Source: a virus. Taken from it: a stretch of DNA of 44,176 nt. Both the position numbers and the translations under genes were made by a program. Below the pieces are notes generated by a model. It was not told the DNA's origin, ran no database searches, and saw nothing but the letters and a program-made list of their open reading frames with translations. Below are positions 1-44,176 of this stretch, one piece after another. Every line of letters starts with the position of its first letter. The stretch's first letter is position 1. Where the stretch lies: positions 1-44,176 of the IMG/VR virus record IMGVR_UViG_3300025101_000049. One strand, 5' to 3'.

Positions 1-49
1 AGGCGCACTCGACGTAGAGGATGATATCACCGCTGTTGCAGGGATTTAA
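1..49 (+). CDS. C-terminal end of a tail fibre-like protein (partial)
   Basis: The frame starting at base 2 is open from the window edge to the TAA at 47-49 and reads GALDVEDDITAVAGI. The DITAVAGI ending resembles the repeated DVTTVAGI-type units in stems of phage tail fibres (family knowledge from memory). It ends three bases before the next start codon, which fits an operon of tail genes. Only 15 residues are visible, so the function is a guess from motif and context. Confidence 0.5.
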   Translation, partial: GALDVEDDITAVAGI

Positions 50-52
50 ACC

Positions 53-670
53 ATGACACTACAGTCATCAGGCGCAATCTCAATCGCCAATTTAGCCTCG
101 GAATACGGCGGCTCCGCGCCGCACTCTCTAAACGAGTATTACAAGGGCGGCAGCTTGGTCCCTAGCACCGTAGCTGAAACGGTCACGGCGGCAAGCATGT
201 CCGGCTCTGTGTATGACGGCAGGGGTGGCATTTACACTACATATCCTGCCATTAATTCTGGGGGGTATATTTATCGGTCATATACGTGGGCTGATAACGG
301 GTACACCGGAACTGGTAATATTTCATGGACTGTAAACAAGACAGGCACATATCATTACCAAGGCACTTACTACATTCAAAACGCCACCAGAACAGCGACC
401 CACACTTGGTATGTTGCTGGCTCTCAAGTTGCCACATATACGTTAACTGCGGGCAACAACACCGCGTCTACAACGGGTAGTTTTTCTGTAACCGCCGGTC
501 AGACTGTTAATGTGCAGGTGTCATGGCCGTCTGCTGGCTGGGCAAGTTGCGGCCTTTATTTTGGTGGCAGTGCTTATAACAATAATTCTGTTCAAACTGC
601 CGCAAATGGAAATGTGCCGACATCGGGTGCTGTTTCTCTTACTGACTTTTATGGTGGGAGAAAGACCTAA
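53..670 (+). CDS. tail fibre/virion surface-like protein
   Basis: 205 residues. The N-terminus MTLQSSGAISIANLASEYGG and the C-terminus SGAVSLTDFYGGRKT carry the same short motif (SGA-[IV]-S-[IL]-x(n)-Y-x-G), so the protein begins and ends with a copy of one unit. The middle is rich in Thr, Ser, Gly, Tyr and Trp and looks like a beta-sandwich, as in many phage fibre or appendage tips. It has no signal peptide or catalytic motif. The stop overlaps the next ATG (TAATG), so it is translationally coupled to the tail/stabilisation gene. Probable role: receptor-facing or minor tail protein. The class is likely; the exact role is unknown. Confidence 0.6.
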   Translation: MTLQSSGAISIANLASEYGGSAPHSLNEYYKGGSLVPSTVAETVTAASMSGSVYDGRGGIYTTYPAINSGGYIYRSYTWADNGYTGTGNISWTVNKTGTYHYQGTYYIQNATRTATHTWYVAGSQVATYTLTAGNNTASTTGSFSVTAGQTVNVQVSWPSAGWASCGLYFGGSAYNNNSVQTAANGNVPTSGAVSLTDFYGGRKT

Positions 671-2547
671 TGCCGCTTAGAAAATTGCAATTTAAACCCG
701 GCGTGAATCAAGAGATCACCTCTTACTCTAACGAAGGCGGGTGGCGAGATTGCGATAAAATTAGGTTTCGCTTTGGGTATCCGGAGAAGATTGGTGGCTG
801 GGAGAAGTTTAGCTCGTCTACCTACCTTGGGTCTGCTCGTGCGCTACACAATTGGATCGCGCTTGACGGCTCAAACTATCTTGGTGTTGGCACACATTTA
901 AAATACTACATCGAAGAGGGGGGTGCCTTTAGCGACATCACACCTCTTCGTTCAACCACTAGCGCAGGGGATGTGACTTTTTCAGCGACTAACGGCAGCA
1001 CAACCATTACTGTCAGCGACACCGGACACGGAGCAGTTGAAAACGACTTTGTTACTTTTTCTGGGGCAGCTTCGTTGGGCGGCAACATCACCGCTGCAGT
1101 CCTCAACATAGAATATCAGGTTGTCAACATTGTTGACGCCAACAGTTACACGATTACTTCTAGTGTCGCCGCTAATTCTTCTGACACAGGGAATGGTGGG
1201 TCAAGCACCGTGGGTGCGTATCAGATCAATGTGGGCCTTGATTCTGTCGTCGGCGGCACGGGCTGGGGCGCAGGCACATGGGGCCGTGGCGGTTGGGGCT
1301 CTGCGGAACCTAACGGTTTGACGACCACAACTGAAATCAGGCTTTGGTCGCACGACAACTTTGGCGAAGATCTATTAATTAATGCTAGGGACGCGGGCGT
1401 ATTTTATTGGGATAGGACAAATAACCTATCCACAAGGGCCATTGAGCTTTCAACTCTATCTGGAACAAAAAGAAGCGTACCTACGATCTGCAAGCAAATC
1501 TTGGTATCTGATCAAGACCGTCATGTGATTGCCTTTGGTTGTGACGGACTGAACTCAAGCAACACCGGAACACAGGGCAATGGCACACAAGACCCTTTGT
1601 TGATTAGGTTTTCTTCTCAGGAAGACCCAATAGATTGGTATCCAACCGTCACTAACACCGCCGGGGAAATTCGTTTGGGTGCGGGCTCTACGTTTGTGCA
1701 AGCAGTAGAAACAAAGCGTGAGATACTTGTCTGGACAGATACTGCACTAAATTCAATGCGATTTATTGGACCGCCCTTTACTTTCGGCCTACAGCAGCTT
1801 GCCTCTAATATTACAATCATGGGCCCAAATGCGGCGGTGGCTACCGAAGACGTTGTTTTCTGGATGGGAATCGACAACTTTTACGTTTACGCGGGTCAAA
1901 CTCAACAGCTACCTTGCACCGTAAAGAACAAGGTGTTCTTAGACTTTAATTTTAGTCAGACAGCTAAAGTCGTGGCGGGCGTCAACTCTGAGTTTTCAGA
2001 GGTGTTTTGGTTCTACCCTTCGGCGAGCAGCGACGATAATGACCGGTATGTTGTGTATAATTACGGTGAAAAAGTCTGGTACTTTGGCAATATGTCTAGA
2101 AGTGCTTGGCTGGATCGTGGGGTGCGGCAATACCCAATCGCTGCAGGGTCATCTTATTTGTATAACCATGAGTTAGGATATGATGACGACGGGTCTGCGA
2201 TGAACTCCTTCATTGAGTCCGCGGCAATTGATATCGAAGATGGTGACCGCTTTGTGTACATAAACAAGGTCATACCGGACCTTACTTTTACTGGGTCAAC
2301 AAACTTGAGCAGCCCTCAAGCTACATTTACTATCAAAGCCAGAAACTTCCCCGGAGCTAGTTTCGACAACACGGCGTCAGCGGCGGCTATACGAACGTCA
2401 GAGTCTCCGGTAGAAAAGTTTACAGAACAGTTATATTTAAGAGCGCGGGGCAGATCTTTTGCCATGCGTATCGAATCAGAAGCGTTAGGCGCTAAATGGA
2501 AGCTAGGTAGCCCGCGGATTGATATGCGGCCTGATGGGAGAAGGTAA
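670..2547 (+). CDS. tail/DNA-stabilisation protein, P22 gp10-like
   Basis: 625 residues. The start MPLRKLQFKPGVNQEITSYS, followed by NEGGWRDCDKIRFRFGYPEKIGGW, is the characteristic opening of a family in short-tailed phages usually annotated as tail protein or packaged-DNA stabilisation protein (P22 gp10-like, Phage_stabilise type; from memory). The body is rich in aromatic residues and beta-prone, consistent with a beta-propeller tail needle or adaptor protein. Residues about 100-180 are Ser/Thr/Gly-rich and look like an inserted Ig-like or fibre-like domain. Its ATG overlaps the upstream stop, and its own stop overlaps the next ATG, so it lies in a tightly coupled tail operon. It acts in the virion, closing the portal vertex or joining it to fibres. 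Confidence 0.7.
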   Translation: MPLRKLQFKPGVNQEITSYSNEGGWRDCDKIRFRFGYPEKIGGWEKFSSSTYLGSARALHNWIALDGSNYLGVGTHLKYYIEEGGAFSDITPLRSTTSAGDVTFSATNGSTTITVSDTGHGAVENDFVTFSGAASLGGNITAAVLNIEYQVVNIVDANSYTITSSVAANSSDTGNGGSSTVGAYQINVGLDSVVGGTGWGAGTWGRGGWGSAEPNGLTTTTEIRLWSHDNFGEDLLINARDAGVFYWDRTNNLSTRAIELSTLSGTKRSVPTICKQILVSDQDRHVIAFGCDGLNSSNTGTQGNGTQDPLLIRFSSQEDPIDWYPTVTNTAGEIRLGAGSTFVQAVETKREILVWTDTALNSMRFIGPPFTFGLQQLASNITIMGPNAAVATEDVVFWMGIDNFYVYAGQTQQLPCTVKNKVFLDFNFSQTAKVVAGVNSEFSEVFWFYPSASSDDNDRYVVYNYGEKVWYFGNMSRSAWLDRGVRQYPIAAGSSYLYNHELGYDDDGSAMNSFIESAAIDIEDGDRFVYINKVIPDLTFTGSTNLSSPQATFTIKARNFPGASFDNTASAAAIRTSESPVEKFTEQLYLRARGRSFAMRIESEALGAKWKLGSPRIDMRPDGRR

Positions 2548-2777
2548 TGTCGTCAAATCAAATTGCACCACCACGATTACCAGAAGCTCCTACGGAATAT
2601 AGCCCGCAATACATGTCTGATTTGTTGCGGGCTTTAGAGTTATTTATCGCGCAAGAAAGAAATCCGGGAGAGCTTCGCGGAACACGGATCACGCTCACTG
2701 AACTACCCACTAGCGCGTCGGGTTTAGAGGTGGGTGCGTTATTTAATGACAGCGGCACTGTGAAGGTCGTGACATAA
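2547..2777 (+). CDS. small conserved phage protein between tail and ejection genes
   Basis: 76 residues, starting MSSNQIAPPRLPEAP; the ATG overlaps the preceding stop (TAATG). The N-terminus is Pro-rich, followed by a helix around YMSDLLRALELFIAQE and a beta-rich end (GLEVGALFNDSGTVKVVT). Small proteins of this shape commonly sit next to the gp10-like gene in marine podoviruses, but I know of no assigned function. Structural or assembly roles are possible from position alone. Confidence 0.55.
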   Translation: MSSNQIAPPRLPEAPTEYSPQYMSDLLRALELFIAQERNPGELRGTRITLTELPTSASGLEVGALFNDSGTVKVVT

Positions 2778-2796
2778 GCGCGTTTTCGCGTATACT
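2769..2796 (+). promoter_or_regulatory. candidate sigma70 promoter before the ejection-type genes
   Basis: GTGACA (2769-2774), a 16-base spacer and TATACT (2791-2796) lie 26 bases upstream of the ATG at 2822. The spacer holds a short dyad, CGCG-TTTT-CGCG. This is the only sizeable gap in the rightward virion block before 12.99 kb. Seen in sequence only. Confidence 0.4.
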
Positions 2797-2821
2797 TGTA
2801 GTAGTTAATAAGAGTTGATCT

Positions 2822-3913
2822 ATGGGCTTATTTGACAAAATTGGAGATGTCTTTGACGACGTAAAGGACGCAATCGTAGATGCGGCCCCTGTTTTGGTGC
2901 CTATAGCCCTTTCTTATTTTGCTCCGGGCATGAGTTTGGTGGGCAGGCAGGCTCTCGGTGCGGGTATCGGCACCTTGCTGAAAGGTGGCAAAGCAGAGGA
3001 TGCTCTTAAATCAGCGGCTATCGGCGGCGCTCTCGGCGCGGTACAAGGCGGCATCGGCGGGTTGATGCAAGGTGGGCAAGGTTTTGGCGCGGGCATGAAA
3101 GGCGCTTTCCAAAGAACAGATGGTACGGGTATTTTTGGCCGTCCGCTGCGGGATGCCGCCTCCGGCGGGGACCGCACTTTCAGAGAGAGCCTTTTAGGTA
3201 AGAACCCTGCTGCGCCCGCCAACGCTGCGGAAGCCGCTAGAAATGCATCGACAAACCAAGACTTTCTAAAAATGGTAGAGCAAAGCGGCTATAAACCATC
3301 TTTGGGGGATAAGCCCGGAAGTTTCTTTGCAAATCCTTTTGAGGGCGGCCCGTCTACAGATACCATATTAAAATCAAGTAACTATCAAACTCTAATAAAA
3401 GAGGGTTTTACCCCTAAAGAAGCCGTTTCTTTCTTGAAAGAAGAGTATACGCCGTCAGCATTTGCTCGCTTTGGCGTTCCCGCTTTGGGGCTTGCATCCC
3501 TCGCAGCTTTCTCTGGCGGCGAGGACGAAGAGGATGACGAGTACATGGAGACAGGAGCGGACTTGTATTACGCTGACCCTGACCGGTACAACATCAACCT
3601 GTACGAGGAAGGCGGCGCTGTACCAAACAAGTACAAAGGCTTTTCAAAGCTCCCTGAAGCCGTTCAAGAGAAAATAGACCCCTCTCTTGCTGCAAAATAC
3701 AAGGCTGGTGGTGAAGCATACCCGCGCCGTACCGGCGGCATCGGCCCCGGATTAGGTTCTGGCACAAAGGACGATGTTCCTGCGCTTCTCATGGATGGAG
3801 AGTTCGTAATGACACGTGACGCAGTGAAAGGCGCAGGCAACGGAAGCATTAAAAAAGGCATTAATCGGATGTATGATGTGATGCGTGACCTAGAAAACAA
3901 GGCGACAGCATAA
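2822..3913 (+). CDS. virion protein, possible ejection/internal protein
   Basis: 363 residues. Residues about 17-100 are Ala/Gly-rich and hydrophobic (VLVPIALSYFAPGMS, followed by many GG-rich helices), typical of internal virion proteins that cross membranes during DNA ejection. Near residues 215-230 there is another hydrophobic stretch (FGVPALGLASLAAF) followed by an acidic patch EDEEDDE. The C-terminal part contains DDVPALLMDGEFVMTRDAV, a motif shared by many marine phage structural proteins (remembered; function unclear). The gene is followed by two large virion genes and overlaps the next ATG (TAATG). A tail-associated protein that is not ejected is the alternative. Confidence 0.55.
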   Translation: MGLFDKIGDVFDDVKDAIVDAAPVLVPIALSYFAPGMSLVGRQALGAGIGTLLKGGKAEDALKSAAIGGALGAVQGGIGGLMQGGQGFGAGMKGAFQRTDGTGIFGRPLRDAASGGDRTFRESLLGKNPAAPANAAEAARNASTNQDFLKMVEQSGYKPSLGDKPGSFFANPFEGGPSTDTILKSSNYQTLIKEGFTPKEAVSFLKEEYTPSAFARFGVPALGLASLAAFSGGEDEEDDEYMETGADLYYADPDRYNINLYEEGGAVPNKYKGFSKLPEAVQEKIDPSLAAKYKAGGEAYPRRTGGIGPGLGSGTKDDVPALLMDGEFVMTRDAVKGAGNGSIKKGINRMYDVMRDLENKATA

Positions 3914-4821
3914 TGGCTACTCAAACTCAAATAGTCCGCGAAGCCCCGGAAGTAGAAGCTCTAAAACTGGGGCTGATGGAATCGGCAAAAACACTCGCCG
4001 ACACCCCGATTGACATACCCGGATATGACGTAGAGGGGCTTACAGAGCTTCAGAAAGCTGCCCTTAAACGTGCCGCAGGCATGTATGACCCCACCGCCGA
4101 CATCGATGCAGCCCGGTTGGGTTTAACTGGCGCAAATCAACAGCTTGTTGATGCACAGAATTTGATTCTACAGTCTCTTGGCCGGGACGGCGGCGAAGGT
4201 ATTCGCGCTGCAATGGACCCGTATGTCAACGAGGTTATCGACCAAGCGCAGCAGGATATCTTTGAACAAGCTCAAATGCAGGGCAACCGGGCAATGGCAG
4301 AAGGCATCGCCGCCGCCGGGGACGCAGCATTTGGGGCTCGTGGTGAGCTTCAACAAGGTATGATTGACCGGGATGCCATCAGAGAGGCTGGGCGCATTGG
4401 ATCTCAGCTTCGCAGCGCCGCATTTACAGATGCCGCCAATCGCCTTGGTTCCGCCGCCGGGGGCATTGCCGGACTAGCAGGGCAAGGTGCAGGTTTCGCA
4501 GGTCAGGGTGCAGGGTTGGCGCAGTTACAACAAGCCCTTGAACAGCAGGGCGTTGGCTTTGGCTTTGACGTCGGGGCACGTGAGCAGGCACAGGGTCAAG
4601 CGGAGCTTGATGCTGAACGCGCGGGGGCGTATGAAAACCTTTACGAGCCGTACAAGAGGCTGGCGTTCACATCTGATATATATCAGGGGGCTCCCTCATC
4701 ACAGATGACCACCGTCACAGGGGCCGCGGGCGGCAATACCGCGTCCCCGTTTGAAAAACTGTTTGGTTACGGAACCGCGGCATTGTCTGGCGCGGCGGGC
4801 ATACAAAGCCTGTTTGGATAG
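3913..4821 (+). CDS. Ala/Gln-rich virion protein, ejection-type
   Basis: 302 residues. It is strongly helical, rich in Ala, Gly and Gln, with DPYVNEVIDQAQQDIFEQAQ about a third of the way in and a repeated GxGAGFAGQGAGLAQLQQ region later. The 'MDPYVNEVID' segment resembles the FMNPYxxxVID motif common in internal/ejection proteins of marine podoviruses (from memory). No enzyme motif is visible. Its start overlaps the stop of the upstream gene, and the next gene begins after an 11-base gap, so these genes are probably made together late in infection. Confidence 0.55.
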   Translation: MATQTQIVREAPEVEALKLGLMESAKTLADTPIDIPGYDVEGLTELQKAALKRAAGMYDPTADIDAARLGLTGANQQLVDAQNLILQSLGRDGGEGIRAAMDPYVNEVIDQAQQDIFEQAQMQGNRAMAEGIAAAGDAAFGARGELQQGMIDRDAIREAGRIGSQLRSAAFTDAANRLGSAAGGIAGLAGQGAGFAGQGAGLAQLQQALEQQGVGFGFDVGAREQAQGQAELDAERAGAYENLYEPYKRLAFTSDIYQGAPSSQMTTVTGAAGGNTASPFEKLFGYGTAALSGAAGIQSLFG

Positions 4822-4832
4822 GACTGGTTAAC

Positions 4833-7514
4833 ATGGCTGTTTACGATAGAAACATGTTCCGCGGATCACGGCCCACGGCTCGTGGTAATTCGCCAAAAGC
4901 CGCCACTCAGGCGGTTTCTTCTATGGCGAACATGGCGCAGAACGTTGCTGGCCCTATGATCCAAGAGGGCATTGCCGGTGTTATGAAGGACATGACGGCG
5001 GGCGTAAAGGCGGCTGAAGATTATCGTGGGGCCATGAATGCATTTCGGGGAGATGACAAGTCTGTAAAGGAGCGCCGTCAGGAGCTTGGTGGGATTGTTG
5101 GCATGAAGGACGCTAACAAGACGCCAGAGTCGGTGCTGACTTTAGTGCAGCCTGTCATGGAAATGCGTGAGATGGGTCAGGTTGATCAAGGCATTGGTCA
5201 GGTGGCACAAAAGGCCATGGACACGCCGGTAGAGGGCAAGATGGCGCAAGGCATCATGCAGCCTGTGCGTATGCAGTCTGGCGGTCAGGCAAGCTTGGCA
5301 GAGCTTTACAAGCAAAACCTGCCCATGATTCAAGAGATTTACGGCGACGATACCGACGAGCTTCGCAAGCGGGCGACGGGTCAGTTCTTGTTGGGCACCG
5401 CAGCACCGCTTGGTTTGGCGATTGCTCAAGGCATGCCTATTGAGGAAGCTTTGATGCGCGGCTTGCCAGAGCTTGGCAAGGTTGGCGCGGGCGTGGATGC
5501 AGCAAAGCGCAAAACACGGGACGCGCAGCGTCAGGCTGCACTGAACATGGCGACAACTCAGCTTGCCGCTCAAAATGAGTTGAAATCATTCGCGCCCGGA
5601 TCGGCCATTTATAGAGGTGGTGTAAAGATTGGCACCGTTCCAGCCAAACCTGAAGGCCCCGGAGCCATACAGGAACTAGTTTACACTGGCACCGAGCCTA
5701 TTCAGGTTGCAGGTTTTGGAACAATCCAACCTAACAAGCCTTTAACCATTGGAGCTAATGAACTAGCGGCTTTCCCAGCCAACATACGGTCTAGCTTCAA
5801 GAAATTTGTAGCGCCCGCGACTGAGAAGTTCACCTCTCAAACGCTATACAAAAAGACTGACGACGGGTACGAGTCCACATTTGTCACCTCTTTGGAACAG
5901 GCTAACACCGCCAAAGGTCAAGGCTTTACAGAAGATAGCCGCCCGCCGGGCAAACAAATCGGCACCTTCAATTTCTATCGTGATTCCACTACAGGAAAAG
6001 ATGTGTTGCTGTCTTCCGCTCAATTGGCGGGCATGTCTGCGACGGATAGAGAAAAATACACCAAGGTGCCTACAGAAGTTTCTCGTGGAGAGATGCGGGA
6101 CGTTACATTCCGCACTCCGCAGGTAATTGCAGGCGTCCTACGCCCAGCGGGCACACCATTTAAAATGTACGATAGTGAGATTCAAAGTCTTTCCGCAGAA
6201 GCCCGCGCACAGATGATTGATGCGCCCAACATGGCAGACATTAAAGTTCTATATAAGCCCAAGGCTGACGGCACCTTTGAGAGTAAAGTTGTCTTCACGC
6301 CGGATGCGTACACAAACGCGATTAACAACGAAGGATTTAGCCCGCAGACTCCAGAGAAGTTCCAGTTTGTTAAAATGTACAAATCGGATGCAGAAGGAAA
6401 TATTACCTTCAAGACTGCGCGTACTCATGCAGAAATGAACCGTATGATTGCCAATGATTTCCGGCCATACTCTGAAGAAATCCGCACTTTGGGCAATAAA
6501 GTCCTGTCCATTGCACCCACAGGAACTACTGTTCTTGCCACCGCTGACGACCCCGCCACATTGTTTAATCAGAATGGCAACGCGAGGGTCGTTAAAAACA
6601 GCGACGAAGCTCTTGCTGCACGTCAGGCAGGATTTCACTTCACCAGCAAGCCTGAAAGAAAGGGCTTGTCTGTTTCGTTGGCTAACGCGCTGCTTGTTGA
6701 TCTTAGCGACAACATTGCAAACGGAGACTTTACTCAAGAAGAGCTACGTCAATTCCAGTCGGCGGTCAGCATCGTGCGGGATACCCCGCGGATTACCGCA
6801 GGTGAAGGCGGCGAAGGACTTGTCACTGTTGGTGGCACGATTCCACCGCACGTCATCGAAGCTGTCCGGCTTGCAAAAGAGCGTGACGCTAGCTTTGACG
6901 ACATGGGTCTTCTTGAAACCCCGCAGGCAGCGGAAGCGGAAACCGTTGAATACGAGGGCATTATTGACCCAACAATTGATTACGGTAAATCAATTGGTCC
7001 ACGGGACAAACTTGCTCGCGGCTTTGCAGGTGCGGTTGATTTTGGTAAGGCTCTGGTTTTTGGCGACGATTACAAGCCAACAAATCCTGCAGCGTTTGAA
7101 GCTGTCAGGGATTTGCAATACCTTAATGTTATCACCGTCACACGTGCCCTTAACGCTATCGGCGGCAAGGACACAGAGGGTCTTCGGCAGAGGATTGAAT
7201 CTCTTCAAGTTGACCCATTTGATGCCTTCTTATCAAAGTCAAAGCTGTTGTCCTCGACAAGCAACATGTTGTCTTTCTTGAGAGACAGCAAAAAAACTTT
7301 GAATGACAAGTCTGATAAGGCGGGCACTGTTCAGTTGCGGAATAAAATTCAAGGGGACATTGGTGAGCTTGATTACCTGATTTCACAGTACGAAATTTTG
7401 GAAACCAGCTTGCGGGGTTCCGCCGGGGGCTTCGGGGCGGATACTAACCCTGATCCACTAAATGCACCTCCGTTGGTTCCACAAACGAATACGAATACGA
7501 GTGTAGGGGGTTAA
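4833..7514 (+). CDS. large internal virion protein (893 aa), function unknown
   Basis: 893 residues. The N-terminal third is helical and Met/Gln/Ala-rich (SSMANMAQNVAGPMIQEG...). The middle is more globular, with repeated 'TFESKVVF / FKTARTHAEMN' type beta segments, and the C-terminus is an acidic, Pro/Asn-rich tail. The last codons contain short ACGAAT repeats (around 7486-7500). Length, order and neighbours fit the set of large proteins stored in the capsid or tail and released with the DNA. I recognise no catalytic domain. Two bases separate its stop from the next ATG. Confidence 0.5.
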   Translation: MAVYDRNMFRGSRPTARGNSPKAATQAVSSMANMAQNVAGPMIQEGIAGVMKDMTAGVKAAEDYRGAMNAFRGDDKSVKERRQELGGIVGMKDANKTPESVLTLVQPVMEMREMGQVDQGIGQVAQKAMDTPVEGKMAQGIMQPVRMQSGGQASLAELYKQNLPMIQEIYGDDTDELRKRATGQFLLGTAAPLGLAIAQGMPIEEALMRGLPELGKVGAGVDAAKRKTRDAQRQAALNMATTQLAAQNELKSFAPGSAIYRGGVKIGTVPAKPEGPGAIQELVYTGTEPIQVAGFGTIQPNKPLTIGANELAAFPANIRSSFKKFVAPATEKFTSQTLYKKTDDGYESTFVTSLEQANTAKGQGFTEDSRPPGKQIGTFNFYRDSTTGKDVLLSSAQLAGMSATDREKYTKVPTEVSRGEMRDVTFRTPQVIAGVLRPAGTPFKMYDSEIQSLSAEARAQMIDAPNMADIKVLYKPKADGTFESKVVFTPDAYTNAINNEGFSPQTPEKFQFVKMYKSDAEGNITFKTARTHAEMNRMIANDFRPYSEEIRTLGNKVLSIAPTGTTVLATADDPATLFNQNGNARVVKNSDEALAARQAGFHFTSKPERKGLSVSLANALLVDLSDNIANGDFTQEELRQFQSAVSIVRDTPRITAGEGGEGLVTVGGTIPPHVIEAVRLAKERDASFDDMGLLETPQAAEAETVEYEGIIDPTIDYGKSIGPRDKLARGFAGAVDFGKALVFGDDYKPTNPAAFEAVRDLQYLNVITVTRALNAIGGKDTEGLRQRIESLQVDPFDAFLSKSKLLSSTSNMLSFLRDSKKTLNDKSDKAGTVQLRNKIQGDIGELDYLISQYEILETSLRGSAGGFGADTNPDPLNAPPLVPQTNTNTSVGG

Positions 7515-7515
7515 C

Positions 7516-10500
7516 ATGGTGGACCAAACAACCAACCAGCCTGATTACACGCCCAGAGGCCCGTTACGCAAGGTAGACAGTCCTTTATCTCTTAATTTCG
7601 ATGAGTTGTATGACGCAGGTTACTCCAACTACGAAATAGCCAAGGCGGTCGGTGTCGAGTTTGGTAAGGATCTTGACGGCTTTGTAAAGCAAGGCGGCGA
7701 TATTAATGAGTTCTTGTACACCTACACAGATATCGCGGAACCCGGATCAATTGGTGCCTTTACAGATAGGCTTTTCCGCAGCCTGACAAAGTCCACACCT
7801 ACAACCGCCGGGATCATCGGCGGAGCTAAGTTAGGTGCAAGAGTGCCTTATGCACAGCCCCTTCCTACGCTGGGCGGCATGGCTGTCGGGGGCTTTTTAG
7901 GGTCACAAGCTGGTGAAGGCGCGGTTTCTGTCGGCGAAGACATGGGTTTGTTTGAAACACGCCCACCTTTCCGCGGGGACAGGTTTGCTGCAATCATGGG
8001 AGACGTTACGGGGGAGAGTCTGCCGTTTCTCTTTGGCACTCCTTACATGATGATGGGAAGCGGCAGCACCGCTGGAGCGCTCGTTTCAGACCGTCTTAAC
8101 CGTTTGCCGGGCTTCTTTAGATTGCCGGGTAAAGGGTACACTGCGGTAGAAGATATTCTACGTGGTGCCGCACAAACGGCTCGCGGAGAAAAAGGCGCAA
8201 CAGCAAAAAAATTATTTTATGGCGTAGAGACTACCGCAGTAGGGACTTCTGCGGTAGGTGGGGCTATTGGTGAGTCTGCGTTCGGTGATTTTGGACAATT
8301 TGCTGGCGAGGTTGCTGGCGGCATGTTGGAACCAAGAGTCTTGTTTGCTCGTCAAATCCCAAGATTAATGTCAAAAATCACTCCACGCCTTGGAACTGAT
8401 GCTAGAGAGTCTGCGCTTGGCGAGAAAATCCGCGCATTTATGGAAAAGTATGGTGAAGATCCCGAAGCTGTAATTAGAGAACTTGAATTAGCGGCCAAGA
8501 CCGACCCCATGCGCCTTCAAGGTTTTATGGACGAGTTGGCAGTAGAGTTAGATCTTCCACCGCTGACCCCGGATCAGATTACTGGCTCGCCTGTTCTCTC
8601 GCTGCTTCGCAGAACGGTAGCGAAACGCGGTAAAGATCAGACTGTAAATGTTGAAGCGGCTGCTCGCGCAGAACGTGGCTTTGATTTCATCGAACAAGTA
8701 ATACAGGCTTTACGAGAAGCGGGTGATCAAAACTCTGTTAAAGCGGCGGCACAGATACAAGCTGACGCGGTTGAGCAAGTGATCCTTCTGGGCCTACAGG
8801 ACGCTAATGCGGGAGCATTGTCTGCAGCGGCGGCGTTAGGGAAGAATGAAGACTTTGACATTATCAGCTTAAACTTAAAGAGAAACTTTGATCAGATTGT
8901 TGCAAACGCAAACGCCCAAGAGACAAAGCTCTGGAATGAAATCCCCACTGACACAGAAGTAGGTTTCGAAAATACGCTTGAAGCCCTTCCTATGATCAAG
9001 GAAGAGTTTTTTCTTGAGACAGAAGATTTCCCATCCAATATAGCCGGGCAGATTTCTTTGTTTAGGAGTCGGCTGGGCCTTGATGCGGGAGAACCAGCAC
9101 AGGTTGTAGACAAGGCCGTTAGCTCTGCTCAAAAAGCGGTGGACAATTTACCGTCGCCGGTCCGTAAAGATTACGAAGATGTGCTGCAAATCGTTCTGGA
9201 CCCAGAACAGGGTCGGCTTTTCCGGCAGGGTCCAGAGGTTTCACCTGAAGATTCAGTGGATCCTGATTTCTTGTTGCAACGCCCTGTGCGAGTGCTTGAC
9301 GCTATTCGCGCTCGTAGGAAAAAGCTGGGCAATGCCATCACCCCCGGTGAAAACGCTCGTTTGAAAAATGCGGAGCGGGCAGCTAACGCTGAACTAAAGC
9401 TGATTAAGGCAACTCAAAACCAGCCTCTCGCGCCGACACCGGATGACCCAGAGCCTCTCTTTGTTAAGGACTTAGTGAAGCTTCGTAGCCGCGCTTTAGA
9501 AGCAGCACGTATCGCTATGAAAGACGGGCGCAACCAAGAAGCAAAAGCTTTGGGGCAATTAGCTAACGCTATTCTGGCAGATTTGGACGCCGTTGCAGAG
9601 GGCAACACCGCATATGACACCGCACGTGCCTTTTCTCGTGGTAAAAACGATGCTCTTCGCAGGGCCTTTTTAGGCGATATCATGCAGCGCGACAAAAACG
9701 GTGCTGACATATATGAACCTACGCTGTTGCATTTATCTTTGTTTGAAGGCGGCGCAGACCCGACTGCAATGCGGTTTAGGGAAATCTTGGATAGTTCTGA
9801 GTTTGTACAAAAAGAACTTGATAGGTTAGATGTTGACCCGACTTTGCGAATTCCCTTGGACGACGTTGAATTTGGTCCGGTGAATCAAGACTCATTGCGT
9901 ACCGCTTTAGCAAAAGCAGTTCAATATACCGCGGCTCAAGTTTTAGACCCGCAAACGGGAAGAATTGTTCCGGCAAAAGCGGCAGCATTCTTAAAAGATA
10001 ACGAAATGCTGCTGCGTAATTTCCCGCAAATAAAAGCCATGCTTGACGATGGCCGGGCTTTTGAAGATTCAGTAAAATTGTACGACAAACAAAAAGATGA
10101 GTTCGACAAAATTGTCAAATCTAATGCGGTTCTTGCAAAAATTATGCGGGATGAAAACCCGTCTACGGCAATAGCCTCCGCATTAGGGTCAACTCTCCCG
10201 GTAACAAGCTTAGAAACCGTAATCCGCACCGTGAAAAAAGCTACAACGGGTGCAAGCCGCGCAGATTTAGAAGCAAAAGGTTTTAACCCGGACGCGGCGA
10301 TGGATGGGCTTCGTTCAGTAATGCTAGAGTGGATGTGGACAAAGGGTGGCGGCTCCGCCAACAGATTCAGCCCTTCTGCGGCCTTGAAATTAATGTTTGA
10401 GCCGCTTCAGAAAGGCAGAGGTGATCCCCGCGACCCTGTTCGCGTCACACGGCAAAAACAAGCGCAACGCCTTTCCGTGGCAGATGTTTTGAAGGATGAG

Positions 10501-11214
10501 GGCGTTTTCACCGCGGCAGAGTTGGACCGCTTAAAATATCTTCTTGACCGTGGACAAAAACTTGAAGTCGCTTCGCGCAAAGGCGGTCAAGTTGCTGAAG
10601 ACATGGTTGACGAAATGGGCGGCTTGGCGGACCTTTTAGTTCGGCTTGCGGGTGCCCGGTTTGGAACTGAAGTGGCGAGCTTGGCAGGCATGCGGTCACA
10701 AGGTCTTATCGAAGCAGGAGCCGGTGTTCGGTTCGCTAGAGGATTGATGGGCCGGAACACAGAAGGTTTGCAACTAACTCTTCTAGAGCGAGCCGTCCTA
10801 GACCCTGCGTTTTTAGTTCAAGTCTTGAAAAAGGGCGATACGCCAAAAGCGCAGCTTCAAAATATGAAGTTTTTGAACGCATATCTTATCGGTGCGGGAC
10901 TAAGCTTGGGTGATGAGGATGACGTGTCGCCGGGCCCAGACGTGGATATCGACACTCCGGTGGACCAACGCCCACCGGGCTTAGATATCTATAAACTGCC
11001 CTCTGCGAATCCGTCGTTTAATGAGAGGCTAGACCAGATTTTAAATCAATCAAGCATGGCACCGGTTCCTCCATCGGTGTCTGCGCCTGCGCCGCAGACG
11101 GCGTCTGCCTCGCCCGCCTCGCTGGCGCAGGCAACCCCTCAACCTGACACCCGCCGACGTATGGCAGCAGCCTTCCCCGGCGACGGAATCATGGGACTAT
11201 TAGGAACGGCATAA
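7516..11214 (+). CDS. giant internal virion/ejection-type protein (1232 aa)
   Basis: The largest gene in the window: 1232 residues. Near residues 85-180 it has Gly/Ala-rich hydrophobic stretches (TAGIIGGAKLGARVP, GGMAVGGFLGSQAGEGAVS, GSGSTAGALVSD) that could insert in membranes. The rest is mainly charged helices with coiled-coil character (residues about 330-900), ending in a Pro/Ala/Ser linker (APAPQTASASPASLAQATP) and a short basic tail. Such proteins form the channel or scaffold for DNA entry in podoviruses; this is inference from size, order and composition. No transglycosylase or RNA polymerase motif was seen. The stop overlaps the lysozyme start (TAATG). Confidence 0.5.
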   Translation: MVDQTTNQPDYTPRGPLRKVDSPLSLNFDELYDAGYSNYEIAKAVGVEFGKDLDGFVKQGGDINEFLYTYTDIAEPGSIGAFTDRLFRSLTKSTPTTAGIIGGAKLGARVPYAQPLPTLGGMAVGGFLGSQAGEGAVSVGEDMGLFETRPPFRGDRFAAIMGDVTGESLPFLFGTPYMMMGSGSTAGALVSDRLNRLPGFFRLPGKGYTAVEDILRGAAQTARGEKGATAKKLFYGVETTAVGTSAVGGAIGESAFGDFGQFAGEVAGGMLEPRVLFARQIPRLMSKITPRLGTDARESALGEKIRAFMEKYGEDPEAVIRELELAAKTDPMRLQGFMDELAVELDLPPLTPDQITGSPVLSLLRRTVAKRGKDQTVNVEAAARAERGFDFIEQVIQALREAGDQNSVKAAAQIQADAVEQVILLGLQDANAGALSAAAALGKNEDFDIISLNLKRNFDQIVANANAQETKLWNEIPTDTEVGFENTLEALPMIKEEFFLETEDFPSNIAGQISLFRSRLGLDAGEPAQVVDKAVSSAQKAVDNLPSPVRKDYEDVLQIVLDPEQGRLFRQGPEVSPEDSVDPDFLLQRPVRVLDAIRARRKKLGNAITPGENARLKNAERAANAELKLIKATQNQPLAPTPDDPEPLFVKDLVKLRSRALEAARIAMKDGRNQEAKALGQLANAILADLDAVAEGNTAYDTARAFSRGKNDALRRAFLGDIMQRDKNGADIYEPTLLHLSLFEGGADPTAMRFREILDSSEFVQKELDRLDVDPTLRIPLDDVEFGPVNQDSLRTALAKAVQYTAAQVLDPQTGRIVPAKAAAFLKDNEMLLRNFPQIKAMLDDGRAFEDSVKLYDKQKDEFDKIVKSNAVLAKIMRDENPSTAIASALGSTLPVTSLETVIRTVKKATTGASRADLEAKGFNPDAAMDGLRSVMLEWMWTKGGGSANRFSPSAALKLMFEPLQKGRGDPRDPVRVTRQKQAQRLSVADVLKDEGVFTAAELDRLKYLLDRGQKLEVASRKGGQVAEDMVDEMGGLADLLVRLAGARFGTEVASLAGMRSQGLIEAGAGVRFARGLMGRNTEGLQLTLLERAVLDPAFLVQVLKKGDTPKAQLQNMKFLNAYLIGAGLSLGDEDDVSPGPDVDIDTPVDQRPPGLDIYKLPSANPSFNERLDQILNQSSMAPVPPSVSAPAPQTASASPASLAQATPQPDTRRRMAAAFPGDGIMGLLGTA

Positions 11215-11732
11215 TGGAATCAAACTTTTTCAAAAGCCTTGAGATGGTGTTGAAGCATGAGGGTGGTTTTGTCGATCACCCTGAAGATCCCGGTGGTGCC
11301 ACCAACAAAGGCATCACGCACCGTACCTATTCAGAGTTTCTTGGTCGCCCCTTGGAAGACGTGGACGAATTGAAAAACATTCCAGACGACCACGTGGAAC
11401 TTATCTACAAGCAGGGATACTGGGACAAGGTAAAAGGCGACGAACTGCCCGGCGGTGTGGATTTCACTACCTTCGATTGGGCCGTCAACTCCGGGCCCGG
11501 ACGGGCAGCTAAGTATCTGCAAAGCATTGTTGAAGCAACACCTGACGGGGCCATCGGACCACGGACCTTGGAACAAGTCGCTCAGTTTGAGCCTGAGTAC
11601 ATCATCAAGGCAATGGCAGAGGATAGGGAAGGGTACTATCGCTCTTTAAAAACTTTTGATACCTTTGGTAAAGGCTGGCTACGGCGGAACAGTGAGACTC
11701 TAGAAGCCTCGCTTGAAATGAGGAACGTGTAA
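11214..11732 (+). CDS. GH108-type N-acetylmuramidase (lysozyme)
   Basis: 172 residues. The N-terminal motif EGGFVDHPEDPGGATNKGIT starts at Glu16, the likely catalytic acid of the glycosyl hydrolase 108 family. Residues about 85-120 (DWAVNSGPGRAAKYLQ, then DGAIGPRTLEQV) match the peptidoglycan-binding C-terminal half of this family. No signal peptide is visible, so it either needs the holin at 38.4 kb to reach the wall or travels in the virion. It is embedded among virion genes (ATG overlaps the upstream stop; its stop overlaps the next ATG), about 17 kb from the holin in one direction, which hints at a virion-borne role in cell entry as well as or instead of lysis. Confidence 0.85.
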   Translation: MESNFFKSLEMVLKHEGGFVDHPEDPGGATNKGITHRTYSEFLGRPLEDVDELKNIPDDHVELIYKQGYWDKVKGDELPGGVDFTTFDWAVNSGPGRAAKYLQSIVEATPDGAIGPRTLEQVAQFEPEYIIKAMAEDREGYYRSLKTFDTFGKGWLRRNSETLEASLEMRNV

Positions 11733-12994
11733 TGGCAAACCCAAACGAAGACCGCGCAAGAGATATAGCCGCTCGTGGCGGTCAAGAAGAGTATGAGTTT
11801 GACAAATTCAAAGCCATGACGGGTCGGTCTGACACCAACCCGTATGGCGATGCCGGTATGTTTGGGAGCCGCGCTGACTATTCCCGAACAATGAGCCCGC
11901 GACAGATCGATCAAATCAACCGGATGGCCTTTGAGCAGGCGCGAGGTTTAACTAGCGGCGAAGGTTATCAGGGTAGTGGAATGGATTCTCCACAGCCCGG
12001 CTACGCTCCAGCGTTGAAAATTGGCGAGAATATACCCGGCGGCACGGTGCAACGCGCTACGCCAAGGGGCACCGGTCTTGGGTCGTTTTTTAAAGACGGC
12101 GGTTTTTTAGGCGCGTTTTTATCTAACATCGGCGGAAAAGCACCTCGTAAGTTCGTTCCACTTGGAAGTGACGGCGATGCTTTGGACGCGGTTAACTATG
12201 ACAGTGTTCCAAATCCAGCAGCAGTACGCGCTGCACAGCCAGCACCGCGACCTTACAATGCGGCAGAGATGCTGCAAAACAACATGCCTATAGCAAACCC
12301 CATAAGAGAACGCGGCGTCTTTGACGTATCTCCAATGGAAGAAATCGCTAACCCCGGTGGTCAGGTGCCTGAAGTTGCTGCAGGACCACAGGTGGACATG
12401 TTTGGTGACGCTATGATGGTAAACCAAACAACTGAAAGCCCTATGAACGTGTCAGATTTGTTGGACTTGCGGGACCGCGCTCAACGGACAACGGCGGCGG
12501 TGGACAATGCCATTGCTAACGTGGGGCAGGCACTCGACAGGGATTATTCCCCTAGCCCTGCGGACGTAACTAGAGAAAATGTGATGGACGCGATTTTGGC
12601 GGATCAAGTCAGAGACAGAAATCTCCGAACCGTTGAAAATCTTGTTGGTAGGGCTGCTGCGGACAGCCAAATGAGACAAGCTGCTGCTCCCTCAGTCGTG
12701 GACGACGTCGTAGATTATGACACAATGCCGTATTTTGAATCCTCTCGTTCTCCGTTTGCTGATCCAATTGCAGCGGCTGCTCGGTCTAATCCCAATGCAA
12801 CGGAGTATCGAACTGCTCCCGCAACCCCGACCTTTCCGTCTGGAATATATGAAACGAATTTTGGGATTATGAGCGCGGAAGATATTGCTAACATGACCCC
12901 AATGGAGAGAAGCCAACTCAGTTTCATTGACGACGTACAAGTTGTGGCTGATGAGATTCTGGCCGGGCGGCGTGGTTTGCCAACAATTCGTTAG
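11732..12994 (+). CDS. virion-associated protein of unknown function
   Basis: 420 residues, last gene of the rightward virion block. Mostly polar, disordered-looking sequence rich in Asn, Pro, Asp and Ala, with a helical segment around MNVSDLLDLRDRAQRTTAAVDNAIANVG. No recognised domain. It overlaps the lysozyme stop by one base. Its last 71 bases are also covered on the other strand by a small zinc-ribbon ORF. Probably a structural protein by position. Confidence 0.45.
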   Translation: MANPNEDRARDIAARGGQEEYEFDKFKAMTGRSDTNPYGDAGMFGSRADYSRTMSPRQIDQINRMAFEQARGLTSGEGYQGSGMDSPQPGYAPALKIGENIPGGTVQRATPRGTGLGSFFKDGGFLGAFLSNIGGKAPRKFVPLGSDGDALDAVNYDSVPNPAAVRAAQPAPRPYNAAEMLQNNMPIANPIRERGVFDVSPMEEIANPGGQVPEVAAGPQVDMFGDAMMVNQTTESPMNVSDLLDLRDRAQRTTAAVDNAIANVGQALDRDYSPSPADVTRENVMDAILADQVRDRNLRTVENLVGRAAADSQMRQAAAPSVVDDVVDYDTMPYFESSRSPFADPIAAAARSNPNATEYRTAPATPTFPSGIYETNFGIMSAEDIANMTPMERSQLSFIDDVQVVADEILAGRRGLPTIR

Positions 12995-13118
12995 AAGTAA
13001 TAATTTTACAGACCCGGCAACGGGTCTGTTCTACTTCACGCGCAGTTTCACAGTTTGGGCACAGCCCGTCAGCTTCACGCCGGGACATAGTGCCGTCGCC
13101 TACGACTATTGGAACCAT
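12924..13118 (-). CDS. zinc-ribbon microprotein after the SNF2 helicase
   Basis: 64 residues from the ATG overlapping the helicase stop by 13 bases; an internal ATG gives 54 residues (MSRREADG...). It contains CPNC-x9-CRVC, a C-x2-C-x9-C-x2-C pattern expected to bind one zinc ion, then a polar tail. Such single zinc-ribbon proteins often bind nucleic acid or act as adaptors for helicases, but nothing here fixes the role. The 3' part runs antisense over the end of the convergent virion gene. The metal-binding pattern argues that the ORF is real; the antisense overlap argues for caution. Confidence 0.5.
   Translation of the reverse strand: MVPIVVGDGTMSRREADGLCPNCETAREVEQTRCRVCKIITSNELLANHAARPESHQPQLVRRQ
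13008..13029 (+). terminator. hairpin between convergent transcription units
   Basis: ACAGACCCG (13008-13016), GCAA tetraloop, CGGGTCTGT (13021-13029): a perfect 9-bp stem with a GNRA loop, 14 bases after the virion operon stop. It is followed by TCTACTT, only moderately T-rich. On the other strand the same bases lie inside the small zinc-ribbon ORF (they encode part of its second CxxC). It could terminate the rightward virion transcript. Confidence 0.45.
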
Positions 13119-14563
13119 TCTCTCAACTCCTCACCTAAAACCGTACTTGCAATGTTTTGCTTGTTCTGCAGCGCGGTCAATATCTTTTCGTCGATTGTCC
13201 GCGGCGACACCAGATCGATGTAGGTAACGTTATTACGCTGCCCAATGCGGTGCGCCCGGTCTTCAGACTGCACCCGAATCTCCAGATCGTAGTTGTTTGA
13301 GTAATAAATGACCGTGCTAGCCTCTGTCAGCGTGATCCCCATGCCGCCGGTGCGGCTGTTGCCCACAAAGAAACGCATAGGAGAGTCTGGGTTTTGAAAC
13401 TCTTCTACAATGCGCTGACGCTCATCTTGAGCGGTAGCGCCGTAGAACGCACCAAAGCTGTCGGGGCCATACTCTTTCGATAAAACTTCACAAATCTTTT
13501 CTATGTCGTGAACATATGTGGCCCATATGATGGCTTTGCCGTCTATTTCTTCACAAACGTTCAACAACTCCTGCACACGGTTCGACGAAAGTTCACGTGT
13601 GCGCTCATCGTCGTCACGCACGAAGCCGCAACAGATTTGCTGCAGGCGCATAATCTGCGTCAGAACGTTGTTGGTAGACACCAGAGAGCCATCTTGTAGC
13701 TGCGCCAAGGCCAGTTTGCTCATCTGACGGTACAGGTTCTTTTGTTCGCTGGTCAGTTCCACCTCCCGGCGGATGTAAACCTTCTCTGGTAGATCAAGGC
13801 ATTCTTTCTTCAGCACCCGCGAGCTAAAATCGTCAAGCTTCAAATTAAGCTCGTCCAGACGCTGGAAGCCCACGATCTGTTGAAAGGACCGGTGACCCAT
13901 GGAACGCCGCTGTACGACGGCGTAGCGGCCTTGGAAGGCATAATAATTAGGGTAGCCCAAGTAGTTGTCGCCCAGAAACAGGCATTGCGAGAACAAATCC
14001 ATCGGCGATTTTGTCACCGGCGAGCCAGTCAGCAGGCGCTTGTAAGTGAAAAACTTACCCGCCGCGACGATAGCCTTGGTTCGATTGGCCTTACGGTTTT
14101 TGATGGCTGTCGATTCATCCACCACCATCATGCCCTTCTCGCCAAACTTCTTGGCAAACCACGCCGCTGTCTCCGCACCCTTGGGCGTAGAGAACGCCTC
14201 GACGTTCATTACAAATATCTTCAGCTTGTCTGAATTGATGAACGCCTGAAATTCATCCCGGTACTTTTGCGTGATGTTCGGTTGCCATGCACAGACAGAA
14301 TGCTCAATCCTATCAGGCAGATGCGTCGGTATTTCTTTTCGTACCCAGTTATGGAAAACACCTTTCGGAGCGACGATCAGCACCGTATTTATCTCGCCAA
14401 CCTCGTGCAAAAGTCCGATAGTATCGACGATGATTTTCGACTTGCCTGTACCCATCTCCATAAATAAGGCATAACATTCCTTGTGCCACGAATCACGGAA
14501 CACGGACCTTTGATGGTCGTAAGGTTCTGTTTTGTAAACATAATCATCGAACTTGCGGCGCAT
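13106..14563 (-). CDS. SNF2/DEAD-like superfamily 2 helicase
   Basis: 485 residues. Opening YDHQRS motif, Walker A MGTGKS (residues 37-42), motif II VVDEST (147-152), motif III TGSPV, and in the C-terminal lobe RTGGMGITLTEAS and the arginine-finger motif AHRIGQ (motif VI). This is the ATPase core of SNF2-type double-stranded DNA translocases, without accessory chromatin domains, as in many phages. It probably remodels replication or recombination intermediates. It is the only large leftward gene between the virion and replication blocks. A good ribosome site (AAGGAG) precedes its ATG, and it has its own promoter facing the replication promoter. Confidence 0.85.
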   Translation of the reverse strand: MRRKFDDYVYKTEPYDHQRSVFRDSWHKECYALFMEMGTGKSKIIVDTIGLLHEVGEINTVLIVAPKGVFHNWVRKEIPTHLPDRIEHSVCAWQPNITQKYRDEFQAFINSDKLKIFVMNVEAFSTPKGAETAAWFAKKFGEKGMMVVDESTAIKNRKANRTKAIVAAGKFFTYKRLLTGSPVTKSPMDLFSQCLFLGDNYLGYPNYYAFQGRYAVVQRRSMGHRSFQQIVGFQRLDELNLKLDDFSSRVLKKECLDLPEKVYIRREVELTSEQKNLYRQMSKLALAQLQDGSLVSTNNVLTQIMRLQQICCGFVRDDDERTRELSSNRVQELLNVCEEIDGKAIIWATYVHDIEKICEVLSKEYGPDSFGAFYGATAQDERQRIVEEFQNPDSPMRFFVGNSRTGGMGITLTEASTVIYYSNNYDLEIRVQSEDRAHRIGQRNNVTYIDLVSPRTIDEKILTALQNKQNIASTVLGEELREWFQ

Positions 14564-14574
14564 ATCTTTTCTCC

Positions 14575-14603
14575 TTGACTGTGAGAATATATATCATTAT
14601 ATA
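14575..14603 (+). promoter_or_regulatory. rightward sigma70 promoter for the replication block
   Basis: TTGACT (14575-14580), 17-base spacer, TATATA (14598-14603), about 48 bases before the ATG at 14652. The spacer begins GTGAGAATATATATCAT, resembling the GTGAGAACACTCTCAT in the promoter at 23427, so both may be bound by the same regulator. Confidence 0.6.
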
Positions 14604-14614
14604 GGATGTCTCAA
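14586..14614 (-). promoter_or_regulatory. leftward sigma70 promoter for the SNF2 helicase
   Basis: Reading the minus strand: TTGAGA (14614-14609), 17-base spacer, TATATT (14591-14586), ending 23 bases before the helicase ATG. It lies on top of the rightward promoter at 14575-14603, so the two cannot be occupied together. Confidence 0.6.
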
Positions 14615-14651
14615 GTGCTTAAACGGCACTCAACGACGAAAGGAGTCAAGA

Positions 14652-15230
14652 ATGAGTGATCTTTCATCACTTATGGAAGCGGACACCCAGTCCAAACAGG
14701 CTTCCCCTCTCGGTCAATTTGACGACGGCAATCTCAAAGGGGTTGCTAAATTGGCTGCAGATATCGCCAACCGCGAAACAGAACTGGCTGATCTTGAAGA
14801 GAAGGTCAAGGCGAAGAAGAAAGAGCTTCTGCGTCTGACTGACGAAGAGTTGCCAAACATGTTGGCGGAAATGGGCGTGTCATCTTTCAAGCTATCCGAT
14901 GGTTCGCAGGTCGAAATCAAAAAGACCTACGGGGCAAGTATCCCGGTGGCAAGTAGGGAAGAGGCATTCTCATGGTTAAGGCAGAACGGTCATGGAGACA
15001 TGGTCAAGAACATCGTATCGGTAGACTTCAAAATGGGGGAAGACTCCATGGCAGCGGAGTTCGCCGAAATGGCAAAGTCAAAGGGTCTGCACCCGGATCA
15101 AAAAGAGTCCGTTCACCCGTCAACATTACGTTCATTCGTAAAGGACGAGGTCGAAGCTGGGCGTCCACTGCCGATGGAAATGTTCGGCGCGTGGGTGGGT
15201 CAACGTGCTGTTATCAAAGGAGCGAAGTAA
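14652..15230 (+). CDS. coiled-coil protein, first gene of the replication operon
   Basis: 192 residues from MSDLSSLMEAD. This ATG is chosen over an in-frame one 99 bases upstream because it has a ribosome site (AAGGAG, 14639-14644) and lies after the promoter. Residues about 35-70 form a charged coiled coil (IANRETELADLEEKVKAKKKELLRL); the rest is a mixed alpha/beta domain of unknown type. Its stop overlaps the start of the SSB-like gene (TAATG). Co-expression suggests a replication or recombination accessory role; I do not recognise the family. Confidence 0.65.
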   Translation: MSDLSSLMEADTQSKQASPLGQFDDGNLKGVAKLAADIANRETELADLEEKVKAKKKELLRLTDEELPNMLAEMGVSSFKLSDGSQVEIKKTYGASIPVASREEAFSWLRQNGHGDMVKNIVSVDFKMGEDSMAAEFAEMAKSKGLHPDQKESVHPSTLRSFVKDEVEAGRPLPMEMFGAWVGQRAVIKGAK

Positions 15231-16015
15231 TGGCGGGAAAAAATGTTGTTGAAAAGAAGGATACCGCGGTTGCTGAGTTCGACGCTTCTATCTTTGAAGC
15301 TGATGCTCACGGCGGTCTGGGGCAGGTCGATCAAGAGGATATGGCGCTGCCATTCCTGAAGATCGTATCTGGTCTTGATCCTATCCTTGATGAGCGCGAC
15401 GACGTTCGCAAAGGTGATATCGTCAATACCGTGACCGGTGAGGTCTTTAAAGGTAAGGACGGTATTCGGGTCATTCCGTGCGCCTACCAGCGTAAATATA
15501 TCCAGTGGAGCCCGCGTGGTTCTGGCTCTGGAGCGCCGGTGGCAATCTATGACCCAAGTGACGATAGGCCCGAAACAGAGCGTGATCCCAACGATAATAA
15601 GGAATATCTGAAGGACGGCTCTGGGGACTACATCGAACAGACCTCACAGTGGTATGTGAAGGTTCTGTCCGAAAATGGCGCTACGAATGCCTTGATTGCA
15701 ATGAAATCTACGCAGCTTAAAAAGTCGCGTAAATGGATGAGCATGATACTCTCTCGTGAGATGCAGGGCAAAAACGGCAGCTTTGTGCCGCCGATGTATA
15801 GCCATATTTACTTGCTGAAGACTATTCAGGAAGAAAATAGCAAGGGTAGTTGGCATGGTTGGGAGATGAGCCTAGAAGGGCCCATCAGTTCTCGCGGGCA
15901 GTATGACTCCGCGAAAACCTTTAACCAGTCAATTGAAAAGGGCGAGGTTAAAGTCAAGCACACCCAAGAGGGTGCTGAAACCGGCGATAAGACCGGGGAC
16001 GATATCCCGTTCTAA
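15230..16015 (+). CDS. putative single-stranded DNA-binding protein with DDIPF tip
   Basis: 261 residues from MAGKNVVEKK; the ATG overlaps the preceding stop. The protein ends GDKTGDDIPF, almost identical to the C-terminal tip of bacterial SSB (DDDIPF), which docks partner proteins such as helicases, primase and polymerase subunits. The middle contains beta-rich segments (IRVIPCAYQRKYIQWSPR, then a Trp/Tyr-rich WYVKVL region) that could form an OB-type fold. Position directly before the primase and helicase supports an ssDNA-coating role. The tip is visible; the fold assignment is inference, as I cannot align it. Confidence 0.6.
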   Translation: MAGKNVVEKKDTAVAEFDASIFEADAHGGLGQVDQEDMALPFLKIVSGLDPILDERDDVRKGDIVNTVTGEVFKGKDGIRVIPCAYQRKYIQWSPRGSGSGAPVAIYDPSDDRPETERDPNDNKEYLKDGSGDYIEQTSQWYVKVLSENGATNALIAMKSTQLKKSRKWMSMILSREMQGKNGSFVPPMYSHIYLLKTIQEENSKGSWHGWEMSLEGPISSRGQYDSAKTFNQSIEKGEVKVKHTQEGAETGDKTGDDIPF

Positions 16016-16020
16016 GCTTT

Positions 16021-16051
16021 CGGGGTGGCAGAGGCACGGTCTGTCACCCCG
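16021..16051 (+). promoter_or_regulatory. hairpin between the SSB-like and primase genes
   Basis: The arms 16021-16031 and 16041-16051 form an 11-bp stem with one G-U pair around a 9-base loop. There is no T-run after it. It sits 5 bases after the SSB-like stop and 17 bases before the primase ATG, so it may stabilise the upstream message or set the ratio of the two proteins. Confidence 0.4.
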
Positions 16052-16068
16052 ATCCCTTTGGAGCTATT

Positions 16069-17610
16069 ATGTCTGCAGAACAATTTTCACAGATTTTTGT
16101 CGGGTTGGAAGCTGCCTACGGCACCTATGAAATTCAGCGCGAACAAAACAACGGCAAGCAAGCCGGTAAAGCCAGCGTGATCAAAAGCCCGCGGACCATG
16201 GATTTATGGGAAGGGCATTTAGACGGCACAGGCATTGCGATTGGCATCATTCCGATTAATGAAGATAACATGTGTAAGTGGGGCTGCATCGACATCGATC
16301 AGTATGCAGGCTTCAATCACGTTGAATTAATAAACAAGATACGCGAGCGGGAACTGCCGCTTGTTGTGGCGCGGTCAAAATCCGGCGGCGCACACGTGTT
16401 CCTGTTCACGTCAGACTGGATTGACGCGAAGCTGATGCAGGACACGCTGTCCACCATCTCCGCCGGTCTTGGTTATGCAGGATGCGAGATATTCCCCAAG
16501 CAGATACGCCTGCACCTTGAGCGTGGCGATGTTGGCAACTTTCTGAACCTGCCGTATTACAATGCGGAAGAGGGGCTGCGCTACGCTTTCAAGGATGACG
16601 GCTCTGCCGCAACGCTTGAAGAGTTTATCGAATTACATCAGAGGTTCGTGCAGACGGCGGAGCAGGTCACTGGGCTTTCCGTAGAAAGCAATGACGTTTC
16701 ACCAATAATGGAAGGCCCCCCCTGTCTGCAGCACCTTTGTACACAAGGTTTCCCCGAAGGCACAAGAAATAATGGGCTGTTTAACATAGGTGTGTACCTG
16801 AGAAAGTTTTCTCCCGACTCGTGGGAAGACGAACTAATGCGGTACAACATGGAACATTTCCAGCCGCCGTTGCCGCTGGCTGAAGTAAATATTATCGCTA
16901 GGCAGCTTCAGAGGCGCGACTACGCCTACAAGTGTAACGATGCCCCCATCAATGATCATTGTGACCGTGAGCGGTGCCTGACGCGCCGTTACGGGGTGGG
17001 TAACGTAGGCACTGCAGCTACAGTGGCAAACCTTCGCAAGTACAACTCCAAGCCGCCGATATGGTTTATGGATGTCAACGGCGAGCCTTTAGAGCTAGAC
17101 ACCGACGCGCTGCAGAATCAGTCCAGCTTCCAGCGGTCTTGTATCGAACAGCTTAACGTCATGCCGCCGACAGTCAGCAAGCCTGTTTGGGAGAACCGCG
17201 TGGCGGCGCTGCTTCGGGACATGACAGAGACAGAGGGCGGCGTCATTGAAGCCAGTACCGACGCATCTATTGACGGCGCATTTTACGAGTATCTTGAAGA
17301 TTTCTGCCGCAACATGCAGACCGCCGCCGACAAGGAAGAGATACTGCTTCGCCGCCCATGGACAGACGAGGACAACAGCCTGACGTTCTTCCGGCTCAAG
17401 GATTTTGAAAACTATCTGAAGAGGCAGCGGTTCTTTGAGTTTAAAACGCACCGCATTGCCCAACGCCTACGGGACATCAACGGTGAGTCTACGGTGCTTC
17501 GCATCAAGGGTCGCGTCGTGCGCGTGTGGCAAATCCCTTCATTTGAAGAAGGCATATCCGACATCAGCCCGCCGGACTACGGCGTCAATGAAAAGGATAT
17601 CCCCTTCTGA
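16069..17610 (+). CDS. archaeo-eukaryotic-type (AEP) primase
   Basis: 513 residues. AEP motif I is CIDIDQY with Asp75 and Asp77; motif II is SKSGGAHVFLF with His109; the EIFPKQ segment (140-145) fits motif III. The set matches phage and TOTE-type AEP primases. A second domain (about 215-310) has conserved-looking cysteines C219, C289, C298 and C303 with GTRNNGLFN and a closing RRYGVG, suggesting a metal-binding PriCT-like module. The C-terminus, NEKDIPF, again mimics the SSB tip. It would make primers for the polymerase at 19560. The stop overlaps the helicase start (TGATG). Confidence 0.8.
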   Translation: MSAEQFSQIFVGLEAAYGTYEIQREQNNGKQAGKASVIKSPRTMDLWEGHLDGTGIAIGIIPINEDNMCKWGCIDIDQYAGFNHVELINKIRERELPLVVARSKSGGAHVFLFTSDWIDAKLMQDTLSTISAGLGYAGCEIFPKQIRLHLERGDVGNFLNLPYYNAEEGLRYAFKDDGSAATLEEFIELHQRFVQTAEQVTGLSVESNDVSPIMEGPPCLQHLCTQGFPEGTRNNGLFNIGVYLRKFSPDSWEDELMRYNMEHFQPPLPLAEVNIIARQLQRRDYAYKCNDAPINDHCDRERCLTRRYGVGNVGTAATVANLRKYNSKPPIWFMDVNGEPLELDTDALQNQSSFQRSCIEQLNVMPPTVSKPVWENRVAALLRDMTETEGGVIEASTDASIDGAFYEYLEDFCRNMQTAADKEEILLRRPWTDEDNSLTFFRLKDFENYLKRQRFFEFKTHRIAQRLRDINGESTVLRIKGRVVRVWQIPSFEEGISDISPPDYGVNEKDIPF

Positions 17611-19145
17611 TGTTTGTCATATACGGCCCACCGGGAACAGGTAAGACAACCACCCTGCTGAACATGGTTGAAAAGGCTATCGCTGACGGCACCGCGCCAA
17701 GCTCAATAGCCTTTCTGGCGTTTACGCGCAAAGCTGCGCGAGAAGCGCGGGAGCGGGCTGCACGTCAGTTTAAACTGGATCTTGAGAAAGACTTGAACTT
17801 CTTCAGGACGCTGCACAGCTTCTGTTACCACCTTTCCGACATCGACAAGAACAACCTCATGGGCTCTGAGCATCTTGTAGAGTTCGGCAAAAGTGTGGGG
17901 TTCAACCTCGTGTCAAAGGGCGTAGACGATCACGAAGATGATATCGGTTCCAACTCTCGCGACAATCCGATCATGCAACTGATTCAGCTTGCGCGGCTGA
18001 AGAAAGAAGATGTGGAGGTCACATACCGCGAAAGCGCCGTCGAGGAGCCGCTGACGACGATCAAGTACATCAACGAGGCATACGCAGCTTTTAAAAGCGC
18101 AAACAACCTTTACGACTACACCGACATCCTTGAATGGTTCGCGGAACACGGCTCACGGGTCTGTCCTAAATTCAGCATGGTCTTCCTTGACGAGGCGCAG
18201 GACTTGTCCCCGCTGCAGTGGGAAGTGGCACATATTTTGAACGACAACGCAGGCCGCATGTATGCCGCCGGTGACGACGATCAAGCTATTTACCGATGGG
18301 CCGGTGCCAATGTAGAGCATTTCCTTGGAGTCGAAAGTGGGTCAGAGGTGCTGTCGCAATCCTACCGGATTCCTGCAAAGGTGCATGAGATCGCCACGCG
18401 GATCGTCAACCGAATCCAGACTCGCCGCCCAAAGAAATACCGCCCGAAAGAAATGGTCGGCAGGGTCGAGCGTGTGTTTATGCCGGATATGAAACGCTTT
18501 AGCAGCGACGAGTGGCTAGTCATGGCGCAGTGCAACTACATGCTGAACGACATATGTGAGCAACTGAAGATACACGGCTATTTCTTTGAGAACCGCGGCA
18601 GTAAGAGCATTAGCGAGAAGCTGGCTTCGGCGTTGATTGCATGGGAAGCCCTGTGCGGGGGTGGTGAGATCGACGCCATGTCTGCGCGAAATCTCTACTA
18701 CTACATGAAATCCGGCAGCCGTATTAAGCGCGGCTTTAAAGCTTTGTCGAACATCGACGTGAAAAGCACATACAACTTAACGACACTACAAACGGATTTC
18801 GGGCTGCTAGCTACCGGCGACATGCCGTGGCAAGAAGCAATGAACAACGTGCCAGAGCATCTGAATACCTACGTGTCCGCCCTGCTACGCCGCGGGGAGA
18901 ACCTGAGACACGAACCACGGATCAAGGTATCGACAATACATGGGTCGAAGGGTGGAGAGGCAAACAACGTCGTCCTGTACACGGACATATCCCACGCATC
19001 TGACCAAGCAGTTTCATCCAACACGCTAGAAGGAAGACGCATGATGGATGATTTACACAGGCTTTTCTATGTCGGCGTCACGCGGGCAAAGGAAAGCTTG
19101 TACATCGTATCGCCCATGGATGGCTTGAGGAGCTATCAGATATGA
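17610..19145 (+). CDS. UvrD/Rep-type superfamily 1 DNA helicase
   Basis: 511 residues. Walker A YGPPGTGKTT (5-14), motif Ia FLAFTRKAA, motif II DEAQD (194-198), motif III GDDDQAIYRW (221-230), motif IV SQSYRIP (249-255), motif V STIHGSKGGEA (441-451) and motif VI VGVTRAKESLYIV (488-500). This complete set identifies an SF1A 3'-to-5' helicase. At 511 residues it is shorter than bacterial UvrD (about 720), lacking most of the 1B/2B insertions. It overlaps the primase stop by one base and probably unwinds the template at the phage fork. Confidence 0.9.
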   Translation: MFVIYGPPGTGKTTTLLNMVEKAIADGTAPSSIAFLAFTRKAAREARERAARQFKLDLEKDLNFFRTLHSFCYHLSDIDKNNLMGSEHLVEFGKSVGFNLVSKGVDDHEDDIGSNSRDNPIMQLIQLARLKKEDVEVTYRESAVEEPLTTIKYINEAYAAFKSANNLYDYTDILEWFAEHGSRVCPKFSMVFLDEAQDLSPLQWEVAHILNDNAGRMYAAGDDDQAIYRWAGANVEHFLGVESGSEVLSQSYRIPAKVHEIATRIVNRIQTRRPKKYRPKEMVGRVERVFMPDMKRFSSDEWLVMAQCNYMLNDICEQLKIHGYFFENRGSKSISEKLASALIAWEALCGGGEIDAMSARNLYYYMKSGSRIKRGFKALSNIDVKSTYNLTTLQTDFGLLATGDMPWQEAMNNVPEHLNTYVSALLRRGENLRHEPRIKVSTIHGSKGGEANNVVLYTDISHASDQAVSSNTLEGRRMMDDLHRLFYVGVTRAKESLYIVSPMDGLRSYQI

Positions 19146-19172
19146 GCGAGCAACAACATGAGGAGTGAAAGC

Positions 19173-19385
19173 ATGTTTAAAAAATTCTTGAAGCTGTTCT
19201 TCCCCACCTTTGTGGAACCGCCGGAAAGAGCCCGTGACCAATTTGGCAGGTTGCGGGGGGACAATATCGAAACGCCTACCTTTAATGAGGCTTGGGTTGG
19301 GGGCAAAGCTCCTGCTAAAAAGGCACCTTCAAAGAAAAAAGCTGCCCCAAAGAAAAGGGGGCGTCCACCAAAGGCGAAGAAATGA
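19173..19385 (+). CDS. small basic protein with AT-hook-like tail
   Basis: 70 residues from MFKKFLKLFFPTF, chosen because AGGAG lies 7 bases upstream; an ATG 15 bases earlier has no such site. The N-terminus is an amphipathic aromatic/basic helix. The C-terminal third is Lys/Ala/Pro-rich and ends KKRGRPPKAKK, containing the RGRP core of an AT-hook that binds the minor groove of AT-rich DNA. Its stop overlaps the next start (ATGA). Likely DNA-associated; the role is unknown. Confidence 0.55.
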   Translation: MFKKFLKLFFPTFVEPPERARDQFGRLRGDNIETPTFNEAWVGGKAPAKKAPSKKKAAPKKRGRPPKAKK

Positions 19386-19606
19386 AGAAGCACATCGTCT
19401 ACTGTAGTCTTCAAAAGAAGGGTGCCCTTAATCTCGCTGTCCTAACAAAGGACAGCGAGCTTGGGGACGAATATCACGTTTACGAAATAACTCCATTCCA
19501 AGGCCAAGAGCTAGCGAGACATCTTTTAAATCTGCTGTCTGAAGAAAGGCGTATGCCCGATGAAGAATCACGGTCTGCAACTGGTGATGTTCAATCAGAA
19601 GACTGA
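19382..19606 (+). CDS. small unknown protein upstream of DNA polymerase
   Basis: 74 residues, MKKHIVYCSLQKKGAL..., alpha/beta composition, acidic C-terminus ending DVQSED. It starts within the previous stop (ATGA) and its last 47 bases overlap the polymerase start, so the three genes are translationally linked. No recognised family. Confidence 0.5.
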   Translation: MKKHIVYCSLQKKGALNLAVLTKDSELGDEYHVYEITPFQGQELARHLLNLLSEERRMPDEESRSATGDVQSED

Positions 19607-21461
19607 TTGGACACCGCCGTCAGAGTTGCCTGACATCACCGATAGAAAAGAAATCGCTATCGACTTGGAAACACGTGACCCGAACCTGAAGACGCTGGGC
19701 CCCGGTTGGCCTCGTAATGACGGGGAGATCATAGGTTACGCCGTCGCCTGTGACGGTTGGAGCGGTTACTTACCAATCGCCCACCTTGGCGGCGGCAACC
19801 TCGACAAGCGCATCGTCAATAACTGGATGAAGAAGGTGCTTGCCTGCCCCGCCGACAAAATCATGCACAACGCACAGTATGATCTGGGATGGCTCAAAGC
19901 GAGCGGCTTTGAAGTGAACGGCCACATCATCGACACGATGGTCGTTGCTGCGCTGTTAGACGAAAATAGATTTAGTTATAGCCTCAACTCTGTTTGTTAT
20001 GACCACCTGAACAAGACCAAGTCCGAAAAGGGTCTGGTGCAGGCGGCGAAGGACTTTGGCTTGGACCCCAAGTCCGAAATGTGGAAGATGCCCGCCATGT
20101 TTGTGGGGGAGTACGCCACCGCCGACGCCGAACTGACGCTGGAGTTGTGGAAATATTTTAAAGTTGAGATAGGCAAGCAGGGGCTCACTACCGTCCATAC
20201 GCTGGAGCGAGACTTGCTGCCATGCCTTGTGGACATGACTCTGCGCGGAATCCGCGTGGACACCGACGCAATGGAACGCGCCAGCCAGTTTATGCTGAAG
20301 CAAGAGAAAGCTGCGCTGAAGCAGATTAAGACTCTGGTCGGCTTCGATATAGAGATATGGGCCGCGCAATCCATAGCCAAAGCTTTCGATAAACTTGATA
20401 TCAGTTACCCCAAGACTGAAAAGAACGCGCCGTCTTTCACCAAAGCCTTTCTGACCACACACTCTCATGATCTGCCCAAGGCAATTCTGCAAGCGCGTGA
20501 GTTTAACAAGAGCAAGAACACCTTCATGGACGGGCTTTTAAAGCACGTCGGCAAGGATGGGCGCGTCCACGGCCATATCAATCAGATCAGGTCCGATGAC
20601 GGCGGCACAGTATCTGGGCGCATATCGATGTCGAACCCCAACCTGCAGCAGATTCCTGCACGGCACCCGGACCTTGGCCCGTTGATCCGCTCTGTCTTCT
20701 TACCCGAAGAAGGGCACAAGTGGGCTTCTATAGACTACTCGCAACAGGAACCACGGATCTTGGTTCACTTTGCTTCGGCGTTTCAAGACGCCACCGGCAA
20801 AGAGATGCCGCGGGTAGATGAGTTTGTGGACGGCTATACCAACAACCCTGACATGGATTTCCATGACATGGTGGCCGGTATCGCCGATATCCCTCGTAAG
20901 CAGGCAAAGACCATCAACCTTGGCATGATGTATGGCATGGGCGTCGGCAAGCTCGCAGACCAGCTTGACCTGTCAAAGGACGAAGCAAAGGAACTGATGA
21001 CGCAGTATGACACCCGCGTCCCCTTTGTGAAGCGTCTGATGCGGGCGGTGCAAGAGCGTGTGCAGAATGGCAACAAAGAAGGCTCTATTCGCTCCCTGTT
21101 GGGGCGTAAGTGCCGATTCCCTGACTTTGAGCCGCAGAGCTTCGGCATGCACAAGGCAATGCCCTACGAGGAAGCCAAAGCTTATTACGGGCCCAACGTC
21201 AGCCTGCAGCGGGCATATGCCTACAAGGCGCTTAACAGGCTCATACAGGCGTCTGCCGCCGACATGACGAAGAAGGCAATGGTAGACATCTACAAAGCCG
21301 GTGTGCTGCCCCTGCTGCAGGTACATGACGAGCTAGCCTTCAGTGTCGCCGACGAAGCGGAAGCAAAAAAACTTGCCGGAATCATGTGCGATGCAATAGA
21401 TTTAAAAGTACCGATGCAGACGGACATTGAGATGGGCTCCAGTTGGGGCGATTCGATGTAG
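19560..21461 (+). CDS. polA: family A DNA polymerase with 3'-5' exonuclease
   Basis: 633 residues. Exonuclease motifs: DLE (Asp35, Glu37), HNAQYD (103-108) and YATAD (185-189). Polymerase motif A: DYSQQEPR (392-399). Motif B: RKQAKTINLGMMYG (446-459), where Leu454 corresponds to Escherichia coli Phe762. Motif C: QVHDE (586-590). All catalytic residues are present and there is no 5' nuclease domain, as usual for phage replicative PolA. Leu at this position is reported to be associated with temperate or slower-replicating phages. An alternative start is Met10 (19587). A strong terminator follows, closing the replication operon. Confidence 0.92.
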   Translation: MKNHGLQLVMFNQKTDWTPPSELPDITDRKEIAIDLETRDPNLKTLGPGWPRNDGEIIGYAVACDGWSGYLPIAHLGGGNLDKRIVNNWMKKVLACPADKIMHNAQYDLGWLKASGFEVNGHIIDTMVVAALLDENRFSYSLNSVCYDHLNKTKSEKGLVQAAKDFGLDPKSEMWKMPAMFVGEYATADAELTLELWKYFKVEIGKQGLTTVHTLERDLLPCLVDMTLRGIRVDTDAMERASQFMLKQEKAALKQIKTLVGFDIEIWAAQSIAKAFDKLDISYPKTEKNAPSFTKAFLTTHSHDLPKAILQAREFNKSKNTFMDGLLKHVGKDGRVHGHINQIRSDDGGTVSGRISMSNPNLQQIPARHPDLGPLIRSVFLPEEGHKWASIDYSQQEPRILVHFASAFQDATGKEMPRVDEFVDGYTNNPDMDFHDMVAGIADIPRKQAKTINLGMMYGMGVGKLADQLDLSKDEAKELMTQYDTRVPFVKRLMRAVQERVQNGNKEGSIRSLLGRKCRFPDFEPQSFGMHKAMPYEEAKAYYGPNVSLQRAYAYKALNRLIQASAADMTKKAMVDIYKAGVLPLLQVHDELAFSVADEAEAKKLAGIMCDAIDLKVPMQTDIEMGSSWGDSM

Positions 21462-21488
21462 TTTGATGGTATTCCTCCCTACTAGACT

Positions 21489-21514
21489 GGCCCCGCTCCG
21501 GCGGGGCCTTTTTT
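21489..21514 (+). terminator. intrinsic terminator of the replication operon
   Basis: GGCCCCGC, TCCG loop, GCGGGGCC, then six T. Starts 27 bases after the polymerase stop. Its core is the same as in the terminator at 21677. Confidence 0.9.
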
Positions 21515-21515
21515 G

Positions 21516-21702
21516 TTGACAGTATTGTGTAATGCCTTCATCATTCATACTCTTGTTGAGGGAGACACATCAGCGTCTTTTTACCAAATTCAGAGAGGTT
21601 GAACCTTTTCTGAAGCTTAAAACTCCCTTGTTAGAGGATTTATCCTCCTTGAACCAGAAGACAGGGACATTTAAGCAAACCCCGCTCCGGCGGGGTTTTT
21701 TG
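21516..21702 (+). ncRNA. candidate small RNA between twin terminators
   Basis: TTGACA (21516-21521), 17-base spacer, CATCAT (21539-21544) would start a transcript near 21551. The stretch then holds a hairpin with arms TTCAGA and TCTGAA enclosing AGG/CCT around 21590-21616, a second hairpin GAGGA-TTTA-TCCTC near 21637-21650, and an intrinsic terminator at 21677-21701. A 62-codon ORF starting at 21532 runs through the second terminator and does not look like a protein. The layout (own promoter, about 150 bases, two hairpins, terminator) is that of a bacterial or phage sRNA. Target unknown. Confidence 0.45.
21677..21701 (+). terminator. second intrinsic terminator, same core as the first
   Basis: AAACCCCGC, TCCG loop, GCGGGGTTT within a run of six T (21696-21701). 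Ends the candidate small RNA and insulates the ribbon-helix-helix gene. Confidence 0.85.
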
Positions 21703-21744
21703 TTGCAATCATTAGCATAAAGTCTTATATTCTCTCAGAGTATA
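21703..21744 (+). promoter_or_regulatory. promoter plus operator dyad before the ribbon-helix-helix gene
   Basis: TTGCAA (21703-21708), 17 bases, TATATT (21726-21731). A 17-base dyad, TATTCTCTCAGAGTATA (21728-21744; one mismatched pair), overlaps the -10 and start site. The gene directly downstream encodes a likely ribbon-helix-helix DNA-binding protein, so autoregulation is plausible. Confidence 0.5.
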
Positions 21745-21765
21745 ATCTTACCAGTAGAGGGTGTT

Positions 21766-21933
21766 ATGGATGTCGAAAAGTGGAAATCAATCGTAGTCCC
21801 GATGGATATTTACCGCGGGATTAAGCAGATTGCACAGATGGAAAACAGGAGCATCTCCGGTCAGTTGCGCGTCATGTTCGACGTGTTTTGCCGCGCAGAG
21901 GGCTACCAAATAAAAAAGAAAGGTCAAGGCTAG
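21766..21933 (+). CDS. ribbon-helix-helix (Arc-like) DNA-binding protein
   Basis: 55 residues, MDVEKWKSIVVPMDIYRGIK... The pattern of a short beta strand (SIVVPMDIY), helix (RGIKQIAQMENRS) and helix (ISGQLRVMFDVFCRAEGY) is that of Arc/MetJ-type repressors, which bind DNA as dimers through the strand. GAGGG lies 5 bases upstream of the ATG. A perfect-looking operator dyad covers its promoter. It may regulate itself and neighbouring early promoters that carry related TGAGA/TCTCA half sites. Confidence 0.65.
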   Translation: MDVEKWKSIVVPMDIYRGIKQIAQMENRSISGQLRVMFDVFCRAEGYQIKKKGQG

Positions 21934-21984
21934 AACTTCATGTTTTTTGCCCTTATCGTCGAATATCACAATAAGGAGAAAACC

Positions 21985-22230
21985 ATGTCAGACTTGCCAA
22001 ACCGCCGCCCATGTGTCACCGAAGACGTAGGAATGGGACTATCCGTAACCGTCAGCTACCACCCAGAAACAGGAAAAGCCTGTGAGGTTTTCCTCACAGG
22101 CCGTGGTAAGGCTTCAGACAATCCTATGCAGGAAGCTCTTTATAATTTAGGCGTTTGTGCGTCCAGCTTGATGCAGGACAAACCTTTCGCAGAGGCTGAG
22201 AAAAGCTTTATCCAGCAATCGGCACAATAA
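21985..22230 (+). CDS. stand-alone TSCPD-like small protein
   Basis: 81 residues from MSDLPNRRPC, with AAGGAG upstream. The order 'MGLSVTVSYHPETGKACEVFLTGRG' followed by a helical 'ALYNLGVCASSLMQ' resembles the TSCPD domain, which is found at the end of some ribonucleotide reductases and as free-standing proteins (from memory). Role unknown; possibly nucleotide-metabolism related. Its last 91 bases are overlapped antisense by a zinc-ribbon ORF. Confidence 0.5.
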   Translation: MSDLPNRRPCVTEDVGMGLSVTVSYHPETGKACEVFLTGRGKASDNPMQEALYNLGVCASSLMQDKPFAEAEKSFIQQSAQ

Positions 22231-22304
22231 AATATCTTGCCATACGCTGTATCCGCTTTCGCTCCGCATTCTTTGCACTTTGAGTAAAGCATCAGTCTCA
22301 ACAT
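22140..22304 (-). CDS. zinc-ribbon microprotein at the end of the ParB-like operon
   Basis: 54 residues, MLRLMLYSKCKECGAK... It has C10-x2-C13 and C27-x2-C30 (C-x2-C-x13-C-x2-C) with FYCADCW, a classic zinc ribbon. A GGGAG site lies 6 bases before the ATG, which overlaps the upstream stop. An in-frame ATG at 22292 is an alternative start. The 3' half runs antisense into the TSCPD-like gene. It mirrors the arrangement at 12924-13118, where a zinc ribbon also ends a leftward operon over the tail of a convergent gene. Confidence 0.6.
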   Translation of the reverse strand: MLRLMLYSKCKECGAKADTAYGKIFYCADCWIKLFSASAKGLSCIKLDAQTPKL

Positions 22305-22474
22305 TTACCGCTCCCAAAAAATCTACCGCGAGCCGCCGGAGTCTTCTTTTTTAAAGAACGGATCTCCGGCCCCCGCTTTGGTGGTGGTGGTTGTGGTATC
22401 TCCAGTGCCTTCAGACGAATAGCTTGAAGAGCTTTTTTAAACTCTTCAAGCGTCATGTCGTCCCGGTAACGCAC
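22298..22474 (-). CDS. small basic Pro/Lys-rich protein
   Basis: 58 residues if started at the GTG (22474) that overlaps the ParB-like stop by one base, or 52 from the ATG at 22456 (MTLEEFKKAL...). A short helix (TLEEFKKALQAIRLKALEI) is followed by PQPPPPKRGPEIRSLKKKTPAARGRFFG, a basic disordered tail that could contact DNA or RNA. Neither start has a strong ribosome site, so coupling to the upstream gene is likely. Unknown family. Confidence 0.5.
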   Translation of the reverse strand: MRYRDDMTLEEFKKALQAIRLKALEIPQPPPPKRGPEIRSLKKKTPAARGRFFGSGKC

Positions 22475-23352
22475 TAGATTTCCATCAGCTTGTCGTCGAG
22501 GTACACTTCCATGTCGGCCTTCTTGCTCCGCTTCTTGTGCTTGAAATTGTACCAAGCCCGCGTGAGCATCACACTATAATCGTGTGACGTGATCCGCCGT
22601 TCACGGTTCATCTTCATCCGCGTCAATGTTTCGACGAGGTGACGGGACGGCTGATACTTGCTGGTCCCTGATCCGCCGACGCGAAGCTCCGAATAAAACT
22701 TAGCCACAAGCTCTTCGTCGTCGTTCTGGCTGGCAATGTAGTAAAGCGCCGCCGTCTGACCAATCGGGTAGCTGATCACGCTGTAAACGTTCTTAGCTGC
22801 CTTAATCGCCCGCTGCATAAGCTCTTCGTCAATGTCATTAAGGTACATGTCCTTAATGATCTGGTTCGATACGGTGCCCTGCGTGTTCGTTACACCACGC
22901 TTCCAAGCACGTATCATCTTCATTGCACCGGCCACCTTGCCGGAGTTCGGTACACCCATGATTGCGAGGATATCGTCCCCGCCGCGATTTTTTCCTGTGT
23001 CCATGTGGTGGAACGTTGCAGGATCAATGCCAAAAATGACATGCGTCTTAAATGGCGTTTGGGCCCGTATGCAAGCTGCCAGACGATTCTGACCATCCAG
23101 AAGACGCCCGTTGTCGCCGAAGCAGATTGTCTCGCCAGTCAATGACCAGTTGTGTGCGGCCATGTCTTTGGCGTAATCTACGATACGCTGCGGCTTTTGA
23201 GGACGATTCCCGATATTAAGCTTAGACAGAATGTGTTCTGCCAAGGACGGGGTAAATTCCATCACCACACTGTTCGTTGGTGACTTGCGGAGAAACTTCT
23301 CCAAGTTTTTGACTTCGGTTTCTTTTTCAGATTGTGTTTTGATGATCTGCAT
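22474..23352 (-). CDS. ParB/Srx-fold phage protein
   Basis: 292 residues. The N-terminal part has NRPQKPQRIVDYAKDM, NWSLTGETICF and GRLLDGQNRLAAC (82-94), the core of a phage family annotated as ParB/Srx-like; DGQNR corresponds to the nucleotide-contacting GxxR region of ParB. The C-terminal half is helical. I see no clear KorB/ParB-type helix-turn-helix for parS recognition, so it is unlikely to be a canonical centromere-binding ParB. It heads a leftward operon driven by a promoter at 23389-23417, 1.4 kb from two perfect parS sites. Confidence 0.75.
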   Translation of the reverse strand: MQIIKTQSEKETEVKNLEKFLRKSPTNSVVMEFTPSLAEHILSKLNIGNRPQKPQRIVDYAKDMAAHNWSLTGETICFGDNGRLLDGQNRLAACIRAQTPFKTHVIFGIDPATFHHMDTGKNRGGDDILAIMGVPNSGKVAGAMKMIRAWKRGVTNTQGTVSNQIIKDMYLNDIDEELMQRAIKAAKNVYSVISYPIGQTAALYYIASQNDDEELVAKFYSELRVGGSGTSKYQPSRHLVETLTRMKMNRERRITSHDYSVMLTRAWYNFKHKKRSKKADMEVYLDDKLMEI

Positions 23353-23388
23353 CTTTCTCTCGTTTAGTTGTCGTTACGTGACTTTTAG

Positions 23389-23417
23389 AAGATAGGAGCT
23401 ATCCCATACGGCGTCAA
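23389..23417 (-). promoter_or_regulatory. leftward promoter of the ParB-like operon with TATGGGA spacer
   Basis: Minus strand: TTGACG (23417-23412), 17-base spacer containing CCGTATGGGA, TATCTT (23394-23389). The TATGGGA heptamer recurs in the spacers of other promoters in this region. Confidence 0.6.
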
Positions 23418-23426
23418 CCTTTTTTC

Positions 23427-23455
23427 TTGACGAATGTGAGAACACTCTCATATAA
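23427..23455 (+). promoter_or_regulatory. rightward promoter with TGAGA-N4-TCTCA operator
   Basis: TTGACG (23427-23432), 17-base spacer, ATATAA (23450-23455). The spacer contains the inverted repeat TGAGA-ACAC-TCTCA (23437-23450), a likely repressor site. Drives the gene at 23479. Confidence 0.6.
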
Positions 23456-23478
23456 AGGCCATAACCACGGAGAAATGG

Positions 23479-23757
23479 ATGATCAATAAACCCGACTATG
23501 GCGAATTAGTAGAGCTTGACCCCACCGGCGGAGACTTCGGTCTGGGCCACGAAATGGGTGTCGAAGCTCTTGACCTGATAGGTAAGCACGTCGATGCACA
23601 GGCCGCGGAACACGAACCAATCGTCATTCTGGGCGTGATGACCGCACTGATGCAGTACGCCCTGCAGGCATGCTCCGAAGAAACTGATGTCGATGAGCTT
23701 GTCGGTGTTGCCAAAGAAATCGCAAAACACACCTTGGAACACGAAACACGGCATTAA
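23479..23757 (+). CDS. small acidic helical protein
   Basis: 92 residues, MINKPDYGELVELDPTGG..., with GGAG 6 bases upstream. Mainly alpha-helical and acidic, with several His near the C-terminus (HTLEHETRH). No recognised domain. It forms a single-gene unit between its own promoter and a bidirectional terminator, typical of an early accessory gene. Confidence 0.6.
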   Translation: MINKPDYGELVELDPTGGDFGLGHEMGVEALDLIGKHVDAQAAEHEPIVILGVMTALMQYALQACSEETDVDELVGVAKEIAKHTLEHETRH

Positions 23758-23759
23758 AA

Positions 23760-23782
23760 AAGGGCGGTCATTGACCGCCCTT
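23760..23782. terminator. bidirectional intrinsic terminator
   Basis: AAGGGCGGTC, ATT loop, GACCGCCCTT: a perfect 10-bp stem. Rightward it is followed by CCTTTATTTTTTC; leftward by a run of seven T (complement of 23755-23761). It serves both the gene ending at 23757 and the leftward operon ending at 23786. Confidence 0.88.
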
Positions 23783-23785
23783 CCT

Positions 23786-24061
23786 TTATTTTTTCTTCGC
23801 CCGTACTGCCACAAGGCCACCGTGAAACTCCTCACGGTCCTCAAACCATTCAAGTATCTTTGCAATCCGCGTACTACGTTTTGATTTGTAGTTGCGGCCA
23901 AAGCGCATGATGGGGTTATCGACGTCGTCCTCATAGAAGACCATGCCGCCGTAGAGCCCCGGCTCATTGCCAAGGTAAAACTTCCTACCAGTTATATTGC
24001 AGGTGAAGTTGGCTCCATTGTGGTCGTATTTTGAAAGCCAGATTTCCATATCAAGCGCCAT
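23786..24061 (-). CDS. small unknown protein, last of a leftward trio
   Basis: 91 residues from MALDMEIWLSKYDHNG, overlapping the upstream stop by 11 bases; MEIW (24049) is an alternative start. It has a compact beta-rich sequence (ANFTCNITGRKFYLGNEPGLYGGMVFYEDD) and a basic C-terminal tail ending RAKKK. No family recognised. Followed at once by the terminator. Confidence 0.55.
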   Translation of the reverse strand: MALDMEIWLSKYDHNGANFTCNITGRKFYLGNEPGLYGGMVFYEDDVDNPIMRFGRNYKSKRSTRIAKILEWFEDREEFHGGLVAVRAKKK

Positions 24062-24320
24062 TAGACATTTCCTTTGTGATCTTGATATCAAGCTCTTTCG
24101 CCTTCTGACGGCTCTTAGCACGAAGATCGTTGTAATGTTCAAGCGTACCACACTCAACATCAGCCGGATCAATAGCACCGCCGTGAAGCTGCTTTGCAAC
24201 CTGCCGCCGGTATTTCAACAAGAGCTTGCGGTGAGCATCTGTCCCCTTCTGATCTGTAAAGTAGACAGAGTTCAAAGCTTCCCACATTACGCTCAACTCA
24301 GTGTCGTTTAATTCAGCCAT
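24051..24320 (-). CDS. small helical unknown protein
   Basis: 89 residues, MAELNDTELSVMWEAL..., with GGAGAAAGTAA before the ATG. It is helical and charged, rich in Lys/Arg in the second half. Its stop lies inside the start of the next gene. Unknown function; part of the leftward unit that begins at the parS region. Confidence 0.6.
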   Translation of the reverse strand: MAELNDTELSVMWEALNSVYFTDQKGTDAHRKLLLKYRRQVAKQLHGGAIDPADVECGTLEHYNDLRAKSRQKAKELDIKITKEMSNGA

Positions 24321-24351
24321 TTACTTTCTCCTTTGTTGGCTGGGAGGTCTA

Positions 24352-24372
24352 CCCCCTACCGTAGGTAGGGGG
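24352..24372 (-). promoter_or_regulatory. intercistronic GC hairpin
   Basis: CCCCCTACC, GTA loop, GGTAGGGGG: a perfect 9-bp stem in the 60-base gap between two leftward genes. With no T-run it is more likely a message-processing or stability element than a terminator. Nothing else is seen in this gap. Confidence 0.45.
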
Positions 24373-24380
24373 CGTAGGTC

Positions 24381-24689
24381 TTATCTCCGCGGCTGCGGGG
24401 GCGTTGGCACTAGCCTCGTTTCAAGGCACTCCAACGCTACCCCTTCGTCGTCGGGGATATCATCCTTGGTTCCGAACACACCCTGATGGGTGGCGTGGAA
24501 CCCGTCGTAATCTTCGACATCGAAGATGTTGACCGGCACCTCATCCTTGAAGGTGTACAAGCTGCTCCAGTCACGAACAAGAATGCTCGCTGCACTGGTG
24601 GCAGCTTCGTCAGCCGATGAGCCGTAAGCCCAAGAGCTTCCGCACCCAATAAAGATGATGGCAAGGAAAGACGGATTGGTGTCAGACAT
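24381..24689 (-). CDS. small unknown protein, first gene left of the parS region
   Basis: 102 residues from MSDTNPSFLAII, chosen for GGAGGT 4 bases upstream; an in-frame ATG 36 bases earlier lacks a site. The N-terminus is hydrophobic with a Cys (FLAIIFIGCGSSWAYGSS). The rest is acidic, ending LVPTPPQPRR. Possibly exported or peptide-like at the N-terminus, but no clear signal peptidase site. First in the leftward transcription unit from the promoter at 24794-24822. Confidence 0.55.
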   Translation of the reverse strand: MSDTNPSFLAIIFIGCGSSWAYGSSADEAATSAASILVRDWSSLYTFKDEVPVNIFDVEDYDGFHATHQGVFGTKDDIPDDEGVALECLETRLVPTPPQPRR

Positions 24690-24733
24690 ACTGACCTCCA
24701 TTGGTTGTTTGGTTAACGATGTCAAATAGCGAA

Positions 24734-24749
24734 TGTTTCACGTGAAACA
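24734..24749. other. parS: parS site 1 (perfect chromosomal ParB-binding consensus)
   Basis: TGTTTCACGTGAAACA, identical to the bacterial parS consensus. The palindrome extends perfectly to 22 bp (24731-24752). In hosts, ParB loads here and spreads as a CTP-dependent clamp. It lies 45 bases upstream of the leftward gene at 24689, beyond the promoter's start region, in noncoding DNA. Confidence 0.9.
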
Positions 24750-24793
24750 TTCCGGGCCCGAAAGCCCATAGCCCTATTTCGAGCTACCCTACT

Positions 24794-24822
24794 ATCTTAA
24801 AGGATAACTCCCATACGGTCAA
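24794..24822 (-). promoter_or_regulatory. leftward promoter with TATGGGA spacer
   Basis: Minus strand: TTGACC (24822-24817), 17-base spacer starting GTATGGGA, TAAGAT (24799-24794). It transcribes across parS site 1 into the gene at 24689. Confidence 0.6.
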
Positions 24823-24839
24823 TGCGACATATTGTCGCA
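24823..24839. promoter_or_regulatory. 17-bp operator-like dyad between the parS sites
   Basis: TGCGACA-TAT-TGTCGCA, a perfect inverted repeat abutting the -35 of the leftward promoter. Placement suggests a regulator-binding site, activator or repressor. Confidence 0.55.
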
Positions 24840-24880
24840 GGCTTCAGCTGAGTATTCCGCGCCCGCGGGCGTAAAATCAA

Positions 24881-24896
24881 TGTTTCACGTGAAACA
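24881..24896. other. parS: parS site 2 (perfect chromosomal ParB-binding consensus)
   Basis: TGTTTCACGTGAAACA again, 147 bases from site 1, with unrelated flanks, so the 16-bp core alone is conserved. It lies 55 bases upstream of the -35 of the rightward promoter at 24951. Two exact 16-mers of a known centromere sequence in one 316-bp intergenic region cannot be chance. Confidence 0.9.
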
Positions 24897-24950
24897 CTTT
24901 AGAATGATTCTAATGTAGGTTAACTTGAATTTGGTTAACTACTTTTTTGC

Positions 24951-24978
24951 TTGACTTGTATGGGACGGTTCCCATAAT
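24951..24978 (+). promoter_or_regulatory. rightward promoter with ATGGGA dyad
   Basis: TTGACT (24951-24956), 16-base spacer, CATAAT (24973-24978). The spacer carries TATGGGA and a perfect inverted repeat ATGGGA-CGGT-TCCCAT (24960-24975). Two GGTTAACT copies (24918 and 24933) lie just upstream. Drives the small-gene operon from 25006. Confidence 0.65.
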
Positions 24979-25005
24979 GACCGGATCAACAAAAGGAGAG
25001 AACCA

Positions 25006-25311
25006 ATGGCAAACAGTCATTTGAGCCCCACGACAGGGGATTTCACCATCGACGCAGCCGCCCGCCGGGAACTGCTGCGAGGACATAACGAACTACGTGC
25101 AGCAGTCACTTATGCGGAAGAGATGAAAGACCTTAACCTATCACATCTTTCGCAAATGGAAGACCTCGTCCACAAGCTGTATTCAATTTTAAAATTTGCG
25201 CCGGGCGTCGATGACGACGGACGGCCACAGTTTTGGGGAAACTGGGTGCTGGCAGAAGAAAACGAGCCCGCGCCCAAGAAACGCGGACGCCCGAAGAAAA
25301 ATGACGGTTAG
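25006..25311 (+). CDS. small protein with AT-hook tail
   Basis: 101 residues, MANSHLSPTTGDFT..., with AAGGAG upstream. Residues 20-65 are helical (ARRELLRGHNELRAAVTYAEEM...), and the C-terminus PKKRGRPKKNDG contains an AT-hook core (RGRPKK). Likely DNA-associated and directly downstream of the parS region. It shares the tail type with the protein at 19173. Overlaps the next gene by 11 bases. Confidence 0.6.
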   Translation: MANSHLSPTTGDFTIDAAARRELLRGHNELRAAVTYAEEMKDLNLSHLSQMEDLVHKLYSILKFAPGVDDDGRPQFWGNWVLAEENEPAPKKRGRPKKNDG

Positions 25312-25492
25312 CTGGGTGCTGCTGTGGATAACGGCGGTGGGCATCGAAGACTTTAAGTTTAAAAATCGAGGCGTCTTTGAAACCCTCGCCGAATGCCACG
25401 TCGCAGCTACCCAAATTTTCTGGGAAGATATGCCCATAAACGAAGAAGCGGTATGTATCCGCGTCGAAACACTGGGAGTGTACTGGGAATGA
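25301..25492 (+). CDS. small unknown protein with hydrophobic N-terminus
   Basis: 63 residues from MTVSWVLLWITAVG, overlapping the upstream end. The N-terminus is hydrophobic (WVLLWITAVGI); two Cys lie in the globular part (AECHVAA, EEAVCIRV). Small proteins with this layout are frequent in phage early regions; some are exported with a disulphide. Stop overlaps the next ATG. Confidence 0.5.
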   Translation: MTVSWVLLWITAVGIEDFKFKNRGVFETLAECHVAATQIFWEDMPINEEAVCIRVETLGVYWE

Positions 25493-25641
25493 AAAAGTAT
25501 CTGATCGAATATGTCTGGGAGCATAATAGCTTTCAATCTAGCATCTGCAAAATCGTGGCATACGCATGGAGCGAAGATCATGTCCGCATGACCTTTGAGG
25601 CGCAAAAAATCCTGTCAGTTAAGGAGTTGAACGATGAATAG
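25489..25641 (+). CDS. small unknown protein (50 aa)
   Basis: MKKYLIEYVWEHNSFQSS..., 50 residues, start overlapping the previous stop (ATGA). Alpha/beta, rich in Tyr and Trp. The internal ATG of the next gene lies within its last codons. Unknown function. Confidence 0.5.
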   Translation: MKKYLIEYVWEHNSFQSSICKIVAYAWSEDHVRMTFEAQKILSVKELNDE

Positions 25642-25861
25642 TGTAAATGACCACCAAGAAGCAGCCGCGCTGCTCGCTAACTCCATCCACGCCGTCAATG
25701 ACCTGTGGCTGGACGCACTGCCGGGCGAAAAGCCCTTCCTCGACGAAGCTATCAGTAAACTGCACGAAGCGCAGTCCCTGATGATGAAAGCACGAATGAG
25801 AATACCCCATAAAATCGTCGAAGCTTCCGCAACACTAAAAGTTGCAAGGAATGATGAATAA
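25634..25861 (+). CDS. small helical unknown protein (75 aa)
   Basis: MNSVNDHQEAAALLANS..., overlapping the upstream gene by 8 bases; AAGGAG lies 8 bases before the ATG. Two amphipathic helices with a Leu/Ala-rich core (EAISKLHEAQSLMMKARMR). Last gene of the operon starting at 25006; a structured RNA region follows 5 bases after the stop. Confidence 0.55.
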   Translation: MNSVNDHQEAAALLANSIHAVNDLWLDALPGEKPFLDEAISKLHEAQSLMMKARMRIPHKIVEASATLKVARNDE

Positions 25862-25866
25862 GACTT

Positions 25867-25966
25867 GACGAGGCGGAGATCGCGGACTACGGTTCACGAA
25901 CGGTGGCAACTTTCTCCGTGTTGTTTGGTTTGTAACGCCTCGTCCTTTCTTAGGGCGGGGCGTTAC
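25867..25966 (+). promoter_or_regulatory. alternative-hairpin (attenuator-like) RNA element
   Basis: GACGAGGCG (25867-25875) pairs perfectly with CGCCTCGTC (25936-25944). The same 3' arm is also the 5' arm of a 14-bp stem with two G-U pairs: 25932-25945 with 25953-25966, followed by TTTGTT, an intrinsic terminator form. The two pairings are mutually exclusive. An inner helix GAGA/TCTC (25876-25879 with 25913-25916) supports the first fold. This is the logic of transcription attenuators and riboswitches. Ligand or trigger unknown. Confidence 0.5.
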
Positions 25967-26184
25967 TTTGTTACACTTTTGAAAAACCAATTATGTAACG
26001 CTCAAATCCACGGTCACCAAGGCTTTCAAAAATCCTAACTTTTCTATAGGGCCAGAAAAAAAAATAATTTTTTTTCTTCACACAGTGCTGTGAAAAATGT
26101 GAAAAGTGTAACATCGTTGAAATCCCTATATAAAGAAGGCAAATCTCGTAACTTTTTCTTGTAACGCGAAATTAGAGGTGTAAC
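25931..26184. repeat. TGTAAC(GC) iteron-like array in AT-rich noncoding DNA
   Basis: The gap 25862-26244 holds TGTAAC at 25931, 25994, 26107, 26160 and 26179, CGTAAC at 26147, and inverted copies near 25961 and 25970. Three copies are the 8-mer TGTAACGC. Between them lie an A9/T8 dyad (26056-26075) and TTCACA/TGTGAA (around 26077-26094). Candidate replication origin, or binding site for the adjacent small terminase. No coding sequence seen. Confidence 0.5.
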
Positions 26185-26244
26185 AGCTTGTATTGAGCGT
26201 TGGCTTACCCTTATATTTGGAATGATTTCAATGAGGGGCATGCA

Positions 26245-26820
26245 ATGGAAATAGTAAAAGTGAAGCCCGTTGGGCGTCCGCGCCTGACACCTGACTCTCC
26301 GCTTTCTGAAAAGCAAAAGAAATTCGTTAAGGAATACGTTTCTAACGACGGTATGATTAGTAAGAAGCAATGCGCTTTAAACGCTGGTTTCTCTGAAAAG
26401 AGCGCGTCGGTCAAAGCTTCTGAACTTTTGAACCCTCATAAACACCCGAATGTCGCCAAGGCAATCAAGATGTATCGGGACGAACTGAACGAACGGTACG
26501 CAATCACCTACCATCGTCATGTCCGTGATCTTCAGCGCATACGTGATGAGGCGTTGGACAACGGGGCTTACTCTGCCGCCGTTCAAGCCGAGTACCGCCG
26601 GGGGCAGGCACACGGGGATATCTACATCAGCAAATCTGAAGTGCGGCACGGGTCTATTGATAGCATGAGCCGTGATGAAGTGATGAAGGAACTAGAAGAG
26701 ATTAAAAAGCAATATGGATCTTCCGTTATCGATATCACGCCCGTCGAAAAAGACGCCGAAGAATCTGGAAGCGAGCTTCTACCAGAGTATAAAGAAGAAT
26801 CAAAAGAAGCACCGTCCTGA
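26245..26820 (+). CDS. terS: terminase small subunit
   Basis: 191 residues from MEIVKVKPVGRPRLT; GAGGGG lies 6 bases upstream, and the upstream TTG reading is less likely. LSEKQKKFVKEYVSNDGMISKKQCALNAGFSEKSA then ASELLNPHKHPNVAKAI is the helix-turn-helix core of the Terminase_2-type small subunit; the C-terminal part is helical with an acidic tail. It recognises the packaging site and hands DNA to the large subunit at 30553, an unusual 3.7 kb away. GRPR near the start may add minor-groove contacts. Confidence 0.8.
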   Translation: MEIVKVKPVGRPRLTPDSPLSEKQKKFVKEYVSNDGMISKKQCALNAGFSEKSASVKASELLNPHKHPNVAKAIKMYRDELNERYAITYHRHVRDLQRIRDEALDNGAYSAAVQAEYRRGQAHGDIYISKSEVRHGSIDSMSRDEVMKELEEIKKQYGSSVIDITPVEKDAEESGSELLPEYKEESKEAPS

Positions 26821-27148
26821 CGTCCGACTCACGCGGATAGAAAGCTGGGCATCCCAAGGCGTCCCCGATCTTGTCGTTTGCGGCGAGACAGGGGACTTTT
26901 CTTTTTGGGAACTAAAAACTGCAACCGGCGTTGCTGTTCGGTTGTCGCCTCATCAGGTTGCATGGATGGAGCAGCACAAGCATACCGCGTCGTTTATCAT
27001 TGTGCGCTGCAAGGATCGACACGCCCACGTTTATCGTGCGGATCAGGCGGTTGAGCTTGTTGACCGCGGGCTTCTTTTAAAACCGCATTTTAAAATAGAT
27101 GCCCCGATTGATTGGGAGCAGTTTTTCCGTTTGACAATCCCATTGTAA
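26714..27148 (+). CDS. VRR-NUC/PD-(D/E)XK-type nuclease
   Basis: 144 residues; domain starts around residue 18 (LEASFYQSIKKN). RIESWASQGVPD with Asp52 and FWELKTA with Glu66 and Lys68 give the D-x(n)-E-x-K active site of VRR-NUC/Holliday-junction-resolvase-like endonucleases. The ORF overlaps the small terminase by 107 bases; because the first domain helix lies in the overlap, at least about 56 bases are read in two frames. Likely processes branched DNA before packaging, like T7 gp3 or T4 gp49 in role (inference). Confidence 0.75.
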   Translation: MDLPLSISRPSKKTPKNLEASFYQSIKKNQKKHRPDVRLTRIESWASQGVPDLVVCGETGDFSFWELKTATGVAVRLSPHQVAWMEQHKHTASFIIVRCKDRHAHVYRADQAVELVDRGLLLKPHFKIDAPIDWEQFFRLTIPL

Positions 27149-27158
27149 GAACTATCTT
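27131..27158 (+). promoter_or_regulatory. promoter within the end of the nuclease gene
   Basis: TTGACA (27131-27136), 16-base spacer, TATCTT (27153-27158), 30 bases before the ATG at 27188. The spacer starts with ATCCCATTG, and CAATGGGA follows downstream (27170-27177), forming an inverted pair related to the TATGGGA motif of other early promoters. Confidence 0.6.
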
Positions 27159-27187
27159 ATACGCACCAACAATGGGAGATAAACGAA

Positions 27188-27613
27188 ATGAAGAAAGCTA
27201 CCTTCCGCGTTCGTGAAATACGCACGTTTGAGTTTGACATGTACTTTGACGAGTATCTGTCGCTTGCAAATATGGAAAAGGCTGCAGAAGAAAAATGGTG
27301 GGACAGTGTGGATGTCATGCTGCAGGCAAAAGAGGCTGAACCGGCTAATATACTTGTCGGAATAAAAAGAGATCAAAACGGGGACGTCGTGGTTGAAAGA
27401 ATATCTGATAACCCGACGCCGGACGTTAAATTATTCTGGGCAAATGGCAGTTACTGCACAACAAGCGGCAACATGCGGGATTTTAATTTTGCCGTCCGTG
27501 ACGTCAGTTTAGAAAAGGCATCCCGCCGAGCCGAGCAGATTATAAAAGGCGATAAACGCCGCCGGTATTCTGGAAAGCTGGACATGGAAGTCTGCGCCGC
27601 CGGTAATTATTAA
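27188..27613 (+). CDS. unknown protein (141 aa)
   Basis: MKKATFRVREIRTFEFDMYF..., with a GGGAG site upstream. Alpha/beta composition with aromatic and charged residues (EEKWWDSVDVML), then a basic C-terminus (GDKRRRYSGKLDMEV). No family recognised. Single promoter-driven early gene. Confidence 0.6.
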   Translation: MKKATFRVREIRTFEFDMYFDEYLSLANMEKAAEEKWWDSVDVMLQAKEAEPANILVGIKRDQNGDVVVERISDNPTPDVKLFWANGSYCTTSGNMRDFNFAVRDVSLEKASRRAEQIIKGDKRRRYSGKLDMEVCAAGNY

Positions 27614-27724
27614 ATGTGGATATTGTCGCGCCTTTATTATTGGCTGTTTTGGGGATCGCCAGACCCGGACAAAATAAAAAGCCGATATAGCATTGAGCCA
27701 ACAAAACGACGGCGGAAAAAATAA
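27614..27724 (+). CDS. 36-residue basic/aromatic peptide
   Basis: The ATG follows the previous stop directly (TAAATG). MWILSRLYYWLFWGSPDPDK then a basic tail (TKRRRKK). The N-terminal half is a strongly aromatic helix that could sit in a membrane. The absence of its own ribosome site makes coupling to the upstream gene necessary. Plausible but short. Confidence 0.45.
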   Translation: MWILSRLYYWLFWGSPDPDKIKSRYSIEPTKRRRKK

Positions 27725-27728
27725 AGAC

Positions 27729-27756
27729 AAAAGGCAGGCTTGCGCTTGCCTTTTTT
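27729..27756 (+). terminator. intrinsic terminator
   Basis: AAAAGGCAGGC, TTGC loop, GCTTGCCTTTT (one G-U pair), then TTTATTTT. Left border of the DUF932 cassette. Confidence 0.88.
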
Positions 27757-27759
27757 ATT

Positions 27760-27790
27760 TTGCGCTTTAGTATGGGATCAGTCTTACATA
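27760..27790 (+). promoter_or_regulatory. weak promoter with TATGGGA element
   Basis: TTGCGC (27760-27765), TATGGGA (27771-27777), TACATA (27785-27790). The distance from TATGGGA to the -10 is the same 14 bases as at 24959 and 23408. Drives the cassette at 27807. Confidence 0.4.
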
Positions 27791-27806
27791 ACCGGAGATT
27801 TTAAAA

Positions 27807-28547
27807 ATGTTAAAGACAGTTGAAATCAGCACCGCCAAGAAACTGAAAGGATGCGCCGTTACCTATCGCAGCGGTAATGAAAACATGTATGGCACGTGCC
27901 CGGCGGATTGCGAGTTAAACCCGTCAGGCAAGGGATGCGGCGCGGGACAGATTGACCATGATTATCTGGACGCCGTCTTAGATAGTAAGCCGCGGGCGGG
28001 TTACAGCTTCACATATACCCATTTCAGCCCCATGCACTGGGCGCATAAATTAAGCCCAATCAAAACCGTCATTAATTACAGCACCGCCAACCCGGAAACA
28101 GCAGCGTTTTTAAAAAATGCAATGCGGAAAGCCCCACCGGATCAATGGTCCTTTCCGATGGTAACAGTTGTGCCGCAATCATTTTGGCAAGAGTCGCAAA
28201 AAAACCGGACAATTGATGGCGTTCAATTTGTGCGCTGCCCGGAAGAAACCGGCGCAATTAGAGGATGCGGGGATTGCGGCGGGCGCGACGGCCCGTTATG
28301 CGCCCGTTTAAATCGCGATTATGTAATTACGTTCACAGCGCACGGGACGGACAAAAACCGGGCAGGCGATAGCCATACGCAGGGCGGATGTTATGCGGGC
28401 ACGGGTAACGTTGCCATTCATTGGCGGCGCATGCCGGGCCAAACGCAGGCAAAGCCAGACGGGGAAACATTGCGAGAGTTCGCCCGCAACTTGCCGCCCC
28501 GTTCAATATTGCGGCACCACATAGCCGGGGATATCGGGAAAGAATAG
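27807..28547 (+). CDS. Cys-rich unknown protein of the DUF932 cassette
   Basis: 246 residues, MLKTVEISTAKKLKGC... Cysteine clusters: GTCPADCELNPSGKGCGAG near residue 30, and RCPEETGAIRGCGDCGGRDGPLC around residue 145-170; together they look like a metal-binding site. The sequence between is alpha/beta. Similar proteins occur on plasmids and phages of Alphaproteobacteria (vague memory); function not known to me. The gene and its neighbour are richer in GCC/CGC/GGG codons than the flanking genes, which suggests separate acquisition. Terminator 28571-28605 follows. Confidence 0.6.
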   Translation: MLKTVEISTAKKLKGCAVTYRSGNENMYGTCPADCELNPSGKGCGAGQIDHDYLDAVLDSKPRAGYSFTYTHFSPMHWAHKLSPIKTVINYSTANPETAAFLKNAMRKAPPDQWSFPMVTVVPQSFWQESQKNRTIDGVQFVRCPEETGAIRGCGDCGGRDGPLCARLNRDYVITFTAHGTDKNRAGDSHTQGGCYAGTGNVAIHWRRMPGQTQAKPDGETLREFARNLPPRSILRHHIAGDIGKE

Positions 28548-28829
28548 AACGCCCGCCCCGCTGCAGCCCGCCCGCCTTCCCGGCGCGGCGGGTTTTCTCT
28601 TTTTAAAAATACGTTTGCATTTACCAGATCAATCGCATAATCTGCCAATTGACTAGGCGAGATCGTTTTGGTCGGGATTTTCAAATTGCGTTTTTTGTTT
28701 ATCCCTTGCCCCTTTCCGGTTGATGTTCGCACCCCCCGCCCCGTGCTAGTCCGGGCCCGCTGCAGGGACACCACATAGCAGCCCCATATTATGCAAAACC
28801 AAACAACCTTTTAAAATGGAGTTAAAGAC
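28548..28829 (+). other. intergenic region with terminator, no clear gene
   Basis: 282 bases between the two cassette genes. CCCGCC (28571-28576) and GGCGGG (28587-28592) followed by TTTTCTCTTTTT form an intrinsic terminator. TATTAT at 28787-28792 could be a -10 for the next gene but has no good -35. A minus-strand ORF crosses the region without convincing features. Confidence 0.5.
28571..28605 (+). terminator. intrinsic terminator after the Cys-rich gene
   Basis: CCCGCC, 10-base loop, GGCGGG, then TTTTCTCTTTTT. Confidence 0.7.
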
Positions 28830-30011
28830 ATGCTGCAAAATATCGACAATGCGAACCGCGACATGGAAACCCTTTTGCGTCACGTTATGGAGCAAAACAG
28901 CCGGTCGGTTGATTATCAGGCCAACACTGGTCAGATGGAATACCGGACGCGGGACAATGGAAACGGGAAGCAAACAGCAATCTTTTTAGAGGGGCAGGGC
29001 GGGGAACCAACCCGCCAGCTTGACGTTAACGGCGTTTGTTTTGACGGTATCGCCAAAACAGCCGAAATAGACGTCAGGACGGCCCGCCGGTTGTCTGATA
29101 ATTATCCTGAACAATGGGACGGCCTAATCAATGCGATTTGGCAACAAGAACCCAAGCCGCGTTTATTGCGGACGTTTATGGATGATGAAAGAACCGGAAC
29201 AGCCCGCGCCATGTTATCGGATAGGTTTAAAACCTATGACAATTTGGATTTGATCGAGACGGCCATACCGGAATTGATCAAAGCGAATGATGAGGATAAC
29301 GCGGGTTGGCAGCTTCAAAATTGGCATAGCACCGATAAAAAACTAATGGCCCGTTTCAAATCAAATACGATTGTCGGGGAAGGTGCAAAGGTTGGTGATC
29401 TGATGGCGCTTGGCCTGCTCATTAGCAATTCAGAAACAGGCCATGGATCAATTCAGGTTGCACAAATCAACTGGACGCTGGCTTGCCTTAATGGGATGCA
29501 GACCGAAAATAAAATCCGGTCCCCGCATTTGACCAGCAGCCGCGGGGACGCGGACGTCTGGTCAGTCCTAACCGAGGAAGCAAAGAAAGCCGATAACGCA
29601 GCAATGTCTCTGAAATTGCGGGACATGGTGCGGGCTTTCAGCAGCCGGGACAGCTTTGACGAAATACTGCAGAAAATGAAGGACGCAGCCGCGGACGTCA
29701 TCGAGGGCACGTATACCGAAAAAGCCGTTGATAAAATGGGATCAATCCTCGGTATTCCGCAAAAACGCCGGTCTCTTGTTCTTGAGGGATTAGTGCAAAC
29801 GCGGGCGCAGGATGGATATGTTGGCGAACCAGTCAGCCGTGCAACGCTGATGAATGCCATAACAGCCGTGCCGCAAATGCGGGACGCATCCGGTAATCCC
29901 ATGGTGCAACCGGATGATATTGATGATTGGCAGCGTTTGGGCGGACGTGTTTTAGAAATGAAGCAATCCGACTGGACAGCAATTAGCCGCGCATCACTTG
30001 AAGCCGCATAA
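28830..30011 (+). CDS. DUF932-family phage/plasmid-like protein
   Basis: 393 residues, MLQNIDNANRDMETLL..., with TGGAG 10 bases upstream of the ATG. The segment ARAMLSDRFKTYDNLDLIETAIPEL (about residues 125-149) is the core motif of DUF932 (TIGR03299-type 'phage/plasmid-like protein'), followed by the expected beta-rich middle (VGEGAKVGDLMALGLLISNSETG). Function in phage is not established; on plasmids it accompanies replication or anti-restriction genes (family knowledge). A strong terminator follows. Composition is GC-richer than its neighbours. Confidence 0.75.
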   Translation: MLQNIDNANRDMETLLRHVMEQNSRSVDYQANTGQMEYRTRDNGNGKQTAIFLEGQGGEPTRQLDVNGVCFDGIAKTAEIDVRTARRLSDNYPEQWDGLINAIWQQEPKPRLLRTFMDDERTGTARAMLSDRFKTYDNLDLIETAIPELIKANDEDNAGWQLQNWHSTDKKLMARFKSNTIVGEGAKVGDLMALGLLISNSETGHGSIQVAQINWTLACLNGMQTENKIRSPHLTSSRGDADVWSVLTEEAKKADNAAMSLKLRDMVRAFSSRDSFDEILQKMKDAAADVIEGTYTEKAVDKMGSILGIPQKRRSLVLEGLVQTRAQDGYVGEPVSRATLMNAITAVPQMRDASGNPMVQPDDIDDWQRLGGRVLEMKQSDWTAISRASLEAA

Positions 30012-30016
30012 AACAC

Positions 30017-30054
30017 AAAACCCGCCGGGCATTGCGCTTGGCGGGTTTTATTTT
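30017..30054 (+). terminator. intrinsic terminator, right border of the cassette
   Basis: AAAACCCGCC (30017-30026), 13-base loop, GGCGGGTTTT (30040-30049), then ATTTTT. Confidence 0.88.
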
Positions 30055-30055
30055 T

Positions 30056-30552
30056 GCCCGCACCACATCTAGACGTGAAACAGCTGCAGGAAAGCCCGTC
30101 GCGCACAACATATGCGAACAATCCCGCAAAATATCTATTTTCCCCAAACTTGCCCCGCGCCCCGCCCGCCCATGTTTTTAAACTTATGACACCGGCGCAT
30201 GGCCCGTGATCCGGGGACTGGGGATCGTGATCCGCGGCACAAATTGCGCCGGCAGCGGTCCGGAAAATCGCGCCGGGCCATGCATGGCCCGCGGTCCGCG
30301 GGTTTTAAAAATTGTTCGGTCCAGATTGATCACGGGGCCCCGGTAAACTTAATTTTAGCAATAAAAACAGGGGCATAGCACACAAAACGCTCAAAACGAG
30401 CCCCGCGCCTGTGGCAGACGACGTCAAAGTCCATGTTTTTCGCAAACAATACTGCAAAAAACGATATCAATATGGGATAAATAGTGTATCCTGACTTTTC
30501 TTCAGGGGCCCCTATAAAGTAGGTCAACCGCAATTAGGTTTACTGGCTTATT
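30056..30552. other. GC-rich noncoding region with dyads upstream of the large terminase
   Basis: About 500 bases without a gene. Perfect palindromes: GGGCCATGCATGGCCC (30275-30290), CGGGGCCCCG (30333-30342), AGGGGCCCCT (30504-30513). Repeats: GCATGGCCCG twice (around 30195 and 30283), GTGATCCG twice and GCGGTCCG twice between 30200 and 30300. TATGGGA at 30471-30477 followed by TATCCT hints at a late promoter. The position before the terminase gene makes this a candidate cos/pac or recombination site. Confidence 0.5.
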
Positions 30553-32010
30553 ATGAGCGACGAAATCCAAGATAAAGTAGTCAAGTTACAGCTTCGACTA
30601 GCTCAATTAAATCGCATTGAACACTGTCAGAATGATTTCTTAGGCTTTGTGAAATCGGTCTGGCCGGAGTTCATTGCAGGAGAGCATCACCGCATCATTG
30701 CAGAGAAGTTTGAGCGCGTAGCCAAGGGCGAATTGAAGCGTTTGATCATCAATATGGCCCCGCGTCACACAAAGTCTGAGTTTGCCAGTTATCTTCTGCC
30801 CGCATGGTTCATTGGGCAGAACCCGGCGATGAAAATCATTCAGGCAACGCACACCACAGAGCTTGCAGTGTCTTTTGGCCGTAAGGTTAAGAACCTTTTG
30901 GAGCGAGAGGACTACTCTGAAATCTTCCCCGAAGCGAAGCTGTCGGCGGATTCAAAGGCGTCAGGTAGGTGGGATACATCACGCGGCGGCATGTACTACG
31001 CGGTTGGTGTCGGTAGTAACCTTGCTGGTCGTGGCGGTGACTTAATTATCATTGACGATCCTCATTCTGAGCAGACTGCTATGTCGGCGTCGGGGTTTGA
31101 CAACGACTGGGATTGGTACACAGGGGGCCCCCGACAGCGTCTGCAGCCCGGCGGGGCCATCATTTTGGTTATGACACGGTGGTCGGAAAAGGATCTGACC
31201 GGCCAGCTTATCCGTCAAATGGGTAAAGATGAGAAAGCGGATCAGTGGGAAGTTGTGGAACTTCCTGCAATTATGGACGACGAGGAACCTTGTTGGCCGG
31301 AGTTTTGGTCAAAAGACGATCTTGAAAGAGTTAAGGCATCTATCCCGCCGTCGAAGTGGAACGCGCAGTATCAGCAGCGTCCTACCGGTGAAGAGAACGC
31401 AATTATCCCACGAGAGTGGTGGCAGCGGTGGGAAAAGACAGAAGTACCTAATCTTGAATACGTCATTCAGAGTTACGACACGGCGTTTTCCAAAAGGGAG
31501 AGTGCTGACTACAGCGCGATAACGACGTGGGGCGTCTTTCGCCCGGAAGAAATTGGGGGGCCCCCGGCGGTCATTTTGCTGGATAGCAAGAAGGGACGGT
31601 GGGATTTTCCAGAGTTGAAAGCAGAAGCTTACGAAAGCTATCAGTTTTGGGAACCTGATACTGTAATCGTGGAAGCGAAGGCGTCAGGGACTCCTTTGAC
31701 ACACGAACTACGCAACATGGGCATTCCTGTTGTGAATTTTACGCCATCTCGCGGCAACGATAAGGTGTCGCGTGTCCATTCTGTATCTCCTTTGTTTGAG
31801 GCAGGTATGGTGTATGCCCCGGATGAGACATTTGCGGACGAGCTTATTGAGGAAGTTGCGGCTTTCCCCAATGGTGAGTATGATGACCTTGTCGATAGTA
31901 TGACCCAAGCCCTGATGCGATACCGTCAGGGTAATTTCGTATCGTTACCTACGGATGATTGGGACATAGACGAGGACAACTATACTCAGGTACGCTCGTA
32001 TTATGGCTGA
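30553..32010 (+). CDS. terL: terminase large subunit (packaging ATPase/nuclease)
   Basis: 485 residues. ATPase: Walker A-like APRHTKSE (69-76), Walker B LIIIDDPHS (164-172), motif III VMTRW (206-210). RNase H-type nuclease: Asp309 in SYDTAF, Glu374 in VIVEAK and Asp444/Asp448 in YDDLVDSM. All key acidic residues are present, so both DNA translocation and cutting should work. It heads the head-gene operon; its stop overlaps the next start by 8 bases. Confidence 0.92.
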   Translation: MSDEIQDKVVKLQLRLAQLNRIEHCQNDFLGFVKSVWPEFIAGEHHRIIAEKFERVAKGELKRLIINMAPRHTKSEFASYLLPAWFIGQNPAMKIIQATHTTELAVSFGRKVKNLLEREDYSEIFPEAKLSADSKASGRWDTSRGGMYYAVGVGSNLAGRGGDLIIIDDPHSEQTAMSASGFDNDWDWYTGGPRQRLQPGGAIILVMTRWSEKDLTGQLIRQMGKDEKADQWEVVELPAIMDDEEPCWPEFWSKDDLERVKASIPPSKWNAQYQQRPTGEENAIIPREWWQRWEKTEVPNLEYVIQSYDTAFSKRESADYSAITTWGVFRPEEIGGPPAVILLDSKKGRWDFPELKAEAYESYQFWEPDTVIVEAKASGTPLTHELRNMGIPVVNFTPSRGNDKVSRVHSVSPLFEAGMVYAPDETFADELIEEVAAFPNGEYDDLVDSMTQALMRYRQGNFVSLPTDDWDIDEDNYTQVRSYYG

Positions 32011-34510
32011 AAAAGAAGAAACCATTGTAGGATTGCCCGAAGCTGATGCAGGCGGGGGCATATATAGCTTTCTATCTTTGCTGTCGCCGACAAGGTTTTC
32101 TGTTGTAGAGCCCCGGAAATCTGTGACCATCGACGATATGGGGGGTTACTCTCTGGTAAAGCCGGGGACGTATGCGTTTGAAGGTTTTACTACCCCGCAA
32201 ATAATCACATCGGGCATCGACGCTTTCAAAGCTTTCATGGACGACCCGGTAGAATCAGCAAAAACCGGTGTCGCCGGTGCAGTTGAGGGCATGGCGGGAG
32301 AAATTCAAAAAGGTATGGAAGTAGCGACCACCGGCGTTGCGGATACCTTTGATCCCGAAACAAACACCTATGACCGTTTTGATCCTACGGGCTTGTTAAT
32401 TGCCAGTACATCCCCAATAGCTTACGGCACGGCACGAAGCATCAAGGCAATGGCCGACGGTGACGGCGTTGCGGTAGGTATGTTGGGCGGCGGAAGAGGC
32501 GGCAGACCCGTCACTGTGCGCTCACTTGGCGGCGGTAAGGGCGGTATTAAGGGACTAGCTCATGGCGTCAAATTCTATGATCGAATGCAAAGTGTCCCAG
32601 ACAGCTTGGTAGAAGCCTTTTATGGCGGGGGTCGTAGCGCCGGAATTGCGTCTCTTTATGACAAAGGCGGTGTACAAGTCGCCCCATCTGAGCGTTACAC
32701 AATTTCTCCGAATGTAATCGGAGCCGCCGCAGGTGCAAACATGACTCTGGGTGATCTGGTCAAAGAGTTTGGTTTAAGTAACCGAATTAGAAACATTGTG
32801 TCTGATGAACGCGCGTCGAGTGCAGAGATTTATCGTCCCGGCTTTTCAATCGGAACAGACCCGGTGCTGTCGTTGTCCACATTTACAATGTCCGATTCTC
32901 CTAAACGCGCCGCGGACCGCGTAGAGGGAATGGTTGCCGTCGAGCCGAAAGAAGAGCTTTTTGTAAAAACAGGTGTGATCGATGATGATGGCTATCCTGT
33001 TTACGCACCGCGCGAACTAACAATGCACGACGTGCAAAATCTATCGCCGTCTCAATATTTGTTGGCGGCGTATGATCCTGACAAACCTTTGTTGAAAAAA
33101 CCAAATACAAAATACAACGAAAGCGAGATACATATTGCAGAGGATGCCGCGCACTCTATGAACGTTCGCGAGCTAACAGACAGAGAAGAAGAGGATCTTG
33201 TCACTGCTTTGAATTTTGAACGAGACGCCGTCACAGCCGCCGAGAGGGCTGTAGTGCAAGAATTTTTAGACGCTGATGGTGACCCGTCCAACACCAAGTT
33301 AGACACAGCCGTCAAAAGCATGGCGCTTGCGGTAGAAAATCCTGCCGGTATTGGTCAGAAGAATTTGTCATACATCGAAACTCAACTAGGTAAGTTTGCG
33401 ACACGCTTGTTTCAAAGTCAAAATGACGGGGCCATTGACCTTACCGAGACTTATCCTGTCTCTGGCGGGCGTTTGCTCAACGCGGCGGACAAGTTTTCAA
33501 GAACTCAATATCTTTTAGAGAACGGCCCTTACAAACGTGCGGTTCGTCAAGAAGGTGCTGACACGCAAACTGAAATTTTACGTAATTCACTTACTGGGCC
33601 CGCTGCTAAATATGGGGAATTTTTTGAGTTTAGAGTTCCAAATGATGAAAGATTGCCGATTGAGTTGAAAACAAAAGATTTTTTCCAAATGTTTAACGAA
33701 GAGCAGCGCAGTCTTTTGACTAGAATTGAAATGGCAAGGATGGGGCGGCTTTTCCAAACAGGTTTATTAGGCAACAAACCGGCGGACCCGAAAAAACTTA
33801 CAGACAGATTTTTGAAAACACCAAACGCAGAAGCAATTGTAGAGTTGTTTGGATACATCGACAGTGACGGTGTGTTTAGACGCAATTCGCTTCCGGCTAC
33901 AGGGGATCCTTTCCCAGATGTGGGTTCCCCTAAAGCTTTCTTAGAAGGTGATTTAAAAAAGCAGTTCTTACAGATGAAATCAGATGTATCTTATGCGCTG
34001 AACAAAATACACGCCCCAAGAGATGTTTTTGAGGATAGAGTCGCGCAAATAACCACAGCTAATCTACGCCCTGTCTTGATGCAGATTTACAATAGTAACA
34101 CCAACAGAGAGCGAGCTTTTTCAGGTCAAATAAACAAGGGCCGTCAAGCTCAAGCTTACAATCAACTTTATCGGCAGTACCGCGATGAGCGGGATCAATT
34201 GATTAGTGTACTCAAAGAGGCTGCTAATGAAGGCGCTTTAGATGTAACTAGGCCAACAAGGTTAGACGCTCGACTCGCATCGGATAATACTTATTCTGCC
34301 TTTAAAGATGCGGTTATTGAACGCGCCAGACGTGGTGGTCAATTAACGGGCGCTAGTATGGATCTTTATGAAGGCATTGTGGACAGAATGCGCCTTGGTC
34401 CGCGGCCCGGTGCCAAATTGTACGAGGACGGCGGTCCGGTGATTTCTAACCGCGGATCACGGGACTTAGATCGCGGCGTTGCCGGTTTTATACCTTATAT
34501 GGTACAGTAA
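32003..34510 (+). CDS. large unknown protein between terminase and portal (835 aa)
   Basis: 835 residues, MAEKEETIVGLPEADAGG... Gly-rich N-terminal region (GVAVGMLGGGRGGRPVTVRSLGGGKGG), then mostly helical, charged sequence to a short end GPVISNRGSRDLDRGVAGFIPYMVQ. The 'KLYEDGGPV' near the end resembles the 'LYEEGGAVPN' found in the virion protein at 2822, a short motif shared by two structural-type genes. No enzyme motif. Position suggests a head-associated or ejected protein. Confidence 0.5.
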   Translation: MAEKEETIVGLPEADAGGGIYSFLSLLSPTRFSVVEPRKSVTIDDMGGYSLVKPGTYAFEGFTTPQIITSGIDAFKAFMDDPVESAKTGVAGAVEGMAGEIQKGMEVATTGVADTFDPETNTYDRFDPTGLLIASTSPIAYGTARSIKAMADGDGVAVGMLGGGRGGRPVTVRSLGGGKGGIKGLAHGVKFYDRMQSVPDSLVEAFYGGGRSAGIASLYDKGGVQVAPSERYTISPNVIGAAAGANMTLGDLVKEFGLSNRIRNIVSDERASSAEIYRPGFSIGTDPVLSLSTFTMSDSPKRAADRVEGMVAVEPKEELFVKTGVIDDDGYPVYAPRELTMHDVQNLSPSQYLLAAYDPDKPLLKKPNTKYNESEIHIAEDAAHSMNVRELTDREEEDLVTALNFERDAVTAAERAVVQEFLDADGDPSNTKLDTAVKSMALAVENPAGIGQKNLSYIETQLGKFATRLFQSQNDGAIDLTETYPVSGGRLLNAADKFSRTQYLLENGPYKRAVRQEGADTQTEILRNSLTGPAAKYGEFFEFRVPNDERLPIELKTKDFFQMFNEEQRSLLTRIEMARMGRLFQTGLLGNKPADPKKLTDRFLKTPNAEAIVELFGYIDSDGVFRRNSLPATGDPFPDVGSPKAFLEGDLKKQFLQMKSDVSYALNKIHAPRDVFEDRVAQITTANLRPVLMQIYNSNTNRERAFSGQINKGRQAQAYNQLYRQYRDERDQLISVLKEAANEGALDVTRPTRLDARLASDNTYSAFKDAVIERARRGGQLTGASMDLYEGIVDRMRLGPRPGAKLYEDGGPVISNRGSRDLDRGVAGFIPYMVQ

Positions 34511-34531
34511 ATAAATTTTTGAGGGTTTATC

Positions 34532-36937
34532 ATGGCTAGACAGCCCATTTCGCTTGTAGAGAACCAGAATCCGCAAGTAGAAACCGAAGAATTGCTGGCA
34601 GAAATTGAGCTTGAGTCCCCCGGCACGTTGGATATGTCGGGTGAGGCTGCGGAGATTGACATCGAATTGGACGAAATGGGCGGTGCAGTCGTCGATTTTG
34701 ACCCTATGTCAGAGATGCCGAGTGGAGATTTCTACGAAAACTTGGCAGAAAACATGGATGAGCGGGAACTGGGCGCTGTTGCCAGTGAATTGACCGCGGA
34801 CTACGACGCAAACAAGGCAAGTCGCCAAGAATGGGAAGACGCTTACGCCAATGGTTTGGAATTACTTGGGTTCAACTACTCCGAAAGGACTGAGCCGTTT
34901 CGAGGTGCTTCTGGCGTCACCCATCCCCTTTTGGCGGAAGCTGCTGTGCAGTTTCAGGCCCAAGCGTTCAATGAGTTGTTGCCGCCGGGAGGGCCCGTGC
35001 GGACTGCGATAGTCGGTTCGCAGAGCAATCAGACGTCTGATCAGGCGCAGCGCGTCAAAGAATTTATGAATTATTACATCACGGACGTGATGGAAGAGTA
35101 TACGCCTGAATTTGACCAGATGCTGTTCTATTTGCCGCTGGCGGGTAGCACATTTAAGAAGGTTTACTATGATGAGGGCATTGATCGTGCCGTTAGTAAG
35201 TTCGTTCCTGCGGAGCATCTTGTTGTTCCCTATGAAACCGCGGATTTAGAAACCTGCCCGAACATTACGCACGTCGTTCGGATGAGCTTGAACGATCTTC
35301 GTAAGCGTCAGATTGGTGGTTTTTACAGGGATATCCCTGTTTTGCCGCAACAGTCTGACACAGATGATTTATCTGACGAATTAGACCGGATCACGGGCCT
35401 TGAACCGTCGTCCGTAGACTATGATTGCACGTTGTTGGAGTGTCACGCCGACTTGGATCTGGAAGGATTTGAGGATATGGGCGAGGACGGCGAGCCAACA
35501 GGCATTAAATTGCCGTATATTGTGACGATTAGTCAGGATAACGGGCAAATCCTGTCCATTCGCCGTAATTATCGCGAGGATGACCCCGACAAGAAGAAAA
35601 TCCAGTATTTTGTTCACTATAAGTTCTTGCCGGGCTTTGGTTTTTATGGATTGGGTCTGATTCACACCATTGGTGGGTTGTCGCGTACTGCGACGGCGGC
35701 ACTGCGGCAGTTGATTGACGCGGGTACGTTGTCGAACTTGCCTGCAGGTTTCAAGGCTCGCGGCCTACGGATCAGGGATGACGACGATCCGTTGCAGCCG
35801 GGTGAGTTCAGGGATGTGGACGCACCGGGCGGGGCTATTCGTGACAGCTTGATGCCGCTGCCGTTCAAGGGGCCAGATGGCACGTTATTCCAGCTTCTAG
35901 GCTTCGTTGTAGACGCCGGTAGGCGCTTTGCGACCATTACCGACATGAAGGTAGGGGACGGCAACGATCAGGCCGCTGTGGGCACTACACTGGCCCTTAT
36001 GGAGCAGGGTTCCCGCGTGATGAGTGCGGTGCATAAGCGCCTTCATTACGCCATGAAGATAGAGTTTAAGCTTCTTGCCAGAGTGATGGGCGAGAGCTTG
36101 CCGCCGGTATACCCGTATGCGTTAGAGGGCGTAGACGCGGCGGTAAAGGCAAAGGATTTTGATGGCCGGATTGACGTCATTCCGGTTTCCAACCCGAATG
36201 TTTTCTCACAGGCGCAGCGGATTGCTCTTGCACAGACTAAGATGCAGTTGGCGGCACAGGCTCCACAGATGCACAACATGTATGAAGTGTATCGTGACAT
36301 GTATGAGGCTTTGGGTGTTCGGGATATTGACAAGTATCTGAAGAACGAGCAGTCCGTACAGCCCGTTCCGAAAGACCCGGCGCAGGAGAACATGGATGCC
36401 CTTGATGGGGTACGACTTATGGCTTTCCCAATGCAGAGCCATCAGGCGCACATTTTGGCGCACTTGGTCTTTGCCGGGTCACCTCTGGTCGCGACAAACC
36501 CGGCGGTTGCGGTGTCGCTTCAGAAGCATGTCATGCAGCACGTGCAGATACAGGCACGAGAGCAGGCCATGCAGCAGCTTGGCTTGACAGGGCAAGAGCA
36601 GCAGTTGCCGCCGCAGGCGCAAATACAGCTTGATGCTTTGGCCGCGCAGTTCATGGCAGAGGGCATGAAGACGGTTCAAGACCTTGGTCGTCAGTTGTCT
36701 GGTGGTGGCAAGCCTGATCCTGTGGTTCAGTTGAAACAGCAGGAACTGCAGCTTGACGCGGTCAGAGAAGAGAACGACAAGATGATGGAAGAGCGTGAGC
36801 TTAACCTGAAGGAAGCTCAGATGATGGATAAGTCTCGCCAGTTTGACGAGCGCATCCAGAGTCAGGAAGAGCAGACGGCGGCGCGTATCAACGCGGCGAT
36901 GGAAAGAGAGCTTATGAAACAAAGGAGTGCAGAATGA
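34532..36937 (+). CDS. portal protein
   Basis: 801 residues. Acidic N-terminus; then SRQEWEDAYANGLELLGF, FRGASGVTHPLLAEAAVQFQAQA and LPLAGSTFKKVYYD, the conserved core of portals in marine podoviruses. The C-terminal 200 residues are Gln/Glu-rich helices (QAREQAMQQLGLTGQEQQ..., barrel and coiled coil). Length and layout (long clip and barrel) are P22-like. Forms the DNA gate of the capsid, between the terminase and the tail. GAGGG site 10 bases before the ATG; stop overlaps the next ATG. Confidence 0.88.
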   Translation: MARQPISLVENQNPQVETEELLAEIELESPGTLDMSGEAAEIDIELDEMGGAVVDFDPMSEMPSGDFYENLAENMDERELGAVASELTADYDANKASRQEWEDAYANGLELLGFNYSERTEPFRGASGVTHPLLAEAAVQFQAQAFNELLPPGGPVRTAIVGSQSNQTSDQAQRVKEFMNYYITDVMEEYTPEFDQMLFYLPLAGSTFKKVYYDEGIDRAVSKFVPAEHLVVPYETADLETCPNITHVVRMSLNDLRKRQIGGFYRDIPVLPQQSDTDDLSDELDRITGLEPSSVDYDCTLLECHADLDLEGFEDMGEDGEPTGIKLPYIVTISQDNGQILSIRRNYREDDPDKKKIQYFVHYKFLPGFGFYGLGLIHTIGGLSRTATAALRQLIDAGTLSNLPAGFKARGLRIRDDDDPLQPGEFRDVDAPGGAIRDSLMPLPFKGPDGTLFQLLGFVVDAGRRFATITDMKVGDGNDQAAVGTTLALMEQGSRVMSAVHKRLHYAMKIEFKLLARVMGESLPPVYPYALEGVDAAVKAKDFDGRIDVIPVSNPNVFSQAQRIALAQTKMQLAAQAPQMHNMYEVYRDMYEALGVRDIDKYLKNEQSVQPVPKDPAQENMDALDGVRLMAFPMQSHQAHILAHLVFAGSPLVATNPAVAVSLQKHVMQHVQIQAREQAMQQLGLTGQEQQLPPQAQIQLDALAAQFMAEGMKTVQDLGRQLSGGGKPDPVVQLKQQELQLDAVREENDKMMEERELNLKEAQMMDKSRQFDERIQSQEEQTAARINAAMERELMKQRSAE

Positions 36938-37128
36938 GCGTGGTAAAGATTGTCACCAATACTCCTGCAGCGGCACCAAAGGCCCAGTCGTATGCGGAGA
37001 TTGACAAGCAGGGTCGTATTCCATACGGCGAAGCTAAAGAAGTCAAAGTCCCTACTGGGATGAAACAGATGACTGCTCGCGGCATGGGTGCAGCTACCAA
37101 AGGTGGTGGCTACATGGGTTGTGAGTAA
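36934..37128 (+). CDS. small basic protein after the portal
   Basis: 64 residues, MSVVKIVTNTPAAAPKAQ..., overlapping the portal stop (ATGA). The C-terminus QMTARGMGAATKGGGYMGCE is Gly/Met/Thr-rich, a motif often seen in small proteins of marine phages (from memory). No function known. Confidence 0.6.
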   Translation: MSVVKIVTNTPAAAPKAQSYAEIDKQGRIPYGEAKEVKVPTGMKQMTARGMGAATKGGGYMGCE

Positions 37129-37136
37129 AAAATTAA

Positions 37137-37829
37137 ATGGATCCGGTATCTGCAATGGCAACCGCTTCGGCGGCGTTTTCGGCCCTTAAAAAGGGCTTTG
37201 CCATTGGCCGGGACATTGAAGCCATGGCCTCTGACCTATCCCGGTGGATGGGTGCTTTGTCTGACCTTGATCAGATGGAGCGAGAGGCAAAAAACCCCCC
37301 TATATTTAAAAAGCTGTTTGGTGGGCAAAGCGTAGAGCAAGAAGCTATTACGACCTTTGCTAACAAAAAGAAAGCTCAACAACAGCGGTACGAGTTACAG
37401 CAATGGATTTCCTTGACTATGGGGAAGTCCAAATGGGACGAGCTTGTCCGCATGGAAGGACAAATCCGCAAACGCCGGAAAGAAACGCTCTACAGGCAAC
37501 GCGAGCGCCGCCGGAAGTTTGTTGAGATCGTGGCGTGGATTGTATTCTCATGCTTGGGCGCAGGGGCTCTAGTCTTGTTTGTAATGCTTTTGAAAGCACA
37601 CACTGCCATGGCTGAACAGATGGTCACTTGCCGGAAAGCAAAGTGTGAGAAAATCAACAAGGAAGAGGTTGTTTGTGTCTACAAGGGCGCTAACAACACG
37701 ATAGAATCCCAGTTTTTTAAACGCAGTGACTACATTCCTGCAGAGTACCAGTGCAAATACGACCCAAAAGCTAGAAAAGAAATGACCGTGCAAGAAATGT
37801 TAAAAGCAATCAGGGAAAGTCAAAAATGA
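37137..37829 (+). CDS. single-pass membrane protein (230 aa)
   Basis: MDPVSAMATASAAFSALKKG... The N-terminal half is a basic, helical cytoplasmic part (QIRKRRKETLYRQRERRRKF) ending at a clear membrane segment VEIVAWIVFSCLGAGALVLFVMLL (about 128-151). The C-terminal part has Cys pairs (TCRKAKCEK, CVYKG, YQCKYD) that may form disulphides outside the membrane. Related 'MDPITA...GKDI' proteins occur beside portals in pelagic phages (memory). Possible lysis or superinfection role by its neighbours. Confidence 0.6.
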   Translation: MDPVSAMATASAAFSALKKGFAIGRDIEAMASDLSRWMGALSDLDQMEREAKNPPIFKKLFGGQSVEQEAITTFANKKKAQQQRYELQQWISLTMGKSKWDELVRMEGQIRKRRKETLYRQRERRRKFVEIVAWIVFSCLGAGALVLFVMLLKAHTAMAEQMVTCRKAKCEKINKEEVVCVYKGANNTIESQFFKRSDYIPAEYQCKYDPKARKEMTVQEMLKAIRESQK

Positions 37830-38146
37830 CCCAGAAAAAGCTGCAGCATGAAAGCACTTATGAACAGTACGACATGGACGGCGACGGCGTCGTGACTGAC
37901 GAAGAATTAGAACATGCAAAAGAAATTAGGGAAACCGAACGCGATTTGCGTAAAAGCTTGGCGCAGTTGAGGATGGCGCGGTTCACCTTGATTGGTATGG
38001 GCGTTTTCACGGCGGCGATGTTTACCCCTTGGGTTTCTATCGAACGTATCGCGGCGTTAAGTGAAATAAGTAATTTGTTCTACATTAGTGGGGCAGGCAT
38101 TGTAGGGGCGTACATGGGCACCACCGCTTGGATGGCCCGAAAGTAA
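37826..38146 (+). CDS. EF-hand membrane protein
   Basis: 106 residues, ATG overlapping the previous stop. Residues 16-27 form a canonical EF-hand loop, DMDGDGVVTDEE, with Asp16, Asp18, Asp20 and Glu27 as calcium ligands. A charged helix follows, then two membrane segments (FTLIGMGVFTAAMFTPW; SNLFYISGAGIVGAYMGTTAW). A calcium-responsive membrane protein beside the holin could time lysis or sense ions. Structure is clear; role is inference. Confidence 0.65.
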   Translation: MTQKKLQHESTYEQYDMDGDGVVTDEELEHAKEIRETERDLRKSLAQLRMARFTLIGMGVFTAAMFTPWVSIERIAALSEISNLFYISGAGIVGAYMGTTAWMARK

Positions 38147-38374
38147 ATGATCGACGCCTTTTTGCTTATGGTGTACTTGGGAACAGGTGAGTTTCGTAAG
38201 CTAGAGAGCGGGAACATGTACTTTTATTCTGTAGTAGAGTGTAACTATTACGCCAAGCAGGTTACGAAAAGATATGGGAACTATGGGTATTCTCAACATC
38301 TTGACCCCAAAGACCGTGTAACGGCATACTGCTTGCCCAAACGAGTAGACCCTACGTTGGTAAAAGTTTACTAG
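38147..38374 (+). CDS. small Tyr/Cys-containing protein
   Basis: 75 residues, starting directly after the previous stop. Hydrophobic N-terminus (MIDAFLLMVYLGTG) may be a signal or anchor; two Cys (VVECNYY, TAYCLP) could pair outside the cell. Unknown; grouped with membrane and lysis genes. Confidence 0.5.
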   Translation: MIDAFLLMVYLGTGEFRKLESGNMYFYSVVECNYYAKQVTKRYGNYGYSQHLDPKDRVTAYCLPKRVDPTLVKVY

Positions 38375-38388
38375 GAAGGATTAGTCTA

Positions 38389-38769
38389 ATGTTTCAAGCT
38401 CTTTTAGGGCCATTGTCCTCGCTTGCCGGGTCTTTTTTAGAAGGACAGATATCTAAACAGAAGGCAAAAGCCACTCTTGCTCAGACAGAGGCGGAAGCAA
38501 AAGCTGAAATCATGAAGACCGCTGCTACGCATGACTCCAAATGGGAGATCATCATGGCAGAGGCTACAAAATCAAGTATCAAAGACGAAATTGTAACGGT
38601 GATTGTGCTGATACCGGTGGTTCTCGTTTTTGTGCCGGGCATGGAACAAGTCGTTAAGAACGGCTTTGACAGATTGAACGAGTTGCCAGACTGGTATCAA
38701 TATCTGGTTTTTCTCGTATGTAGCGCGGCATTAGGCATCAGAGGGCTGGACAAGTTTAAGAAAAAATAG
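38389..38769 (+). CDS. holin, GTA_holin_3TM type
   Basis: 126 residues. N-terminal helix, charged linker (KQKAKATLAQTEAEAKAE), then KWEIIMAEATKSSIKDEIVT leading into membrane segments at about 68-84 (IVTVIVLIPVVLVFVPG) and 103-118 (YQYLVFLVCSAALGIRG), with the PDWYQY motif and basic KFKKK end. This order matches the 3TM holins of gene transfer agents and marine phages. It permeabilises the inner membrane at lysis. The lysozyme partner is at 11.2 kb. Confidence 0.8.
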   Translation: MFQALLGPLSSLAGSFLEGQISKQKAKATLAQTEAEAKAEIMKTAATHDSKWEIIMAEATKSSIKDEIVTVIVLIPVVLVFVPGMEQVVKNGFDRLNELPDWYQYLVFLVCSAALGIRGLDKFKKK

Positions 38770-38781
38770 TACATCTCTCAT

Positions 38782-38979
38782 ATGAATGAGATAAGTCTTG
38801 CACAGTTCATTCTTGACGTTGTTCGTAAGAAAAAAGACCAAGTCACAGAGCTTGTGATGGCGGGCGGCGTCAAAGACATGGAACACTATGGTCGGTTGAT
38901 GGGAAACATTGACGGCCTTGAATACGTCGAACAGGAACTCAAGAGCCTGCTAGAAAAACAGGAGCTAATAGATGACTGA
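38782..38979 (+). CDS. small conserved helical protein
   Basis: 65 residues, MNEISLAQFILDVVRKKK... Two helices, acidic. Proteins of this type commonly precede the GroES-like gene or capsid genes in marine phages; function unknown. An ATG-containing inverted repeat TCTCAT-ATGA-ATGAGA (38775-38790) overlaps the start codon. It overlaps the GroES-like start by 8 bases. Confidence 0.55.
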   Translation: MNEISLAQFILDVVRKKKDQVTELVMAGGVKDMEHYGRLMGNIDGLEYVEQELKSLLEKQELIDD

Positions 38980-39400
38980 GGCCACAGAGCCAAAGGAAGT
39001 ATCTTCCACACCTTGGGTAGAGCCCGCCGACAGGGTACTAGACCCAACTCTTCTTGATAAATCTCTAATTGAAAGAATGCCCCAACCCACTGGATGGAGA
39101 CTGTTGGTTTTGCCCTACAAGGGTAAGGCTAAGACCGCCGGTGGGATTTATTTGCCGGACCAAGCCGTCCAGCAAAATGAGGTATCCACCCAAGTAGGCT
39201 ACGTTCTGAAAGCAGGGGTTCTTGCCTATGCTGATGAACAGAAGTTCCCTGACGGCTCATGGTGCCAAGAGGGGGATTGGGTGATCTTTGCTAGGTATGC
39301 TGGATCGCGTTTTAAAATTGAGGGCGGTGAAGTTCGTATTCTCAATGACGACGAAATTTTGGCAACTATCCTAGACCCCGAAGACATTCTTCATAACTGA
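38972..39400 (+). CDS. GroES-like co-chaperonin
   Basis: 142 residues. After a 40-residue extension, GWRLLVLPYKGKAKTAGGIYLPDQA (41-65) matches the first strand and mobile loop of GroES (AGGIVLP), and VGYVLKAG, GDWVIFARYAG and LNDDEILA complete the beta-barrel. The GGIYL at 57-61 is the GroEL-contacting IVL site. Placed just before the scaffold and capsid genes, it probably retunes host GroEL to fold the capsid protein, as T4 gp31 does. Confidence 0.85.
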   Translation: MTEATEPKEVSSTPWVEPADRVLDPTLLDKSLIERMPQPTGWRLLVLPYKGKAKTAGGIYLPDQAVQQNEVSTQVGYVLKAGVLAYADEQKFPDGSWCQEGDWVIFARYAGSRFKIEGGEVRILNDDEILATILDPEDILHN

Positions 39401-39408
39401 GAGTAATC

Positions 39409-40302
39409 ATGGAAAATCTTATGGAAGAGAAAGAAGTCGAAAAGACTGAAGAAGTCGTATCGCCAGAGCCGCGAGAAGAAGCGGTTGAGATTGAGGTTGA
39501 ACAGTCTGATGATGCTCCGGCGGCAGAAGCTGCGCCGGAAGAGCCAACCCAACAAGAGAAACAAGTCTCTGACTCTCAAAAGAGAATTGATCGCCTGACC
39601 AAGCTGCGTCGAGAGGCGGAGCGTCGGGAAAAGGATGCACTGGCATATGCAGAGGCCGTCAAGAAAGAGGCGGATGAGCTAAAGACCAGAATGCGTACTT
39701 TGGATCAAGGGTATGTCCAAGAGTATTCTGGGCGTGTTGAGTCAGAGTTGGAGACTGCCAAGTCGGCACTGCGGCAGGCCATGTCTATCGGTGACACCGA
39801 TGCCGCCGTTGAAGCGCAGGAAAGACTGGCCCAGTTAAGTGTTGCGAAAGAACGCGCTCGCCAAGCACAAGCGCAGTTTGACAGACAGCCCGCACAGCAG
39901 GAAGCTGCCCCGGCGGCAGAACAGCAATACAATCAATCTGAGCCCCAACGCCCCGACCCTAAAGCAGAAGAGTGGGCGGAGCGTAATGAGTGGTTTGGCA
40001 AAGACGAGGCGATGACGTATGCGGCGTTTGGCATACATAAACGTCTTGTCGAAAATGAAGGGTTTGACCCGAACTCAGATGATTACTATACTGAGTTGGA
40101 CAGACGACTTGTGGACAAGTTTCCCAATGAGTTTGACAAAACCAGTCAGTCGAGCAGCCGCCCCGTTCAGACGGTAGCTTCGGCATCTAGGACTGCTAAA
40201 ACATCTGGACGCCGCAAGGTCAAATTGACCCCCTCTCAGGTCGCTATAGCCAAGAAATTGGGTGTGCCTCTTGAAGAGTATGCTAAGTACGTAAAGGAGT
40301 AA
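39409..40302 (+). CDS. scaffolding protein
   Basis: 297 residues. Highly acidic N-terminus (EEKEVEKTEEVVSPEPREE...), long central coiled coil (about 60-165) and a basic C-terminal region (TSGRRKVKLTPSQVAIAKKLGVPLEEYAKYVKE) that should bind the capsid protein. This is the usual architecture of scaffolds, and the gene lies between portal and capsid. Nine bases after the GroES-like stop. Confidence 0.75.
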   Translation: MENLMEEKEVEKTEEVVSPEPREEAVEIEVEQSDDAPAAEAAPEEPTQQEKQVSDSQKRIDRLTKLRREAERREKDALAYAEAVKKEADELKTRMRTLDQGYVQEYSGRVESELETAKSALRQAMSIGDTDAAVEAQERLAQLSVAKERARQAQAQFDRQPAQQEAAPAAEQQYNQSEPQRPDPKAEEWAERNEWFGKDEAMTYAAFGIHKRLVENEGFDPNSDDYYTELDRRLVDKFPNEFDKTSQSSSRPVQTVASASRTAKTSGRRKVKLTPSQVAIAKKLGVPLEEYAKYVKE

Positions 40303-40307
40303 GATCA

Positions 40308-40793
40308 GTGTCTGATATTGAAATTACAAAATCTTCCGGCGTTGATCGTAGCTCCCGTGCTAGTAAGACAAGGGAGAAAGAGGCAAGGCGTAAGCCTTGG
40401 GCTCCCCCGTCTATGCTAGACGCACCACCTGCGCCCGATGGATATAAGCATCGTTGGATTAGGGTTGAGGTTCGTGGATTTGATGATCAGAAGAATATTT
40501 CTGCTCGTCTGCGCGAAGGCTACGAACTTGTCCGCCAAGATGAATATCCAGATTTCGAGGCCCCCGTCATTGATTCAGGTAAATATGCTGGTGTGTTTGG
40601 AGTTGGCGGATTAATTCTCGCTCGTATCCCATTAGAAACCGTCGCGGAACGGAAAGCCTACTTTGATGGTAGGACGAAGGACCAGATGGATGCGGTGGAT
40701 CACGATATGATGCGGGAAAATTCTCACTCTACAATGAGGATCAGCAATGCTGATCGTCAATCGCGTGTAACCTTTGGTGGCCCTAAAAACTAG
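40308..40793 (+). CDS. unknown structural-region protein (GTG start)
   Basis: 161 residues. Starts with GTG at 40308, supported by AAGGAG 8 bases upstream. The N-terminus is basic and Pro-rich; the middle KHRWIRVEVRGFDDQKNISARLREGYELV is a compact alpha/beta domain; the C-terminus is polar. Homologues sit before capsid genes in marine podoviruses (memory). Assembly role likely, details unknown. Confidence 0.55.
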   Translation: MSDIEITKSSGVDRSSRASKTREKEARRKPWAPPSMLDAPPAPDGYKHRWIRVEVRGFDDQKNISARLREGYELVRQDEYPDFEAPVIDSGKYAGVFGVGGLILARIPLETVAERKAYFDGRTKDQMDAVDHDMMRENSHSTMRISNADRQSRVTFGGPKN

Positions 40794-40811
40794 GGCTGAT
40801 TGGAGACAAAA

Positions 40812-41459
40812 ATGGCAAACCAAGATACTGCCTTTGGTCTTCGTCCAATTGGACTCAACGGTGCAGCGGCTAACACCACTGGTGTGACTCAGTATGAGAT
40901 CGCATCCAACAATACGAATGCTATTTACCAGTATTCACCAGTCATTCCGCTAGCGGCGGGTGTGATCGACATTGTTGGTAATGCAAACGGTGGTACAGTT
41001 CCTGCTCTTGGGGTCTTCATGGGCGTCGAATATGTTGACAGTTCTACTAAAAAGACTGTTTTCAAAAACTACTGGCCCGGTTCAAACAACGTTAGCGTTG
41101 ACACGAACTTCCCGGTCAAAGCTCTTGTAGCTGATAACCCAAATCAACTGTTTATGGTGGCCGCAGATGGGGCAACAACAGACCGTGCAACTGCACTGGC
41201 TGATGTTTTCGCAAATGCATCACTGGCAACAGCGACTAGCGGTTCAACTGCAACTGGGCGTTCCTCTGCTGAACTTGATATTTCCACGGCGGCAGCAACC
41301 GCAACGCTGTTCATGCGTATTGTGGGTTTGACGACTGATGACGCAAACCTCGATTATGCATCAGCGGGTGTGAATTACATTGTTCGGTTTAATTTCCACC
41401 ACAATGCACCTTGCTCTAGCTCTGATTCTCAGACTACAGCAGCGTCTACTGGCATATAA
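40812..41459 (+). CDS. head decoration/virion structural protein
   Basis: 215 residues from MANQDTAFGLRPIGLNG, chosen because GGAG lies 5 bases upstream; a TTG 12 bases earlier is less likely. Beta-rich, Gly/Ala/Thr-rich sequence with 'FGLRPIG' start typical of proteins that accompany the capsid protein in this phage group. Probably decorates or seals the head. The next gene is the capsid protein. Confidence 0.7.
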   Translation: MANQDTAFGLRPIGLNGAAANTTGVTQYEIASNNTNAIYQYSPVIPLAAGVIDIVGNANGGTVPALGVFMGVEYVDSSTKKTVFKNYWPGSNNVSVDTNFPVKALVADNPNQLFMVAADGATTDRATALADVFANASLATATSGSTATGRSSAELDISTAAATATLFMRIVGLTTDDANLDYASAGVNYIVRFNFHHNAPCSSSDSQTTAASTGI

Positions 41460-41476
41460 GAAGGGAGATATAGACA

Positions 41477-42382
41477 ATGGCTATTTCTCGCGCACAACTA
41501 GCGAAAGAGCTAGAGCCGGGCCTAAACGCGCTGTTTGGTCTGGAATATTCTCGCTACGAGAACGAGCATGCTGAAATCTTTGAAGAGGAGTCGTCAGACC
41601 GCGCCTTTGAAGAAGAAGTAATGCTGGGGGGCTTCACAACGGCTCCTGTCAAGAGTGAAGGTGGCGCTGTCCAGTTCGACGACGCACAAGAGACATACAC
41701 TGCTCGCTATACACACGAGACAATTGCTCTTGCGTTTTCGATCACGGAAGAGGCTATCGAAGATAACCTCTATGATCGCCTTGCCTCGCGCTACACAAAG
41801 GCGCTGGCTCGTTCGATGGCTCAAACCAAGCAGATCAAGGCTGCGGCGATTCTGAACAATGCGTTCAGCACCGGCAGCCCGATTGGTGATGGTGCAGCAC
41901 TTTGTTCTGCCGCTCACCCATCTCTGTCTGGCAACCAGCGTAACCTGCTCTCCACAGCGGCGGATCTTAACGAAACGTCACTGGAGCAGATGCTGATTGA
42001 TATCGCAGGCTTTACCGATGAGCGTGGGCTCAAGGTTGCTGTACGCGGTATGAAGCTCATCATTCCGAAGGAACTTCAGTTTATCGCAGAGCGTGTGATG
42101 AACTCAAACCTTCGTGTTGGCACCGCCGACAATGATGCGAACGCCATGAAGAACATGGGCATGATTCCAGACGGCGCAGTGGTTAACCACTTCCTGACCG
42201 ACACAGATGCATTCTTCATCAAGACTGATGCACCTAACGGCTTCAAGATGTTTAACCGCTCACCAATCAAAAGCTCCATGGAAGGGGATTTTGATACTGG
42301 CAACATGCGCTTCAAGGCACGTGAGCGTTATAGCTTTGGTGTATCTGACTGGCGTTGTGTCTTCGGCACACCCGGCGCATAA
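41477..42382 (+). CDS. major capsid protein (Mu gpT/HK97 fold type)
   Basis: 301 residues with GGGAG upstream. EDDAQETYTARYTHETIALAF-type strand (residues about 62-85), ITEEAIEDNLYDRLASRYTKALARSMAQTKQ spine helix (88-118), PHPSLSG-like CSAAHPSLSGNQRN, and MKLIIPKELQFIAERVMNS then SDWRCVFGTPGA at the end. This is the order of Mu-like head subunits with the HK97 fold. It is the end of its transcription unit: a strong terminator follows 26 bases later. Confidence 0.88.
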   Translation: MAISRAQLAKELEPGLNALFGLEYSRYENEHAEIFEEESSDRAFEEEVMLGGFTTAPVKSEGGAVQFDDAQETYTARYTHETIALAFSITEEAIEDNLYDRLASRYTKALARSMAQTKQIKAAAILNNAFSTGSPIGDGAALCSAAHPSLSGNQRNLLSTAADLNETSLEQMLIDIAGFTDERGLKVAVRGMKLIIPKELQFIAERVMNSNLRVGTADNDANAMKNMGMIPDGAVVNHFLTDTDAFFIKTDAPNGFKMFNRSPIKSSMEGDFDTGNMRFKARERYSFGVSDWRCVFGTPGA

Positions 42383-42408
42383 CCAAGCTACGGCTGATAC
42401 AAATGTGA

Positions 42409-42439
42409 AAAGGGCGGCGGTTGCCGCCCTTTCTTTTTT
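42409..42439 (+). terminator. intrinsic terminator after the capsid gene
   Basis: AAAGGGCGGC, GGTT loop, GCCGCCCTTT, then CTTTTTTG. Strong rho-independent form. Confidence 0.9.
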
Positions 42440-42449
42440 GTTATATATT
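42421..42449 (+). promoter_or_regulatory. promoter for the post-capsid unit
   Basis: TTGCCG (42421-42426), 17-base spacer, TATATT (42444-42449). The -35 lies inside the terminator stem, so a new transcript would begin near 42457, just before the pseudoknot leader. Confidence 0.5.
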
Positions 42450-42467
42450 GATTTTGGGCGTAACTCA

Positions 42468-42541
42468 GCTTTGTAGACAGGATCATGCCCACCTGACATT
42501 GCACGGACTACAAAGCGAAACCTTGTGCAAAGGGTGTTAAT
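42468..42541 (+). promoter_or_regulatory. riboswitch-like pseudoknot leader
   Basis: P1: GCTTTGTAG (42468-42476) with CTACAAAGC (42508-42516), 9 bp perfect. Inside its loop, P2: CAGG (42478-42481) with CCTG (42492-42495). P3: TTGCAC (42499-42504) in the P1 loop with GTGCAA (42525-42530) downstream, giving an H-type pseudoknot or an alternative fold. The P3 3' arm touches the ribosome site AAAGGGTG, 5 bases before the ATG at 42542. The layout suggests translational control; ligand or trigger unknown. Confidence 0.55.
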
Positions 42542-43024
42542 ATGGCTTCAACTACTTTTTCAGGTCCGGTGACCTCTACCGCCGGTTTCATTTCAGGATC
42601 CGATTCTCTCGTATCTGTAGCTGCGGATGTAACATTGACCTCTGCGGGTCACGCAGGTCGTACAATGGTCTTGGGCGTAGCAAGCGGCGCGACTGTTACT
42701 CTTCCTGCTGCCAGCGGAACCGGCAACATTTATAGGTTCTTTGTGGCAACCACTGTTACTTCAAACAATTACATCATTCAGGTCGCTAGCGGCGACGACA
42801 CCATGGCTGGTGTGGCGATTGTGGCTAACGACTCAGACAACTCTGCATCTATCTTTGAAACTGCCGCAACGAGCGATACGATCACTCTGAACGGTACGAC
42901 CACCGGCGGCATTCTTGGGGGCACGATTGAGATTCAAGACGTAGCGTCAAATGTGTTCTCTGTTGTTGCTCGTGGTGCTGCAACAGGTTCCGAAGCTACT
43001 CCTTTCTCTGCTGCTGTTTCGTAA
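42542..43024 (+). CDS. virion structural protein, beta-rich
   Basis: 160 residues, MASTTFSGPVTSTAGFISGS... Nearly all Ser/Thr/Gly/Ala/Val, low in charge, predicted all-beta, like capsid-surface or fibre-associated proteins ('FSGPVTSTAGF' is a common opening in phage head decoration proteins). It is preceded by its own promoter and a structured leader, so its level is probably controlled separately from the capsid protein. Confidence 0.65.
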   Translation: MASTTFSGPVTSTAGFISGSDSLVSVAADVTLTSAGHAGRTMVLGVASGATVTLPAASGTGNIYRFFVATTVTSNNYIIQVASGDDTMAGVAIVANDSDNSASIFETAATSDTITLNGTTTGGILGGTIEIQDVASNVFSVVARGAATGSEATPFSAAVS

Positions 43025-43034
43025 GAGGCTTATC

Positions 43035-43118
43035 ATGGGTAAGCTCAACGGTGGCAAAAAGTCTGTCAAGAAGGCCGTAAAGGCCGTCAAGAAGGCTACG
43101 AAAAAGAACGGAGAGTAA
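43035..43118 (+). CDS. 27-residue lysine-rich peptide
   Basis: The ATG lies 10 bases after the previous stop, with AAGAGG upstream. MGKLNGGKKSVKKAVKAVKK then ATKKNGE: 12 of 27 residues are Lys, with internal KAV/KKA repeats forming an amphipathic basic helix. Likely to bind DNA or the capsid interior. Too short for usual gene finders. Confidence 0.5.
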   Translation: MGKLNGGKKSVKKAVKAVKKATKKNGE

Positions 43119-43121
43119 GCT

Positions 43122-43394
43122 ATGGCAGGCTCTGATGTAAGGACGAAACGGATTACTGGCACTGGGTCACTTGGTGTTGGTCCCGCTCGTATTCGACAGA
43201 TACAGTTAAAGACTGCATCTGGAACTCCAAGGCTCACCATTACAGATGGTTCCGGCGGCGCTACAGTCTTAGATTTGGACTTCAACGCTTCTGACACACA
43301 TTCTGTGAACATCCCTGCTGAAGGTATTAGGGTTACGGACATTTTTGTCGGCACTCTAACTAACATCACAGCAGTAACGTTCTTTTTTAACTAG
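43122..43394 (+). CDS. small beta-rich virion protein
   Basis: 90 residues, MAGSDVRTKRITGTGSLGVG... A compact beta-sandwich-like sequence (IRQIQLKTASGTPRLTITDGSGG...). Often seen in marine phages after capsid genes. Structural role likely from position. Confidence 0.6.
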   Translation: MAGSDVRTKRITGTGSLGVGPARIRQIQLKTASGTPRLTITDGSGGATVLDLDFNASDTHSVNIPAEGIRVTDIFVGTLTNITAVTFFFN

Positions 43395-43401
43395 GTGAGT
43401 C

Positions 43402-43686
43402 ATGGCTTCGCGTAACGACAAGATGCCGAAGCGAAACAAAAAGAATTTCCGCCCCACAAAGTCTGGGGCGGGAATGACTAAAGCCGGGGTTGCGGCGTAC
43501 CGAAAAGCAAATCCCGGTAGTAAACTACAGACCGCGGTGACCGGAAAAGTTAAGAAGGGCAGCAAGGCTGCAAAAAGACGCAAGTCGTTTTGCGCTCGTT
43601 CCGCCGGTCAAATGAAAAAGTTTCCTAAAGCAGCTAAAAATCCTAATAGCCGCTTACGCCAAGCTAGGAAGAGGTGGAAATGCTAA
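43402..43686 (+). CDS. basic Cys-containing protein (DUF6321-like)
   Basis: 94 residues. GAGMTKAGVAAYRKANPGSKLQTAVTG, then GSKAAKRRKSFCARSAGQMK and the end RKRWKC: the order GxTxxGxxxYxxxxPGSxLxxxVTG ... RRKSFCAR is that of a small basic phage family I remember as DUF6321. Its function is not established. Very Lys/Arg-rich, so probably DNA- or capsid-associated. Confidence 0.65.
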   Translation: MASRNDKMPKRNKKNFRPTKSGAGMTKAGVAAYRKANPGSKLQTAVTGKVKKGSKAAKRRKSFCARSAGQMKKFPKAAKNPNSRLRQARKRWKC

Positions 43687-43898
43687 CGTGGGACAAACTT
43701 GCTCCGGCGCTGATTCTCACCGGAATTGGCTGGCTGTCTATGGAAATGTCTGTGGTAAAGACAGACTTAGCAGTTTTGAATGTTCAGCTTGAAAATGTTC
43801 AAGAAAAAATTGCGTCTAACAACGCAATGATTACTCCTATGTGGGAAGATTTTCTTTTGGAGAAGTCTGATGACTATGTCGCGTGGAACAATGACTAG
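43680..43898 (+). CDS. small membrane/coiled-coil protein
   Basis: 72 residues from MLTWDKLAPALILTG, chosen for GAGG 5 bases upstream; a GTG two codons earlier is possible. A membrane segment (LAPALILTGIGWLSMEM) is followed by a coiled coil (DLAVLNVQLENVQEKIASNNAM). It resembles Rz/spanin-type or holin-like small proteins in layout, but this is weak. Overlaps the genes on both sides. Confidence 0.5.
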   Translation: MLTWDKLAPALILTGIGWLSMEMSVVKTDLAVLNVQLENVQEKIASNNAMITPMWEDFLLEKSDDYVAWNND

Positions 43899-44130
43899 GC
43901 AGGTCAATACAGGGCCGAAGCCTAAAAAAATAAAGCCAACTTATTTTAGAAAGGGTGGCGGTGTCAGCAGGAAAAGCAAAGGGTCTAAAATTTGTCCGGA
44001 AGGAAAAGCATGGGCTAAACGGACGTTTGATACATACCCGTCGGCGTATGCAAACTTGGCCGCATCAAAATACTGTAAAGACCCCAACTACGCTAAAAAG
44101 TCAAAAGGCGGAAAGCGAAGAGGGAAGTAA
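43870..44130 (+). CDS. basic Cys-containing small protein
   Basis: 86 residues from the ATG at 43870 with GGAG 7 bases upstream; ATGs at 43876 and 43891 are alternatives. ICPEGKAWAKRTFDTYPSAYANLAASKYCKDPNYAKK followed by a basic end is a motif common in small proteins near capsid genes of marine phages (memory). Two Cys and many Lys. Its stop overlaps the next start (TAATG). Confidence 0.6.
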   Translation: MTMSRGTMTRQVNTGPKPKKIKPTYFRKGGGVSRKSKGSKICPEGKAWAKRTFDTYPSAYANLAASKYCKDPNYAKKSKGGKRRGK

Positions 44131-44176
44131 TGGGTGAGCTTCAAAAATGGTTGAAGCAAGACTGGGTAAGGATTGG
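44130..44176 (+). CDS. start of a small marine-phage protein (partial)
   Basis: MGELQKWLKQDWVRI... then the window ends. The opening 'xLxxWxKQDWVRIG' is that of a family of short Lys/Gly/Cys-rich proteins of marine phages (memory), which continue with a KGKCG-type region. Only 15 residues are visible. Confidence 0.5.
   Translation, partial: MGELQKWLKQDWVRI

Follow-up and report, generated by a model that had tools for sequence, protein, structure and literature searches.

The DNA analysed here, called the window throughout, is the whole of a virus record of 44,176 bases with a GC content of 0.50. Its translated ORFs matched PHROGs for a large terminase, portal, major head protein, virion protein, GroES and endolysin, as well as for a PolA-type polymerase, a primase and helicases, and a small terminase and a VRR-type nuclease (the nuclease below the Pfam cut-off) are encoded near the sites described below. 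Among the 30 of 49 translated ORFs that were scanned against PHROGs, no match named as an integrase or a repressor was obtained. The large terminase (TerL) showed 59.1% identity to that of Pelagibacter phage HTVC027P, 60.5% to that of 023Pt_psg01 and 52.7% to that of HTVC023P, and the kinds of genes, as assigned by PHROGs, were similar to those annotated in these three phages. On the basis of TerL identity and gene kinds, the window is a putative HTVC023P-type podovirus with virulent-type genes; phages of this type are not known to be temperate. Since four complete relatives measure 57.6-61.5 kb, the 44-kb record may be incomplete. No DNA-level relatives of positions 20001-44176 were found in the phage collection. 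The window primase (16069-17610) matched the AEP-TOTE primase domain of TOTE conflict systems (PF22548, E 2.6e-11).

A sequence-only reading of this DNA had reported two perfect parS sites in a 316-bp intergenic region, and both parts of that report were borne out: TGTTTCACGTGAAACA is present exactly at two places within the gap between a leftward ATG (24689) and a rightward ATG (25006) (Table 1). The chromosomal parS consensus is the 16-bp palindrome TGTTNCACGTGAAACA, and the window holds two exact copies of this chromosomal type of sequence; AATGTTTCACGTGAAACA is common to both sites. When two mismatches were allowed, no further site appeared anywhere in the record and the reversed control gave none, while three mismatches gave 3 matches in the window against a mean of 0.19 in shuffled sequences, 3 being reached by 1 of 100 shuffles. 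The promoter-like sites listed in Table 1 are weak evidence for promoters, as 3 sigma-70-like sites were present in 1.8 kb against 1.6 expected. A homologue of the small leftward gene adjoins the site in L122-L129 as well.

Other short repeats are present in the same region. A 17-base palindrome, TGCGACATATTGTCGCA, lies between the parS sites at 24823-24839, is mostly conserved in the aligned relatives and is a possible operator of a phage regulator. A 15-base palindrome, TTAGAATGATTCTAA, lies beside site 2 at 24899-24913 and is retained in L124, which lacks site 2. Both ends of the intergenic region carry TTTGGTTAAC (24708-24717 and 24930-24939), without the CtrA-type spacing. The CtrA motif is TTAA-N7-TTAA, and control of the region by CtrA was rejected, the one match in the window (28811) being at chance level against a shuffle mean of 0.83.

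Table 1. Features of the window at and around the parS sites
Feature	Position	Strand	Remark
parS site 1, TGTTTCACGTGAAACA	24734..24749		central 16 bases of a perfect 22-bp palindrome (24731-24752); first leftward gene on one side, leftward promoter-like site on the other
parS site 2, TGTTTCACGTGAAACA	24881..24896		rightward promoter-like site lies some 55 bases further downstream
Divergent intergenic region	24690..25005		316 bases; both parS sites inside
Sigma-70-like promoter, leftward genes	24794..24822	-	TTGACC-17-TAAGAT; weak
Sigma-70-like promoter, rightward genes	24951..24978	+	TTGACT-16-CATAAT; weak
Small leftward gene	24381..24689	-	adjoins site 1; no family match
Small rightward gene	25006..25311	+	no family match
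phrog_5931 protein	22474..23352	-	helical C-terminal part; no recognised ParB HTH
Large terminase (TerL)	30553..32010	+	query of the family census

Conservation among close relatives and in the wider family

The sequence-only reading had made its case depend on related phages keeping the sites at this locus, and this stood for close relatives and failed for distant ones. When the neighbouring phrog_5931 protein was used as query, the search gave 30 relatives. One or two exact sites occupied the matching place in all ten relatives with at least 68% identity in this protein. The ten amount to six different sequences in the surroundings of the site, and L124-L129, six of the ten, carry a single copy. 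None of the 20 relatives with 58% identity or less had an exact site, five of these holding less than 2.2 kb of upstream sequence, and one of the 20 (L132) had a two-mismatch match at another place.

A census seeded with TerL gave 80 loci, chosen without regard to parS. The exact 16-mer was present in 10 of these and a site with up to two mismatches in 15. As a control, the half-site was permuted to give 200 palindromes, none of which occurred in any of the 80 loci. Of the five inexact sites, four were TGTTCCACGTGAAACA or TGTTCCACGTGGAACA, whose differences from TGTTTCACGTGAAACA presumably fall at degenerate positions of the parS consensus alone, and one was TGTTTCACGTGTGACA. The combined pattern TGTT[TC]CACGTG[AG]AACA was present in 14 loci, 12 of them among the 28 loci with at least 74% TerL identity and 2 among the 52 below that, and was absent from 66 of the 80, many of the loci being incomplete. 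Mean GC was 0.49 in site-bearing loci against 0.42 in those without a site, a gap that may reflect different hosts.

Longer sequences gave a similar division. Among 20 virus records of 15-65 kb, 7 had a site that matched TGTTNCACGTGNAACA with at most one mismatch and 13 had none, with no match to the reversed control; four of the 20 (L123, L124, L125 and L128) were picked with their sites already known, and the 16 derived from the census comprise 3 with and 13 without a site. Five named relatives were searched whole: HTVC027P has the near-perfect CGTTTCACGTGAAACA and HTVC023P the doubtful TGTTACACATGTAACA, while no site was found in 023Pt_psg01, DSL-LC04 or Pag-Yong1. In about 50 kb of each of the Roseobacter phages CRP-901, CRP-902 and CRP-810 there was no site within two mismatches, and CRP-810 has TGTTCCACGTGGAACC, with three mismatches. 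The parS trait in the wider family is partial.

Position, flanks and clustering of the sites

In IMG/VR, at least 119 stretches carried the exact 16-mer as compared to 1 with the reversed palindrome, and 47 of the 119 loci listed clustered with the window through chains of at least two shared proteins. In nine census loci, 47-161 bases separate the site from the TerL match that follows it, an arrangement from which the window differs. Elsewhere it is found upstream of terS (L046), in the gap between terL and portal (L070, L110) or in the gap between portal and groES (L033, L060), and relatives with 75-81% TerL identity have it spread over several position classes. Since position differs even between relatives as close as these, a function of the whole molecule is favoured over one operator.

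The sites also occur in clusters. Five exact copies lie within about 0.8-0.9 kb in L018 and L045, and in L287 and L097 the starts of an exact site and of a TGTTCCACGTGGAACA are 24 bases apart. The five-copy clusters adjoin a terminase gene in these more distant relatives (L018, 2657-3444; L045, 10535-11462).

For the analysis of flanks and ORFs, the family was defined by hand as 52 sources including the window and 43 of the 119 pattern loci, the rest being L124, L125, L129, L130, L131, L235, L287 and L289. The remaining 76 pattern loci were counted as other, including L004, L092, L095 and L109, which had clustered with the window. The flanks of 63 distinct family sites were near-uniform in base composition at positions -8 to -3, with a preference for A only at -1 and -2, in agreement with the earlier statement that the flanks differ. 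Outside ORFs of at least 60 aa, taken as the longest non-overlapping ORFs and left uncurated, lay 41 of 69 family sites as compared to 6.6 expected (the maximum of 20,000 simulations was 19), and 32 of 87 sites in the other loci as compared to 8.2 expected. The changing places together with the near-uniform flanks therefore indicate that selection appears to act on the presence of the core on the molecule and not on one address.

These data bear on a role that had been suggested earlier, in which ParB spreading from the sites would silence nearby phage promoters; the ParB clamps might also time these promoters, serving as a sensor of host state like KorB-type or Spo0A/CtrA-type control. The window sites do flank weak divergent promoter-like sites, many family sites lie directly upstream of terL, silencing by a KorB sliding clamp is described in PMC11790492, and host factors control phi29 and alphaproteobacterial phages according to PMC9437464. 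However, unrelated genes stand beside the site in different relatives, some sites fall within ORFs, and the window has no CtrA-type cluster. The finding of the site at different places in relatives weakened the case for local silencing, which we now consider quite unlikely.

Sites in other phages and exclusion of chance

A 30-mer including the site was searched against 50,697 phage records and matched 388 of them at 1,153 places, whereas its reversed control hit 9 places in 7 records. A match in this search takes about 16 identical bases, the two strands of a palindrome are each scored as a place, and inexact sites and duplicate records are part of the count. When the best place was required to have at least 99% identity, 236 records remained against 3 for the reversed sequence. 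The Listeria rows of this search include unannotated records and may be host DNA. Enterobacterial hosts are not known to have a chromosomal ParB, and in an informal count no enterobacterial name group was among the ten commonest groups of the 30-mer search, which fits, Klebsiella and Escherichia being the second and third name groups in a TerL search of the same collection. Mycobacterium phages, the hosts of which do have ParB, were likewise outside the top ten.

Site-bearing contigs in IMG/VR extend to very different kinds of phage. Genes for phi29-like capsids were found in L011 and L071, SU10-type portals in L023 and L091, and a Microviridae capsid in L007, with which L027 and L076 cluster. 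Eleven named phages, picked as prior matches, were searched whole; all 11 had exact sites and none had a match to the reversed control. The phi29-like phage B103 has one exact 16-mer and one TGTTTCACGTGGAACA. One exact site was counted in Hungatella phage CH17P1 (a partial genome), two each in DSS3_MAL1, Gordonia phage PatrickStar and the Arthrobacter phages VroomVroom and Emotion, three each in DSS3P8, Butyrivibrio virus Arian and Lpa804, and four in vB_BcoS-136, three of which share a single 226-base interval flanked by annotated genes. Some sites do fall within genes, namely both B103 sites and one Emotion site, which are inside annotated genes. Six exact parS sites are present in the 6,183 bases of an inovirus (L335, PQ006097.1), and an inovirus is expected to persist in dividing cells. 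No site within three mismatches was found in 41.6 kb of phage MW202675, nor any site in the phi29-like MT835814.

The presence of the sites is not chance. Single sites in some contigs, for example within long ORFs, may be chance matches or contaminating host chromosome, but the controls are near zero, the sites adjoin terminase and portal genes, and complete named phages carry them. We give chance or contamination a negligible likelihood as the general explanation; for the family, both were ruled out by the controls, by synteny and by conservation in close relatives.

Some of the sites lie in terminal repeats. L071, a phi29-like contig of 11.7 kb, ends on both sides in a perfect inverted repeat of 150 bases (1-150 and 11576-11725), and an exact site is present at the inner end of each copy. 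In Vibrio phage phi 3 (NC_028895) an exact site lies in the annotated left terminal repeat; phiPsa347 (MT670420) has a candidate site, a 90.9% match, in its annotated DTR. Such placement would suit early loading by ParB-parS of host SMC/condensin, compacting or protecting incoming or replicating phage DNA independently of inheritance, and the linking of parS with ParA and Smc by ParB is covered in PMC8494293. The window sites are internal, though, and this reading appears distinctly improbable to us.

Same site in chromosomes of candidate hosts

The exact 16-mer was also found in marine alphaproteobacterial genomes. In Pelagibacteraceae bacterium AG-404-L13, which from the style of its name we take to be a single-cell genome, it lies in the gid-par region, inside an ORF read as gidB that adjoins ORFs read by eye as gidA and parA, with a match to the HTH_ParB profile about 1.7 kb away. 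In a Rhodobacteraceae MAG the 16-mer stands between ORFs read by eye as mnmE-like and mnmG-like, and in Maricaulis and Rhodobiaceae MAGs it is about 1.8 kb from an HTH_ParB match. The AG-404-L13 genome also holds a contig of the phage family of the window (L245), in the 21 kb of which no site was found; therefore, AG-404-L13 shows the use of the sequence in the clade and does not identify the host of the window.

No partition genes found in the window, and the phrog_5931 protein

The earlier reading had seen neither ParA nor an HTH-containing ParB in the window, and profile searches agreed, as PF02195, PF13614 and PF17762 each gave no match there. The ParA-type ATPase profile (PF13614) matched 0 of 22 records including the window, while it was positive in 14 of 14 control genomes. 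ParB_N (PF02195) was not found in the window, in ten close relatives or in four complete named phages; among the matches listed, it was present in 4 of the 119 site-bearing records, 3 of them above the cut-off (2 of 50, 2 of 50 and 0 of 19 in the three batches). The ParB HTH profile (PF17762) matched 1 of 24 records, below the cut-off. A phage-encoded ParABS was rejected on these profile results, many of the records scanned being fragments and the 44-kb window itself possibly incomplete.

The nearest candidate for a phage-encoded binder was the phrog_5931 protein, of which residues 25-122 probably adopt a ParB/sulfiredoxin-type fold as judged from its AlphaFold model (mean pLDDT 82). The best Foldseek match was weak (pNOB8-like ParB-N, E 0.1). 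VIA gave Z scores of 4.4-5.2 over about residues 25-122, where Z below 8 can reflect a common arrangement, and its top 13 rows were ParB, PadC, Noc, KorB or sulfiredoxin chains, or one Agrobacterium protein. Homologues of this protein are present in mycobacterial, rhizobial and vibrio phages. As a parS binder it was considered and is not favoured; because relatives without the site retain its gene, the phrog_5931 protein is probably not the parS binder.

The same protein is relevant to the proposal that the palindrome only resembles parS and serves as operator for a different regulator, encoded by the phage or by the host. The presence, less than 2 kb from the sites, of a gene for a product with a probable ParB-type fold, as modelled, speaks for such an operator. 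Against this, the phrog_5931 gene occurs without an exact site in 20 of 30 loci (five of them with short upstream sequence), four of the five inexact census sites presumably vary at degenerate positions of the consensus alone, and the site recurs in very different kinds of phage. We regard an operator that merely resembles parS as very improbable.

Proposed recruitment of host ParB as the best explanation

The suggestion that host ParB is the likely binder, and that the sites look like real host-type parS under selection, is supported as a prediction by the sequence comparisons above. Our best explanation, in which we have about even confidence, is that the window sites are host-type parS under selection that recruit host ParB, so that phage DNA is partitioned and inherited when lysis is delayed. 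We infer the following course, in which loading, spreading and the benefit of inheritance are all predicted steps. Upon infection, host ParB would load at the two sites, and the loaded ParB would close as a CTP-dependent clamp and spread over part of the phage genome. The phage DNA would thereby become cargo of the host ParABS machinery, together with SMC where present. In a slow or resting cell with delayed lysis, the phage genome would be tied to the region of the host origin or pole and would pass to daughter cells. The benefit is most likely positioning plus inheritance. The changing position, the clustering and the six-site inovirus favour such a role at the level of the molecule over control of one promoter. 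The time needed for inheritance is an assumption, because HTVC023P-type phages are not known as temperate.

Host ParB might also be bound to the detriment of the host. As a decoy, the parS copies on replicating phage genomes would pull ParB, and in alphaproteobacteria the ParB-MipZ control of division, off the host origin and stall chromosome segregation and division during lytic infection; ParB-MipZ coupling is reviewed in PMC7022226. The virulent gene set, with no match named integrase or repressor among the 30 ORFs scanned, fits a decoy, and a changing site position suits it as well as it suits a centromere. But one or two sites per genome would make a poor sink at anything but a high phage copy number, a sink has no need of clustered sites, and the six-site inovirus should gain little by blocking host division. 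We hold a decoy to be unlikely.

Partitioning by host ParB has a published precedent, phi29 with Spo0J, in which the phage DNA enters the Bacillus forespore; the earlier reading had not named it when it proposed hitch-hiking. Entrapment of the phi29 genome in spores with the help of host Spo0J (ParB) was reportedly described by Meijer et al. in 2005. According to PMC9437464, Spo0A puts the lytic cycle of phi29 on hold, and the phage genome is meanwhile captured in the spore together with host Spo0J. The window has the same combination as a phi29-type phage, namely virulent-type genes, parS-like sites and no par genes found.

Comparison with known systems

Phi29 and its relatives are virulent phages, and the window has virulent-type genes; phi29 uses host ParB, and B103 has the sites without a ParA or ParB-HTH match. 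The window is an unrelated podovirus, though, its named relatives infect SAR11 and spores are not expected there. With alphaproteobacterial chromosomal parS, the window shares the identical 16-mer found in the gid-par region of marine genomes, but its sites are on a phage genome, in few copies, with no adjacent parAB and in no fixed position. Phages P1 and N15 and cluster A mycobacteriophages encode their own ParA and/or ParB; they carry a phage-borne centromere as the window does, whereas no ParA or ParB of its own was found in the window.

Staphylococcus phage Lacachita, as presented in the accessible text of PMC10286716, has a ParB-like gene and no ParA, while the window has the site and not the protein; both have an incomplete partition set that is thought to lean on the host. 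The authors of that paper, in the same text, knew of no characterised phage with only parB, and the text at hand has no mention of parS-only phages. Lytic deferment has been proposed for CtrA-site phages (PMC9437464, available portion), which like the window have intergenic sites for a host cell-cycle protein. CtrA is a transcription factor, however, whereas parS loads a partition clamp, and the window has no CtrA cluster. HTVC023P-type pelagiphages, the type being named in PMC9599517 (seen in part), have TerL proteins 53-61% identical to that of the window and a similar gene set, the GC of the window being 0.50; neither parS nor ParB is mentioned in the main text of that paper. In a word search of the accessible text of the HTVC027P transcriptome paper (PMC12753301), ParA, ParB and 'cell division' occurred 0 times. 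Phage B83 has a ParM-type system according to the available part of PMC6669507. Within the accessible portions of the open-access literature, we found no description beyond phi29 of parS in phages without parB.

Significance

The window would follow the phi29 precedent, and a general class of parS-only phages would be new if confirmed. We think it rather likely that such phages form a broad unrecognised class comprising several tailed families, ssDNA microviruses and inoviruses, in which a centromere alone, repeatedly acquired and shifting in place, enlists host ParB. The data suggest that phages commonly target host ParB, which in most bacteria is the central protein of chromosome segregation, by means of nothing more than a 16-bp DNA site, and gene-based annotation overlooks such sites. 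They also matter for work that applies parS tags or ParB ChIP to phage-infected cultures. Exact sites are present in the phages of several named phage-host pairs, namely B103 with Bacillus subtilis, DSS3P8 with Ruegeria pomeroyi DSS-3, vB_BcoS-136 with Bacillus cohnii and Lpa804 with Lactobacillus plantarum. Recruitment of host ParB offers a testable idea for the persistence of virulent phages in slow or resting cells, as in pseudolysogeny or lytic deferment. If true, it would be segregation parasitism without a phage protein, in which the effector is 16 bases of DNA.
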